From Rhizophagus irregularis (Eukaryota > Glomeromycota > Glomeromycetes > Glomerales > Glomeraceae): 64,000 nucleotides of DNA. Shown here in pieces: positions 1 to 64,000 of the stretch (positions are counted from its first letter, which is position 1; every line of letters begins with the position of its first letter). The position numbers and the translations under genes are program-made. The notes under the pieces are model-generated. The model made no database searches and was not told the origin of the DNA. It was given only the letters and a program-made list of their open reading frames with translations. The stretch lies in assembly GCF_026210795.1 (NCBI RefSeq), contig NC_089430.1, positions 3,906,001 to 3,970,000 on the forward strand. The letters run 5' to 3'.

Positions 1-2750
1 ATCTAATTTTAAGTTTATGCTTCAATCTCGAATTATCAGTTCGGAATGTCGATTATTAAATGAAAAAATTTTCCGACATTGTTCATTATTTTTATTTTTT
101 CTGCGCCTAAAAAAAGAATTGGATCTTCGACTTCAAATAAATAAATGAAAATCAAAAAAAATAAAATAAAATAAAATAAAATAAAATATAAAAAAAAAAG
201 TAAAATAAAATAAAATAAATTAAAATAAAATAAAATAAAAAAAAAAACTTTTTTACTTATGAAGGTATAAATAAATGCAAATGATGACATACTGTACTTT
301 TTTTATTATTATCAGACTATCCATTTAATTAATTTTCGGGATATTGATAAAGTTTAAAATTTCATCATGTCACGTGTGAAAAATCGACAGTCGATTTTTC
401 ACTTGAATTTTTAATTTCAAATACAAATGATATTATCCCTATTATCCCTATTATCCCTTCAAGAAATCTTAAACTTATTACATGAGATAATAATAATTAA
501 AATGAGATTTCTTCCCTCCTGTCTCCATAAAGATTTCATATTCATTACCAAATAAAGTTGAATAAAAAGATAAAAAATTGTTAAACCGAGTGATAAACTC
601 TGAAAGGAAGATTACATCGGAAACTGACCGAATATAGTATCATATTTCCGGGATGACTCCGGAATTTTCACAAAGTAAGGCTAAATATAATACGAATTTA
701 TCCGAATCAGAACTTTTTAGTAAATTTGTGAAACCATGGATCTAAAACCTTATGGGCGACACCATGTATTATATGTATTAAGTTGCAAGCATTTCATAAT
801 TTTTTTTACCGGAATTGTAAACTAACCTCATGTAAATAAATCAACGTTTCATATATTCTTCAATTGTTTAGTAAAAATAACTTGGTTCAAAATTATTAAT
901 TCAAATTCTCATTGTTTCACCATTAACTGATTTTAGAACCTCATTAAATTTTGTGCCCCGCAATTATGGCAAATTTCCTTTTATGTATCTACGATTTTCT
1001 AGACGATCATCACAAATCTGGCTATCACTTTAATATCATAGCACAAATTAAAATACCCTCTGAAACCAGTATTTTTATCGTTAAAAAAAAAAAATGAGTC
1101 AAAATTTGTATGTATATTGTACGCATATTTTTTGACAAAGAAATCTTGTTTTTAATCTTTTTTATTATTAATGTTTATATTTTTGTATAATTTCTAAAAC
1201 TATACTTAATTTATCCCTTTGAAACATATTATTACTATATTTGGTTCTATTCATTGTTAATATATAGATTCCTTGTTAAAAATAAAAAGACTCCCGTGCA
1301 CAATACTTCACTTATTTGATATTATAGAGTTCATTTTTATCGATGAAACCTTTATATACATTATATATATATATATATATATATTTCGTTGTTTATAATT
1401 TATTTATACAATCATTATTACTTGAAACTTTAAAGGTTTCGATTCTTACTTTTTTTAAATAACATTGTTATTCTGATCATATAATAAAACAAACATGTGT
1501 AAATAAAATTAATTTAAGATTAGGTTGGAAAATTCCCGAATTTCCTTATGGTTTTCATAAATATTAATTGATTGATTTTTGTGATAAATAACAAAGAATA
1601 TCATTTTTACCATAAAGATTACGCCAATTTTATATATAATTTATTTATATAAAATTTCTTTGATCCATTTATTCTTTCTTTTCATTTTAATCCCATTCAT
1701 TATGGAAACTAGAAACCTATTCATTGTGTGATGTTGTGGCTGAATCACGGTATTTTTTAATATTAATTGTACCTTTTAATTTGGGTTCATTCAGAATATC
1801 ATTTTTTTCATTCTTATATCTATGAACCCTTTTAACCTTTTTGACACACAAATTGGATCGTTGATGACGCCACAAATTTTGTATTTGGTTAGAATGTACA
1901 TGACGACAACGTACTGCCAAATGTTACGTAGTAATGATTTTATGGCTCTATTGTATTTGTCTTTGTAAAAAAAAAAAATTTTAATTTTTTTTGTCATGTT
2001 ACATCCATTATATTTGTTATCTATTGTTTTATCCTTGAATCAAATCAAATAAAGTCTATTAAATAATGTACGTTTTGAAATTTGTTGTAAATTATCCAAA
2101 AAAAAATAAATTTATTCATTTTTCTAACGATTTACAGAAAATTTTAAACGCGAAATTATTTGATACAATGAAGAGAACAAGGATAAGTACATACATATTG
2201 AAGCATTGATTTTTTTTGGGGGTTCTTGGGGTGGTAAATTTAAGTGAACTTATAAAATGTCATTTTTTTTTTTTGGCCCACCTTACAAGCCTCACGGGCC
2301 TCACCTCTTTTTTTTTTTTTTTTATTTTCTTTTAAGAAAACCTAGACCGGTCTAATATTAAATTTTTGTTGGCTAAAAATACAATGACCTATTTTTTTTT
2401 TATTATAGTAACTATTAAATACTTTTTTTAGCATCTTTCAAAAAAGATTATTTCATGTATTTATAAATCAAATGAAAATACTTTTTGAATAATTTTAAAT
2501 ATTATTTTATCTTTAGTTTTTTTTATAATTTTGGAATTAAATAATTCTACTAATTATTAGATTATATGATGACATTTTTGTTGACATCAATGACATGTAT
2601 TTCATGTATTTCATCTAAAAAAAAAATAATAATACATGTTAGCATCAATGATATGTATATAGTTTTAAATGTAATAGTTTTTAAAATAATACATTAAAAA
2701 TAAACAGTATATTTAGTACATAATTTACATATATTCAAAAAAAAAAGTGA
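1..2750. other. AT-rich gene-free stretch
   Basis: I see no supportable gene here. The stretch holds an (AAAAT)n-type simple repeat at about 147-246, a (TA)n run at about 1359-1384, and a perfect 12-bp inverted repeat at 376-387/391-402 (GTGAAAAATCGA and its complement, 3-nt loop). Long T runs lie near 2260-2330. The short open frames here are low-complexity or lack any codon signal. Confidence 0.6.
147..246. repeat. AAAAT simple repeat
   Basis: This is a near-perfect run of AAAAT pentamers interrupted by short A tracts. It creates a phenylalanine/leucine/tyrosine-rich open frame on the minus strand that I treat as an artefact. Confidence 0.8.
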
Positions 2751-2779
2751 AAAAAAATTCATTCTGATTGAATTTAAAT

Positions 2780-3045
2780 AGTTTTAGTTAATAAATATAA
2801 TTTTTTGATTAAAAAAATTTTATTGAATTATTTTTTAATATAAAGAAGTTTAGTGTAAAAATAATTAGTATCAATTTAATAAATATAATTGTTTAATTAA
2901 AAAAAAAATTTTATTGAATTTTTTTTTCTAATATAAAAAAAGTTTAGTGTAGTAAAATAATTAGTACTAATTTAATAAATATAATTGTTTGATTAAAAAA
3001 ATTTTATTGGATTATTTTTTTTTTTCTAATATAAAGAATTACCTA
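2780..3045. repeat. Three-copy tandem repeat, ~105 bp
   Basis: Three successive copies begin with TAATAAATATAATT, continue through a T-rich block and AATATAAAGAA or AATATAAAAAA, and include GTTTAGTGTA. Copies two and three are the most alike. There is no coding signal. Confidence 0.65.
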
Positions 3046-3404
3046 GAATTACAATATAAAATATATATGTATATTTATAATTAAAATAATCAAAATTATA
3101 ATAGCTAAAAAATTCATTTGACTGATTAATTTAATTAACTATTTGGTTAATTAACCAACTAATACAGTAATTATTTAAAATTTCAAAAGTAAAGTAATAA
3201 ATATTATATGAAAAATCAGTTAAAAAAATACTCCAAAACTTTGTAAATATAATACATTTATGGAAAAATAACCAAAAATCTAAGCAATTTTCATATTTTA
3301 GTAAGACTTTAAATTTTAGAAATATGATACATTTTTAAAAATAATAGGAAATAAAAAATATAAAATAAATTCTTTATAAGATTTAAGTATTTAAATTAAT
3401 TACT

Positions 3405-3674
3405 GTTCCAATTTGATTATTTATTTAACGTCCCCACCCCCCTCTATTTTTCAAAAAATTTGAGATCTAATAAACATATATTATTAAATACCCCCTTTAT
3501 TTTTGAAAAAATTTAAAAGTAAATAAACATATAGTAATAAATATTTCCTTTAAATTTTGCCTGAAATTTTCAAATTTTCCTATGTTTATTTATTTAATTT
3601 GTTTAACTTAAGCCCTCTTTCCCCCTTAGTTTTTTCAAAAGATCTGGATGTTAAATAAACAATTAAATTGGAAC
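3405..3674. mobile_element. MITE-like element with long terminal inverted repeats
   Basis: The left end GTTCCAATTTGATTATTTAT is mirrored at the right end, where the complement reads GTTCCAATTTAATTGTTTAT. The match continues through TTTAAC(G/A)TCC, giving roughly 29 bp of imperfect inverted repeat. The interior is AT-rich and non-coding. No convincing target duplication was seen, so the superfamily is unassigned. Confidence 0.55.
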
Positions 3675-4039
3675 ATCCTTATATTAATGTAAAATTTTCC
3701 ATTAGTTTCTTTATTTTTAAAAGCATTGCAAAGATTTTTTTACAAAATTCCAGTTAAAGTAAGGATGACTACTAAAAAGTGAACTTGTTCTTTATTATCA
3801 ATTGATATTTAATAGATTATAATAGTAAATAGAAATTTGGAGTTTATTTTCTTCTTTACTCAATTTTTCCTTTAGGATTTTCTAAGGATTATAATTTTCT
3901 TTTTTATTTTTTTAGTTTTTTTTTTCAGAATTTTAGCATTTTTACTTTTGATTTTCTTTTGAAAAAGTTAAAGGTATTGAAATATTGATTATCTGAATTA
4001 AAGGTTTGATATTATTATTTAACTTTTTTGGATTTATAT

Positions 4040-4283
4040 TAAGGTTGCTTGCCGAAACCTAGGGGTTTAGGCAAGATGGCGTTTCGCCGAAAAGCGAAAT
4101 TCTGCTGAAACTATATTAAAGTTATATTAAAAAACTGGCGAAACTTTGGAGAAAGGTAAACCTGCCGAAACTTATTATAAATGCCAAAACTGCCAAAACT
4201 CTGCCAAAACTATAATAAATCTATAGTAAAATTTTGACAAAACTAATCGTAGGATTTTGAAGAGGTTTAGACAAGCAACCTTA
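4040..4283. mobile_element. hAT-like MITE, TAAGGTTGC family, copy A
   Basis: This is a 244-bp element starting TAAGGTTGCTTGCC and ending AAGCAACCTTA. It is flanked by a perfect 8-bp target duplication, ATTTATAT (4032-4039 and 4284-4291). The interior is full of GCCGAAACT-type short repeats. Copies B (41219-41462, same length), C (34983-36941) and D (20882-21083) belong to the same family. The 8-bp duplication and the terminal sequence point to the hAT superfamily. Confidence 0.85.
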
Positions 4284-4454
4284 ATTTATATAGATCAATT
4301 AATAAAAAAAGGCTAATAAAATTAATGGATTTAATTTTTAATTTTTACTAATTTAAATTGATTAGCAAAGGGGATCATCAAAATTAAAAATATTAGAAAA
4401 CTTAAAAACATAATTAGTTGAACTTAATGTATCTACTTAAAATTAAATGGGTTA

Positions 4455-5218
4455 TTATCCCTTAAACTGTAAGCAATTGCAGGCAAATTTGCCCGGAATT
4501 TTACTAAAATTTCAGCTCTCATCTAATTTTATGAAAAATAAAGCAATTTTAATAAAATTTTTTTCCAAAATAGTTTAAATTATATATTGTGTAGCAATTA
4601 TTATCATTTATTAATTATATATTAGGAAATTAAAAATTACCTATTGGTCAAAAGTTGTATTTTAAGATAATCACAAAATTTTAAAAAACTTTGCACTTAA
4701 CTTCAACGATTTCATTGATAATTGATTGTAGCTATATAAAAGCTTAATAGAATATGTAGAATTTGGTATGAGAAACAACTTTTGTTAATATAATTTTTGA
4801 TGTTTAAAAGTAGGATTTTGACTTTATATAGAACCTTAGTGAAAATTTTATTATACATTTTAATTATATACTCATAAAAATTAATTTTTTTTTTCTTTAT
4901 TTTGTTTATTATAATGCAAAATTTTTATAATGAAAATAAAAAGTTATAATAAATATTCAAATAGAGAAAAAAATATGATAAGAAAAGTTAAGATTTTACT
5001 ATATAAAAATTCCGATACTATTTTTGTAGAGTTAATTTCTCATCCAATTTTAATGATCAACCGCATATCTAACTCACATAATTTATGGCCAGAATGTAGA
5101 TCAATTTGGCTGCAAAATTATGTGACGATCTGGCCAAAATTAAAGAATTTTTTATAGCGTCATTTATCCTAATTTAGAAATTGCGGCAAATTTGCCTGCA
5201 ATACAATTTAAGGGATAA
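4455..5218. mobile_element. PIF/Harbinger-like non-autonomous element
   Basis: Ends TTATCCCTTAAACTGTA and its right-hand complement TTATCCCTTAAATTGTA run on into a shared ATTGCAGGCAAATTTGCC block, so the inverted repeats exceed 35 bp. TTA lies immediately outside both ends (4452-4454 and 5219-5221), as expected for a 3-bp PIF/Harbinger target duplication. The 764-bp interior has only a short unconvincing frame (4930-5157), so it is non-autonomous. Confidence 0.7.
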
Positions 5219-5748
5219 TTATTCTTTTTTTTTTTTTTTTTTCTGCAATGCATTTGATATTTTATTAAACAGTACAATTGACTTCGGAAAATACATAAAG
5301 TATAAAAAACTCCTAATCTAACGCTAACTATCTAACATTATTAACTACTAAACCACTCGTCATGCTATTAAAGCATCCCACATGTGCACTGTTAGATGAA
5401 GTTTTTGCTCAGAGGATATGATTCGTGTAAAACAGCTATTCTTAGCATAAATGCCCCTTTTTCTTCACAAGGCATTCACAAAGACCTACTACATTGCGAA
5501 TAAAAAAGAAAAGAAAAAACAAATTTTAACATTGTGAATGAATAAAACTCTGATATATAAATTCCATTCAAATCGATCCTTCCACGAGTGTCCTGAAAGC
5601 GTAGGGAGAGAATAGCATTTTTTATCTGAGTCATAGGATTCTAGGAATGCATTATAAAACCAGGACTGACCAGCTGTAAATAAAGCAAAACATTCACAAT
5701 TCTTGAAGTCAACTGGCGAAAGGTTCCATTTACTGTTTGCAAGTTATA

Positions 5749-5932
5749 CAGTCAAACCTTTATATAATGATATGTCGGGACATATATGAAATTTTTAGAA
5801 AATATCGTTATATCAAAGTTATACCGATATTTATATGTCCTCACATATAGTAGGAAAATAAAATTTTATCAGTATATCAAGTTTTTAATAGTATATCGGT
5901 ATATCGAATATCGGTATATCGAGGTTAGACTG
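5749..5932. mobile_element. TA-flanked MITE (Tc1/mariner/pogo type)
   Basis: Ends CAGTCAAACCT and AGGTTAGACTG are inverted repeats with TA on each outer side (5747-5748 and 5933-5934). The 184-bp interior is rich in TATATCGGTATATCGA palindromic units. The size matches the element at 8734-8915, and the ends are similar. Confidence 0.75.
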
Positions 5933-6487
5933 TATATTGTATAAAGAGGCGAACTCTAACATCGAATGTCTATTGTCATGACTTAAATTTTTGAACACTG
6001 TAAGCTGCCAACCATCATCACCCCCATTTAACCTAGCAAAGTAAGCTCTATCCAAATTTATAAGGGAAGTAAAGAAATGATGCTATAACTATATCTAAAA
6101 TTTTTTATTAAAGAAATGTAGTAAATAAAAGAAAAAAAAATTAAAAGATGAACAAAAAAGAAAATCTGGGCGCCATAATATCGAAGTTTATCTTTATCCT
6201 TCTTTCTCCGAGGTGTGTATGTACAATTGAAGATGAGGTCTAAGGTCTTTATCAAAGGTTGTTTAAAGAGAAACTAGATTCAGTTAGTTTTACAATATCG
6301 GATAAAGGATAAACTAAACATTATACCAAAAAAGCCATCAAAATTCTGTAAGAAGTAATCCATTCCGTAAGTTATCCCAAAATAGAAGTTTTCTTCTGAG
6401 TTGTGAGTTATTTGTTATTGTGCCAGCAATTTGCGGAAAGTAACTAGAAATGTGTTAAATTTATGATGTAATTTAATCTAAAATTCT

Positions 6488-6804
6488 TCAGATAGTGTCC
6501 TAATCGGGAGTCTTGTGACTTGACGAATAGGAAATACTGGTGGGTATGAGTAAATAATATGCGTTGAAGAAGGTGTAGAAAGAGGTAAAGGTGTGTATAA
6601 TTTGAAACGTTCAAGTAGGCTAGTTAAAGTCTTTCAAAGATAGTCTTGTATGTAGTGCTTAAGTTGTTGTGAAGCCATTACATGTTTCTTAATAGCCTGG
6701 TCGAGTATCTTGAATAGCGATGGTCTGTTAATGTAAAGAAAATTGTTGTGGATAAAGTCCACAAAATCTTTATTATTTAAAAGTTTATTGGTCGCTCTTT
6801 CCAT
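6488..6804 (-). pseudogene. Broken ORF of unknown retroelement-like protein
   Basis: Read on the minus strand, an ATG at 6804 opens a 56-codon frame that stops at 6634. It includes NNKDFVDFIHNNFLYIN and QAIKKHVMASQQ. After the stop, the neighbouring frame continues sensibly for about 50 codons (LERFKLYTPLPLSTPSSTH and so on) before another stop. One frameshift plus a stop would explain this. No domain is recognised. It lies inside the presumed degenerate retroelement. Confidence 0.3.
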
Positions 6805-6960
6805 GTCCAAGGTTTATTTATTCCGCTTAAAAAAGGTAGCTAAAGTTTGTCCTCATCTCGTCATTGTCTAAAGCTTGCTTATTTTAAGCGGTACGCCTCT
6901 CCAGACCGTCTTGAGTCCAGGAACCCTACAAAGAAAAGAAAAATGCGTAAGATAAAAAAA

Positions 6961-7999
6961 GGGTGAAGAGAAAAATTTTCTAACACTAAAATAAATCACT
7001 ACAGGTTCTTTGCTGTCAAGGCTATGCTTGAAGTGTATAAAATAAAATAAAGTGTATAAAATATAAGCGAAAATAATAAAAAAAATAAAAAAAATTATTA
7101 TTGAAAAAATATGGTCCAGACATTTAGCAGAAAGAATCTGTTATTATAACTATTCTTAAATGATGTTTATGAGTTTTTATTTCAATACTTTATGTAGTAT
7201 TTCTTTAAACAAGCATATTTTTTAATAAATAAGACTTAAAATGAAAAGTATTGAATCTGATTATTCATATATCATTAAAGGAATTTAGTGAGAATTATAG
7301 AAGGGTTTAGCCCATTATATTACTTTTTAATTTTTAATATTTTTATAATAATAATATGATTTATATTTATAGAGTAGTTTTATAATTTATCAAGCATAAA
7401 TTATAGAACTTGTAAAGGCTAAAATAAAGTTTATTTTAAATAGACTATATTTATATAGTTTTATAACTACTCAACTGTACATATGTGAAATTTTAAAATG
7501 AAATGACAAGTAGTTTATTTTGATAGATAGTTTATAAGTTTTTTGTATATTTTTGTATATTTGTATCTGTTTATATTATTCTTAATAAATATACAATGAT
7601 TAATATAAATATATATATATAATTATTTCAGAATATAGGTTTTGTGGTAACCTAACTAAGAAAGTAAAGCAATTGCTAAGAGTGATCTGTTTCATATGTA
7701 GTTCACCTATTGAGTTAAATAATCATCTGACAATCACACGTAAAGTAATTTTATATTATAACAAGTAGTTGGATAATTAATAATATTAGATAGGATTTAG
7801 TTTTGTATATTTTACTGTATATATTTATGAATTAATATTTTGTTTAATAAATTATCAAATGCATTGAGGCAAAAAAAAAAATTATTTCAGGATCTAATAA
7901 TCAGATTTTAATATTTCTTAGTTTATTAGATTCATTTCATTAAGAAAAATAATTAATATTGATTAAGTAATTTAATTTTAAAATTAAATCAACATTTTA
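6961..7999. other. AT-rich gene-free stretch
   Basis: I see only A/T-rich sequence with scattered short repeats (a duplicated AGTGTATAAAATA motif near 7035-7060). Nothing coding or structured enough to call. Confidence 0.5.
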
Positions 8000-8000
8000 T

Positions 8001-8405
8001 ATATGGGGATGCCTACAGCAAAAGCTGGGGCTCAGCCAAAATTTTGATTTTAAAATTTTATTATAATTATATATTTATTAATCCAATCTTTTAGAGAAAA
8101 AAAAAATTTTTTATTCATAGCATATTAAAAAAATATAATATTTTATAATTTATGATTTTTGTATTTTTATTTTATTATATTTAATGGATAATATAAATTT
8201 GCTAGAAAAGAAACCAATGTTTTAATGAATTCCTTGCAAAATTTTACCCTAGTTTGCAAAAAACTGATTTTAAAAATCTTTAAAAATGATAAAATAAATT
8301 GCGATTTACTAAATTAACCAATAATATTAAATTGTGATTTTTCGCAAAATCACATGATTTGCCAAGCCCCGGCTTTTGCTGCAAGCGTCCCGCGTCCCCA
8401 TATAT
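8001..8405. mobile_element. MITE with GC-rich inverted ends
   Basis: A left end TATATATGGGGATGC followed by CAGCAAAAGCTGGGGC is mirrored on the right. There the complement gives TATATATGGGGACGC and CAGCAAAAGCCGGGGC. These GC-rich ends stand out from the A/T surroundings. The target duplication cannot be separated from the AT-rich flanks. Confidence 0.65.
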
Positions 8406-8733
8406 AAAATTTATATAACATTAATATTTTGATTTTATTTAATTATTCCAAATTCTAGTAATTAGATTTTAATGATTTTAAACTATTAGAATTTCAACTT
8501 AAAATAATTAAATTAATTTATATTAAAATTAAATTGAAAAGTTAAAGTATTATCAATTAAGCTTCAGAATATACTTTTAAAATATTATATAATCAAATTT
8601 TAAGCTATAAAATAAACTCTTTTCTTTAAAGTTTAATTATCATTAATTGAACTTTGAAATATATAATTATCACTAAATATATTAATTTTCCATTTCAGAA
8701 GATTTAGTTCAATATAAATAAATTCATTATATA

Positions 8734-8915
8734 CAGTCAACTCTTTATAAATGCATTTCCCTTAAAACTGGATAAAAGCATGCAATTACAAAGGATATAT
8801 ATTTTATATTTATAAAAAGTAAATAATTAGAGGTTATATATATTTGGAACTGATTTAAAATATACATTTAAAAAGAGAATACATTTATAAATAATGTATT
8901 TATAAAAAGTTACTG
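8734..8915. mobile_element. TA-flanked MITE (mariner/pogo type)
   Basis: The left end CAGTCAACTCTTTATAAATG and the right complement CAGTAACTTTTTATAAATA form imperfect inverted repeats. TA lies immediately outside each end (8732-8733 and 8916-8917). The 182-bp body is non-coding. Confidence 0.7.
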
Positions 8916-9039
8916 TAATATTTTAAACTATATACTAAATTATTTAATATATAAATTATACTAAAAAATTATTAAAGATTTTTAAAATGAATTATAAATT
9001 ATCTTTATTATTTAACCTGCATATCATATTATTATTATT

Positions 9040-9275
9040 ATTATTATTATTTTTTTTTTCAAAGTAAAAAAAATAAAGAAAAAATATATACAAAGTAAAA
9101 TTCCCTAATAACTACTCTAATATAATTAAACTACAAACCACTCGTTATACTGGTAGTACCTCACGTGTGCACTGTCGAGTGATCGTTTGACTCCATAGGT
9201 AGACTTCGTTTAGTAACAAGTCATCTTAACCATAAAAGGCCCTATCTTGAATGTCATTGACATGGATGACCCAAT
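9040..9275 (-). mobile_element. Short 3' fragment of the 5.2-kb retroelement family
   Basis: A T run near 9050-9058 is followed by ACTACAAACCACTCGTTATAC and CACGTGTGCACTGTCGAGTG. This parallels the block that follows the T run at 5226. It looks like a 5'-truncated copy on the minus strand. Confidence 0.35.
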
Positions 9276-9743
9276 CATATTATTATTTAATTTATATAAT
9301 TATATTATATTACTATATTGTTTTATTTGTCAATTACAATATTATTTTAATATCAGAAATAGTTGAATTTTTTTTGATTTCATAAAGTTTCTATTTTTAT
9401 ATAGTTTTTGCTGATATATTGTATTAATATTAGAATTCTTAAACCAAATTTTCCATATTCTAATTTTGGTTCATGTGATCATTTAATATATCAAATATGT
9501 AGCTAATATATTTGATTAATAAATATGAGTTCAGATGCAATATATAGCATTTTACTAGGACCTGGACATTACATATACAACTTAGAGAATAACTTTTTAG
9601 CAAATTGGTCTAAATTTCAAAAAAAAATCACATTTTTTGCGATTATCTCGGCATCCAGTGATCCAATTTATGCGAACTTTTTTTGTTTTGTAGTCCCCAT
9701 CAAGCTTTACAAAATAAAAAAAAAATTCGCATGAATCAGATCA
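9276..9743. other. AT-rich stretch, no supported gene
   Basis: A 69-codon frame at 9525-9734 exists but lacks any recognisable domain. It overlaps sequence also found near 40594 (GATGCAGTATATAGCATTTTA), so it is dispersed repeat rather than a gene. Confidence 0.45.
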
Positions 9744-10049
9744 GGACCCTGAATAATACTAATATAACTCACAAGTGAACTTTAAGTACTGAAGTAAAAA
9801 TACATTTTATGATATAACTCTGTTAATATTGAAGCTAAGAATTCAATTTTACTATCATTAGAATCCTCTCATTAAGACGAATCTAATGATATAAATTTTA
9901 TTAAAATCGAATCACTGGTTGTGTTAAAAACAGGAGTATGTAGGATAACAAAATTTTAAAAATACCTCTATAATATGCAACTTTTGAAAAATTTTAATAT
10001 AAACTCTACATAAACTCAAATGTGAGTTGTATCAGTATTGTTTGAGTCC
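9744..10049. mobile_element. MITE-like element with ~28-bp inverted ends
   Basis: The left end GGACCCTGAATAATACTAAT pairs with the right-hand complement GGACTCAAACAATACTGATA, and both run on into AACTCAC. The interior contains the ATAACTCTGTTAATATTGA unit that also occurs, multiplied, at 59150-59530. No clean target duplication was identified. Confidence 0.5.
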
Positions 10050-11004
10050 TATCAAATCACTAGATGCCAAGATAATCACAAAAAACTAAAAATAAAAAAA
10101 GAGTAAATTTGGTTTTTTTTAGCAAAAAGTTAGTTGTAAGTTTTATAAGAGATGTTCAGAGTCCTATTTTACTATATAATTTTATTATATTCAGTATAAT
10201 TAATCATTTTAGTTTGATATAATAAGTTTTCAATATATTTAGATTCATTATATATATTCAGTAATAAGTGATACTATACTTTTAAAATATTATATAATTA
10301 AATTTTAGAAATTTGCTACTTATCATTAGCAGTGATCATTGCTGAAATCATGTAATTTTTAATTTTAGTCATAATTAAATGATTTATAATATAAAAATTG
10401 CTTTTTTGAAATATTGTGTACTAATTCATTTTTCCATTTTTTATGAAAATAAAATTGCCTTTTTTGGATTATATAATATTACTCAAATTTTTAAAAAAGC
10501 GAAAATTTGGCCAAAATTACAGAATATGACAAATAAGAATAACAAATAGACACAGTATGACCCTAATTGCTTCTGAAAAATAAAAACGTATTTTACAAAT
10601 AACTTTTGATCTAGCAGTTTAATTTTAATAATTTTTTTTTATTTTAATCAGGATAATAAAAGTTATTAATTAAAAAAAAATTATTAAAATTGAATTACTA
10701 GATACTGAGATAATTATTTTTGGAAGTTAAATTAAGTTCAAATCAAGTTCAAATTAAATCGAATTTTAAAGAAAAATTTGATTCGTGCAAAAGACTACTG
10801 GTGATCTGTTTTCTAAAGCAAATATACATATCAATAAATACTATTCTGCTAAATATTATAAGAAAAAAAAATTTAAAATATTTTTGAAAATTAATTTATA
10901 TGTAAAATTATTTTATTATACAAGTATAATTTCACAAATGATTTGCAAAATATTATTTATTACATTATATATATATCAATAAGAATTAAAATGATTTAAA
11001 ATTC
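10050..11004. other. AT-rich gene-free stretch
   Basis: This stretch holds diverged dispersed repeats. One block around 10310-10450 (AATTTGCTACTTATCAT, then AGTGATCATTGCTG) resembles 20510-20610. No gene is supported. Confidence 0.45.
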
Positions 11005-11149
11005 TATTTACTTATAATAAAGGTCATTATAGAAAATTAGCTCTTTACTAATGATTTTTACTTTACTTTTTTCTTAAATTTTATTGGTTAATTAGCTAAA
11101 AAGAAAAAAAAATATAATAATATAACATAAAATTTTCTTTTATAATAAG

Positions 11150-11328
11150 GGGAGTTACACATATCACGTAATATTCATTTTCTTATAAACCTTACCCCCC
11201 CCCCTGTTAGATTTCATAACCAATCAAATTATAATATTTATAAATCATATGATTTAAATAAGTGTAACGTAAAATTTTAACTACCCCCTCCCCCCCTATA
11301 ATAATTACATAATATGTGTAAGCTCCCT
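11150..11328. mobile_element. 179-bp MITE inserted in the MULE-like MITE
   Basis: Ends GGGAGTTACACATAT and ATATGTGTAAGCTCCC are inverted repeats. TAAG is present on both outer sides (11146-11149 and 11329-11332). Comparison with the uninterrupted copy at 22551-22774 shows exactly this block is extra. C/G runs (CCCCCCCCCC, CCCCCTCCCCCCC) stand out. A related element lies at 34597-34775. Confidence 0.8.
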
Positions 11329-11419
11329 AAGATCTGCAAAGAATTTTATATATTTTTTATTTTAGACCTGAAAGATTAAAGCTCTACCATCTGACCCGAC
11401 AGATCAAGTGACCTGGCGG

Positions 11420-12660
11420 TGTAAACGGCCGAATATCAAGCACGAAAAGATGATAAAACACCACCGCCAAATGTAATTATCAAGTATTAAGAACGAACAA
11501 ATTAATCGTGGATTGGTGTGGATGGATAAATAATTAGCCGAAAAGGATAAACATTTAAGAAGAGTAATGATCTGCATGATGTAATATTTATTGAATGATT
11601 GACAAAGAACCAATAGGATAAATAGAGTCGATCATTTGCGGCTTAGCGATCTTTAACAATGAGAACGATAAGAAAGAATAATTATAAGCCACAAAAGATA
11701 GATTATAAGCAAAACACATAAAGCGGATTAAAAGAATATATAAAATAATGTCGGAAAGATTAAAGAACACAAAATAATATAAAAGATAATATAAAAAGAT
11801 GGCATAAAGATGGAACATAAAAGATAACATATCAAAAAGAACATATATAAAAAGATAACACAGCCACAAAAGATGAATTATATCTTTACGACATAATATT
11901 TGAAAGATTATTTTAAAGAAAAGATAGCACAGCCATAAAAGATGGGTTATAAATTATTTCTTTACGATGTAATATTTGAATAATAGAAAAGATAATATAT
12001 AGAATAATATATAAGATAGCATATTAAAAGATAGCGTATTTAAAATATAGATAGCACATTAGAAAGATAGTTCAAAGATAATATGTAAAAAGAACATAAA
12101 AGATAGTTTATAGATAGAATAGAAAATAGCATAAGAATTGTATATATAGAGAACGGAATTCAAAGTAATTCCATAGTTCGCATCCACAGAACTCAATAAA
12201 ATATAAGTTTCATTTAATTATTTGTTAATGAAGTTTAATATTAATTAAAGGTAATAGGTTCGCCCTAAACTTTAATTAATGTTTGATTAATTAATTTTAA
12301 TTAATGAAAATTTAAGATGAATTAAATATATACCTTTGGAAGATAATAATTCGTAGCGAGAGCTATTGCAGTTTGAAATCGAAAGTGGATATAAATTGAG
12401 GAAAATTCAGAGAAGTTAATTTTATTTTATACCGTTCAACGTTTTATATTACTAACGCTATTTATTTTGTGAACCAAGAATGTTGTTGTATATTGTTCGT
12501 TGATGTTGTTGTTCGTTAATTATGTTTTGATCGCGTGTTTGTTCGTTTGATTGCTCGTTCGTTCGTTTGTTTGTTCGCTCATTCGTTCGTTCGACCATGA
12601 GAATGCCCGTTCGATGTGGCAACCTTGTAAATTGATGACAGGGGGAATTGGGGGATCTCA
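11420..12660 (+). repeat. 5' LTR
   Basis: 1241 bp, TG...CA ends. In my by-eye comparison it differs from the 3' LTR at two places only: G at 12533 (A at 17138) and T at 12656 (C at 17261). It contains a GTTCGTTCGTTTG-type tetranucleotide-like run near 12540-12595. Open frames within it on the minus strand are present identically in both LTRs and are taken as chance. Confidence 0.95.
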
Positions 12661-12662
12661 TA

Positions 12663-12679
12663 TGGTGCATGCTCGCAAG
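12663..12679 (+). promoter_or_regulatory. Putative tRNA primer-binding site
   Basis: TGGTGCATGCTCGCAAG begins two bases after the 5' LTR. It has the invariant TGG expected to pair with a tRNA CCA end. The complement would be a tRNA 3' end reading GCATGCACCA. I do not assign the tRNA species. Confidence 0.6.
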
Positions 12680-14156
12680 AAAGGAAATGATCATCATCAC
12701 ATGATTATTATTAATATGAAAATTTAATTTCGTTAGTAAGTCACTGATAGGTATTATTAATCAATATTTTATTTTAGAATTTATTTTTAGATTTCAGGTT
12801 TTGACGAGTTCAAAAGGAACCAATAAATCAACGAGGATTTAACGAGTTAAAAACTTGAAAAGGCGAAAGATTGGAGTTTGAAGTTGTGCAAGTAATCACT
12901 TAATCGATAGAAAGCACAAGAATGTTTCTTTCGGGAATAAAGTACCTGAGAAATTTCATAAGGAGATGTGGAAGTTGAAGATGGATTTTAGAATAAAGAT
13001 TAATAATGGGAGAACACCAATGTATTATCCGGGGTTCATCTGTGTGGTATGGGTTACCTCTGAGTTTGGATTTTGGATGAATGCTCGAGATTGGAAAATT
13101 TTTATTCTTCGATATTAAAGATTATAACGTATGGGTTACGTCAAATCTGGATACCCAGCTCAATAACACGTGAATTGCTTTGGGGACGGGGAATGAAAAT
13201 TGTAAAAGACACCTACTATCAAGAAACATTGGATGGATAAAATGGGACAAACCTGTAAACTATCATGCTTTGACCGAAGGGAAAAAGATAGAGATAAGCC
13301 CAGTATAGGTCCACCAATTTAAGAAAGTTGGTTTAGATGAGTTTTATGGATAGCTGATGACTTTTGAAACTGGATTTCGGAAGATTAGATTCACCCGTTA
13401 AGAGACGAGTCGGCCAACGAAGGAGGAAAAGACGGATATGTTGTATTGTTACAGGTCCTAGGCTACATTTCAGATGAGGGTTCCTGGTGTAGTGTCCTAG
13501 TTCACGCTTTCATTACAATGTTCCGTTAAAAGAAGGAAAAAATAGAAGGATATTTACACATTAACGAGCCGTATAATGAACATTACGTGCAGTATTTAAT
13601 AATAGAGTAAAATCCGAAAAGAAGGACATTTATTTAAAAGAAGAACATTTATTTGAAAAAGAATATTTATCTGAAAAAGAACATTTATTTGAAAAGAAAG
13701 ACATTTATCTGAAAAGAACGACATTTTGTGTGTTATAGATTAATTTATATAATATAGAATATATAGTAAGAAGGATTTATGTGGACGATAAGAAAGATTG
13801 GAAATTCGCAAACCTTAAAACTCCAAAATTTTCATAAAGTTTGTGATATGTGAAATTATGGATCTTGGTGACAAAAAGATGTGACAAAAAGATGTGACAA
13901 AAAGAGGTGATAAGTGAAACTATGAATCACGGTGACGAAAAGATGTGACATGTGAAATTAGGGAAATCAGTGATAAAAGATAAATTTTATGGCGCAGTAA
14001 AAAACCTCCGCAGCCTGAGGAGATCGTGGACTTAGAAAAATTTTTGAAACTTTAAGGCGCAGCAAAAATTAATAGTAAAATATGGCATAGTGAATATATA
14101 GAACCGAAAGATGGAATTTAAAGATTGGAAGAAGTAATCTATTTAAAGATGGAAGA
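12680..14156 (+). other. Internal leader of the LTR element, no ORF
   Basis: About 1.5 kb with no long open frame in the sense direction. It includes short tandem units: GAACATTTATTTGAAAAAGAA-like around 13620-13720 and GTGACAAAAAGAT around 13868-13910. A Gag ORF would normally lie here; none is visible. It may be a decayed gag or a packaging/leader region. Confidence 0.55.
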
Positions 14157-15872
14157 ATGTTTAGAAGATCAAAAATAGAAATGATAAGAGTGAAATATAT
14201 ATATATAGAGAGAGGAATCCGATTGAGATTCTGGATGGATATTCATAGCAATTTAACTAAAGCATATAATGGAATGGTACCATCAATGGAAAGCGAATAT
14301 AGAACACATAAAGAGGAACACGAATTAGGAACGGAAGAATTGGATGAATGTTTAAATTGTGAATTATGTTATCCAATAGTAAATGAACCAATAGTATTCA
14401 AGAAATTTTGGGACGCGTTATTTAAATTTGAAGATGCAATAATAATATACAATGACGTAACGATTAAGGGAGTATTAGATTTATTAAGTATGAATAATTC
14501 AGAAAGGGAAGATACAATACATAAAGGGAAATGTAGATTTTTGGAAAGAAATATAGAATTTTTAGGACATATAGTAGGAAATGATGGATTGAGGCCGGAC
14601 GATAAAAAGATAGAAAAGATAAAAGAAATGAAGGCACCGACAACGGTGAAAGAAGTAAGATCATTTTTAGGACTTTGTTCATATTACAGAAAATTTGTGA
14701 AGAATTTTTCAAAGATAGCAAGACCAATAAGCGACTTGAGAAAGAAAGGAGTACCTTTTATTTGGGGAAAAGAACAACAAGAAGCGTTTGAAAAATTGAA
14801 AGAAAAGTTAATACAATATCCAATATTACGACATCCAGATTGGAAGAAAGAATTTTTATTAATAACAGACGCATCGGGAAAAGGATTAGGCGCAGTATTA
14901 AGTCAAAAAGACGAAAAAGGAAAAGAAGTAGTAATAGCATATGCAAGTAGAAGTTTATTACCAGCAGAAGAAAATTACCCGATAACAGAATTGGAATGTT
15001 TAGGAATAGTTTGGGGAATTCAACATTTTCATAAGTATTTAATCGATAGAAAATTTAAAGTAATAACAGATCACAGTGCATTAAAAGGATTAATGAACGC
15101 AAAAATACCAAAAGGAAGAAGAGCAAGATGGGTAATGGAATTACAGCAATATAATTTCGAAGTAGTACGTAGGTCGGGAAAAGAAAATACGAACGCCGAC
15201 GCACTAAGTAGATTATTAAAGATAGTGGAGGAACAACCAGAAATAGTAATAATCGATGGAGTAGACGGATTGGGAAAAACAAGTATAGTACAAAATTTAA
15301 TTAAAGAATGGGAAGAACAAGGATTAAAAGTAAGATTCAATACTTATAAAAGAAGAAGAAAAGATAAAGATGAATTTCACGAATCAAAGATGGATACAGA
15401 ATGGAAATTCAGAAAAGAAGTAGTGGAACAAATAAATAGAAGAATGGTAGAATACGATGAAGATACAGATATAATAATTTTGGACAAATCACCATATTGT
15501 GAATATTATTACCAAAAGACGAAAAGTTTTGACAGAGGATTAATTACTCCACATGGAAATCATGAGATGGAAAAAGAGATATTCAGATTGAAGGAAACAA
15601 TAGATAAATCAATAGTGATATTTTTAGAAAAAGATGGCGACGTATGTTGGAAAAATTACATTGGAAGAGAAACAAAGAAAACGGAAAAATCATCATATCC
15701 AACATTAAGGAAGAATGAATATTTGGACATGGTTAAAATGTTTGAAGAAAATCAAAGTGTGTACAAAGATACCAAAAGATACAGTCGAGTAAAAGTTAAA
15801 AATGATGATAATAGCTGGAGAAAAGTATTTAAAGAGGTGGAAAAATGGAGAATGGTTAAAGAAATTTTATGA
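14157..15872 (+). CDS. RT-tail/RNase H/thymidylate-kinase-like fusion protein
   Basis: This 571-residue ORF is the only coding region of the LTR element. Residues 1-125 resemble nothing I recognise, and the RT fingers/palm with the YxDD box are absent. Residues ~126-225 match the Ty3/gypsy RT tail (FLGHIVGNDGLRPDDKKIE, FLGLCSYYRKFV). Residues ~232-352 are RNase H: D238 in LLITDASGKGLGAVLSQ, E280 in ITELECLGIVWG, D305 in VITDHSALKG, and NADALSR. Residues ~362-571 look like a thymidylate/deoxynucleoside-kinase fold: P-loop GVDGLGKT (368-375), DKSPYCEYYYQ (443-453; compare DRYxxSxxAYQ in TMP kinases), then VIFLEKDGDVCWKN and an Arg/Lys-rich lid-like stretch. Where Ty3 elements have integrase, this has the kinase. 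The frame is intact with A-rich codon use matching the element. The kinase activity and its substrate are inference. Confidence 0.88.
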   Translation: MFRRSKIEMIRVKYIYIERGIRLRFWMDIHSNLTKAYNGMVPSMESEYRTHKEEHELGTEELDECLNCELCYPIVNEPIVFKKFWDALFKFEDAIIIYNDVTIKGVLDLLSMNNSEREDTIHKGKCRFLERNIEFLGHIVGNDGLRPDDKKIEKIKEMKAPTTVKEVRSFLGLCSYYRKFVKNFSKIARPISDLRKKGVPFIWGKEQQEAFEKLKEKLIQYPILRHPDWKKEFLLITDASGKGLGAVLSQKDEKGKEVVIAYASRSLLPAEENYPITELECLGIVWGIQHFHKYLIDRKFKVITDHSALKGLMNAKIPKGRRARWVMELQQYNFEVVRRSGKENTNADALSRLLKIVEEQPEIVIIDGVDGLGKTSIVQNLIKEWEEQGLKVRFNTYKRRRKDKDEFHESKMDTEWKFRKEVVEQINRRMVEYDEDTDIIILDKSPYCEYYYQKTKSFDRGLITPHGNHEMEKEIFRLKETIDKSIVIFLEKDGDVCWKNYIGRETKKTEKSSYPTLRKNEYLDMVKMFEENQSVYKDTKRYSRVKVKNDDNSWRKVFKEVEKWRMVKEIL

Positions 15873-15925
15873 TCGGAGGGGATTTACACCAAAAATAGTA
15901 ATTAAAGGAAAAGAGGTATTCGATA

Positions 15926-15985
15926 AGACCCGAGTTCGATTCGATTAAAATTATTATGAATGAGACCCGAGTTCGATTCTTTTAA
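15926..15985 (+). repeat. Two-copy direct repeat upstream of the PPT
   Basis: The motif AGACCCGAGTTCGATTC occurs twice (near 15927 and 15963), about 36 bp apart, between the ORF end and the polypurine tract. Its function is unknown; it could be part of the 3' untranslated or packaging region. Confidence 0.6.
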
Positions 15986-16010
15986 AGTTATTTGTGAGGT
16001 CACAAATAGC

Positions 16011-16024
16011 GAAGAGGGGGATAA
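16011..16024 (+). promoter_or_regulatory. Polypurine tract
   Basis: GAAGAGGGGGATAA directly abuts the TG of the 3' LTR. It fits the plus-strand primer site of an LTR retrotransposon. Confidence 0.75.
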
Positions 16025-17265
16025 TGTAAACGGCCGAATATCAAGCACGAAAAGATGATAAAACACCACCGCCAAATGTAATTATCAAGTATTAAGAACG
16101 AACAAATTAATCGTGGATTGGTGTGGATGGATAAATAATTAGCCGAAAAGGATAAACATTTAAGAAGAGTAATGATCTGCATGATGTAATATTTATTGAA
16201 TGATTGACAAAGAACCAATAGGATAAATAGAGTCGATCATTTGCGGCTTAGCGATCTTTAACAATGAGAACGATAAGAAAGAATAATTATAAGCCACAAA
16301 AGATAGATTATAAGCAAAACACATAAAGCGGATTAAAAGAATATATAAAATAATGTCGGAAAGATTAAAGAACACAAAATAATATAAAAGATAATATAAA
16401 AAGATGGCATAAAGATGGAACATAAAAGATAACATATCAAAAAGAACATATATAAAAAGATAACACAGCCACAAAAGATGAATTATATCTTTACGACATA
16501 ATATTTGAAAGATTATTTTAAAGAAAAGATAGCACAGCCATAAAAGATGGGTTATAAATTATTTCTTTACGATGTAATATTTGAATAATAGAAAAGATAA
16601 TATATAGAATAATATATAAGATAGCATATTAAAAGATAGCGTATTTAAAATATAGATAGCACATTAGAAAGATAGTTCAAAGATAATATGTAAAAAGAAC
16701 ATAAAAGATAGTTTATAGATAGAATAGAAAATAGCATAAGAATTGTATATATAGAGAACGGAATTCAAAGTAATTCCATAGTTCGCATCCACAGAACTCA
16801 ATAAAATATAAGTTTCATTTAATTATTTGTTAATGAAGTTTAATATTAATTAAAGGTAATAGGTTCGCCCTAAACTTTAATTAATGTTTGATTAATTAAT
16901 TTTAATTAATGAAAATTTAAGATGAATTAAATATATACCTTTGGAAGATAATAATTCGTAGCGAGAGCTATTGCAGTTTGAAATCGAAAGTGGATATAAA
17001 TTGAGGAAAATTCAGAGAAGTTAATTTTATTTTATACCGTTCAACGTTTTATATTACTAACGCTATTTATTTTGTGAACCAAGAATGTTGTTGTATATTG
17101 TTCGTTGATGTTGTTGTTCGTTAATTATGTTTTGATCACGTGTTTGTTCGTTTGATTGCTCGTTCGTTCGTTTGTTTGTTCGCTCATTCGTTCGTTCGAC
17201 CATGAGAATGCCCGTTCGATGTGGCAACCTTGTAAATTGATGACAGGGGGAATTGGGGGACCTCA
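16025..17265 (+). repeat. 3' LTR
   Basis: 1241 bp, same length as the 5' LTR with two substitutions noticed. It is followed by the GCGG target duplication. A diverged reverse-oriented relative is the solo LTR at about 38484-39433. Confidence 0.95.
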
Positions 17266-17384
17266 GCGGGTTGACCTGAAATATTCAGATTAGGTCATCA
17301 AATTCATGACCTGATATGGGTCAGGTTCGTGCTAGTCAGTATCTGACTTGACCCATTGATCTGATATATATTTAAGTCAAATAA

Positions 17385-18600
17385 ATTAAAAAATGCTGAA
17401 ACTAATAGTTCTGGCATTTTTGTATATAAAATCAAAAGAAAAACTGCCAGAATTAATGATTCTAACATTTTTACATGTAAAATCCAAAAAAATGCTAAAA
17501 CTAATAGTTTCAGCATTTTTACATGTAAAATCAGAAAGAAAAATGCTGGAACTAATAATTCTGGTGTTTTTACATGTAAAATCAAAAAAATGCTAAAACT
17601 AATAGTTTCAGCATTTTTACATGTAAAATTGAAAAAAAAGCTGAAACTAATGATTCCAGCATTTTTACATGTAAAATTGAAAAAAAAATGCTGAAATTAT
17701 CAGTTTCAGTGTTTACATGTAAAATTAAAAATAAAAATGCCAGAACTAATAATTCTGATATTTTTACATAATTACATGTAAAATCGAAAAAACTTTAAAA
17801 CTATCAGTTTTGGCGTTTTTATATGTAAAATCAAAAAAATGCTAAAACTATCAGTTTTGGCGTTTTTACATGTAAAATCAAAAAAAATGCCAAAACTATC
17901 AGTTTAGCGCTTTTATATGTAAAATCAAAAAGAAAAATGCCAGAACTAATAATTTCAGTGTTTTTACATGTAAAATTGAAAAAAAACTTCGAAACTATCA
18001 GTTTTAGCGTTTTTACATGTAAAATCAGAAAAAAAATGCTGGAACTAATAATTCTGGTGTTTTTACATGTAAAATCAAAAAAATGCTAAAACTAATAGTT
18101 TCAGCATTTTTACATGTAAAATTGAAAAAAAAGCTGAAACTAATGATTCCAGCATTTTTACATGTAAAATTGAAAAAAAAATGCTGAAATTATCAGTTTC
18201 AGTGTTTACATATAAAATTAAAAAGAAAAATGCCAGAACTAATAATTCCGATATTTTTACATAATTACATGTAAAATCGAAAAAAACTTTAAAACTATTA
18301 GTTTTGGCGTTTTTACATGTAAAATAAAAAAAAATGCTAAAACTATCAGTTTTAGCATTTTTATATGTAAAATCAAAAAGAAAAATGCCAGAACTAATAA
18401 TTCCAGTGTTTTTACATGTAAAATTGAAAAAAACTTTGAAACTATCAGTTTTAGCGTTTTTACATGTAAAATCAAAAAAAAATGCCAGAACTAATAATTC
18501 TGGCATTTTTACATGTAAAATTAAAAAAATGCTAAAACTAATAGTTTCAGCATTTTTATATATAAAACAAAAAATAAAATGCCAAAACCTGACATTTTTC
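17385..18600. repeat. Palindromic satellite, ~58-bp units
   Basis: Roughly 20 units alternate two nested palindromes: TGCCAGAACTAATAATTCTGGCA-like blocks (variants TGCTGAAACTA..TAGTTTCAGCA) and TTTTTACATGTAAAA. Nearly every unit can fold into a hairpin on either strand. Lack of stops produces open frames of up to 175 codons on both strands that are repeat artefacts (FTCKNAKTDSF-type iterations). It forms most of the body of the hAT-like element. Confidence 0.9.
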
Positions 18601-18856
18601 AATAAAAATTAAAAATGTCAGGCCTGACATTTTTTGTATAATTAATAAAAAAAAATGTTACAAAACATTTTTTTACTTGAAATATTCAGTTTAATAATAA
18701 AACTTCAGGTAATCTGAGTTACCTGAAGTGATCTGAATACTTTCAGGTCAAATAGGTCAGGTTAGGTCAGAATGGTTTACCCAACCTGATCTGACATGAA
18801 AAAAAATTTTAGTTCAGGTTAACCAGGTAACCCAACCTGATCCAACCTGTGCAGAA

Positions 18857-18988
18857 TAAAGATGTTAGCCGTAATTCAAAAAAGTGCCGTAACACAAAAT
18901 TTTTATATGCCGTAATTAATTAAGGCTATAAAAATCCTATAGCCGTAATTCAAAATTTTTTAAAAAATAATTAAGGCTAACATCTTTA
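18857..18988. mobile_element. 132-bp hAT-like MITE
   Basis: Ends TAAAGATGTTAGCC and GGCTAACATCTTTA are perfect 14-bp inverted repeats, with a perfect 8-bp target duplication GTGCAGAA (18849-18856 and 18989-18996). It is inserted in the right terminal region of the larger hAT-like element. Confidence 0.9.
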
Positions 18989-19030
18989 GTGCAGAACTCT
19001 ATGAAAGATAACTTATCTTATATTATAAGT

Positions 19031-19290
19031 AAGGATGGTGCCGCAAATAAGCAATTGCAGAATAATTGCAATTTACGGTATTGCGGAACATTGCGGATTT
19101 TTAAACCTAAATATCTGCAATTTCGCAATCCGCAATTATCCGCAATTTCGCAAATATTCCGCAATTCTGCAATTCCGCAAAGTACCGCAATTCAATTGCG
19201 GAATAATTGCGGAATTGCGGAATATTTGCGAAATTGCAAAACATTTGCGGAATTGCGACTATTTGCAATTTTGCAATATTTTTTATTAAA
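19031..19290. repeat. TTGCGGAA short-period palindromic repeat
   Basis: Dense iterations of GCAATTCCGCAA, TTGCGGAATTGCGG and related words form an irregular array that is palindromic at the unit level. Open frames crossing it are composition artefacts. Confidence 0.8.
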
Positions 19291-19309
19291 GCAAAGCAAT
19301 CCCGAATAT

Positions 19310-20110
19310 ACTTTGAAAAACGTTTCACAACGTTTTTTCTTTAAATTAATTGAAAAAATGTTGCGAAACGTTTTTTTAATTATAAAATAGTTTGAAAAAA
19401 CGTTTCACAACATTTTTCTTTAAATTAATTGAAAAAATGTTGCGAAACATTTTTTTCAATTATAAAATACTTTGAAAAAACGTTTCGCAACGTTTTTTCT
19501 TTAAATTAATTGAAAAAACATTGCGAAACGTTTTTTCAATTATAAAATACTTTGAAAAAACATTTTGCAACGTTTTTTCTTTAAATTAATTGAAAAAATG
19601 TTGCAAAACATTTTTTTAATTATAAAATAGTTTGAAAAAACGTTTTGCAATGTTTTTTCTTTAAATTAATTGAAAAAATGTTGCGAAACGTTTTTTTCAA
19701 TTATAAAATACTTTGAAAAAACGTTTTGCAACGTTTTTTCTTTAAATTAATTGAAAAAACATTGCGAAACGTTTTTTTCAATTATAAATACTTTGAAAAA
19801 ATGTTTCGCAACATTTTTTCTTTAAATTAATTGAAAAAACGTTGTGAAACGTTTTTTTCAATTATAAAATACTTTGAAAAAACATTTTGCAACGTTTTTT
19901 CTTTAAATTAATTGAAAAAATGTTGCGAAACATTTTTTCCAATTATAAATACTTTGAAAAAACGTTTCGCAACATTTTTTCTTTAAATTAATTGAAAAAA
20001 TGTTGAGCAAACGTTTTTTTAATTAAAAGCACTTTAAAAAAATGTTTCGCAATATTTTTCATTAAATTAGTTAAAAAAATGTTGCATAAACGTTTTTTCT
20101 TATTAAATCG
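19310..20110. repeat. ~79-bp satellite of paired palindromes
   Basis: About ten units each carry AAAAAACGTTTCGCAACGTTTTTT-type palindromes joined by CTTTAAATTAATTGAAAAAA and AATTATAAAATACTTTG. The core appears in variants (CGTTTCGCAACG, CATTTTGCAACG, TGTTGCGAAACG). The motif AACGTTTTTT also occurs in the 31-33 kb array. Confidence 0.9.
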
Positions 20111-20135
20111 GTTCAGTAAACTAGTGCCAAAACCA

Positions 20136-20347
20136 TACTTATAATAAAGTTTATTGTAAAAATTGGTTTTTTACTAATGATTTTTACTTTACTTTTTTTT
20201 TAAATTCTATTGGTTAATTAACTAAAAAGGAAAAAAATCATAACAATGTAATATAAAATTTTTTTTATAATAAGATTTGCAAAGAATTTTATATATAATT
20301 TTTACTTTAAGCTTAAGATAACCTATCTTATAAGTAAGCAGGATCTT
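20136..20347. mobile_element. MULE-like MITE copy
   Basis: The sequence from TACTTATAATAAAG to CTTATAAGTAAGCAGGATCTT aligns along its length with the copies at 22551-22774 and 50172-50395. The outermost left bases are diverged, and no target duplication was found. Confidence 0.7.
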
Positions 20348-20881
20348 CTATATATATTGTGATTAAATAATATATTATTTTATTATTAAGACAATATTTA
20401 GAATTTTGATTAAGGATTAATTTGAAAAATTATGCATATTAACTCACAATTATCATTCAAATCTAAAAAATTTATAGTAATATCTTTTTCATATATAAAT
20501 ATGGAATTTGCTATTTATCGCTGACAGCGATTACTGCTGGTATTACGTGATTTTTTAATTTTGGCTGGAATTAAATAATTGATATAGAAATTGCCTTTTT
20601 TGGAATATTATGTATATACATAAAACTGATATTAGTTAATTTCGACTAATATTTCTCACGAGTTGAGTCAAGTTGATTTTTGAATCAATTTTTTATATGA
20701 TAAAATTTGTCCTATGCTAAATTTTATAATACTTTAACTATATTATTTATGCATTTTGAGTTGTATATGCATAATACTAATTTCGGCCTCTGAAATAGTC
20801 AAAATGGTCAAAATGGTCAAAATAATTTTGACTTAGGCCTTCCAAAAGTTAAAATGATCAAAATTACATTATAGTCATATG
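20348..20881. other. AT-rich stretch, no gene
   Basis: It contains a short direct repeat (GTCAAAATGGTCAAAATG near 20800) and blocks resembling 10310-10450. No coding region is supported. Confidence 0.45.
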
Positions 20882-21083
20882 TACCCAAGATTTTACTATA
20901 GTTTTATTATAATTTCGGTAAGGTTTTGGCAGTTTTGGCATTTATAATAAGTTTCATCAGGTTTCACTTTTCTCCAGAGTTTCACTAACTTTTTAATAAA
21001 ACTTTCATATAGTTTCGGCAAAGTTTCACTATTTTAGCATTTCGCCAACTTGCCAAAACCTCCTAGTTTCTTCAGCAACCTTA
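20882..21083. mobile_element. hAT-like MITE, TAAGGTTGC family, copy D
   Basis: The right end AGCAACCTTA and the interior (AGTTTCGGCAAAGTTTC, TTTGGCATTTATAATAAG) match copies A and B in inverse orientation. GTCATAT is present outside both ends (20874-20880 and 21084-21090; the eighth base differs). The left terminus is eroded. Confidence 0.65.
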
Positions 21084-21086
21084 GTC

Positions 21087-21462
21087 ATATAATTTTATAG
21101 TAAACAATAATATTAAAATTCAAAGTTAACGAATTCCGCATCCAGTAATTCAATTTTTATAATTTTATACGGTTAGATTCGGCTCATTAAGAGGATTCCA
21201 ATGATATGTATTTCATATTTGTAGCATCAATATTGACAGAGTTATTCACATTTAAAATTTGGTATTAAATAGTCTTATAATTTTTATAGTAAACAATAAT
21301 TTTAAAATTCAAAGTTAATGATCTCTGCATCTAGTAATTCAATTTTTATGATCTTTATGTAGTTAGATTCAGCTCATCGAGAGGATTCTAATGATATATA
21401 TTTCGTATCTATAGCATCAATATTGACAGAGTTATTCACATTTAAAATTTTATATTAAATTA
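21087..21462. repeat. Two-copy tandem repeat, ~187 bp
   Basis: Two adjacent copies run from TATAATTTT(T)ATAGTAAACAA to GACAGAGTTATTCACATTTAAAATTT. The embedded word ATATTGACAGAGTTATT is the complement-side relative of the 59.2-kb repeat unit, so this is a dispersed family. Confidence 0.75.
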
Positions 21463-21984
21463 TAATTATAAAAATCATATGACTATGATATAATCAACTT
21501 TTTACTCAAATATCCAAAAAAGGATATTTTAGCTGGAATTATAAATTTAGGATTTTTTATACTAAAAAAATTCTAAGTTTCTAGAATACATAGTAAAAAA
21601 ACAGATATTATTAAAAATTACATAATACCTAATACCAGTGATAATCGCCTTTTGCAATTTATAGCAATTTTATATAAATATAGTATAGGAATTCTAATAG
21701 TAGCAAATTACATATTCTTTGTATTTCTATTAATTTATCCTTATATTTTTCACAATTTAAAATTTTGATAATATTTTCAAAGTTATATTTTTTATCAATA
21801 TAATAACTATTTTAACATATTAGACTAACTTGTATCTTTAATAATTATATAGTCTTACTAATATAATATTTTAAAAGTAATTAGGTATGTTATAGTATAT
21901 ATTTATCTATATAACTGATTTTTTTTACTTTTATTTAAGTAGAAGTAAAATGCTTATTTTTCATATAAAATCAATTATTTACAA
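21463..21984. other. AT-rich stretch, no gene
   Basis: Nothing beyond A/T-rich sequence is seen. Confidence 0.4.
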
Positions 21985-23995
21985 AATTTTTTTTTTTTTA
22001 AAAAAAAATTTTGTTTATTAATTATAACATATAGAAATATACAATATAGGTGAACTATACCACAAAATATACAGCAGATTGGTCAACCACTCCCGAAGTG
22101 CAATGAGAATGCATTAATAAATCTGGTGCAATGCACCTTCGCATTAAAAGAAAAGATGCAGGAAAAAACAAAACAAAAAAAAAGAATTCCACATACAAAA
22201 ACGAAAACAAAAAAAAATAAAATGTAAAAATAAGGAAACAGTCAGTAACAAAGCCACCCTACTACATCTACACTCCTAAAACTAAGATTATTTGACCATT
22301 CTTTTGAACTTATATCATGACGCTCCCAGTTTTCTAAGCATCAACCTTATTTCTGCTAAGATAGTAAGCTTGTCAATACCACCCAAAGCCTTATCTATAT
22401 TCTTGATTTTCTTGGCCACCTTTGTTTTCTTACTCGACTGATTGTTAGTATTAGTTGTTCGAACCTTAGAATCACCTTCTTGATTCATCTTCTGAAAGCG
22501 TCTACTTTTTTGCTTCAAGTTAGGGGCAAAGTATCTCATTCAATCACCAGGATCTCGCTTACTTATAATAAAGGTCACCATAGAAAATTGGCCCTTTACT
22601 AATAGTTTTTACCTTACTTTTTTCTTAAATTCTATTGGTTAATTAGCTAAAAAGGAAAAAAATCATAACAATGTAACATAAAATTTCCTTTTATAGTAAG
22701 ATTTGCAAAGAATTTTATATATGATTTTTACCTTAGGCCTGAGGGTAACCTATCTTATAAGTAAGCAGGGTCTTCAATCACCAGTAAATTCGTTCAAGCT
22801 AAATGGCTTACCAATGACCTTCTCCAAGTTAGCCCATGATTTATAGTAAAGTTATTAACTTGCGGGTGCCCTGATCTTGAATTAATTTAAATGCTTTACA
22901 CTAAGGCGTAAGAATAGAATGAGCGAGTTATCGAAATATGTTTACGAGGCGAGGCTCTTTTAATCGCAGCTTGAAATTGTTCCTATTCTAACTTTGCTTG
23001 AGATCCCAATTAGCCAGAAACTATCGTATGGGTAAACTTCTAAGTAGAGCTGTTCAAGCTCCATCATTCCATAGTTTTATTGCCTTTTAATTGAGTTCAA
23101 TCGAAACTGTTACAGTAACGTATTTCTGTTAAGATTTAAATTTAATCACAACTACTTAATCCCAAGCTTTAAGATGATTAAGCATATCAAGTTGAGACCA
23201 GGTGGAAGGGATATCATAAACCATAATTTCTCAGATAAGATTCTTATTTGTGAGCATATATCCAGTCATTACAGTACAAATCGTTTTAGGTAAAAGTGTA
23301 GCGGGTTGTTTCTTGTTAGTTTTAGAAAGACTTTGGCTATTATTAGCTTTTGAAATAGGCGCAGTTTTTCTCTTTTTTTTCTGTAGAAGGTAAAGGTGAG
23401 TTTGATCTGCTGACATCATCTTTCAGATCCGTTTAACCATGTCAGCATAGCGAAACTTGCTTTACTTAGGCGTAAAAGGCGTGGAGTGGCTTTTGCCAGG
23501 ATGGCGTGATTGTTCCTTTTGTTGTGCTGCAGCTATTGATTGGTGTTTGGGCGTATTTGGCGCTTCTAAAATTTCTATTTCTATCGGTTGATCCTCTATG
23601 ATTCAGATGCTGCTTCGGGTACATTTTGAAGGCGACGTCCATCTGTTATTTCACGAATTCTTTGCAAGCATTTTCCATCCTTTACTAACGCTGACTTGGA
23701 GAAAGTCAAAAGACTCATAAAAAATAAAGAGAAAGTGATATAAAGATTGCAAGTTACTGACACTGAAGGTTGAGAGGGCCTCATGATGTTCTATAAGTAA
23801 GTTGGTAAAGTGTTCGCTATCGCCTACGCTTTTTTCAACAGTTCGAGCGATAATTTCTTCAAATAAACTCAAGGAGCTATATTTTCTTAAGACGTGGCTA
23901 ACCGGTTCAAAGTAGAAAGCTCTATTTATAGCTGTTTTAAGGTCGCCGCTTTCAGGCAGAGCTTTGAAAATGTTTTGTTTTGACAAAAAGTTCAT
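21985..23995 (-). pseudogene. Degenerate retroelement ORF1-like gene
   Basis: Read on the minus strand from an ATG at 23995, a 114-codon frame begins MNFLSKQNIFKALPESGDLK and ends after EHHEALSTFSVSNLQSLYHF. Coding-like pieces then follow in shifting frames: TGYMLTNKNLI, and IMVYDIPSTWSQLDMLNHL near 23220, which resembles the start of an RRM-type fold in fungal LINE ORF1 proteins. The last piece is a lysine-rich tail ending near 22315 (KKTKVAKKIKNIDKALGGID). A T run at about 21990 could be its A tail. Several stops and frameshifts plus a MITE at 22551-22774 disrupt it. ORF1 identity is inference. Confidence 0.45.
22551..22774. mobile_element. MULE-like MITE, best-preserved copy
   Basis: A 224-bp element runs from GATCTCGCTTACTTATAA to TTATAAGTAAGCAGGGTCTT. 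It is flanked by direct repeats of CAATCACCAG (22541-22550 and 22775-22784), extending to 12 bp if TT is counted. A 9-10-bp duplication suggests the Mutator superfamily. It interrupts the degenerate ORF1-like gene. Confidence 0.85.
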
Positions 23996-24718
23996 ATTTT
24001 CAGAAAATTTTCCTTCAAAATTCCTATGGGAAAAAATAGTTTATGCGATCAGCAGAAAGAGTTCCCCTAATGTTTTCTTAACTCATTATTCACATAATTT
24101 AATTCTATTAGTTTTCCATTAATAAAATGATATACTTCAAAATCTTTTTATCATCAGAAGTACTATTATTTTTCAATATTTTTCAAACTTATTTTGCCAA
24201 TAATTTAGGTCTTTTTTTGTAATTTCTATAAGCTCATTGGATAATTATTGCATAAAAATTTTCAAAGTTATAATAATAGTATTTAAAAATTAAAAATCCT
24301 TAAAATCATAATATTATACTTTCTAAACTTTAGGAAAATACTTCATAGATTAAAAAATTTAGTTTACATATTTTTTATCTTATATAAATTGTACAGGTAA
24401 TATATTTTACAAATTTACTTAGTAATCATATATGCAAATTATATAACTATTTATTTTACAAAAAAAATTATATAAGTTATATAATTTATTAATATTAATA
24501 AAGCTAAACACTATATATATTGTATAAGTATTTTTTGAGACTATCTATTAATATAATAGGCTTTTATAGTAATAAAGGAGAAGTCAACTTATTTCTTTTT
24601 TTATATTTTTTTTGTATAATATTTTTTACTATAATTATTTTAATCTGTGTATAAATTTTATAGCTAGTTAAATAACTATCATAATTATATAATATTAATA
24701 AGAAATAATGTACAGTAT
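23996..24718. other. AT-rich stretch, no gene
   Basis: It could include the 5' leader of the broken ORF that starts at 23995. No other structure is supported. Confidence 0.4.
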
Positions 24719-24860
24719 TTACCGCACTCTGCGTTACAAATTTATATATATTTGTATGTTTATTATTTGCCATTTTAAGGGGGGTGCGGTGTATAAACTA
24801 AAGATCGATATAAACAATTTACAAAAAAGGAAGGATGCATTGTAACGCAGGGTGCGGTAA
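24719..24860. mobile_element. TA-flanked MITE with GC-rich ends
   Basis: Ends TTTACCGCACTCTGCGTTAC and its near-complement GTAACGCAGGGTGCGGTAAA are ~22-bp inverted repeats with TA outside each. The 142-bp body is non-coding. Confidence 0.75.
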
Positions 24861-26575
24861 ATAAATTCACTCTATTAATAATGCCAATTTATTCTTTTCT
24901 AAATGTAAAGTAAATTAGAATGAAAGTTCCAATTGGAGATACTATATTTCAGCCTTTTCTTATAATATGTATTATTTATTGCCAGATATTAAATTCCTTT
25001 AAAGTAATAGACTGAAGAATTTTTTCTCTTTTTGCATGTTCATTAGAAATAGTAGTGAATTATATACTTTTTAAAAATGAATACTAGGGGTTACATACAA
25101 TGCAATAAATATAATTTGTTTCTATTTTGGAACCCCTTTTATAAAATTTTGCACATATTTTATATATTTATTCTTAGAAAAATTTTTTTGGGTAAAGTAT
25201 TCTTCTAAATGGATCATGAATACAAAAATACCATATTTTTGGTATTTCATTATCATATTTATATATTTTAAAAGGGCTAGTGCTTTTCCTATTCTTTAAT
25301 ACATTTCATATGTTTCATATGCTTCATCACAATCAGATGAAGAAATCTTAAAGTATGCATTACTATTTAAATCCATCTTGTATATTATAATAAAATATTG
25401 GTTTATATATGATTATATCTTCTCAGGCTATGCTAATTTTATATTTACATGCATATAATCAGTTTGTGAATCTCTTGTGATTAACAGGGGATTATGACGT
25501 ATATCATATCGTTCCATGTGGCACTATCATGACGTCAAGTTGTTTCTCAAAATCACGAGATGATTGGCTAATCAGGTTTCAGATTTTTTCTTTAACCGGA
25601 TAAGCAGGAAATAAAATACACGTGAAAGGAATACCTATCTTTTCTGATGGTAGTCTGGACACAGTGTCCGGGCTCGTCAAAATTGCGCAGAAGAATGAAT
25701 CATCTAGCGCAGTAGACAGCAAATTCTTTTTATTTGAAATCTTATTGAAAGTTATGGCGATCAATTTATTATATTTAACACAAAAAAAAAAAGCCCGATA
25801 GCATCATAGTAATGCTCTATTAATATATGTTTTGAAATTCACGTGCAAGAAAATACCTCTGATGAGTCTAGACATGGTCATTCAAAATTACACAGAAAGA
25901 GATGGTATAGTACTAAAGCTATAAAGGGTTAATCCATTTTAGCGTCGGCAAAAAGTTTATCAGATTACATTTCTGGTGGTAAAAGTCATTATATCAAACT
26001 TTGTTTTAAGATTTCGGCCATTTTTCATCCTTAGTTAGATTTAAGATGAAACCGCCCGGAGGGATGGATTTTATCCGCAACTGCGCCTGTGCTCTGGATT
26101 AATTCCTCCCTGGCCAGCCTTAGTTTAATTTCTCTCTAGTTTAATTCCTGCTAAAAGTGCTTCGAAGAATTTTTTTCCATCAACAAGGTATAGCTTTGCT
26201 TTGAGAGTGTAAAAGCAATCTTTCTTACCATAAATGTGGAAATTTTCATCAAGCAACCCCAAATCTTGTTCTTTCACTCAATTGAAGTTTGCCATTTTTT
26301 AATGTAGTGCATCATTATACTTCCTCAAAGCCATTTTGTGTGTGGTTTTTTCTGTGCATGCTGTGAGGAATTGCTGGTGAATGAGTTTCAGGTGATCACA
26401 GACTCTGCGCAGAAAATCACAATTTTTATGTGTGACACCCCGATGTCATGCAATATGCGAACGATTTAAAAAATGAAATTATCATATGTTTATTAAAATA
26501 CATGTACAGTTAGTTTACTATCTTGATATTTCTTGGTGTAGTCAATCAACAATAAATAAATTAATTAATATAGCA
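24861..26575. other. Intergenic stretch downstream of the MYND gene
   Basis: I see no supported gene. Two related segments are notable: 25618-25715 (CACGTGAAAGGAATACCT, then AGTCTGGACAC, TCAAAATTGCGCAGAA) and 25838-25925 (CACGTGCAAGAAAATACCT, AGTCTAGACAT, TCAAAATTACACAGAA). They form an imperfect duplication. The 3' UTR of the minus-strand MYND gene must lie at the right edge. Confidence 0.5.
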
Positions 26576-28282
26576 TCATGTAAGGTGGTTATACCTAAAA
26601 GAAATATTTAATAGCTCATGCACTCGATGTGTATGAGCATATTGCGAGAATGAAACATCAACATTATCTACGTCCTGCCCTCTGAAAAAATGATTCTGCC
26701 AATTATCTTTTACTCTCCTCGCCAAAAACACATTAGAAATATTATGCGGGTGCTTAAAAATCTGGTCATATCGGAAATACCCAGATGGATCAATAGCCGG
26801 TCCAGATTCCAGAATCATCTTTCGAGCATCAATCAAAATCTTGCGACGAACTCTACTATCATCATAGTCTGCGATATGTCCACCAAAGACTTCTGTTACC
26901 CAATTCATTGATGACATTACGTGAACCGTATTGCTTCCTGAACAAGCTTTAATCAATTTGTGAAAATCGCGTGCACGAAAAAAATCGCAAATATTACTCC
27001 AAGACATTGTTGATGCATTCAATTGCTTAATTGAATTTAACAACTCGGAATCATCACTAACCATTTGAAAATGCAGGTAGATTTCCATCATTTCTATAGG
27101 CGGTGATAACCAAGTGCAAACTTTTGCAATTGCATCTTCAAGGAAATTGCAAAGTGCATCTAAAAAACTAGTATTTTCACGTTGATATTTAGGTAGAATA
27201 GCATTCACTGGCATCATATGAAGCATAAATTCGCTTGCCGAGTGTGGTGAAATCCCATCATTGCAGTTAAACATCGTAATACTTGCAACTAGATTTTTTG
27301 GTTGTTGGTCATTCATGAGTGGAAACTCACCAGTAAGGATATGACGCGCGACTTGTACACGATCTCGCGGTTCAACAAGATTTGGAACAATAGCAAATAT
27401 GCTGTCTGTTTTATCAAAAGTACTTGCCCAAAGATCATGTGCATTTTTCCGGGATTTCGGCGAGCTAACTGACTGACACCAGTGAGAAATCAACGATCTA
27501 ACTTCCGGGTGAAGCTCTTTTTTAGTAGGGTTTGGTGGTTTGTCATTCGGTGCATTTTCAAATTGCAAGACATTCTTGGCAGCAATCTTAAAGTAATTTA
27601 AAGTTTCAACTGTCCAAACAGTAGAAAGCCAAACTTCTATGATTGACCGAACTGGTGCCTTTCTCATCATCATTTCCACAATCACATTGGTCTTTGCAAC
27701 CGCATAAACAGATCCTTCATAACCAATAAATTTGTTTGGCTGTTTCGTTGAATTCTCATTTTGTACAATTGTAGCTTGTAAAAGTAAATCTAAATCTACA
27801 AATCCGACAGCAACATGAACTTTACCTTGATTAAGTGATAGGCTTTGCTTATGCGTATTACTAAAGCTCAAAGCACATGAACCTGTATCCGAAAAATATG
27901 GTATAGCTGTTGTTCTAGCAAAAATGTCGCCAATTTGCCTGGGGGATGAGAGAAAATCTGAAAGTTCCTTTGACCATGAACGCCATCTCCCTATTTTGTT
28001 GTCTTTGAATTGTAAAATCGTATCTATGGAATCTTCATTATATTGTAGGTTTCCTTGCACATGCGCAAGGAGTTGGATTTGGTTTTTTTCACGCTGATAT
28101 TTTTCAGCATAATCTCGTTTGAAATTAGGTACAATGGCTTTAACAGCTGGTTGCTGCGTTACGCATATTTCCTTGTGATCTTTATAGTCTTGTTTTTGGC
28201 ATGCCTTAGAACAGTAATATGTTTGTTGGCATCTCGAACATCGGTCCTTGCAAGGTTTCTGGCAGACATTGCATTTATTCAT
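26576..28282 (-). CDS. MYND-type zinc-finger protein
   Basis: This is an intact 568-residue single-exon ORF starting at ATG 28282. The N-terminus is a complete MYND zinc finger: C4-x2-C7 ... C15-x2-C18 ... C24-x3-C28 ... H36-x3-C40, within CSRCQQTYYCSKACQKQDYK. MYND fingers bind proline-rich protein motifs and are common in fungal regulatory and ubiquitin-linked proteins. The remaining ~525 residues show no domain I recognise, no membrane segment and no SET motifs, so I do not call it a SMYD methyltransferase. Absence of introns and of stops over 1.7 kb, with more balanced base use than the surroundings, supports a real gene. Gene-poor repeat DNA lies on both sides. Its partner and role are unknown. 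Confidence 0.9.
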   Translation of the reverse strand: MNKCNVCQKPCKDRCSRCQQTYYCSKACQKQDYKDHKEICVTQQPAVKAIVPNFKRDYAEKYQREKNQIQLLAHVQGNLQYNEDSIDTILQFKDNKIGRWRSWSKELSDFLSSPRQIGDIFARTTAIPYFSDTGSCALSFSNTHKQSLSLNQGKVHVAVGFVDLDLLLQATIVQNENSTKQPNKFIGYEGSVYAVAKTNVIVEMMMRKAPVRSIIEVWLSTVWTVETLNYFKIAAKNVLQFENAPNDKPPNPTKKELHPEVRSLISHWCQSVSSPKSRKNAHDLWASTFDKTDSIFAIVPNLVEPRDRVQVARHILTGEFPLMNDQQPKNLVASITMFNCNDGISPHSASEFMLHMMPVNAILPKYQRENTSFLDALCNFLEDAIAKVCTWLSPPIEMMEIYLHFQMVSDDSELLNSIKQLNASTMSWSNICDFFRARDFHKLIKACSGSNTVHVMSSMNWVTEVFGGHIADYDDSRVRRKILIDARKMILESGPAIDPSGYFRYDQIFKHPHNISNVFLARRVKDNWQNHFFRGQDVDNVDVSFSQYAHTHRVHELLNISFRYNHLT

Positions 28283-28358
28283 TGTAAAATTGGTTAACGT
28301 GTATTTTATCGGTGTTTAATATATGTTTTTATGTCGCACAGACCTAATCGCCATTACA

Positions 28359-29002
28359 TCATTGCGCAGAAATTTGTCTGAGCTGGCTCCGGGCTATCAT
28401 TAATCGGAATATACTGTAAACTTCTTGTGTATCTGATATATGGCCTGTTTCTTTAGCCCTCTGCAAGAGTAAGCTTATATCCGATCTCCTTACAAATTTT
28501 CTACATTTTTTAGCCAGTTCGATAATAACCTTCAGGCTGATAATACAGCTTATAGAATATATAAGTTTCCAATATTTAAGATGCTCCCCTCCGGATCTTC
28601 TAAACAGTTCGAGAATTACTTCTTTTTTCCATGTATAATTTATGCTATGACAATTATAAAGATCCTGTATCAGCAAATTCTTTGTATTAATTCTGGTGTA
28701 AGCTGATCAAGTAATATACATTTTATATGGTTCAAAGATTTTTTTTCAATCGGAAAAAATGATTAGTTAATAAATGAATTGCGACTAACACTGCCCGAGA
28801 ATTGGACTCCCAAATATTCACACAGCTCAGGATAATCAAACACACCTACAACCCTATCCTGTCTTTTATTTTTGACAGTGATAAAACCTGGTTGCCCTAT
28901 CATATGTGTGTTCAGATTGCATAACGGTATATACTGCATGAGGTTAGTAGTAAACTTATTCATTGTTTTGCGCTGATTATTTCTTGATTTAGCCATTACC
29001 AA
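28359..29002 (-). CDS. Possible small two-exon gene, unknown
   Basis: Two open stretches on the minus strand lie head to tail. The first is 28763-28996 from an ATG at 28996 (MAKSRNNQRKTMNKFTTNL...VFDYPELCEYLGVQFSGS). The second, 28359-28676, lacks its own ATG (LIQDLYNCHSINYTWKKEV...ISDTQEVYSIFRLMIARSQL). A short intron could join them (candidate donor GTTAGT after GGCAGT, candidate acceptor TGATCAG), but I cannot fix it. Base use is less A/T-skewed than intergenic DNA. No domain is recognised. It could equally be two chance frames or an old gene fragment; it lies just upstream of the MYND gene on the same strand. Confidence 0.3.
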
Positions 29003-29261
29003 CTAACTTAGCTGATTCAATTAATCTGATTGGCAATGTGCCTGAATAAAAAAATAACTGAATATTTATCGCGCCAGAAAAAAAAAACTCCTTAATCTGT
29101 TGATCTGCCGGGAGATGACCTACCCTGAATATTTATCGCACCAGAAAAAAAATATAATAATTATGTAAGCACAGCCTCCTCCAGCTTGCTTGTATGCACT
29201 GTATCAATAGTCTAGCTCACTGCCATGATCTAAACCTAATGATTTTGGTTGCAAAGTAGAC
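29003..29261. other. Short intergenic stretch
   Basis: It contains a direct repeat of GAATATTTATCGC(G/A)CCAGAAAAAAAA (near 29060 and 29128). No gene is supported. Confidence 0.4.
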
Positions 29262-29639
29262 AAGTAAGGCGGCAGCATAGCGGACATGCTTTTATCACTT
29301 TGCCGATCATTTGTCGATCATATAATATATCATGTCACATTAATTTTGAAGCTATGGTTAAAGCCATAAAATGCTTAGCCAAACTATACTAATGTCTTTT
29401 TAGTAGTATAATTTATGAAAAATAAAAAAAATTATATTGTCAAAGTTAACCTTAAACCGAAATTTTCAATAATTTGATATTTGCCTATATTTGCCGATCA
29501 TCTCACTGGTCGAAATTAAAAAAATCGGGACATATGGAAAATCGGCCAAAAATCAGACCAAAATTGACTAACATTATAAATCGGCACATCTGATTGATGC
29601 CAATCAGACAATTTGATAAAAATTCAGCAAAAAATCATT

Positions 29640-30500
29640 ATATTTGATTGACGGCTGATTGATGCTAGTTGAAATCAAAAAAAAAATGGACAAATGGCAA
29701 ATCAACCTAAAATTTGCCCAATATTCAAATATGCACTTCCGATTTATGGAAAATTGACAATTCAATAAATATTCAATAAAAATTCAATAAAAATTCAGCA
29801 AAAAATCATTATATTTGATTGACGGCTGATTGATGCTGGTTGAAATTAAAAAAAAATGGACAAAATAGCAAATCAACCTAAAATTTGCCCAATATTCAAA
29901 TATGCACTTCCGATTTATGGAAAATTGACAATTCAATAAATATTCAATAAAAATTCAATAAAAATTCAGCAAAAAATCATTATATTTGATTGACGGCCGA
30001 TTGATGCTTGGCCAAATTAAAAAAAAAAATTGACAAAATAGCAAATCAACCTAAAATTTGCCCAATATTCAAATATGTACTTCAGATTTATGGAAAATTG
30101 ACAATTCAATAAATATTCAATAAAAATTCAATAAAAATTCAGCAAAAAATCATTATATTTGATTGACGGCTGATTGATGCTGGTTGAAATTAAAAAAAAA
30201 AATCTGACAAAATGGCAAATCAACCTAAAATTTACCCATTAATATTCAAATATGTACTTCAGATTTATGGAAAATTGACAATTCAATAAAAATTCAATAA
30301 AAATCCAACAAAAATTTGTTAAAAAATCATTATATTTGATTGACGGCTGATTGATATCAAAAAAAAATCTGACAAATTTGTAAATCAACCTAAAATTTAC
30401 AATATTCAAATATGTACTTCAGATTTATGGAAAATTAACAATTCAATAAAAATTCAATAAAAATTTAGCAAAAAATTATCATATTTGATTAACAGCTTAA
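29640..30500. repeat. ~170-bp subterminal tandem repeat, about five copies
   Basis: Units run from TATATTTGATTGACGGCTGA through GAAATTAAAAAAAA, CAAATCAACCTAAAATTTGC and TTATGGAAAATTGACAATTC to AATTCAGCAAAAAATCAT. Later copies shorten. No coding potential. Confidence 0.9.
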
Positions 30501-30959
30501 AATTTGCCTAATATTGTCTGATTTATGGCACTTTTATATCAAATTGCACTGGTCGAAATCAAAACTTTTGGGCATGGAAAAATTGTCTCAATTTCAGAAG
30601 TTATTCGAATAAACGATTTTTCAAAATCAACTTTATGATGTACTAAGCCGCAGCCACAGTAAAATTAATCTGGCAATTAGTTGATCTATTACCGAATTTA
30701 GACTTTATTTAAACTAAAGTTTCGAAACTTTATCTTCATCTAACTTTATTCCTAAACAAAACGGTTTTAAACGTTTTGGGATTTTTTTTTAATTTTTTAT
30801 CGGAAATAATGTTCCAATTTTTAACATTTTTATTTTTTACGAAACGTTTTTTAACTTTTCATTTAATATTTTCAATCGGAACATTAGTTAACGTTCTGAT
30901 TTTATTAATTTTTTTTTGCAAAACTATTACTTTAAAAAACGTTTTCTAACATTTTTTTT

Positions 30960-32945
30960 TTATACTTTTAAATAGGAAATCGGCTCCTACTTGGATACCG
31001 AATTCCAAAGGTAAGTTTCGAAGAATTTCTTCGAAACTTTATAAAAAAAACGTTTTCTAACGTTTTTATACTTTTATATAGGAAATCATCTCTTACTTGG
31101 ATACCGAATTCCAAAGGTAAGTTTTGAAGAATTTCTTCGAAACTTTATAAAAAAAATGTTTTCTAACATTTTTTTTTATACTTTTATATAGGAAATCGGC
31201 TCCTACTTGGATACTGATTTCCAAAGGTAAGTTTCGAAACAAAAGTTTCGAAACTTTAAAAAACGTTTTTTAATATTACTAAAAACGTTTTTTTTTACTT
31301 TTGTATAAAAAATCAGCTCCAACGTGGACGCCGATATTCCAGATAAGTTTCGCATTTTCGAAACTTCTTTGAAAAAAATGTTTAACGTTTTTTTTTTTAA
31401 TATTATTGTAGGAATACCGTAAAGTTTCGAATTTTCGAAACTTTTTGACAAAAATTAATAAAAAACGTTTAATTTAACGTTTTTTATTATATTTTATTAT
31501 TTTTTTTTGCAGGGAAATTGGCTCCAATATGAATACCAGAATCCCGCAGGTAAAGTTTCGATTTTTCGAAACTTTTTGAAAAAAATTAATAAAAAACGTT
31601 TAATATAACATTTTTTATTATATTTTATTATTTTTTTTTGCAGGAAATCGGCTCCAATATGGATACTGGAATCCCACATGCAAAGTTTCGATTTTTCGAA
31701 ACTTTTTGAAAAAAATTAATAAAAAACGTTTAATATAACGTTTTTTATTATATTTTATTAATATTTTTGCAGGGAAATCAGCTCCAATATGGATACCGGA
31801 ATTGCACATGCAAAGTTTCGATTTTTCGAAACTTTTTGAAAAAAATTAATAAAAAATGTTTAATATAACGTTTTTTATTATATTTTATTAATATTTTTGC
31901 AGGGAAATCGGCTCCAATATGGATACTGGAATCCCACATGCAAAGTTTCGATTTTTTGAAACTTTTTGAAAAAAATTAATAAAAAAACGTTTAAATTTAA
32001 CGTTTTTTTATTATTTTTATTAATTTTTTTTGCAGAAAATCAGCTTTAAATTGGATATCGGAATCCTGCAAGTAGTTTCGATTTTCGAAACTTTTTGACG
32101 CAAATTAATAAAAAAACGTTTAAATTAACGTTTTTTTATTATTTTTATTATTTTTTTTTTGCAGGAAATCGGCTCCAAATTGGATACCGGAATCCCGCAA
32201 GTAAAGTTTCAAGTTTCGAAACTTTACGAAACTTAATAAAAAAACGTTTAAATTTAACGTTTTTTTATTATTTTTATTAATTTTTTTTGCAGGAAATCAG
32301 CTCCAAATTGGATACCGAAATCCCACAAGTAAAGTTTCGATTTTCGAAACTTTTTAACGCAAATTAATAAAAAAAAACGTTTAATTTAACGTTTTTTTTA
32401 TTATTTTTTATTATTTTTTTTTGCAGGAAATCGGCTCCAAATTGGATACCGGAATCCCGCAAGTAAAGTTTCGAAGTTTCAAAACTTTATGAAACTTAAT
32501 AAAAAAACGTTTAAATTAACGTTTTTTTATTAGATTTTATTATTTTTTTTGCAGGGAAATCGGCTCCAAATTGTACCAGAATCCCGCAGGTAAAGTTTCG
32601 TCAAAACTTTTTGACGCAAATTAATAAAAAAACGTTTAATTTAACGTTTTTTTATTATTTTTTATTATTTTTTTTTGCAGGAAATCAGCTCCAAATTGTA
32701 CCGGAATCCCGCAGGTAAAGTTTTGATTTTTCGAAACTTTTTGACGAAACTTAATAAAAATGTTTAATTTAACATTTTTTATTATATTTTATTAATTTTT
32801 TTGTATGGAAATTGGCTTCGATTTGCCATCCTACAGGTAACGTTTTGATTTTTGAAACTTGAAACTTAAAAAAAAACGTTATTTTAATGTTTTTTCTTTT
32901 TTTTTGTAGGAAAATCATCTCCAATTTGTAGAAACAAATGGGAAT
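30960..32945 (+). repeat. Tandem array of mini-exon-like units (~110-120 bp)
   Basis: About 17 units each have a T-rich tract ending in TTTTTGCAG (TATATAG in the first three), then a ~35-37-nt block starting GAAATCGGCTCC. This block continues AAATTGGATACCGGAATCCC and ends CAG, CAA or AAAG, followed at once by GTAAAG or GTAAGT. These are the acceptor and donor consensus of this genome's introns. The intervening 75-85 bp hold two inverted repeats (AAAGTTTCGATTTTTCGAAA and AAACGTTTAAATTTAACGTT). First clear block 30976-31010, last near 32910. In the commonest form the block is 36 nt (12 codons, EIGSKLDTGIPQ in one frame). A few units have lost the donor (CATGCAAAG) or are truncated. Confidence 0.85.
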
Positions 32946-33059
32946 TAAGGAATTTAACGTATACCGGATTTGTTAGAAAGTTGGGATGATTTTTGGTGAA
33001 ATTGTTTTATATGTATATGTAATATTTTAAATTTCAGAATAAAATTTACTGTAATTTGC

Positions 33060-33335
33060 GATACAATTCAGAATACAAATCAGAATAAATTTTTTACTAC
33101 AAATCAGAATAAATTTTACTACAAATCAGAATAAATTTTACTACAAATCGGAATAAATTTTACTACAATTCAGAATAAATTTTACTACAAATCAGAATAA
33201 ATTTTACTACAAATTGGAATAAATTTTACTACAAATCAGAATAAATTTTACTATAATTTGGAATAAATTTTACTACAATTCAGAAAATTTTGTCACAAAT
33301 TTACCATAATTCAGAATAAATTCACTGCAATTCGG
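33060..33335. repeat. ~22-bp tandem repeat
   Basis: About ten iterations of ACAAATCAGAATAAATTTTACT with substitutions (CGG, TTGG for CAG). It lies directly downstream of the mini-exon-like array inside the CACTA-like element. Confidence 0.9.
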
Positions 33336-33938
33336 TAAATTTATGAATAATATTTTTTAAACAATTCGGATTAAAAATATTAAGCAATTCAGATACAATT
33401 CAGACATTCTGATCGGCATCGATCGGCCTGCCAATCAGAACTTTGCCTAAATTAATAAATCGGCCATATTTATCACCAAATTCAGCCTAAAATCGGACAT
33501 CCGATTTCTAGCCGATTTGGACTATTTCGACCAGTGTCTGCTAATTTGACTTTGGAGCTTCGGGCGAAGCCACAGATTTATGGGCGAAACTTGAAATTTT
33601 CAAAATATATTATTTAGGTATTCAAGAATCAATGGCCAAAATAATCATGTAGAATTTTAGGTAATCAAAAAGTTATCATTGAGCAAATGTTTATGAATAT
33701 TATTAAAATACACATATAAACAAAATTTGTAAAAATTTATTAACTGTTTAAAGAATTTTTTTTGGTAAATTTAGTATGCAGTAAATTTAAATGAATGTTA
33801 AATTTGTCTGTAAAATTATTATTATGTAGGATTTTCAACTGAAGTAATTATAATGAAGTGATGAAATTGAATAAATGATCGATAAATGATCGACAAAATT
33901 GTGATAAAGTAAAGATGTCCGCTATGCTTAAGGCAGCG

Positions 33939-34234
33939 TACATCACTGGTTGAAATTAATAGTCGATCATTACTTTTTAGCTAGTTTTAGATTCTAGATA
34001 TCATATAATAACCAGATAATATTTATCAAAAATCGATCTAGCATTTAACAACCAATTGATACAGTTTCACCAAATAATAAATATTGAAATCGGCAAGAAA
34101 TCATATAATATTCAGTAAAAAAATGAACTTCCAATTTTTGTGCTAATTTTTAAATTTTATTTCCGATTTTTTATCTTCATAATAACAATTTTATAAAAAA
34201 ATAGTATAAGACTAATTTTAACACAGGTGATTAA
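33939..34234. other. AT-rich stretch with a CACTGG end-like motif
   Basis: CACTGGTTGAAATTAATAG at 33944 resembles the CACTA-like terminus but no matching right end was found. No gene is seen. Confidence 0.4.
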
Positions 34235-34354
34235 CACAGGTCGAAAAGTGAAAAATCAGGCATCAATCAGTTACCAATCGGTCACCAATCAGTCACCAAT
34301 CAGCTACCTGATTGGTGACCGATTGGTGCCTGATTTTTCACTTTTTGACCTGTG
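34235..34354. mobile_element. 120-bp foldback MITE, CACAGGTCGAAA ends
   Basis: Ends CACAGGTCGAAAAGTGAAAA and the right complement CACAGGTCAAAAAGTGAAAA extend into an almost complete palindrome (ATCAGGCA, ACCAATC(A/G)G units). TAA flanks both sides (34232-34234 and 34355-34357), a 3-bp duplication. The end sequence CAC(A/T)GGTCGAAA links it to the CACTA-like element at 29504-33536. Confidence 0.8.
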
Positions 34355-34596
34355 TAACCTTGATGATTTACCTACTAGTAAATTTTATATAATTATATAA
34401 TTTTGCCTAAATTTTCAAAAAAAAAAAATGTAAATTATGATTACAATAAAAAATAGGAGACATTGTCAAAAATATAAGAAAAATTGGTCATTATACTCTA
34501 TAATATCCAAATAAATAAAATCTATATAAAGTGAAATGAATAATAATACAAATAATTTTTTTTTTAAAAAAAAATATTGATGTAAAATATAAATTT
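34355..34596. other. AT-rich spacer
   Basis: Nothing supported. Confidence 0.4.
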
Positions 34597-34775
34597 TAGG
34601 GGGTAAAGGCAGTAACATATATTAGCTAATATTATTTTAATAGTAACGTTTACTCTCCCAGGTAAGATTTTATGACCAATCACAACCATTTCATATGGTT
34701 TATATTATGTGTAACCTAAGATTTTCTTTTACTCCCCCACCCCTTAAAATATTAGCTAATATATGTCATTACCCT
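34597..34775. mobile_element. MITE related to the 11150 element
   Basis: The inverted ends share ACATATATTAGCTAATATT (left near 34614, complement near 34747-34765), preceded by AGGGGGTAAAGGCAGTA and mirrored by TGTCATTACCCTAA. The interior words GACCAATCA and AAGATTTTATG parallel the 11150-11328 MITE. The exact boundary bases are uncertain. Confidence 0.6.
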
Positions 34776-34982
34776 AATTTAACCCAGGTTATTTATATTT
34801 AACCTAGGGGCAAATTAGCAAAACTCAAAAAAATATATATTTCCTATAAAATCCTATGTAAATAACCTATAAATTGTCATCCTGTTCTTATTTCGATTAG
34901 ACGATTTTAAAGAGCTATTAATTATCTTTTTATAATCACTAAATGCAGAGAAATTAAGCAAAATGTCTAGCAGCGCAGTAAA

Positions 34983-36941
34983 TAAAGTTACCTGCCGAAA
35001 CCTATTTGGCCTAATGCCGAAAGGAGAAACTCCACATATAGTGTCGTAACTGTGAAACTGCGAAACCGTGAACCTGCCAAAACTTGTGAAACTGCCAAAA
35101 TTTGCGAAACCTTTATAACGAGTTTATCCGTAGTTTCGGCATAATAAATAATAATATTTTATATGAATTTTGGCATAATTACAGCATTCCTAATATTTTA
35201 TTTTTAATTTCAGTCTCTAATAAATTTACATGTAAATAAACAACGTTGTAATATTCTAATAATAATATTATTATTGAAAAATCCTAACAAATGCAACAGT
35301 CGTGATTTTTTTTCTGGGAATTCTACATAAAAAAAAATAAATTAATTAAATTTATCAAAAAAAAAAATAACGAAACCCTTCTCCCAGTACTTTACCTTGA
35401 TTACAAAAGTCCGGTCATATTTTTTCATCTGACAATCCTACAAAAAGAAAAAAAAATCAATTAAATTTATTAAAAAAAAATGATGAAAACACCTTCTCTG
35501 ACCCTCCCTCACCTTAATTTTAAGAGTCTGGTCATGTTTTTCATAAATTATAAAAAAATTAACGAAAAACTTTCACCAGTCCTCCTTTACCTTAATTTAT
35601 AAATCCGTACATATTTTTCGTCTGGCAATACTACAAAAAGAAAAATAAATAAGAAATTTATTAAATAAAAACAACGAAAAACCTTTTTCAGCCCCCTCCT
35701 TTACCTAAATTCCAAAGTCCAGTCATGTTTTTCGTCCAGAAATACTACAAAAAAGAAAAAAATAAATAAGTTAAATTTATTAAATAAAAAAACAATGAAA
35801 AACCTTTCCTCAGCCCCCTCTTTTATCTAAATTCCAAAGTCTGGTCATGTTTTTCGTCCGGCAATACTACAAAAAAGAAAAAAATAAATTAGTTAAATTT
35901 ATTAAAATAAAAAACAACGAAAAATCTTTCCCTCAACCCTTCCTTACCTCATTTCTAAAGTCTGGTCATATTTTTCGTCCAGAAACACTACAAAAAAGAA
36001 AAAAATAAATAAGTTAAATTTATTAAATAAAAAAACAACGTAAAACCTTCCTCGACGCCCCCTCCTTTACCTAAATCCCAGAGTCCGGTCATGTTTCATC
36101 CGAAACACTACAAAAAAGAAAAAAAAATAAATAAGCAATTTATTAAATAATAAAACAACGAAAAACCTTTCCTCAGTCATCTTTTTTATTTAAATTCCAA
36201 AGTCCGGTCATGTTTTTCGTCTGGCAACACTACAAAAAAGAAAAAAATAAATTAGTTAAATTTATTAAAATAAAAAACAATGAAAAATCTTTCCCTCAAC
36301 CCTTCCTTACCTCATTTCCAAAGTCCGGTCATGTTTTTCGTCCGGCAACCTTACAATAAAAAAAAAATAAATAAATAAATTTATTAAAATAGACCTTTTT
36401 CCGGTCCTTTCTTACTTCAAAAGTCCGGTCGTGCTTTTTGTCCAGCAACCCTACAAAACGAAAAATAAACTATTACATTTTTTAAATAAAAACTTCCTGT
36501 CTGGACCTCCTTAGTTCTTTACCTCATAATTTTTGTCCAGAAACCTCAATACAAGAAAAAAGAGATCATCAGATGATTTGTACTATGCAATCTGTCTGAT
36601 AATCTAACTTTTCTGTGCCAGATTGGCGTAAATTATTGACAATTCGATAAATTCGGCAAATTTCGGCAATTACGTCTATATAAATTCAATACAGCTGAAT
36701 ACGGCATTGCATCAAAAAAAAAATCCATGCCGAAATTAATCATAATTCATAATATTGCTGAAACTATATGTATATCATATGATGCACTACGCCGAAACAG
36801 TTACGGCAGCTTATTAGACAGTTTTGGCAGGTTTCAGCAGTTACGGCATTTTAACATTTTAGACCAATTTTGCAAAACTAGTTTCAGCAGTTTCGCATAC
36901 GCCATCTCGCCGAAACCTCCTAGTTTCGGCAAGCAACCTTA
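34983..36941. mobile_element. hAT-like element, TAAGGTTGC family, long copy C
   Basis: The left end TAAAGTTACCTGCCGAAACC and right end GGCAAGCAACCTTA match the family ends. A perfect 8-bp duplication GCAGTAAA lies at 34975-34982 and 36942-36949. The paralogous repeat at 59.6 kb has the empty site (one GCAGTAAA, 59597-59604). This copy is 1959 bp rather than 244 bp because it contains a long tandem array (35290-36560). No transposase. Confidence 0.88.
35290..36560. repeat. ~115-bp tandem array inside copy C
   Basis: About ten units share AAAGTCCGGTCATGTTTTTC, GTCCGGCAACACTACAAAAA, AAATTTATTAAA, ACAACGAAAAACCTTTCC and CCCTCCTTTACC. The last units degrade. Repeat only; no coding frame persists. 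Confidence 0.88.
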
Positions 36942-37255
36942 GCAGTAAATATAAATCAAGAAATATTAAAATGCCAATTTTTAACATTTCGTTAAATATC
37001 TCATCAGCCAGTAATCATAGAAAGATGAAACTACTACCATTTGATTCGTCGTAATGAAATGATTCCAACAAGCTGTATTATATCTTTTTACAATCATTAG
37101 ATGCTGAGCAATTTATTATATTCTTTACATAACTGTAACTATACATAGTACTTTTTAATATGAGATTTTTGAAAATAGGTGTGATAGTGACTATAGATGG
37201 ATTGTGACTATATAGGATAAATTTTAATAATAAAATATTTTGAACATCCAACTGG

Positions 37256-37530
37256 CAGTGTTGTCATAAGGACAGGGACATGTCCATAAGGACTTGAGGA
37301 TGGGACGGGGACGATCAGAGACAGCGTCTAAAAGATTTTAGTAATGTCCAGGACATTAAGGGGACATTAAAATCACATGATCTTAATTATAAATTATAGC
37401 CCATTAGGTGCTGTCTTGATAAGACAAATTGTAAACTTGGACAATTTTTGGACGGGATGTGGACGGGACATGGACAGGACAATGTCTGGGATATTAAAAT
37501 TTTGGCTGGACATGTCCACGTACAACACTG
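37256..37530. mobile_element. 275-bp hAT-like MITE
   Basis: Ends CAGTGTTGT and ACAACACTG are perfect inverted repeats, with further GGACATGTCC palindromes near both ends. CAACTGG flanks both sides (37249-37255 and 37531-37537), and the homologous repeat at ~59906 lacks the insertion. The CAGTGTTG terminus is typical of hAT; the visible duplication is 7 rather than 8 bp. The interior is G-rich (GGACAGGGACATG, GGACGGGACATGG). Confidence 0.85.
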
Positions 37531-37800
37531 CAACTGGTATAACTATATAGTAGAATGTGACTATAATGAAAGTGTTTATAAAGGAAGTTGACTGTAACGA
37601 ATTTTCCATTTCAGAAGATTTAGTTCAGTATAAGATGAGTTTGCTATATAATATTTACATTTTTATACTAAATTGTTTGGTATATAAAATTAGCTAATAA
37701 AAATATAGATATGTAACAGTTTTGCAATAATTTATTTATTATATGATATTACAAGACTTTATTTATTATTATATTATATGTAAAGTATATTATATACAGG

Positions 37801-40520
37801 AATTTATTATTTAGTATTATTGTGAAAGTGATTATGAATATCAGCCTGTTTTAGATTTTCTATAATTAGCAATTTAATTCGCTTATACAACTCTCTTAAA
37901 ACTTTTAATTCATTATTTATTTTACCAAATTCTGGTGTTTGTTCATATAAAAATCTTATTATTTTATTTGCAGCATCATCTGCTTCTACTAAACTAACTT
38001 TTCCAATACAGGTAGAAATTCATCTTTATCTATTAAAAACTCTTCTTTATTATTTGCATTTAATATAGTATCAATTATTTCATTATCAGTAAATCCTTTT
38101 TTTGGCATTTTATTATCTATATGAAGATACTCATACATGTACATTAAGATTACTTTTTGGAAGTTGAGCAATTAGCATATCAAGTTCCTTAATTTTTCTA
38201 TCTAATGTACTAAAAATTTAATATGTGCATTATTAAAATTTTATAATAATTTCTATATATACATCTTGTTATATCATATCTATCAGAGAGTTATTGAATT
38301 ATAAATTTTTAGAAATTTCTTCAATTTCATTATTTGGTGAAAGAATACCTGTTTTTTCCAGCAATTTGAAATTATTTAAGATGATACCATAGATCATGCT
38401 TCAGCTGCATTTTGCAAAGCATCATAAATTGTATAATCATTAAGTTTTTTTTATAATATCATCTTGCATATTATTATATGCATTGAGATTCCCTAATTTC
38501 CTCTTTCATCAAAATAAAGAGTTGTCACATCAAATCAGCATTCTCATGGACGATCAAACAAATAAACAAACAAACAAACAATTATGATCAACAAATAATA
38601 ATATTTCACATAAAATAAATCATGTTAGTAATACAAAACATCAAATGATATAAAATAAATTCAACTTCTCTAAATTTTCCCCATAATTCATCCTTTTATT
38701 AACATTTTCAAACTTCGATAGCTTTTATTATGAAGTATTTCATATTTATTTCAACTTCAAAAATTCAATAATTCTCATTACGAAAGTGTATATTTATTTC
38801 TTCTTGTGGTTATTATTAAAAAATTAAATATTAATTAAAACTTAGACGAACCATAAGTATATTCGAAATAACTTTTAATAATTAATATTTTATTGAGTTA
38901 CACTAAACTGTGAGATTCACTTTAAATTCCACTCCTATTTATACTTTTACAAATTTGATTTTCTATTTTATGTGTTATACTTTCTTTCATCTTTTTATTC
39001 TATTTTTTTCTAATCTGTTACTTTCTATTCTAATCATTCAATAAATATTACATTATAAAGAAATATTCTATCGTAAAGAAATAATCTTTTCAAGAAATAA
39101 TCTTGTAAAGAAATAATCTAATACTTATCAATTATTTCCAACTTATAATCTATACTTTGTGACTTATAACTACTCCTCCTAATTATTCCTATTGATGAAC
39201 TTGATAAACTTATTATTTTATTCCTATTGATGAGCTCAATAAACTGGTTGTTATGTTATAATCGATCAACTTCCTAATTAATCTATTTGATCTTCATTAA
39301 TTATTCAATAAATATTACATCATGTAGATTATTTCATTTTCCAAATGTTTATCCTTCTGGCTAATTATTTATCCAATTATGTGACTTTCTATCATATGAT
39401 CTTTCATTCAATACATTATTCTTCCATATTACAAGGTTATCCCGATATCTAGGGTCACAGTATAAATAATCCAAAAAAGTTTATATTTATAATGATATTT
39501 AAATGAATGAATTATATCTGCATCACATGATTGAAGTTTAGGTGTAGTATTTGGTGGTAAAAATTTTACTTCTATACTATTTAATTTTTCACGAGTTTTA
39601 TTTAAAATGAAATACACTGGTGCATTATCAATTAATAGAATGATCCTTCTATTTTTTTTTTTCATTATTTCATTAAGTTTAAAAAGAATCATATTAAAAA
39701 TATATACTAACTTGCACCCAAGCTTTATTGTTCCAAAAATAATAAACTGAAAGGTTCTTATAATTAATATTTCTTATAACGTATGGAGCTTTGTATTTAT
39801 AAATAAATAAAAGGGATATTTTTTCTATTCCAGTTGCATTTATTGCACAAAAAATTGTAACTTAAGATTTTTTTTTCTTATGTTCTGATAAAAAACTCAT
39901 GCTAATATTCTAAAAGGTTCCATTTTTCAGAAAAAACCAGTTTCATTCCCATTCCAAATATTCTTAGAATTGTAAAATGCAAGAATCTGTTATAAAGTAA
40001 GTCGGTCATGTTCTATTGATTTAGCAGAAAGTGCACTTGTGACTTCACTTTGCTTCTTGTATTGGCATAAACTATGATGTTTTTTAAGGTCAATTAATTA
40101 TTCATCTGGTTGATGAAAATCTTCTATTGAAAACTGGTTAGTAAAATAACTTACCTTTATTTTTAAAATATTACTATCAATATCTTGTTTTATATTAAAT
40201 GCATTGTCAACCCAAAAAGTAAGTGCATTTTTAAGTTATGACTACTTTGGACCACAAAATTTTTCAATACTTTTTTAATTTTCTGTAATTGAAAGCTATT
40301 ACTCTTTTTCTTTTAAAATATTTTTTATTGTTGATTTTCTAATATGATATTATTGTGCAAAACTAACGTTAAAAAGGTTAGAATTTTTTTTTATTTTACA
40401 AAGTTCATGTTTTTATGTAGCAAAAAGGATAACTTTCTTTCTTGACATATCAGAATTTTTAAAACAAATTTTTCTGTTTCTGATAAGAAAAGATTGTTCA
40501 CATTTTGGTAAAATAGATTA
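37801..40520 (-). pseudogene. Tigger/pogo-type DDE transposase, broken
   Basis: Reading the minus strand from ~40520, recognisable pieces appear in order through several frames. First is a helix-turn-helix-like segment (SFAQ, then HIRKSTIKNILKEKE). Next come WNGNETG and VTIFCAINATGIEKISLL (catalytic region) and VYYFWNNKAWVQ. The fourth piece is IILLIDNAPVYFILNKTREK and KFLPPNTTPKLQSCDADIIH (39429-39692; compare DNxxxH...FLPPNTTxxLQPxD in DDE_1 transposases). The C-terminal pieces are AEAWSMVS and NCWKKTGILSPNNEIEEI (~38310-38420) and DNEIIDTILNANNKEEFL (37989-38171). Stops, frameshifts and an LTR inserted at 38484-39433 show it is dead. The His of the DNxPxH motif appears as Tyr. The function would be cut-and-paste transposition with TA target sites. 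Confidence 0.75.
38484..39433 (-). mobile_element. Diverged solo LTR in reverse orientation
   Basis: The sequence starting TGAGATTCCCTAATTTCC and continuing CATCAAAATAAAGAGTTG, GCATTCTCATGGACGATC aligns with the complement of the 3' end of the LTRs at 11.4-17.3 kb (TGAGATCCCCCAATTCCC; GCATTCTCATGG). Similarity continues (TTACTAACATG, TTCTCTAAATTTTCC) to about 39433. No internal region or partner LTR is present, so it looks like a solo LTR. It is far more diverged than the young pair and splits the Tigger pseudogene. Confidence 0.65.
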
Positions 40521-41218
40521 TCTGTGTTTAATTTTTATCATATAATATTTCAATATATCAAATATATAGGTTAATATAACCATTCAGTTAAAATACATTC
40601 GGATGCAGTATATAGCATTTTATTATATAGTTTCGTTATATTCAGCATAATTAATTGTAAAAAATTCAGGTTTGTGATATTTGGTTCAGTATATTAAAAT
40701 TTAAGTATATACAGATTACAGATTCGTTATATTCAGAATTCACTGTATTATTGAGTATAGACTTCCAGCATTATATCAATTTTATCAATTTTATTTTAAA
40801 GGTTTAATAGAATTATTATTTTTTTAATAAAGTGGTTTATACTTTATACCTATAATTGCATTTTCAGATATATTAAAGTTGCAAATTAAATTTATTTGAA
40901 ATTTGGCAAAATCTAAACTTTTAAGTTTTAATAAATATAATATTAAAATTTTAATATATATTTCTTTTCCAAAAGTATTCAGTTAACTAATAAATATTAT
41001 ATTTTATTAATAATAATTAGTATTTAGTTGGTCATATATTATTTTTAATGCATGCTTCAATTTGGCATGGCATGTTCTTAATTAAATTAATGTAAATTTG
41101 GAAATACTTTTCACTTTTTTGCAATGCTTTTTTAAGTTTTATAAAAATTCTTTGGATGTGCAGATAGTTTTTAAAGTCTCCATTCAAGTTTATGCAACAA
41201 ATATTCAATAGGATTAAG
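40521..41218. other. AT-rich stretch, no gene
   Basis: It contains dispersed-repeat words seen at 9535 and 10165 (GATGCAGTATATAGCATTTTA, TTTATTATATTCAG). A short frame at 41032-41253 overlaps MITE copy B and is not supported. Confidence 0.4.
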
Positions 41219-41462
41219 TAAGGTTGCTTGCCGAAACCTAGAGGTTTAGGCAAGATGGCGTTTCGCCGAAAAGCGAAATTCTGCCGAAACTATATTAAAG
41301 TTATATTAAAAAACTGGCGAAACTTTGGAGAATGGCGAAACTGCTAAAACTTATTATAAATGCCGAAACTGCCGAAACTCTGCCGAAACTATAATAAATC
41401 TATAGTAAAATTTTGACGAAACTAATCGTAGGATTTTGAAGAGGTTTAGACAAGCAACCTTA
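41219..41462. mobile_element. hAT-like MITE, TAAGGTTGC family, copy B
   Basis: 244 bp, the same length and nearly the same sequence as copy A. It starts TAAGGTTGCTTGCCG and ends ACAAGCAACCTTA. A perfect 8-bp duplication GGATTAAG lies at 41211-41218 and 41463-41470. Confidence 0.92.
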
Positions 41463-41470
41463 GGATTAAG

Positions 41471-42309
41471 GTCCAGGAATTGGGAAGACCAATTTGGAAG
41501 AACTTTAATCATTTTCTGTACAATCCAATTTTTAATTTCTCTTGTGATATAACTCAAAGTATTATTCATAATATTGCTTATGATGTTTTAATTGAATGAT
41601 TTTAATTGCCAAATCTGATACATGCATTATAATAATAAACAATAAAAACACATCCATTTTAATCGTCAGAACCAGAGAAATTATTTTTTTTTTTAAAAAA
41701 AAATGATATTTAATATAATTGATCTAGAGAAAATCAAATAGAGCTTGGCTGGATACTTTTGGAAGGGTAGTGTAGATTTGCCTTTTCCAGAAATTTATTA
41801 ATAAATTTAATATATTTTGACTTTTTAATAGTTTTAAGAAATTTATTAAGATTTAAATAAAATTTTGTCAACAGTTTGCTAAATCTAGAGGTTTTACCTA
41901 TAATTTAATACCTTTAATTGGATTAGTAAAAAATTAGTACATTAATATTTGTTTTTTAATAATACAACTTATACCATCGTACTATTTGTACAGAGTGAAA
42001 TTTCTTTTTACAATGTGCATACTGTGTTTTTGAAAATTTTTTGTACTCTTGGGGTAGTTTAACTGATTCGTAATATTATAATCACATGATATCATGATAA
42101 TCAATGAAAAAGCATAGGGGCAAGAGATAGTTGAGCAAAAATTACATAATTTTGTAGGAACTTAGGGGTAGAAAATTATGTAATTTCTGCCTACATCAAC
42201 GATCATCAAACTTGTTAAAATGCTGATTTAAGATCATATATTGTTACACCTGATCCCGATAAAAAAATTTTTTTTTTTCACGGTTTATTATTTACTCAAT
42301 CAAGCTAAG
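41471..42309. other. Intergenic region upstream of BCP1
   Basis: AT-rich. A short frame at 41354-41569 overlaps copy B and is not supported. The promoter and 5' UTR of the BCP1 gene should lie near 42150-42309, but no distinctive element is visible. Confidence 0.4.
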
Positions 42310-43579
42310 ATGGGAAAAAGAAAAGCAAATAGTAAAAATGTTGATAAAGATGATCCTATGGATGTTTCAGAAGGGGAAGTGAATGAGGAAAGAGTATCTG
42401 ACGAAGAAAATGGGCATTCAGAGGTAACTTTAATTAATTACTTCGTATAAATCGCCAACCAGTTGTTTATGACTCCTTTTCTCTCAAACATTATTTATTG
42501 TAGGAAGAATTAGTTGATGTAGATTTTGACTTTTTTGATCCAAAAGAGATAGATTTTCATACGATAAAACAATTAATGATACAATTATTTTCGTCAGATG
42601 CAGAATTATTTAATTTAAGTGAACTATCAGAATTAATTATAAACCAACCATTATTAGGTACAACTGTTAAAGTTGATGGTACTGATTCCGATCCTTATGC
42701 TTTACTCACAGTATTAAATATGAATGAACATAAGGTAGTATTTGTTCGAGTTTTTTTATTATTTATATCGAGTTAATTAATACATAATAATTTTTAAAAA
42801 TTTTAGAATAAAGAGTGTATAAAACAAATAAAGAATTATTTAATAGAAAAGACAAAGAAACTTACAAATTTGAATGAAAAGTTAGTTGAATTATTAAAAG
42901 ATACCTCAAAAAATAATATTGGACTAATATTAAGCGAAAGATTAATAAATATGCCGGTACAGATTGTTCCTCCAATGTATAAAATGTTACAAGAAGAAAT
43001 TCAATGGGCTATCGAGGATGTAAATATGTATTTATTATTTATTAACTTATGAAAAATTTAAGAGGCTAAAAGTCTATTCTTTTTCTTTGTATCAGAATGA
43101 GCCATATGAATTTGAATGGTATCTTATTATAACCAAAACATACAGAGAAATTGCCTCTACTTTGGACGAAGAAAGTGAGATCCCAAAACAAAAAAAGAAA
43201 AAAGCCAAAGTTGTACGTATTAAATTTTACAATTTAAATTTATTACGCATGCGTATTATTAAAAATTTTCTTCTTATTAGTCTGAACCGACTATCTTTTA
43301 TTTTCATCCCGAAGATGAAATCATTGAACAGGTAATTAAATGATTTTAAATTCATGTCATTTCATAATTCACGTTCTTAATTTAAATGTATTCTTTTTTC
43401 GGAATGTTTGATAGATCGCGGATTATCAATGTAATTTTAAATTAACAAAACAACATTTATCATCCGATTCAAAAAGAGCCTTTTCGGATTTTGGCATTGC
43501 ACCCGCAATGAAAATATTTTTATTACATAAAAGTAAATTGGATAAATTAATTAACGATTTAGAGGTAGCTTGCAAATAA
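42310..43579 (+). CDS. BCP1: BCP1/BCCIP family protein
   Basis: Six exons join to 296 codons: 42310-42423, 42504-42734, 42807-43019, 43096-43212, 43281-43331, 43415-43579. All introns are GT-AG, 51-83 bp, at codon boundaries. The ATG at 42310 was chosen because it opens the family-typical acidic N-terminus (KDDPMDVSEGEVNEE). Family hallmarks follow: SSDAELFNLSELSELII, LLTVLNMNEHK, LILSERLINMPVQIVPPMY, YLIITKTYREIA with a lysine-rich loop, TIFYFHPEDEIIEQ, and SDFGIAPAMKIFLL near the C-terminus. In yeast, Bcp1 is a nuclear protein that chaperones ribosomal protein Rpl23 and acts in nuclear export; the animal homologue BCCIP binds BRCA2 and p21. It is convergent with the neighbouring gene (144 bp between stops). 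Confidence 0.93.
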
Positions 43580-43723
43580 AAAAATCCAAGATTTATGAAG
43601 TTTTCACATGTCGAGTAAGTTTGAAAAATTTTTAATCTTGTTATGCAAATTGAATTTTAAATAACTAAAAATACAATTGATATATTACATGAATAATAAT
43701 TAATGGTCTATTATGTAATATTA

Positions 43724-44598
43724 TTAGCAGCCTTCCCAAGTAATTGGAACTCTACCCTCATCTAATTCAGCAATTTTCTGTTTAAAAAATTTTTAAATTT
43801 TTAATTAGTTTACTGTATATTATGTATTGTACATAACGATTGAGCATATATATATATACTAATTACCTTAAATGCCGCTGGTGACATATCAATGTCTCCA
43901 CGTTTACATACCGGGCACTAACGGAAAAAAATATATTAAATTTATTAAAACTTTTAAATAATAATAATTTTGAATAAATTATTTACCTTATCGACCAACT
44001 TTACTTTAACGGAACCCTTTGGTCCGGTAATTTTTATACATTTGCCGCATATCGGTGAATCTGCCGGATCACTAAATTTTCCATATTGGGGAGCATTCTA
44101 TAATAAAGAATTTAAGAAAAGATTTATTATTTGCTAATCTCCAAATTAAAAAATTTAAATCCATATATTATAACTCACCAGGGCTGCAACAAATTCGCTA
44201 TCATCATTTTGCCAGCCACATGATCCAGTACCTACACTAGGATCTAATATGGAATGAATTAGTATAAAACTAATATTATTGAAATTATACAGTATAATTG
44301 ACTTACTATAAAAAGTTCCATCTCCTTTACCACTCATATTAATACCAGGTTTACCAGTATCTTGTGAATCACCGTTTGAAAATCCACCAACGGCAGCAAC
44401 AATGATTATAACCAATATTATAATAAAAAATATTATTAATGATACTATAATTGGTTTTTTATTTTTCTTAAAAAATTCAGCTGTTTTTGGAAATTTTTCC
44501 GAAAACCGAGTCATAAATTTTGAATCAGAATTGGATTCATTTGAGGGTTTATTGAAAAATGGAAGTGATGGAAGCGTTTTTTCTTTATTGGATACCAT
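43724..44598 (-). CDS. Membrane-anchored double-psi beta-barrel protein
   Basis: Five exons (44598-44307, 44243-44179, 44097-43987, 43917-43867, 43777-43724) encode 190 residues. The N-terminal ~45 residues are polar and Lys-rich. Residues ~49-71 form one membrane span (VSLIIFFIIILVIIIVAAV), so a type II membrane topology is likely. The outside part is a double-psi beta-barrel of the RlpA/expansin/barwin group: GDGTFYNPSVGTGSCGW, FVAALNAPQYG, PICGKCIKITGPKGSV, VKLVDKCPVCKRGDIDMSP, IAELDEGRVPITWEGC. Six Cys (SCGW, ICGKC, CPVC, EGC) suit disulphides, and the DxCP...D(I)D residues are conserved. Related fungal proteins are usually secreted, with roles suggested at the cell wall or in protease inhibition; the anchor is the unusual part. 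Exon phases join cleanly. The biochemical role is not known. Confidence 0.88.
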
Positions 44599-46334
44599 TT
44601 TTTTTAGATTTTTAGGAATTTATTTTTCATTAACTTTTTGAACCTGCAAATAACTTTTTTGTAAAAATTTTTTGAGTGAATATCTTTTTTGATATTAAAA
44701 AAAAAGTTAGTCAGGAATAAAAAAAAAATTCTGAAAAAAAAATTGAAATCAATTCAACTTTTTATTTCAAAATTTTTTTTCAGAATTTTTTTTTAAAAAA
44801 AATAAAGAGGATTCCTAATAAAGAAAAAAAAACAAAACTAGTGTAAGATAAATTGAATCGTCGTCATAATTCGTAATTTAAAGGCGGGAAAATCATTGGA
44901 GTATTAACTAATTCAAGTTAGATTCTCACCTTTTTTAATATAGACGATATCAAACCGTCAAAATGAAACAAAAGACCTTTGAATCAAGAAAATATTCACT
45001 AGAGAAAATTTTTTTTAAAAAAAATTCAATTATTTATATAAATTTTTCTTGATTTTTTCTTGATTTTTTCAACAAATTTGTTGCTATAGTAATTTTTTAA
45101 TATTAATTTTGTTTGTTGTAAAAGGAAATAAACATAGTAGGAACCTGCAGGTAATGAACAGGAAGATAATATTTAGTATGTATGCGCGTCAATGTATGCA
45201 CTCTAAGTATAAAGCGGATTGTATATATGCATATCTTGATGAAAAAAACCTTTCTCTGTTTCAAAGATGCTAATGCAAGAATAACTATAGACACTAAAAT
45301 GTATTTCAAATTTTTTATTTTAAATAACTTTGTTTTTCAAAAAAAGGTAATGAGTGTTAGACAATATTTTATGCTTTTTTCTACTACGATTAAAGAATGT
45401 GGGGTACAATTGTTCAATATTCATTATTGTGACGTGACACGAAATTAAAAAGGTGGGCGGAATCACTTTGCAGATCACTAGTCACTGTCGCATTTAAAAG
45501 TTACATTTATAGAGAAAAAGATAATTTCTTTTAACTTCTTTAAACAAGGATGTTTTTACTCTTATAGTCACTTATAATTTGCAAATGCAAAAATGATAAG
45601 CTGTCACGTTGCATTGACTCAAAAAAAAAAATAGTAAACCGAAAAGTATTACAAGCTATCTTATAAAGAAAATATTATATACTACTAGAAGTAAGTAAAG
45701 AACCATTCATTAATTTCTTCATTTAAAAATTTAGTGTTGAAATCCTTTCCTTATGCTACTGCCAAATCGGGATCGATTTTCTTTAAATAACTTGCCACAG
45801 ATTCTTAGAATAAGTCCATGAACAAACATAAGAGAATCTAGCACCAAGTTAATGAACAAAGGACCATATGATATCTACTGTCGAAGAAGGCTCTATGTCC
45901 TATAAACACGGAAATAGGGTACCTCAATGATGTTGGAAGCTTTCAATGACTTTTATTGGAATTGGAAATATTATTGGAATCGGAAGAATTATTGGAAGCT
46001 TCCAACTTCCAGTACATCATCACTGTGTACATATCTGTTTTAACGAATTAAAATTTAATTTTTCGCCATTCATTGGATTGAGGAATGTAACTATTCTGTG
46101 AAACTTGAAACAAGAATCAGGTATTATGTAATATTGCAACATTTTTCCGAGTAGAATGCAATAATTAAATAAAAGATCATTCTGACTTATATACAGAAAG
46201 ACTTCTTTTTAACTATTTTTTTTTAGTATAGTTCTCAACCTATCGTCATGAGGAGTGTCATGAGGCTAATTTTGTTAAAGTAACACGAAAGATCCTAAAA
46301 AAAACAAATAAACAAGTCATAACAACGTTAGTCA

Positions 46335-46340
46335 CACGTG
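46335..46340. promoter_or_regulatory. CACGTG E-box, distal
   Basis: A palindromic CACGTG lies about 425 bp upstream of the alkaline phosphatase start. In budding yeast this is the Pho4 core site, and PHO8 is a Pho4 target. A role here is inference. Confidence 0.3.
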
Positions 46341-46558
46341 CCATAATTTATTGGTTCCTTAATCCCTGATTCAGCTGAATTAATTATTTCCTTTAAAGTA
46401 AATGAGATAGGAGGGAATTTAAAAAGATGTTTATTTTAGAAATCGGCTGAAACCTTAAATCTGTGACACTACAAAATTACGAAATTACGGATTTTTCTTT
46501 TCTTTTTTTATTTTTTTTTAAAAAATTATAATTGCCTATGAAGTATGAACATGATTTC

Positions 46559-46564
46559 CACGTG
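46559..46564. promoter_or_regulatory. CACGTG E-box, proximal
   Basis: A second CACGTG, about 200 bp upstream of the alkaline phosphatase ATG. It is the closer candidate for a phosphate-responsive bHLH site. Confidence 0.35.
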
Positions 46565-46765
46565 TGTAAAATGATTCGATTAAATAAAAAACATTCATGT
46601 ATTTTGATTTTCAGCCTTTTGTAGGGATGCTGGTTAATGATACCAAATAAATTTTTATATTTAAACCACTCATAAATACTTACATTCCTTTTTAAAATTT
46701 TTAGAAGTTTTGCTTCTTTTATTGATTCATTTGTTGAATAAGTTCCAACTTTTATTACAGGAATC

Positions 46766-49326
46766 ATGAGCACTCACGGAGATCCAGCAGAAACGGAACG
46801 TTTACTTGGTCTTGGCCAAGAACGAAGAAAGGTCGGAATAACTTATTCATAGTAATAACAAGAAAAAATTTTCTAAGCTTATTAAAAATTACCTGTGAAT
46901 TAATCGATTAAATGAAATGTCAAATCATTTTTTTTTTTCTATCGATTAATTTTTAATTCAATCATCTGAAGACGCGTAAAGAAGTGTGTACTGTAATTTT
47001 CGCTGCGGTGATAATCGTAGCCGCAGTAATAGTAATAGTTTCATTATGGACATCATTATCTTATGGTAAGAAGCGAGAGATCAAAAATTTGTATCATATC
47101 AAAAATATTTCTTTAATCAACATTTATTATTAGATGATTCTTATGAGAAAAGAAATGTCATCCTTATGATCTCTGATGGATTTGGTCCTGCATCGGAAAC
47201 ATTCGCTCGCGATTACGTACAATATGTAAAAAAATTGAACTATAATTATCTCACTCCATTAGATAAAATTCTTGTTGGATCTTCTCGAACTAGATCATCA
47301 GATAGCCTTGTCACTGATTCCGCTGCTGGAGCTACAGCTTTTGCATGTACTATTAAAACTTATAATCGCGCTATAGGAGGTTAATTTTTGTCATTTATGA
47401 TTATTTTTTTGTTTTAAATATTTATACTTAACTAAATTTGTGTGTGTATGTAACGAATAGTTAATCCGGAGAAAGTTCCTTGTGGTACCGTGTTGGAATC
47501 TGCCAAACACTTAGGTTTAGCGACTGGCTTAGTTGTCACGAGCCGTATCACTCATGCTACACCAGCCACGTTCTCGGCTCATGTAGTTGATAGGGATATG
47601 GAAGCTGATATTGCTGCACAACAAATTGGCGATTATCCTCTTGGAAGACAAGTTGATTTAATGTTTGGTGGAGGTCGATGCTTTTTCTTGCCAAATAGTA
47701 CAGAAGGAAGTTGTAGAATTGATGAACGTGACTTGGTTAAAGAGTCAAAAGAAAGAGGGTTTAAATATTTTTCTACAAGGAAAGAGTTTGATGATCTTGA
47801 ACCAAGAAAAGACAAGTATGATCTTCCTTGCCTTATTTGTTTTACTAAGATTTTATTATGTAACTCATTTAATTTACATGTATATATATATATTGAAGGT
47901 TTCCCCTTTTAGGACTCTTTACACTCGATGTAAGTTCTCTCTTCATATGTTATCGATAATGATGATGTTAAAATTAACGTACATGATTTAATAGCATATG
48001 TCATATGAAATTGATCGTGATCCTACTAAAGAGCCATCTTTGAAAGAAATGTCAGAAAAAGCTCTTAAATTCCTCGAATCTGCAACTGCTGATAGTGATA
48101 AAGGCTTTTTCCTTATGATTGAAGGCAGTAGGATTGGTAATTATTAAAATGAAAAAAAAAATTTTTGATTCTAATGAAATTTACATCAAACATTTTGTCT
48201 AATTTTTTTTTATGAATTCATTTCAAAGATATGGCTGCTCATTCGTATGGATTTTTTTTTTCATTATTTGCTGACTCAACAATTTTTCTTTTTTAGTAAC
48301 ATATTGCAAAAATCATGAAAATATTAAAGATTTGTTTAAAATTACTTAAATTACTTGTAGAAATGATGCCGCCACACATGCTCATGATATTATGGCTTAT
48401 CATGAAACGATTGATCTAGTCAAGAAATATGTCGATAAACATCCTGGTACAGTTATGATTTCAGTCAGTGATCACGAAACTGGTGGATTGTCACTCGCTC
48501 GTCAAGTTTCCGATCTACCACAATATCTATGGTATATTTATTATTTTCGTTCATGAAATTTTAATGCTAAATTTAAAATTAAAATTCATACTTAAATTTA
48601 AAATTATTTTGATAGGTATCCTGAACCTGTCTCGCGTGTAAAGAATTCATCATTTATTCTTTCACAGGAGCTATTGAATTATTGGGAAAACGATCGTGAA
48701 GCTTATATTAAAAATATAATTCGTAGCGGATTAGGAATCGGAGATATTGATGATTATGATGTTAATTGGTTAAATCAAAATCGTACTCAATTAGATTATG
48801 AATACTTTTTGGCTAATATTACAAACTTTAGGGCTCAACTTGGGGCAAGTGCCTTAGTCAATTTTTTTTACTAGAGTTATTTGAATACACAGTATGACTA
48901 AAATTTTCTTAAACAAATCTCTCTATTAGTGGGCGACACATGGACATTCTTCTGTTGATGTTAATCTTTATGCATACGGACAAGGTAGTGATGCTTTACG
49001 CGGAAATCATGAAAATACTGATATTGGAGATTTTATTGTCAAATATCTTAATTTGGACCTTGATTTTATCACATATAAATTAAATAGGCATGTATTAAGT
49101 ATCTAATAATGTTATTTATTGGTATATTTATAAGCTTAACTTATTAACAAATCTTTCTTTTTTCCTACTTAACAGTGATAATGGTATATATTTTCAAATA
49201 CATATTAAATCAAATTAAATAGTTTACTAATTATTATTATTACTAATTATTATTATTTTTATAGGAACATTTCATCAAGCTTTTGAATCCACTCATTTCC
49301 ATAATGATGAACACCACCATCACTAA
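46766..49326 (+). CDS. PHO8: Vacuolar-type alkaline phosphatase (PHO8-like)
   Basis: Twelve exons give 525 residues: 46766-46831, 46972-47065, 47134-47379, 47461-47815, 47899-47929, 47995-48136, 48229-48244, 48361-48531, 48616-48844, 48930-49087, 49176-49183, 49265-49326. A short N-tail and a single membrane anchor (FAAVIIVAAVIVIVSLW) match yeast Pho8. Active-site motifs are all present: MISDGFG (D68, metal), VTDSAAGATA (S116, nucleophile), IEGSRIDMAAHSND, VSDHETGG and WATHGHSSVDV. The reaction is phosphomonoester hydrolysis with two Zn and one Mg, in the vacuole lumen. The protein ends in a His-rich tail. Exons 7 (16 nt) and 11 (8 nt) are microexons. The introns after 48844 (GGG|GCAAGT) and 49087 (AG|GCATGT) use GC donors. 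Exon ends were chosen by reading frame and family match; the exact last two joins are the least certain. The symbol is by homology. Confidence 0.93.
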
Positions 49327-49840
49327 AATTAAATTTATCTTATTTATACATAGTAGAGCGATACAATAACATTTTTTTTTTTGTATAATATATTTATAAA
49401 TAAAGTTAAATTTTTATTGAATTAAATACATAAATATTAACAGTATTAATTGTCAAAGATCAAGGTATCCTAATATAAGCAATTTTGATTAACTGGACCT
49501 TTGACAAACCGGATTTGGTGTTATTTAGGATTTTTCTTTTAGAACCAAATCTAAAATTAATATAACTGGAATACTGGATTTTATTAGTATAATCATAATA
49601 CTTTATAAATTGGGATTCTAAGTCAGTTGTATCAAAAAAAATTTCTGTGTAGGGAGGATGTGTTAGGATTGTCATATTTGCAATCATTAATTTAGCCAGA
49701 GTTTGCAAATTATAATGTTGGCTAACATTATATAATTCTGATTAATCACAGAATTTTACAGAATTAACTTTTATTTCAGATAGAATTCATTCTAATCATT
49801 GCAGAAAATCATCTCCTCTAATTCCATGATTTATTGGATA
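49327..49840. other. ALP 3' flank, no gene
   Basis: It contains the likely polyadenylation area (AATAAAGTTAAATTTTTATTG near 49398). A short minus-strand frame (49460-49708) is not supported. Confidence 0.45.
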
Positions 49841-49975
49841 CCGTATTTGCCCAAAAACAAACAATTACCTAAAATAAGCAACATGGCCCACATTATAACA
49901 AATTTTGGCCCATATTATCAAAACTTGGATGGCATTATGTGCAAAAACTTGTTGCTTATTTTCGGGCAAATATAG
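49841..49975. mobile_element. 135-bp TA-flanked MITE
   Basis: Ends CCGTATTTGCCCAAAAA and the right complement CTATATTTGCCCGAAAATAA are imperfect inverted repeats with TA outside each end (49839-49840 and 49976-49977). The interior repeats TGGCCCACATTATAACAAAT and TGGCCCATATTATCAAAACT. Confidence 0.75.
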
Positions 49976-50171
49976 TATTTAGATTTTTTCTAAATATATT
50001 TAATATAATAAACTTCCTTTATAATTATTTTCATTATAATTACATTTTACTATATAGTTATACTAGTTAAATATTTAAAGTACTTTGTTATTAAAATTTA
50101 TTCTAATCTATCTATAGTTACTCTATTACATCTACAATCAACTCCTTTATATATAATCATACCTCTTGGAA

Positions 50172-50395
50172 TAGGACCCCGCCTACTATTAAGATAAGTC
50201 ACCCTGTAGCATAAGGTAAGGTTTACATATAAAACTCTTTAAAGATCCTACTATAAAAGGAAATTTTATGTTATATTGTTATGATTTTTTTCCTTTTTAG
50301 TTAATTAACCAATAGAATTTAAGCAAATCCTAAGGTAAGGTTTCATATGAAAGTGAAATTTCTACTGGTAACATATCTTAGTAATAGGCGGGGTC
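50172..50395. mobile_element. MULE-like MITE, inverted copy
   Basis: It matches the complement of the 22551-22774 element over its length. Ends are TAGGACCCCGCC and GGCGGGGTC. CTCTTGGAA (50163-50171) and CTCTTAGAA (50396-50404) form an 8/9-matching target duplication, in line with a Mutator-type element. Confidence 0.78.
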
Positions 50396-50993
50396 CTCTT
50401 AGAACTACCCAATAGTGTAATTATAATGAGATATGCCTATTGGTAAAGATATTAATCCAGTACTCCTGTATACAAATAAATATGATTATATATGTAAAAT
50501 ATTTGCAAAAATATTTTATAATATAAAATATATTTAAAATTATTTATTTATTAAAGATATTGGAAAAATAAAAACTTTTTCTACTATCAAGTTCAAAATG
50601 CAAACTACAGTCAACTCTCTTTATAGTCACACATTTGGGACAGTCCATATTTGGTGATTATGAGCAAACAGTCTTATGACTTTATCTTTTATTATAATTT
50701 TCAAACGAAGAGTACAATAATCAAATCGAACAATATTACAAATGAAATATAGAAAAATAAACATAAAAAATAAAAAGAACTAGCTTCACGACTTATACAA
50801 GTAAAGAAATCTAAACTAAAATAAAATTAAAGCAAAGAAAAACTGAACTATTACAGAATCGCATACCCCAACTTTACCCGAAGGCCAGTGTGAGTCAACT
50901 ATCCAGCATGCCCTAAGATCTGATCCGTTATCAAAAAGAAATCCTAAGTAGAGGCTGAACTGTTAAGCGGCGCCAAAAATCCAAGTGCGAGAT

Positions 50994-52707
50994 CTAAGAT
51001 CCACCACGGATTATAGAAGAGGAAACCCAAGAAACCCAGGAATCCGAGGAAACTGTTGCCAAGGAAGGTGTCAAAGAATCAGGAGGAATGTAAGAAGAAA
51101 GTTGAAAAATAGAAGAAGGCCCAAGAGCTGACAATTTCATTTTTTTTGTAATGCCTTGAGCTGATTTCCAATGATGAAAGAAAATGGAACGGCACAACCA
51201 GATTTGTACATAAAGGTCAAAATGAAAGTCGTATAAAGGTGTATCTAAGATAGACCAAATGGTAAATGATGAAAAATAATTTCCAAGAAATTCTGTAAGA
51301 GATATCGGTATAAGTCCACGTGCAAGCTTCAGACAGGAAATTGAAGGAGGGTCACAATCCCAGCAATCAATAGATTTAAAATCAGCAGCGAAGGAATCCG
51401 ATAAAGGTAGTAAAGATGACTCAGAAAGAAATTTATCAAGATAAGTAGTCCGAAGATCCAGTAATAGTGCTTTAAAAGTTGTTAAAGGGCTAAATTCTGG
51501 TAAGATATAAGGACAAGTCCACAAGTGGTCTAAGGTTTCAGGAGAAGAGTTACATTGAGGACAAAGCCAACTCGGATTATAAAGATGAGGTTTTTGTCTC
51601 TGGAGAGTTGTAAGCGTTAGAAGCATATCTAATAATAATTTGATACGGAAGCTACAAAAATCGGAACGGCCATTCCGATGAGAGACAAATTGCTTATTGT
51701 TGTTAAGACAAAATTTGGTGCAAGCCCAATCGATATCTGAAGTTGGGGAACAGGAATTAAATCTTGGTAATGCAGCAAGAGTTAAAAGACTTTTAGCGTC
51801 AAAGATATCTCTAACAAATTTCCGGATATTCATATCTACAGGTAAAGAATTAAATTGTAAAATGCAAGGAGCCAATAATTCTGACAATGGACGAGAAGAA
51901 AGATATGAATCAGTGTGAGCGGCTTTGGCTAGAGCATCCACATGATTATTCAAAGGGTTGTCAGCGTAAGCAGGAACCTTGATCAAGGTAACATCCAGAT
52001 TCTTTAGTGAGCATTCGTCGTATAGAAGACCGAAGGTGGTTGGGTTCTTTAAGTAATTTAGGAATAAAAGGAGCATTCACATACGAAGACCATAAAGAAA
52101 GTAATTGAGCACAATCAGTGGCGACAGTAATCTTTGAATTCCGAGGGAGGGAGTCCAATCCATGCATTAAAGCACAAATTTCTGAACGTAAAGCAGAAGG
52201 AAAAATAAAAGAAATAATATTATAGTGAGATTCCAAAATAAATCCGTCAGGATCTATAGCAGTCCATGCATAAGCCATCGAGGATATCAGATGACTAGAA
52301 GGAGGGAGGAAAGAACCATCCATATAAAGTGTAGACACCGAAGAAGGAAGTTGGATATCAGAAATCCTAGGCACTTGGTTATTCATAGAAGGTAATCGAA
52401 CTAAAAGATGGAATAATAAAAGAGATTTGGCATAACCTAACGAGGCAGAAAGTGAAACCGAGCGAGTGTCCGCATGTATGTAAGTACGAAGTTTCGTAGG
52501 ATAATGGATCAAACTTGATAACGGAACATAAGAAAAGCATCCTTCAGAGGGACATCGTTTAAGTAAAGTCTTAGAGGTAGAGGATCGCGGAATAGCAGAG
52601 GCATAACCTTGGCATGCAGTAAATTCAGAAAGCAAATCATCAACAGATGACGCAATCCAATGTGAAATAAGAGCTTCATTACGCGGAGCAGGATAGGTAG
52701 TAATCAC
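50994..52707 (-). pseudogene. LINE ORF2 C-terminal part: RNase H and zinc-binding end
   Basis: Two overlapping frames (52707-51961, then 52076-50994) continue one protein across a frameshift near 52000-52050. RNase H residues are visible: D in STLYMDGSFLP, E in SALRSEICALMHGLDSL, D in KITVATDCAQLL, and D in NHVDALAKAAH after the shift. Further on, LCPQCNSSPETLDHLWTCPY is a C-x2-C...H-x4-C zinc-binding motif of the zf-RVT kind found at LINE C-termini. The protein ends near 50994. Confidence 0.82.
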
Positions 52708-53189
52708 ACGGCCAACAAGAAAAGAGTTAGTATTACGATTAAAAGAAATAGCCCATTGGGGTTAAACCAATAATTTCGACTAATATCTATAAAAGAAATA
52801 AAAGCTACAGTATGAGAAATAGGAATTCTAAATTGTGGTAAAACAAACAAAGAAGGAGAATTAGGAATAACAATAAGATTAAATAAATAATTAAACCAAG
52901 CAGGCACAGATCCTTTGTTTGATACTCGTTTAAGAAAGCATAAATCTTTCCACGAGAGGAGTCGAGAGCCACACGGTGTAATCAATTGAGCAAGAAAACG
53001 AGTGCAGAAATTTTTTCGAATATTATTCATGGAAATAAATAAATCTTTCGGTAAAATAGAACGGAGTGGAATCGCCGGACATAGATCCTTTCTCGGAGGT
53101 CAGAACAATAAAGACCACGTGATATTTAATCGAGAAGAGAATAATAAAGAATTGAACAAAGAATGTGTTCGCAAGGAAAATGTATGGGA
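52704..53189 (-). pseudogene. LINE ORF2 linker between RT and RNase H, broken
   Basis: A 108-codon frame (53030-52704) containing CTRFLAQLITPCGSRLLSWK and SHTVAFISFIDISRNYW continues the ORF2 sequence in another frame. At least two frameshifts separate it from the RT part (53190) and the RNase H part. Confidence 0.6.
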
Positions 53190-56100
53190 CTATGGTTCTA
53201 AATCAATAGTAGAAGGACAGGCATCACAATCCAAAAATCCTTGAAGATAAGTAATCATACAGTTGGCAAAAAGCTTGTATGAAGGGTGAGAAAAAATTCT
53301 TTGCCATGAAGCCACATGAGATGATAGGAATCGACCAAACGCTTGTTGGATAGAGAACGGCAACAGTGTGAAAAGCGCGGAAAGAGGAGTGACTGAGGCC
53401 AAACCAGCCTTCTGTCGAATAAGAGAGAGCATTGGAGAAACCATGCGATTAATGGTAGATTCAGCAAATAATGTGGTTTGAAGGCGAAATTCTAGCCTTG
53501 GAAGTAAGACAATGTTATAAAGATAGGCCACATGTTGTGCCAAAAGCTTTTTAGGACTGAGTAGAGCAGCCATGTCTTTGACCATGGAAGTACATTGATC
53601 ATGAACAAAATGAGAGGAAGCTGAAAGACAAAACCAGACACCTAAAAAATGGAAAGATTTAGATAAAGCTAACGCCTTCAATGTAAGGGAACAAATAGGG
53701 ATTAAGGGGGATGGAAAAAGATCAAACACTATAGTTTGAGAAAATTGTTCAGAAGAAAGAAGGATATATTTTGCAGAATTCGCTTGAGTATTATTTAAAG
53801 TATAGAATTCAGCAGTAATGGAAAGGCGATCTTCAATTCCTCGTTTAGATGAAGCAATCAAAGTAGAATCATCCATAAATGTAATATGCGAAACAGGAAG
53901 ATTGTATTGTTCATATTCAATTGGAGAATAATCCAATAATGCAGAAGATTTCAAAATAAAAGGATCACAAGCATCTCGATTAAGTATGGTAAGCAAAGGA
54001 TCCAAGTAAATAACCCATAATAATGGAGAAATGATTTCACCCTGGTCAATACCAATTTTAACTCTATATCCAGAAGTATCACCATGATAGGTAATAATTT
54101 TATTATTACGTCTTGTAAAAAGATTAATGATAAATTTGATCAGTAAAGACGGTATGTGTAGACGAATTAGAGCTAGTCTGAGCATATTCAAGTCAATTGA
54201 GTCGAAGGCCTTAGAAATGTCCTGAGAAACAATCCATAACTCTTGGGCATCAGTTTTATCAAAACGTCGTTGATGAATAATAGCATCAAGCATCTTAATA
54301 GGAATATCAGTAGAACCACCTGGTAATCCAGCAAAATTACCACCTTGGAGCACTTGATTGTCAGCTAGGATCTTTGAAAGCCGAATTGTAACAACCTTAA
54401 CCACACATTTCCGAACGGTTTCCAATAAAGTGATAGGACGCGTATTCTTTAATTGTGCATCAAATTCATGAGGCTTTGGAATGGGATAAACAAGCGCTTC
54501 ACGCCAATCAGCAGGAACATCTCCATGAATGAGACAGGCGTTAGCTAAGACAAGGGATAAATTAAAAGCGTCGCCAGTTAAATGTTTGAGCATTTCATAA
54601 GAAATTTTGGAAGGACCAGAGGCTTTATTGTTAGGCATAGAATTGAGAATGTTCTTCCATTCATCTTCCAGAATAGGAGACATGACCGAATTATATAATG
54701 ACGAATCAATATCAGAAAGAGGAGAATATGCTCTTTGCCATCGTGGAGGAAATGAATCCGTGGAAGAATACTGGACCAAAGGAGGAGTAACAACCGATTG
54801 AAAGTGTTTAATAGCAGCTTGTTTGATATCTAAAGGATCAGTAAGTAATGTGGGTTTGGAGTCAATAACAACCAAGACTCTATCAAGAACGATAGAATGA
54901 TGTTCCACTGATAGGGCTGAAGAAATAAAAGAGCCCGGAGACGTAGAGAAATGTTCATCTCTAAGAGCAGTATAATATTCAATAGAATCTACACGATGCT
55001 GATGAAATTGCGTGGAAAGATAAGCTGAGACCAAAGCCTTTTGTGAATGTAAAAATTTAACAAAAGTGAAAATTGGCGTTGTACTATAAGAAGGTATAGT
55101 ATAATCTGTTAAAAGAGATTTAAGGAGGATTAATTGGATGGGTAAAGAATTAATCATTTGTGAAATTTGAGCAGGACGACTAGGCTGAGACGTGGTCAAT
55201 TTAAACAATAATCTATCCAAGAATTTGTTGATAGCAATAAGCATGGTAAGCTCAGGAGGATATTTATGATGGTGAGTATTAGATACATGTTGAAATGGTA
55301 AAGAGTCAATGGCACCACCAAGAATAGAACGTTTAAGAGCGTGCCAAAGTTTATCCAGGGAAAGGGCTGAAAGTGAAGATATGGAGGGATAATGTGTGGA
55401 CAAGTATAACTCAAGACGTGAGTTCACTTCATTAGAAAATTTATCCCAAGTATCTTCGTTCAAGTTTTTATAAAGAAAAATGGTGCGTTGTTCGCTTTTT
55501 TGCTTTATTCTAGCTTTAGCTAGAGTAGCGAAACAAGAGCTAAAATCAAAAGCCGTTGTAAGTACTCGGTGATCGGTAAATTGATTATCATTCAACTTAG
55601 GGCAAGTTTCAACATGAGAGAAAAGACCAGGAGCAGGAAATCCAGGGGACGACCAAATATAATCAAGTCTTGAAGAACCATTCTGATAATAGAAGGTAGG
55701 ACTTGGACCTGAAATTGAAGAGGTATGGGATTGATGATCCGTAAAATATCGAGAAGAAAGTGATCGCAAAATTTTTAAATGATGTCGAGGAAGATGTGAA
55801 TGTGAAATTTCATCTGCATTAAAATCACCAAGGATGACTACATGATAATTATTAGAATGGGCATTATCAAGCCACAAATTAAGTTGTGCAAAAATAGCAT
55901 CGCATTCTTTATAATGAATAGAATGATAAGGAGGAATATAGACAGAAATAATAGAAATTTTTGTTTGGTGGAAAAAAAGATCTAGTTTTAAAAGACGACC
56001 TTTCCAAGGATCAATCTTCTGAACATGTTTATGCAAAGGATGGCAAAGTAAAAGATAAGCCCATCGTGAGGTCGTGAATTAGAAGGAGAGGGAGCCCAAT

Positions 56101-56389
56101 AGGACTTAAAATTATATTGGGAATGTTCATTTTGATAAATAAATTTAGCACTGGAAGAAGTAAGACGAGTATCATTTAAAGATAAAATGCCGAAAGAGGA
56201 ATGGAGAAAATAATTTAACAAATGCAATTGTCTAACAGGGGAACATAAACCATTAACGTTAAGTTGTCCAAATGTAATAAGAAGGGAAGGAGAAGAGGAA
56301 TAGATATTGTTATTAAGATTATCAGGTAACACACTATCAGGGGGGTGAAGTCCCTGTAAATCACCAAGATTAAGTTGGTGTTCAATCAT
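53190..56389 (-). pseudogene. LINE ORF2: endonuclease and reverse transcriptase
   Basis: The endonuclease starts in the frame 56389-55988 (LLITFGQLNVNG, GILSLNDTRL) and continues after a one-base frameshift near 56036 in a 948-codon frame. That frame has GDFNAD (70-75), RLDYIWSS (123-130) and TDHR (154-157), the catalytic signatures of APE-type nucleases. The RT follows: NNKASGPSKISYEMLKHL, NTRPITLLETVRK, LPGGSTD, SQDISKAFDSID (motif A, D606), GIDQGEIISPLLW, and FMDD (720-723) as the catalytic box. Methionine at the second position is less usual than FADD. The single frameshift inactivates an otherwise well-kept protein. Confidence 0.87.
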
Positions 56390-58903
56390 TAGAAGGGGAA
56401 GGCTTTGATGGGGTAAAAGGAGGTTCCAATTTATCCATTAATCGAATCCAAGATTGAGGGCGAGAAAGATTCTTTTGTGTATTAGAGACATTAGAAATTT
56501 CCAATTGCAGATGGGAAGCATTAGCATCAGGGGCAATAATAGTATGTCGAGAGTTAGGTAAGGGGACATGTCGTCTTGATAAGACGGAATTAGGGTCCAA
56601 AGCTGAGAAGGAGGCATCAGGGGAAGTGTCCATAAGAGAAGGAGAAGTATGGGGAGGAAGATTGAATCCTGAATTTGTGTCGTGGCCTGTAGCATCATCC
56701 CATCCATTATCATAAGAGTAAGTTTCTTGGTCATTATGAGGCGGGTACAAATCTGAGTCACCAGAATTATTGTTATCATAATTCATCATTGATTCGAGCT
56801 CAGATATTCTATAATCATGATGCGTGATAGTGTCCTGCATCCAGGAAACAGTTTCATCGAGAGATTTGAGGGTAGTAGCAATCTCTTTGATCTGCGCCTT
56901 TAGCTCATCAATGATATGTTGAGGAAGTGTATAGGCAGAATTGTCAGAAGAAGAGGTATGTGCAGAATTATTAGGATGAGGTACAAGTGGAGGTTGAGTA
57001 GAACCAGAAGAATGTTCATTATTCTTAAGATTATAATTATTATTGTTGGTCTGGTTACTACGTCGAGAAGTATTAGGACGAGAAGTGTTAGTATTATTAT
57101 TACTGTTGTTGGAACGGGATGAAGAGGAACTATTATTACGGGATCTGGAATTAGATCGTGATCTTGAACGGGAATTGGATTTATCACGTGATTGGTGTGA
57201 ATCCTGGCGACCACGTCTAGGGCCAGCATTGAAGCGAGAATAAAGTTTGTTAAGGCGATCATCCACTTTTCGTGTAGAACGAGGATTACAAACAGAAGGT
57301 GAACAACCAGGACGCCCTTAAGACAAACATGCATAGAGTATGTGCTTCATTGGGAGGGTGCCACGTCAACCCTTTGCCACGGAAAGCTACGGTCATTTCT
57401 TTCGCAGCCTCAAGAGTGTCAAATGAAGAGAAATTCAAATATGCATAGGGTTTAGGCTTGTACAAGTTGATAGACAGTGGGACATTAAGGGCTTTAGCAT
57501 TAACCTGAGAAGCAATTTCAAGAAGGTCGGCCTCTTTAATATTTTTTGGAATGCCGGCAAGAATAGCGACATGTTCTCTACGGCTGGCACGTTGGGATTT
57601 CGAAAAAGATGCCGGGCAGACACGTAAAGAATTGCCAAGGCAGATAATCGCCCAGATTTCATTAAATTGGGTAATTGCATCCGCGAAGGAAAATTAGATA
57701 TGACCATTGTAGTAATGTTTTTTAGGGGTGAGTTTGCATTTAATCACAGTGCCATATCGGGAAAATGCCTGGCGGACTTGCGTCTCGTTCAGGAAGAGTG
57801 AGATGTCGGTAACAAACAAAGACTTCGCTTCGTCATTGAGTTTGGCATCTGCAGGGGAATAGTGAGTAAAGGCTAAATTGAGAAGATCTGCACGTGGGAG
57901 CTGACACAATCGGTATAATCATGCTGATCATTAAAGAAGACAAGGATCTTTTTGTTATCGCGTGATCCATCGCAACGTGCACGGGCACCATAGGAAAGAT
58001 ATCGGGAGAGTGAACAATCCCCGTCGCGCGTGGAGCGATTAGTGGTGAATTTATCTTTGAACGTGTCGGGCGCGTCGCGTAGATAGGCCGCAGCATGATA
58101 ACGAGTGGGTGCGGATTTGATAGCGGCAGCATTACCATCAGGGGATGGTCGGCGTTCCGGGATATTGAAGGCGGAACGGACGCTTTGCTTTACCGTCGGT
58201 GTTAGAGGGGGCGTGGATAGAAGCGTCGACGGTTTCGAACAGGAGTAGTAGTATTTTGAAAAGAGGTGATCACTTGGACTTTGTTGACAGGAAGACCAGA
58301 AGGAACGGTAGAAACGAGGGTAGGAGCAGGAGGCGAGGGGGCGAAGTTATATCAACATTCATCAGAGTTCCAATCCGTCATCCTGACGGATAATCGCATT
58401 TTGACAGTTGTACGCTCATTTAATTAATATAAAAGAGCATTTTTTTTTAAGGATATCCTAAGAGCATAATACAGTATATAATTTAATAAATAAACTTTTT
58501 TTTCAAAAATGAAAGTGAGGAGAAATTAGGAACAGATTAAAATATCATCCGATCTGATGAAAATTTCAATCCGACTAAGATTTCACCCCATTTATTTTAT
58601 GTTCAATTAATTAAATAATGCATAGTCTGATCACCTTACATCGAATGCAGTTCCTAAATTATAAATTATGAAACATAAATGTCTCTTTCCAAAAATAAAT
58701 GAGAAGAGATTGATCATCCGTCGGATGACGGATTGGAACTCTACATTCATCGCGTCCTCAGAGACAGTACGTGTACGTTTATTGGGTGCGCCAGTGGTAC
58801 TAGTGGGAGATAAAGGTCGGTCTCCAGAGGGAGTAAAAACAATAGGACGCGGTGGCGGCGGAATATCCGGGTTAATAACAGAAGGAGCTGGAGGTGTAGT
58901 CAT
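56382..58903 (-). pseudogene. LINE ORF1: RRM-like, Ser/Arg/Asn-rich, broken
   Basis: Starting at ATG 58903 (MTTPPAPSVINPDIPPPPRP...), the frame runs into a 379-bp MITE at 58364-58742. Beyond it the frame is shifted repeatedly. An RRM-like segment lies at 57909-57694 (SLFVTDISLFLNETQVRQAF, RYGTVIKCKL). A second lies at ~57600-57370 (HVAILAGIPKNIKEADLLEI, KPYAYLNFSSFDTLEAAKE), followed by a Cys-containing GRPGCSPSVCNPR. The final 294-codon frame (57266-56382) has an RS/Asn-rich region (SRSRSRSNSRSRNNSSSSS) and a coiled-coil-like stretch. ORF1 proteins of this kind bind the element RNA. Confidence 0.75.
58364..58742. mobile_element. 379-bp MULE-like MITE inserted in LINE ORF1
   Basis: Ends AGAGTTCCAATCCGTCATCC and its complement GGATGACGGATTGGAACTCT are 20-bp perfect inverted repeats. 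A perfect 9-bp target duplication ACATTCATC lies at 58355-58363 and 58743-58751. A 9-bp duplication is the Mutator hallmark. It is the youngest visible layer of this nest. Confidence 0.93.
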
Positions 58904-59149
58904 AGTTTAAAGCTCAGTAAAGAGGAAAGCAACTGTGGAAATATTAGTATTGTGAACGAGCATTTAGAAATTTTCGAATGAAAATTTCAAAAATAAATTT
59001 TATTAGTATTTTCAAAAATTCAGGAAAGAGTTGTGATGATCCTCATATATTTGGTGATTATAAAGAGATGTGACTATATAAAAAATTTCTTATATTAGTA
59101 TATCATAATTCCGGCCAAAAATTAACATAATTTTGGCCAAAATTATACT

Positions 59150-59580
59150 TAAAACTTTATTGTATCGTAACTCCTCCAATATTAATCGTAGAGAGATGAT
59201 CTTACCGCCATTCGATTCGTCTTGATGAGACGGTTCTAATGGTATAAAATACATCAAAATCCAATCACTAGATTAATTTCCGAAATTAAAAAAATATTAA
59301 TGGTTTTTGTGTAATAACTCTGCCAATATTGATCCTAGAGAGACGATCTTACTACCATTCGATTCGTCTTGATGCGACGAATCTAATGGTATAAAATACA
59401 TCGAAATCCAATCACTAGATCAATTTCCGAAATTAAAAAATATTAAATAGTTTTTAAGTAGTAACTCCGTCAATATTGATCATAGAGAGATGAGCTTACC
59501 ACCATTCGATTCGTCTTGATGAGGCGATTCCAACGAGCTATTAATCGTCTTTTTACAATCACTAGGTACCGAGATATTTA
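59150..59580. repeat. Three ~150-bp tandem units in the TA element
   Basis: Each unit has GTAACTC(C/T)..CAATATTGATC, TAGAGAGA(T/C)GA, TACCACCATTCGATTCGTC and TTGATGAGACG; the first two units end ATCCAATCACTAGAT. Diverged single units occur at 9830-9930 and 21130-21430, so the family is dispersed. Confidence 0.8.
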
Positions 59581-60663
59581 GCAAAATGTTAAATGGCGCA
59601 GTAAACGTAAATCAAGGAATATAATAATGCCGATGCTTAACATTTTGTTGAATAACTCATCGGCCAGTGATCGTAAAAGGATAAAACTACCACCATTCGA
59701 TTCGTCTCAGTGAGACGATTCTAACAAGCTATGGTACATCTTTGTACGATTATTAGATGCCAAGTTATTTAATATATTCTTTATATAACTGTGATTATAA
59801 ACGGTTCTTTTTAATATAAGATTTTTGAGGATAGGTGTGATAGTGACTATAGATAGATTGTGACTATATAGGATAGATTTTAATAATAAAGTGTTTTGAA
59901 CATTCAACTGATGTGACTATATAGTAGAATGTGACTATAACGGGAGTGACTATAGAGGGAGTTGACTGTATACCTTATTAGTTATTTCATCAAATCATGT
60001 GATTTATATGTTTTATGCAGAAGGAATTTTATATTTATTATAATATGAAACATATCAGTAATAAAAAATTTAGTGAAAAACCAATTGAATTAAAGAGAAA
60101 TAAGGTAATTTACTGTAAAACAAATTGCAATAATAAATTTATTCAAAGATAAATCAATTATATTTGTAGCAAATTATGTGTTATAATAATAATAATAGTA
60201 ATTTTATTCTTAAATCTCTTGTTTGCAAGAAAAAAATGTTTGAAAAATAAAGATAGAAAGTTTTTAATTTTAATATTAATTATTTGATTTTATAGAACAA
60301 GTGGGATTATAGGATTTTGATATAAAAAAAGGTCAGGTTACATGCTAAACAATATTATTTGCCTTTATATCTTTATTTAAATTTAATTAGTGTTTTTTTG
60401 ATCATAATTTTGTGATTCTGTTTTTCCTATATTAGAAATAGAGATAGTTAGTAATATAGTAGGATTAGAAATGGATTTGTGTGTTTTTTTTCTTTTTTTT
60501 GTTATTTGTTTTTAGTTTTTATTTTTAGAATATATTATATTTATTTATTATAAAGTCATATCATATTGCATGTATGATTCTAAGTATTTCTGTAATTAAA
60601 TATCTATTCTTAATAAAGAAATATTATTAAAAAATTTAAAAAAAAATTTATACAAAATTTAAA

Positions 60664-60672
<9 letters not shown>

Positions 60673-60721
<49 letters not shown>
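60673..60721 (+). repeat. Poly-A tract, ~49 bases
   Basis: A long uninterrupted A run preceded by shorter AAATTT-separated A runs. It could be a retroposon tail or a polymerase-slippage tract, and its length is the part most prone to assembly error. Confidence 0.8.
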
Positions 60722-60728
<7 letters not shown>

Positions 60729-62035
60729 TTAAACTAAATATATAATAATACATAAAAATGTAATTTTTGTAATACTAATAAAGAAATATATGATTACTTA
60801 TAGTATTGTTTTAAATTAATAAATACAATATATGAAATAATAAATAAATTTAAGAAATATCTAAAAAGGACTGTAATGGAAAATATAAAGAAGGTAAATG
60901 AAATTCAATTTAAAAGACATATTGAAAAATTAGAAATATAAAATTTGCATAGTAGTTATAATTTTACATTAATATTAAAATGCCAGATTTAAATTAATAA
61001 AATTCGTTATTTAATATATATAAGATAACTAATATATTTATAATATAAAGAATATTAATAAATTAATTAGAAAATTACTATTAGATTTTAAAATATTAAT
61101 ATGGAAATCTAGAAATAAATTATAGATAATAAAAAAAAAGTGTAATATTAGTAATAAAAATAAAAAAAAATAAATAGTAAGTAAAATATAATAAAAAAAA
61201 TACAAAAGCATTTTATATTAAAAAAAAATAAATAAAATAAATAAAATAATTTTCTTTTTATTGTGATAAGTATTGGTTAAATTTTTAGGCAGTTTTTAAT
61301 AAATCATTTAAAAATTTTTGTTTATATTATTATTTTTAATAGTAATATAACTGTATAAGTAATAGATTAACTTTTTCTTTGAAAAAGTATTTCTATTTTA
61401 TAATACTAGTATTTTAGATCTTATATATATTTATTTTTCTTATTTGTATAAGCTGAATGTATATAAGTTAGCAATATTTAATATAATATAATAAGATTAC
61501 ATACTGTAAATAAAAAAACTATTAATTATATCAATATATATATTATATAATATTATAGCACTTAGTATTACAATTATGATTTTTACCATAATATTATAAC
61601 TATATTATAATGCTATAATTCTGTTATAATATTTTAATATTATAATTTAATATCATAATATTAATACTTCAAAAATAAAAAAAAAATAAAAAAAAATTGT
61701 AAATCAAATTTTAATAAAAATTGTCTTATAACTATAAAATTTAATACTACTACAATTATTTGAAATTTCTATAAATTAGTTATTAAGCTAAAATAATTTA
61801 TTAAGAATTAATTACTTTTTAACAAAAAAATTAATTAAAGTAAATGGATAAAATCCAAAAACTTGTAAATTGTTATATATTTATTTATATACTGTTAAAA
61901 TTATTTTAAGCTATTATAATTATAAGTAAATTTAATTATTTTAATTAGTATTTTAATACTTCATATAGTAAATTATATATATACAATATTCTAAATTATA
62001 TTTAAGGCATTTCAAAATAATTTTAGCAACATATA

Positions 62036-62173
62036 GGTCTGATCTAAAAAATTAAGGTAAAAGAATTTTTTGGTTAAAATTTAAAAGTTATTGTATTTTA
62101 ATCTAATTATATCAAAAGTATAATGCAAATTTTAAAAAAAATTCTCTAACCTTAATTTTTCTAGATCAGGCCC
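62036..62173. mobile_element. MITE-like inverted repeat pair
   Basis: GGTCTGATCTAAAAAATTAA on the left matches GGGCCTGATCTAGAAAAATT on the right-hand complement, with shared AAGGT(A/T)A(A/G)AGAATTTTTT beyond. The inverted repeats are about 36 bp. The target duplication is not clear. Confidence 0.55.
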
Positions 62174-62933
62174 ATTATGTAATCTATTCAATCATAAATA
62201 TAATACCTATATTATAAATTAATTAAGAAGATATTATTGATTTTTAGAAAGTTTTTTGGAAGTATTTTAATCAAATTTTTTTTTAACAAGTATAAATATA
62301 TAAGCTTCCTGAGTATATCTGCTGATTAGGTAGAATACAATGCTTTATATATTTTATAAAATTTATTTTTAAATAAAATACTAGTAAAGATAAAAAAAAA
62401 ATCATAAATAAATGGAAAAATGTAATGTTTACTAATATATTTGAAATTTTTGTACTTTGCAAATAAATTTTATTCAATAAAAATAAATAAAATAATAGTC
62501 TGGCTTTTTATTAATTTTCATTTAATAAGAATAAAATATTTTTATTCTAAAACAAAGAGCTGCTTACATTTTTAAATTGACTTTTTTGACTATTACTTGT
62601 TCACATTTTTAGAATTGATCGTCATTTGAGCTACAAATCCCTTTGTTCTGCAACACCAAGCAGCTATGAAAGCTTTTCAATTCTTCGCAAATTATTGATT
62701 CCAAATATATCATACAAATACTATTTGTGGAACAACTCCTCATGTTTCACGAGAAATATAAAGACTTTCAAACACACACATCCGAATTACTTTACTTCTT
62801 GTTGCGGGGACTTCAGGAAGCTTTGCAATAAAAAAACTATAAGTAGAATTATCATAGTTAACACAGATCTCGTTTTCTCTCGATTTTATCAAGTATATAT
62901 TTAAACAATTATTGGAAATCAGGAAAATTCAAA

Positions 62934-64000
62934 ATGCCTTCTGAACATTCTCGCTCTTCATCGAGCTCTTCGGTAACATCGCCCATTCCGACAATTAACG
63001 TCAAGCTTGTCAAGTCCAACGGTAAAGATGGTCATGGTCAGTCAAATTCGAACAGTAGAGGATCTAATAGTGACCTTTTAGACATCTTCAACGCTCGTAC
63101 AGGTCAAACAAAAGATAAAGGCTCTAGGGATAAAAGTCCGTCTTCTAGGGATAGAAGTCCCTCACGTGGTAAGAGTCCTGGAAGAAGTAAAAGTTCTGAT
63201 AAACGAGGAAAAAGCCCTTCGGGCCGTAAAAGCCCTTCTGGTGATAAACTTCTTAGTTCGCCTAGAAGTCCGGGTTCGAGGTCTAGAAGCCCAGGGCCTC
63301 GTTCAAAGAGTCCAAATCGTAAAGAAACATCTTCACGTTCAAAGAGTCCCCGATCAAATAGCCAGAATCGTGATAACTCGATGAATAGATCTTCTTCTCA
63401 GGATGCTCGTCTTGGTATGGGTAGCAAAGGGGCGCACCCTTGGATTGCTCCATCACTTTCTTCTGAAAAAGGCGGCAATTCAAAAAACTCCAACAGATTA
63501 AGCCTTCCTCCTAACTTTGCTGACTTTAACATAAACAGCGTTATACGTGAAAGTAATGAACGATGGGCTAGATTAAATCTTGTTCCAAGTGATAAGGATA
63601 GCAAAACTAGTAGTATGGGAAATTTCTCTAAAACTGCTAGCCTTCGAGTGGTGAATCCTATTGCTCGCCCAAAACTTTCCGTTGAGACCTTTAATAGTTT
63701 GCTCGGTAGCAGGTCTATGCAAAGAACTCCTTCAGGTGGACGCACTGGAAATTTAAGTAATCCTTTTGCTGCTGGGGTTCCCTTGACCAGATCTAGAAGT
63801 CATAACTCTGCCATGGATGATTCCAAAAGAGTATATTCAAAGGATGATAAACCACACCCTCTTCAACATAATTGGTTAGTGCAATACACAATACAGTTAT
63901 ATAGAGGGATTTTTTTAACAAATTATTTTATTGATATATGTATATTTTTTACAGGACTATGTATTATGATAGTAAACCTGTCATGACACCTGGACCAAAA
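62934..64000 (+). CDS. eIF4E-family cap-binding protein, 5' part
   Basis: Exon 1 is 62934-63874 and exon 2 starts at 63955 and runs off the window; together 329 codons are visible. Residues ~1-150 are Ser/Arg/Lys-rich with repeated KSP, RSP and SRSKSP units (SPGPRSKSPNRKE, for example). A basic/Ser-rich linker follows (WARLNLVPSDKDS, KLSVETFNSLLG). Across the intron the sequence becomes KPHPLQHNW|TMYYDSKPVMTPGP, the HPLxxxW start of the eIF4E fold. The YYDSK form resembles the class II (4EHP/nCBP) type. The family binds the m7G cap of mRNA. An RS-like extension of about 300 residues is unusual; canonical eIF4E has a 20-40-residue tail. The start ATG has AAA upstream. The cap-binding tryptophans and the rest lie outside the window. 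Confidence 0.85.

Follow-up and report, generated by a model that had tools for sequence, protein, structure and literature searches.

Nucleotide-Metabolism Domains in Retroelement Pol Proteins

Retroelements rely on the dNTP pools of their host, and dUTPase is to our knowledge the only pool enzyme carried in Pol. In the non-primate lentiviruses (FIV, EIAV, and visna) it is encoded in pol between RNase H and integrase, according to the available passages of PMC4531489. Fungal Ty3 elements of Postia, Phanerochaete, and Tuber have a dUTPase as well, which in Postia lies at the N-terminus or the C-terminus of Pol, or else between PR and RT (available passages of PMC2864245), while the bdelloid rotifer LTR elements Juno, Vesta, and TelKA contain a dUTPase domain between PR and RT together with captured extra ORFs (available passages of PMC5408684). 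These sources agree with the original prediction for the locus described here, which stated that some retroelements carry dUTPase.

It is well supported that an LTR retrotransposon lineage of the fungus Rhizophagus irregularis has a selected nucleotide-kinase-like domain in Pol. This domain is found in the same pol slot as the lentiviral dUTPase, a nucleotide-pool enzyme (PMC4531489, same passages), but it is a P-loop kinase and belongs to a fungal element with a Pol divided among several frames. The likeness to the Postia-type elements is that a fungal LTR element has captured a nucleotide-metabolism domain (PMC2864245, same passages); the enzyme is another one, and the slot differs from those of the dUTPases in the Postia and the bdelloid elements.

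The word kinase does not occur in the bdelloid element text (PMC5408684), nor in a survey of fungal LTR elements, the available part of which mentions additional inserted domains and complex elements (PMC3248453). Thymidylate is found nowhere in an R. irregularis transposon paper, and the kinases in its available passages are signalling kinases (PMC8647823). No paper combining thymidylate kinase with LTR retrotransposon or with Rhizophagus irregularis was found in the open-licence PMC literature. Such a kinase-Pol fusion is announced by none of the papers found among the CC0, CC BY, and CC BY-SA papers in PMC, a collection to which most subscription journals and Repbase do not belong. Some database entries have been automatically named thymidylate kinase, thus annotation pipelines have met the domain.

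Structure of the Window Element

The window, that is the whole analysed stretch of 64,000 nucleotides, corresponds to C2:3906001-3970000 in the 146.7-Mb genome. The element and its ORF have the following features.

11416..11419, no strand: target-site duplication GCGG, 5' side, pairs with 17266-17269
11420..12660, + strand: 5' LTR, 1241 bp, TG...CA, two mismatches to the 3' LTR
12663..12676, + strand: putative primer-binding site TGGTGCATGCTCGC, by sequence reading
14157..15872, + strand: ORF as first reported, 571 aa, no internal stop
14289..14537, + strand: Gag N-terminal fragment, residues 45-127, 98.8% to ORF1 of L053
14528..14537, + strand: deletion junction 1, joining Gag to the RT tail, 10-bp overlap of two parental segments
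14529..14762, + strand: C-terminal part of RT only, residues 125-202, without the YxDD core
14763..15215, + strand: RNase H domain, residues 203-353, by Pfam
15237..15854, + strand: TMK/dNK-like kinase domain, residues 361-566, by Pfam, fold, and PHROG
15258..15281, + strand: P-loop GVDGLGKT, residues 368-375, by motif position check
15483..15515, + strand: DKSPYCEYYYQ motif, residues 443-453, by alignment A4 and position check
15654..15671, + strand: lid-region motif NYIGRE, residues 500-505, by alignment and position check
15842..15852, + strand: deletion junction 2, joining the kinase end to the 3' end of the internal region, integrase lost, 11-bp overlap
16009..16024, + strand: polypurine tract GCGAAGAGGGGGATAA before the 3' LTR, by sequence reading
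16025..17265, + strand: 3' LTR, 1241 bp, direct repeat of the 5' LTR
17266..17269, no strand: target-site duplication GCGG, 3' side, pairs with 11416-11419

In this copy a target-site duplication flanks a pair of near-identical LTRs that begin with TG and end with CA, and since the LTRs differ at only 2 positions in 1241 bp, the insertion is recent. A search for tRNA genes, and thus for a primer, found none within the window. Of pol, only the RT tail and RNase H are left; protease, RT core, and integrase are gone, and the 152 bp between the ORF stop and the 3' LTR contain no integrase. Alignment to sibling copies showed that the coding internal region consists of three parental segments: the leader with the start of Gag, the RT tail with RNase H and kinase, and the 3' end. 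The overlaps at the junctions would fit template switching during reverse transcription.

The original prediction described one intact pol frame. An open frame fusing RNase H to a kinase-like domain is indeed present, with 571 codons without a stop and Pfam matches to both parts (for RNase H, RT_RNaseH with 129 bits and RT_RNaseH_2 with 127 bits, both inside residues 203-332). The Ty3-type RT tail and RNase H are also as described, but the frame is a Gag::RT-tail deletion chimera and not an intact pol. Its RT part starts only around residue 125, thus the RT catalytic core is missing. Residues 1-43 have no significant match to ORF1 of L053, so that the start is probably Met44 (14286) or later and the residues before it are probably non-coding. 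GVDGLGKT and DKSPYCEYYYQ are located exactly where they had been placed, while NADALSR, expected at about 347-353, is found one residue off at 346-352.

Kinase-Bearing Families in the Genome

The window ORF has at least 97 matches in the genome, and the best 30 of these, the window copy and 29 sibling loci (L010-L038), make up the family-A set. All 29 siblings in this best-matching set contain RT, RNase H, and kinase in that order. The original prediction would have fallen had no other copy carried the fusion, and this is not the case. A long integrase match follows 3' of the kinase in 22 of the 29 (in two pieces in 4), while it is missing or a stub in the other 7. These 22 loci, as well as L054 (family B) and L055 (family C), display the Ty3 order PR, RT, RNase H, and integrase last. 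The proposal that the kinase sits in the place of integrase must therefore be rejected: integrase lies 3' of the kinase in the siblings, and the window copy has lost it.

The family-A copy L011 was also cut out at greater length as L053, which has open frames for Gag (1201 codons), protease (170), RT-RNase H-kinase (706), and integrase (411). Family B has the same pol layout, while in family C RT-RNase H form one frame and kinase-integrase another. The kinase is thus found between RNase H and integrase in all three families, fused to either neighbour.

A single UGA, with the context UGA-CUA-CA, lies between the in-phase frames of Gag and protease in L053 (3891), L054 (3796), and L055 (3402), and a string search irrespective of frame found the same letters upstream of protease in all 29 family-A loci. 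UGA-CUA is a stop readthrough context, and Gag-protease may thus be made by readthrough. In the same three loci, one per family, the frame of RT is shifted by -1 from that of protease and integrase has its own frame, with an ATG near the integrase start in families A and B.

The R. clarus protein P0034 has RNase H, kinase, and integrase in one chain. Database matches show that Glomus cerebriforme also has kinase proteins. The best database matches to the window kinase are 95-100% identical and named Rhizophagus irregularis. Two database proteins, P0013 and P0014, join an RNase H nearer to family B to a family-A-type kinase, a composition that suggests recombination between families.

Among the database proteins there are many short kinases that have neither RT nor integrase attached, as if the kinase ORFs were host genes that had landed on, or been captured by, single elements. 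This is very improbable, however, given that the copies read, from many contigs, have the kinase at one fixed position, after RNase H and before the 3' LTR or integrase. Moreover, the Thymidylate_kin profile matched the genome at four places, of which three show no similarity to the element kinase, and the fourth, L051 (C6:4454486), is itself a fragment of an element-type kinase. The stretch fetched for L051 gave no match to RT, to RNase H, or to integrase.

Identity of the Kinase Domain

Pfam Thymidylate_kin (PF02223) matches residues 366-533 of the window ORF with 22.2 bits, which is below the 27-bit cut-off, while the sibling kinase P0032 is above it with 30.2 bits. The best full-length family match is PHROG 761 (thymidylate kinase), which covers positions 10-212 of the 219-residue kinase piece (E 1.9e-13). 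A Foldseek search with the kinase model returned Giardia dAK first, and human dCK and AbmG match as well as the TMKs do. The fold of the whole domain matches the TMK/dNK superfamily, and its P-loop GxxxxGK[ST] is present. The TMK/dNK-like domain proposed from the letters is hence upheld by the fold and the PHROG match, even though Thymidylate_kin stays below cut-off, and the HMM and Foldseek searches did not point to an unrelated P-loop ATPase. A chance match or an unrelated ATPase is ruled out by the fold, the PHROG match, and the conservation. FtsY came first in PDB-sequence profile searches, but this match is limited to the P-loop and a nearby helix and was not counted as homology. No Pfam match to dUTPase was found in the window ORF or in 20 related proteins.

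The element kinases resemble the thymidylate kinases (PF02223, PHROG 761) in fold, P-loop, and overall length, but they are embedded in Pol and differ in two motifs. Thymidylate kinases are expected to have a DR[YH]-type motif, while the element kinases read DKSPY, of which D and K are listed as invariant in alignment A4 (46 rows). Deoxynucleoside kinases (PF01712) have an acidic EP-type motif after strand 2 that holds the catalytic base. The element kinases have a basic NxFKRRR where phage kinases from viral contigs have EP, in a region where the alignment is loose. With DK for DR and NxFKRRR for EP, the substrate may differ. The motifs are conserved even among element kinases that are just 54-65% identical to that of the window.

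As judged from the model, the fold does not separate a dTMP kinase from a deoxynucleoside kinase. The domain could be a dNK-type deoxynucleoside (salvage) kinase feeding reverse transcription from nucleosides, which we consider unlikely. The Foldseek ranking of Giardia dAK, human dCK, and AbmG agrees with such an enzyme, as does a weak Pfam dNK match over the whole length of the sibling kinase P0044 (16.8 bits, E 0.006). Deoxynucleoside kinases carry an ERSxYSxRY motif, which DKSPYSEYFYQ resembles. However, the window protein has no Pfam dNK match at E 0.1, the PHROG thymidylate kinase is its best full-length match, and, as far as the loose alignment of that region shows, there is no glutamate where the phage kinases carry EP.

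It is less likely still that the domain acts on nucleic-acid ends, for instance by 5'-end phosphorylation, or serves Pol as a remodelling or regulatory module driven by NTP, for instance in assembly of an RT-integrase complex, rather than on the nucleotide pool. Weak generic P-loop Pfam matches (AAA_28, AAA_33, and AAA_14) in the window ORF and its relatives, the basic KRRR stretch, and the choice of fusion partner, which is RNase H in families A and B but integrase in family C, could be read this way. The whole-domain fold and PHROG matches, on the other hand, are to nucleotide and nucleoside kinases, and the nearest relatives outside the elements are fused to Nudix, which is also a nucleotide-processing fold.

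Selection on the Kinase

Selection was assessed on 50 family-A kinases, comprising the 30 best of at least 97 matches (including the window copy) and 20 hand-picked lower rows; the set includes the divergent L085. Neither stop nor gap is found in 46 of the 50, which overestimates intactness since several stop-bearing rows were passed over (e.g., C18:605632, C15:2210594, C29:869261, and C12:4620708). Among the 46, pN/pS is 0.083 (codon bootstrap 0.055-0.122), a value in which pN is possibly lowered somewhat by the ranking of copies by similarity to the window protein; over all 50 copies it is 0.095. Two wrong frames gave 0.85 and 1.67. The segregating sites of the 46 kinases number 34, 21, and 93 at codon positions 1, 2, and 3, and the kinases of eight family-A copies without integrase have a pN/pS of 0.094. 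The dN/dS comparison between copies that had been suggested thus reveals purifying selection on the kinase and no neutral decay.

A further analysis of family A gave pN/pS values of 0.023 for RT (28 copies), 0.031 for RNase H (30), and 0.084 for the kinase (30), the last being 2.7 to 3.7 times the RNase H and RT values. Constraint is weaker in family B (kinase 0.323 in 13 copies, two of them divergent; RT 0.141; RNase H 0.196). In family C, kinase (8 of 9 loci) and integrase (4 of 9 loci) have values of 0.110 and 0.111. The kinase is thus constrained, though less so than RT and RNase H. When protein identity was compared in classes from 300 pairs of 25 proteins, the kinase exceeded RNase H in the two classes of greatest divergence (68% vs 56% and 70% vs 64%), but fell below it in the three closer ones (71 vs 75, 84 vs 93, and 96 vs 99%).

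These values bear on the idea that the fusion is a passenger, a captured fragment without function. In its favour are the window copy, a deletion derivative that is defective itself, and the sister family without a kinase, but at the level of the family the idea is refuted by the pN/pS values (family A 0.083, family C 0.11; wrong-frame controls 0.85 and 1.67) and disfavoured by the motif conservation at 54-65% identity. It has hardly any probability left except for the window copy alone, where it is possible.

Origin of the Kinase

An RT-RNase H tree was built from 31 rows: 20 kinase-bearing, five of family D, and six other Ty3 rows of the genome. Kinase-bearing and family D rows form one clade (100/99) apart from the six others. 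Family D (L086-L088 and L091-L095) has a 497-codon RT-RNase H frame, and in the three of its five tree copies that were read downstream, integrase comes some 250 bp past RNase H and the interval contains no kinase match. Relative to family D the kinase-bearing group has a support of 73/68, with which one gain followed by one loss and one gain after the D split both fit. Of the six outside Ty3 rows, the two read downstream (L096 and L097) gave no kinase match. In L097 some 300 additional residues, cysteines among them, separate RNase H from integrase (L097:1258-2389), and L101 is close to L097 by RT-RNase H.

The closest kinases found outside the elements are metagenomic Nudix-kinases (P0116, P0135, P0136, and P0039), and the Nudix domain is above the Pfam cut-off in P0116, P0039, and P0135. 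Five metagenomic Nudix-kinases fall outside all element kinases in the kinase tree, with long branches among them flagged. When the profiles of element kinase and Nudix-kinase were compared, 224 columns aligned (E 3.6e-58), and the alignment sets in some 36 residues upstream of the P-loop. The two are thus alike in the kinase and in this leader, but the Nudix-kinases carry a Nudix domain and no RT, unlike the element proteins. In the best of the Nudix-kinase models (pLDDT 85.6; the other four 57-76) the leader corresponds to the final strand and helices behind the Nudix fold, and the element families that have it therefore appear to retain the end of a Nudix domain. The leader is missing in the window subfamily. 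Among the matches listed in the host genome (117 of 157 candidates scored) none reached the Nudix part, which introns could hide.

The host TMK, located as partial exons only (C13), does not match the element kinase. A prokaryote or phage origin was also considered and rejected, as a scan of genome contigs gave no confirmed relative and tblastn of phages gave none. In viral contigs, profile A1 found no relative, and profile A3 found eight loci, mostly P-loop-only, with TMK-like frames among them. The kinase was probably acquired once in the element lineage, and probably from a Nudix-kinase fusion protein.

Possible Role in dNTP Supply

The parent family encodes Gag, protease, RT-RNase H-kinase, and integrase, with the TMK/dNK-superfamily domain, probably gained a single time from a Nudix-kinase, between RNase H and integrase. 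The kinase is most likely made as part of Pol and carried in the virus-like particle. There the putative enzyme would phosphorylate a deoxynucleotide precursor (a dNMP, possibly dTMP) beside the reverse transcriptase, and any help to reverse transcription would come from a raised local dNTP supply where host pools are low. Taken as a whole, the likely reading is that the window element is a recent non-autonomous deletion copy of an R. irregularis Ty3-type LTR retrotransposon, the parent of which has the kinase in Pol, packages it, and so raises the local dNTP supply. Points against are the weaker constraint on the kinase than on RT and RNase H, above all in family B, its lower conservation than RNase H in closer protein pairs, the Pfam score below cut-off, the deviating DK and NxFKRRR motifs, the host's own TMK exons, and the kinase-free sister family. 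It is about evenly balanced whether a Ty3 lineage captured the kinase once from a Nudix-kinase and keeps it as a strongly selected, particle-borne enzyme for dNTP precursors, in which case this would be the first example of a nucleotide kinase that belongs to a retroelement Pol.

If true, a selected kinase in the slot of the lentiviral dUTPase would represent independent convergence on the need for dNTPs, and whether dNTP supply limits retrotransposition in rarely dividing cells becomes directly testable. With kinase-bearing and kinase-free sister families within one genome, the lineage also offers a clear case of domain capture.

Other Features of the Window

A tandem array with units of roughly 48 bp is found at 17440-18500, and similar short repeats were seen by eye at 19300-20100. 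The minus strand contains a 568-aa ORF with a MYND finger (26576-28282), related degraded LTR pieces that are 73-81% identical (38484-38739 and 39264-39375), and a non-LTR retrotransposon-like ORF of 948 aa with endonuclease and RT domains (53190-56036).
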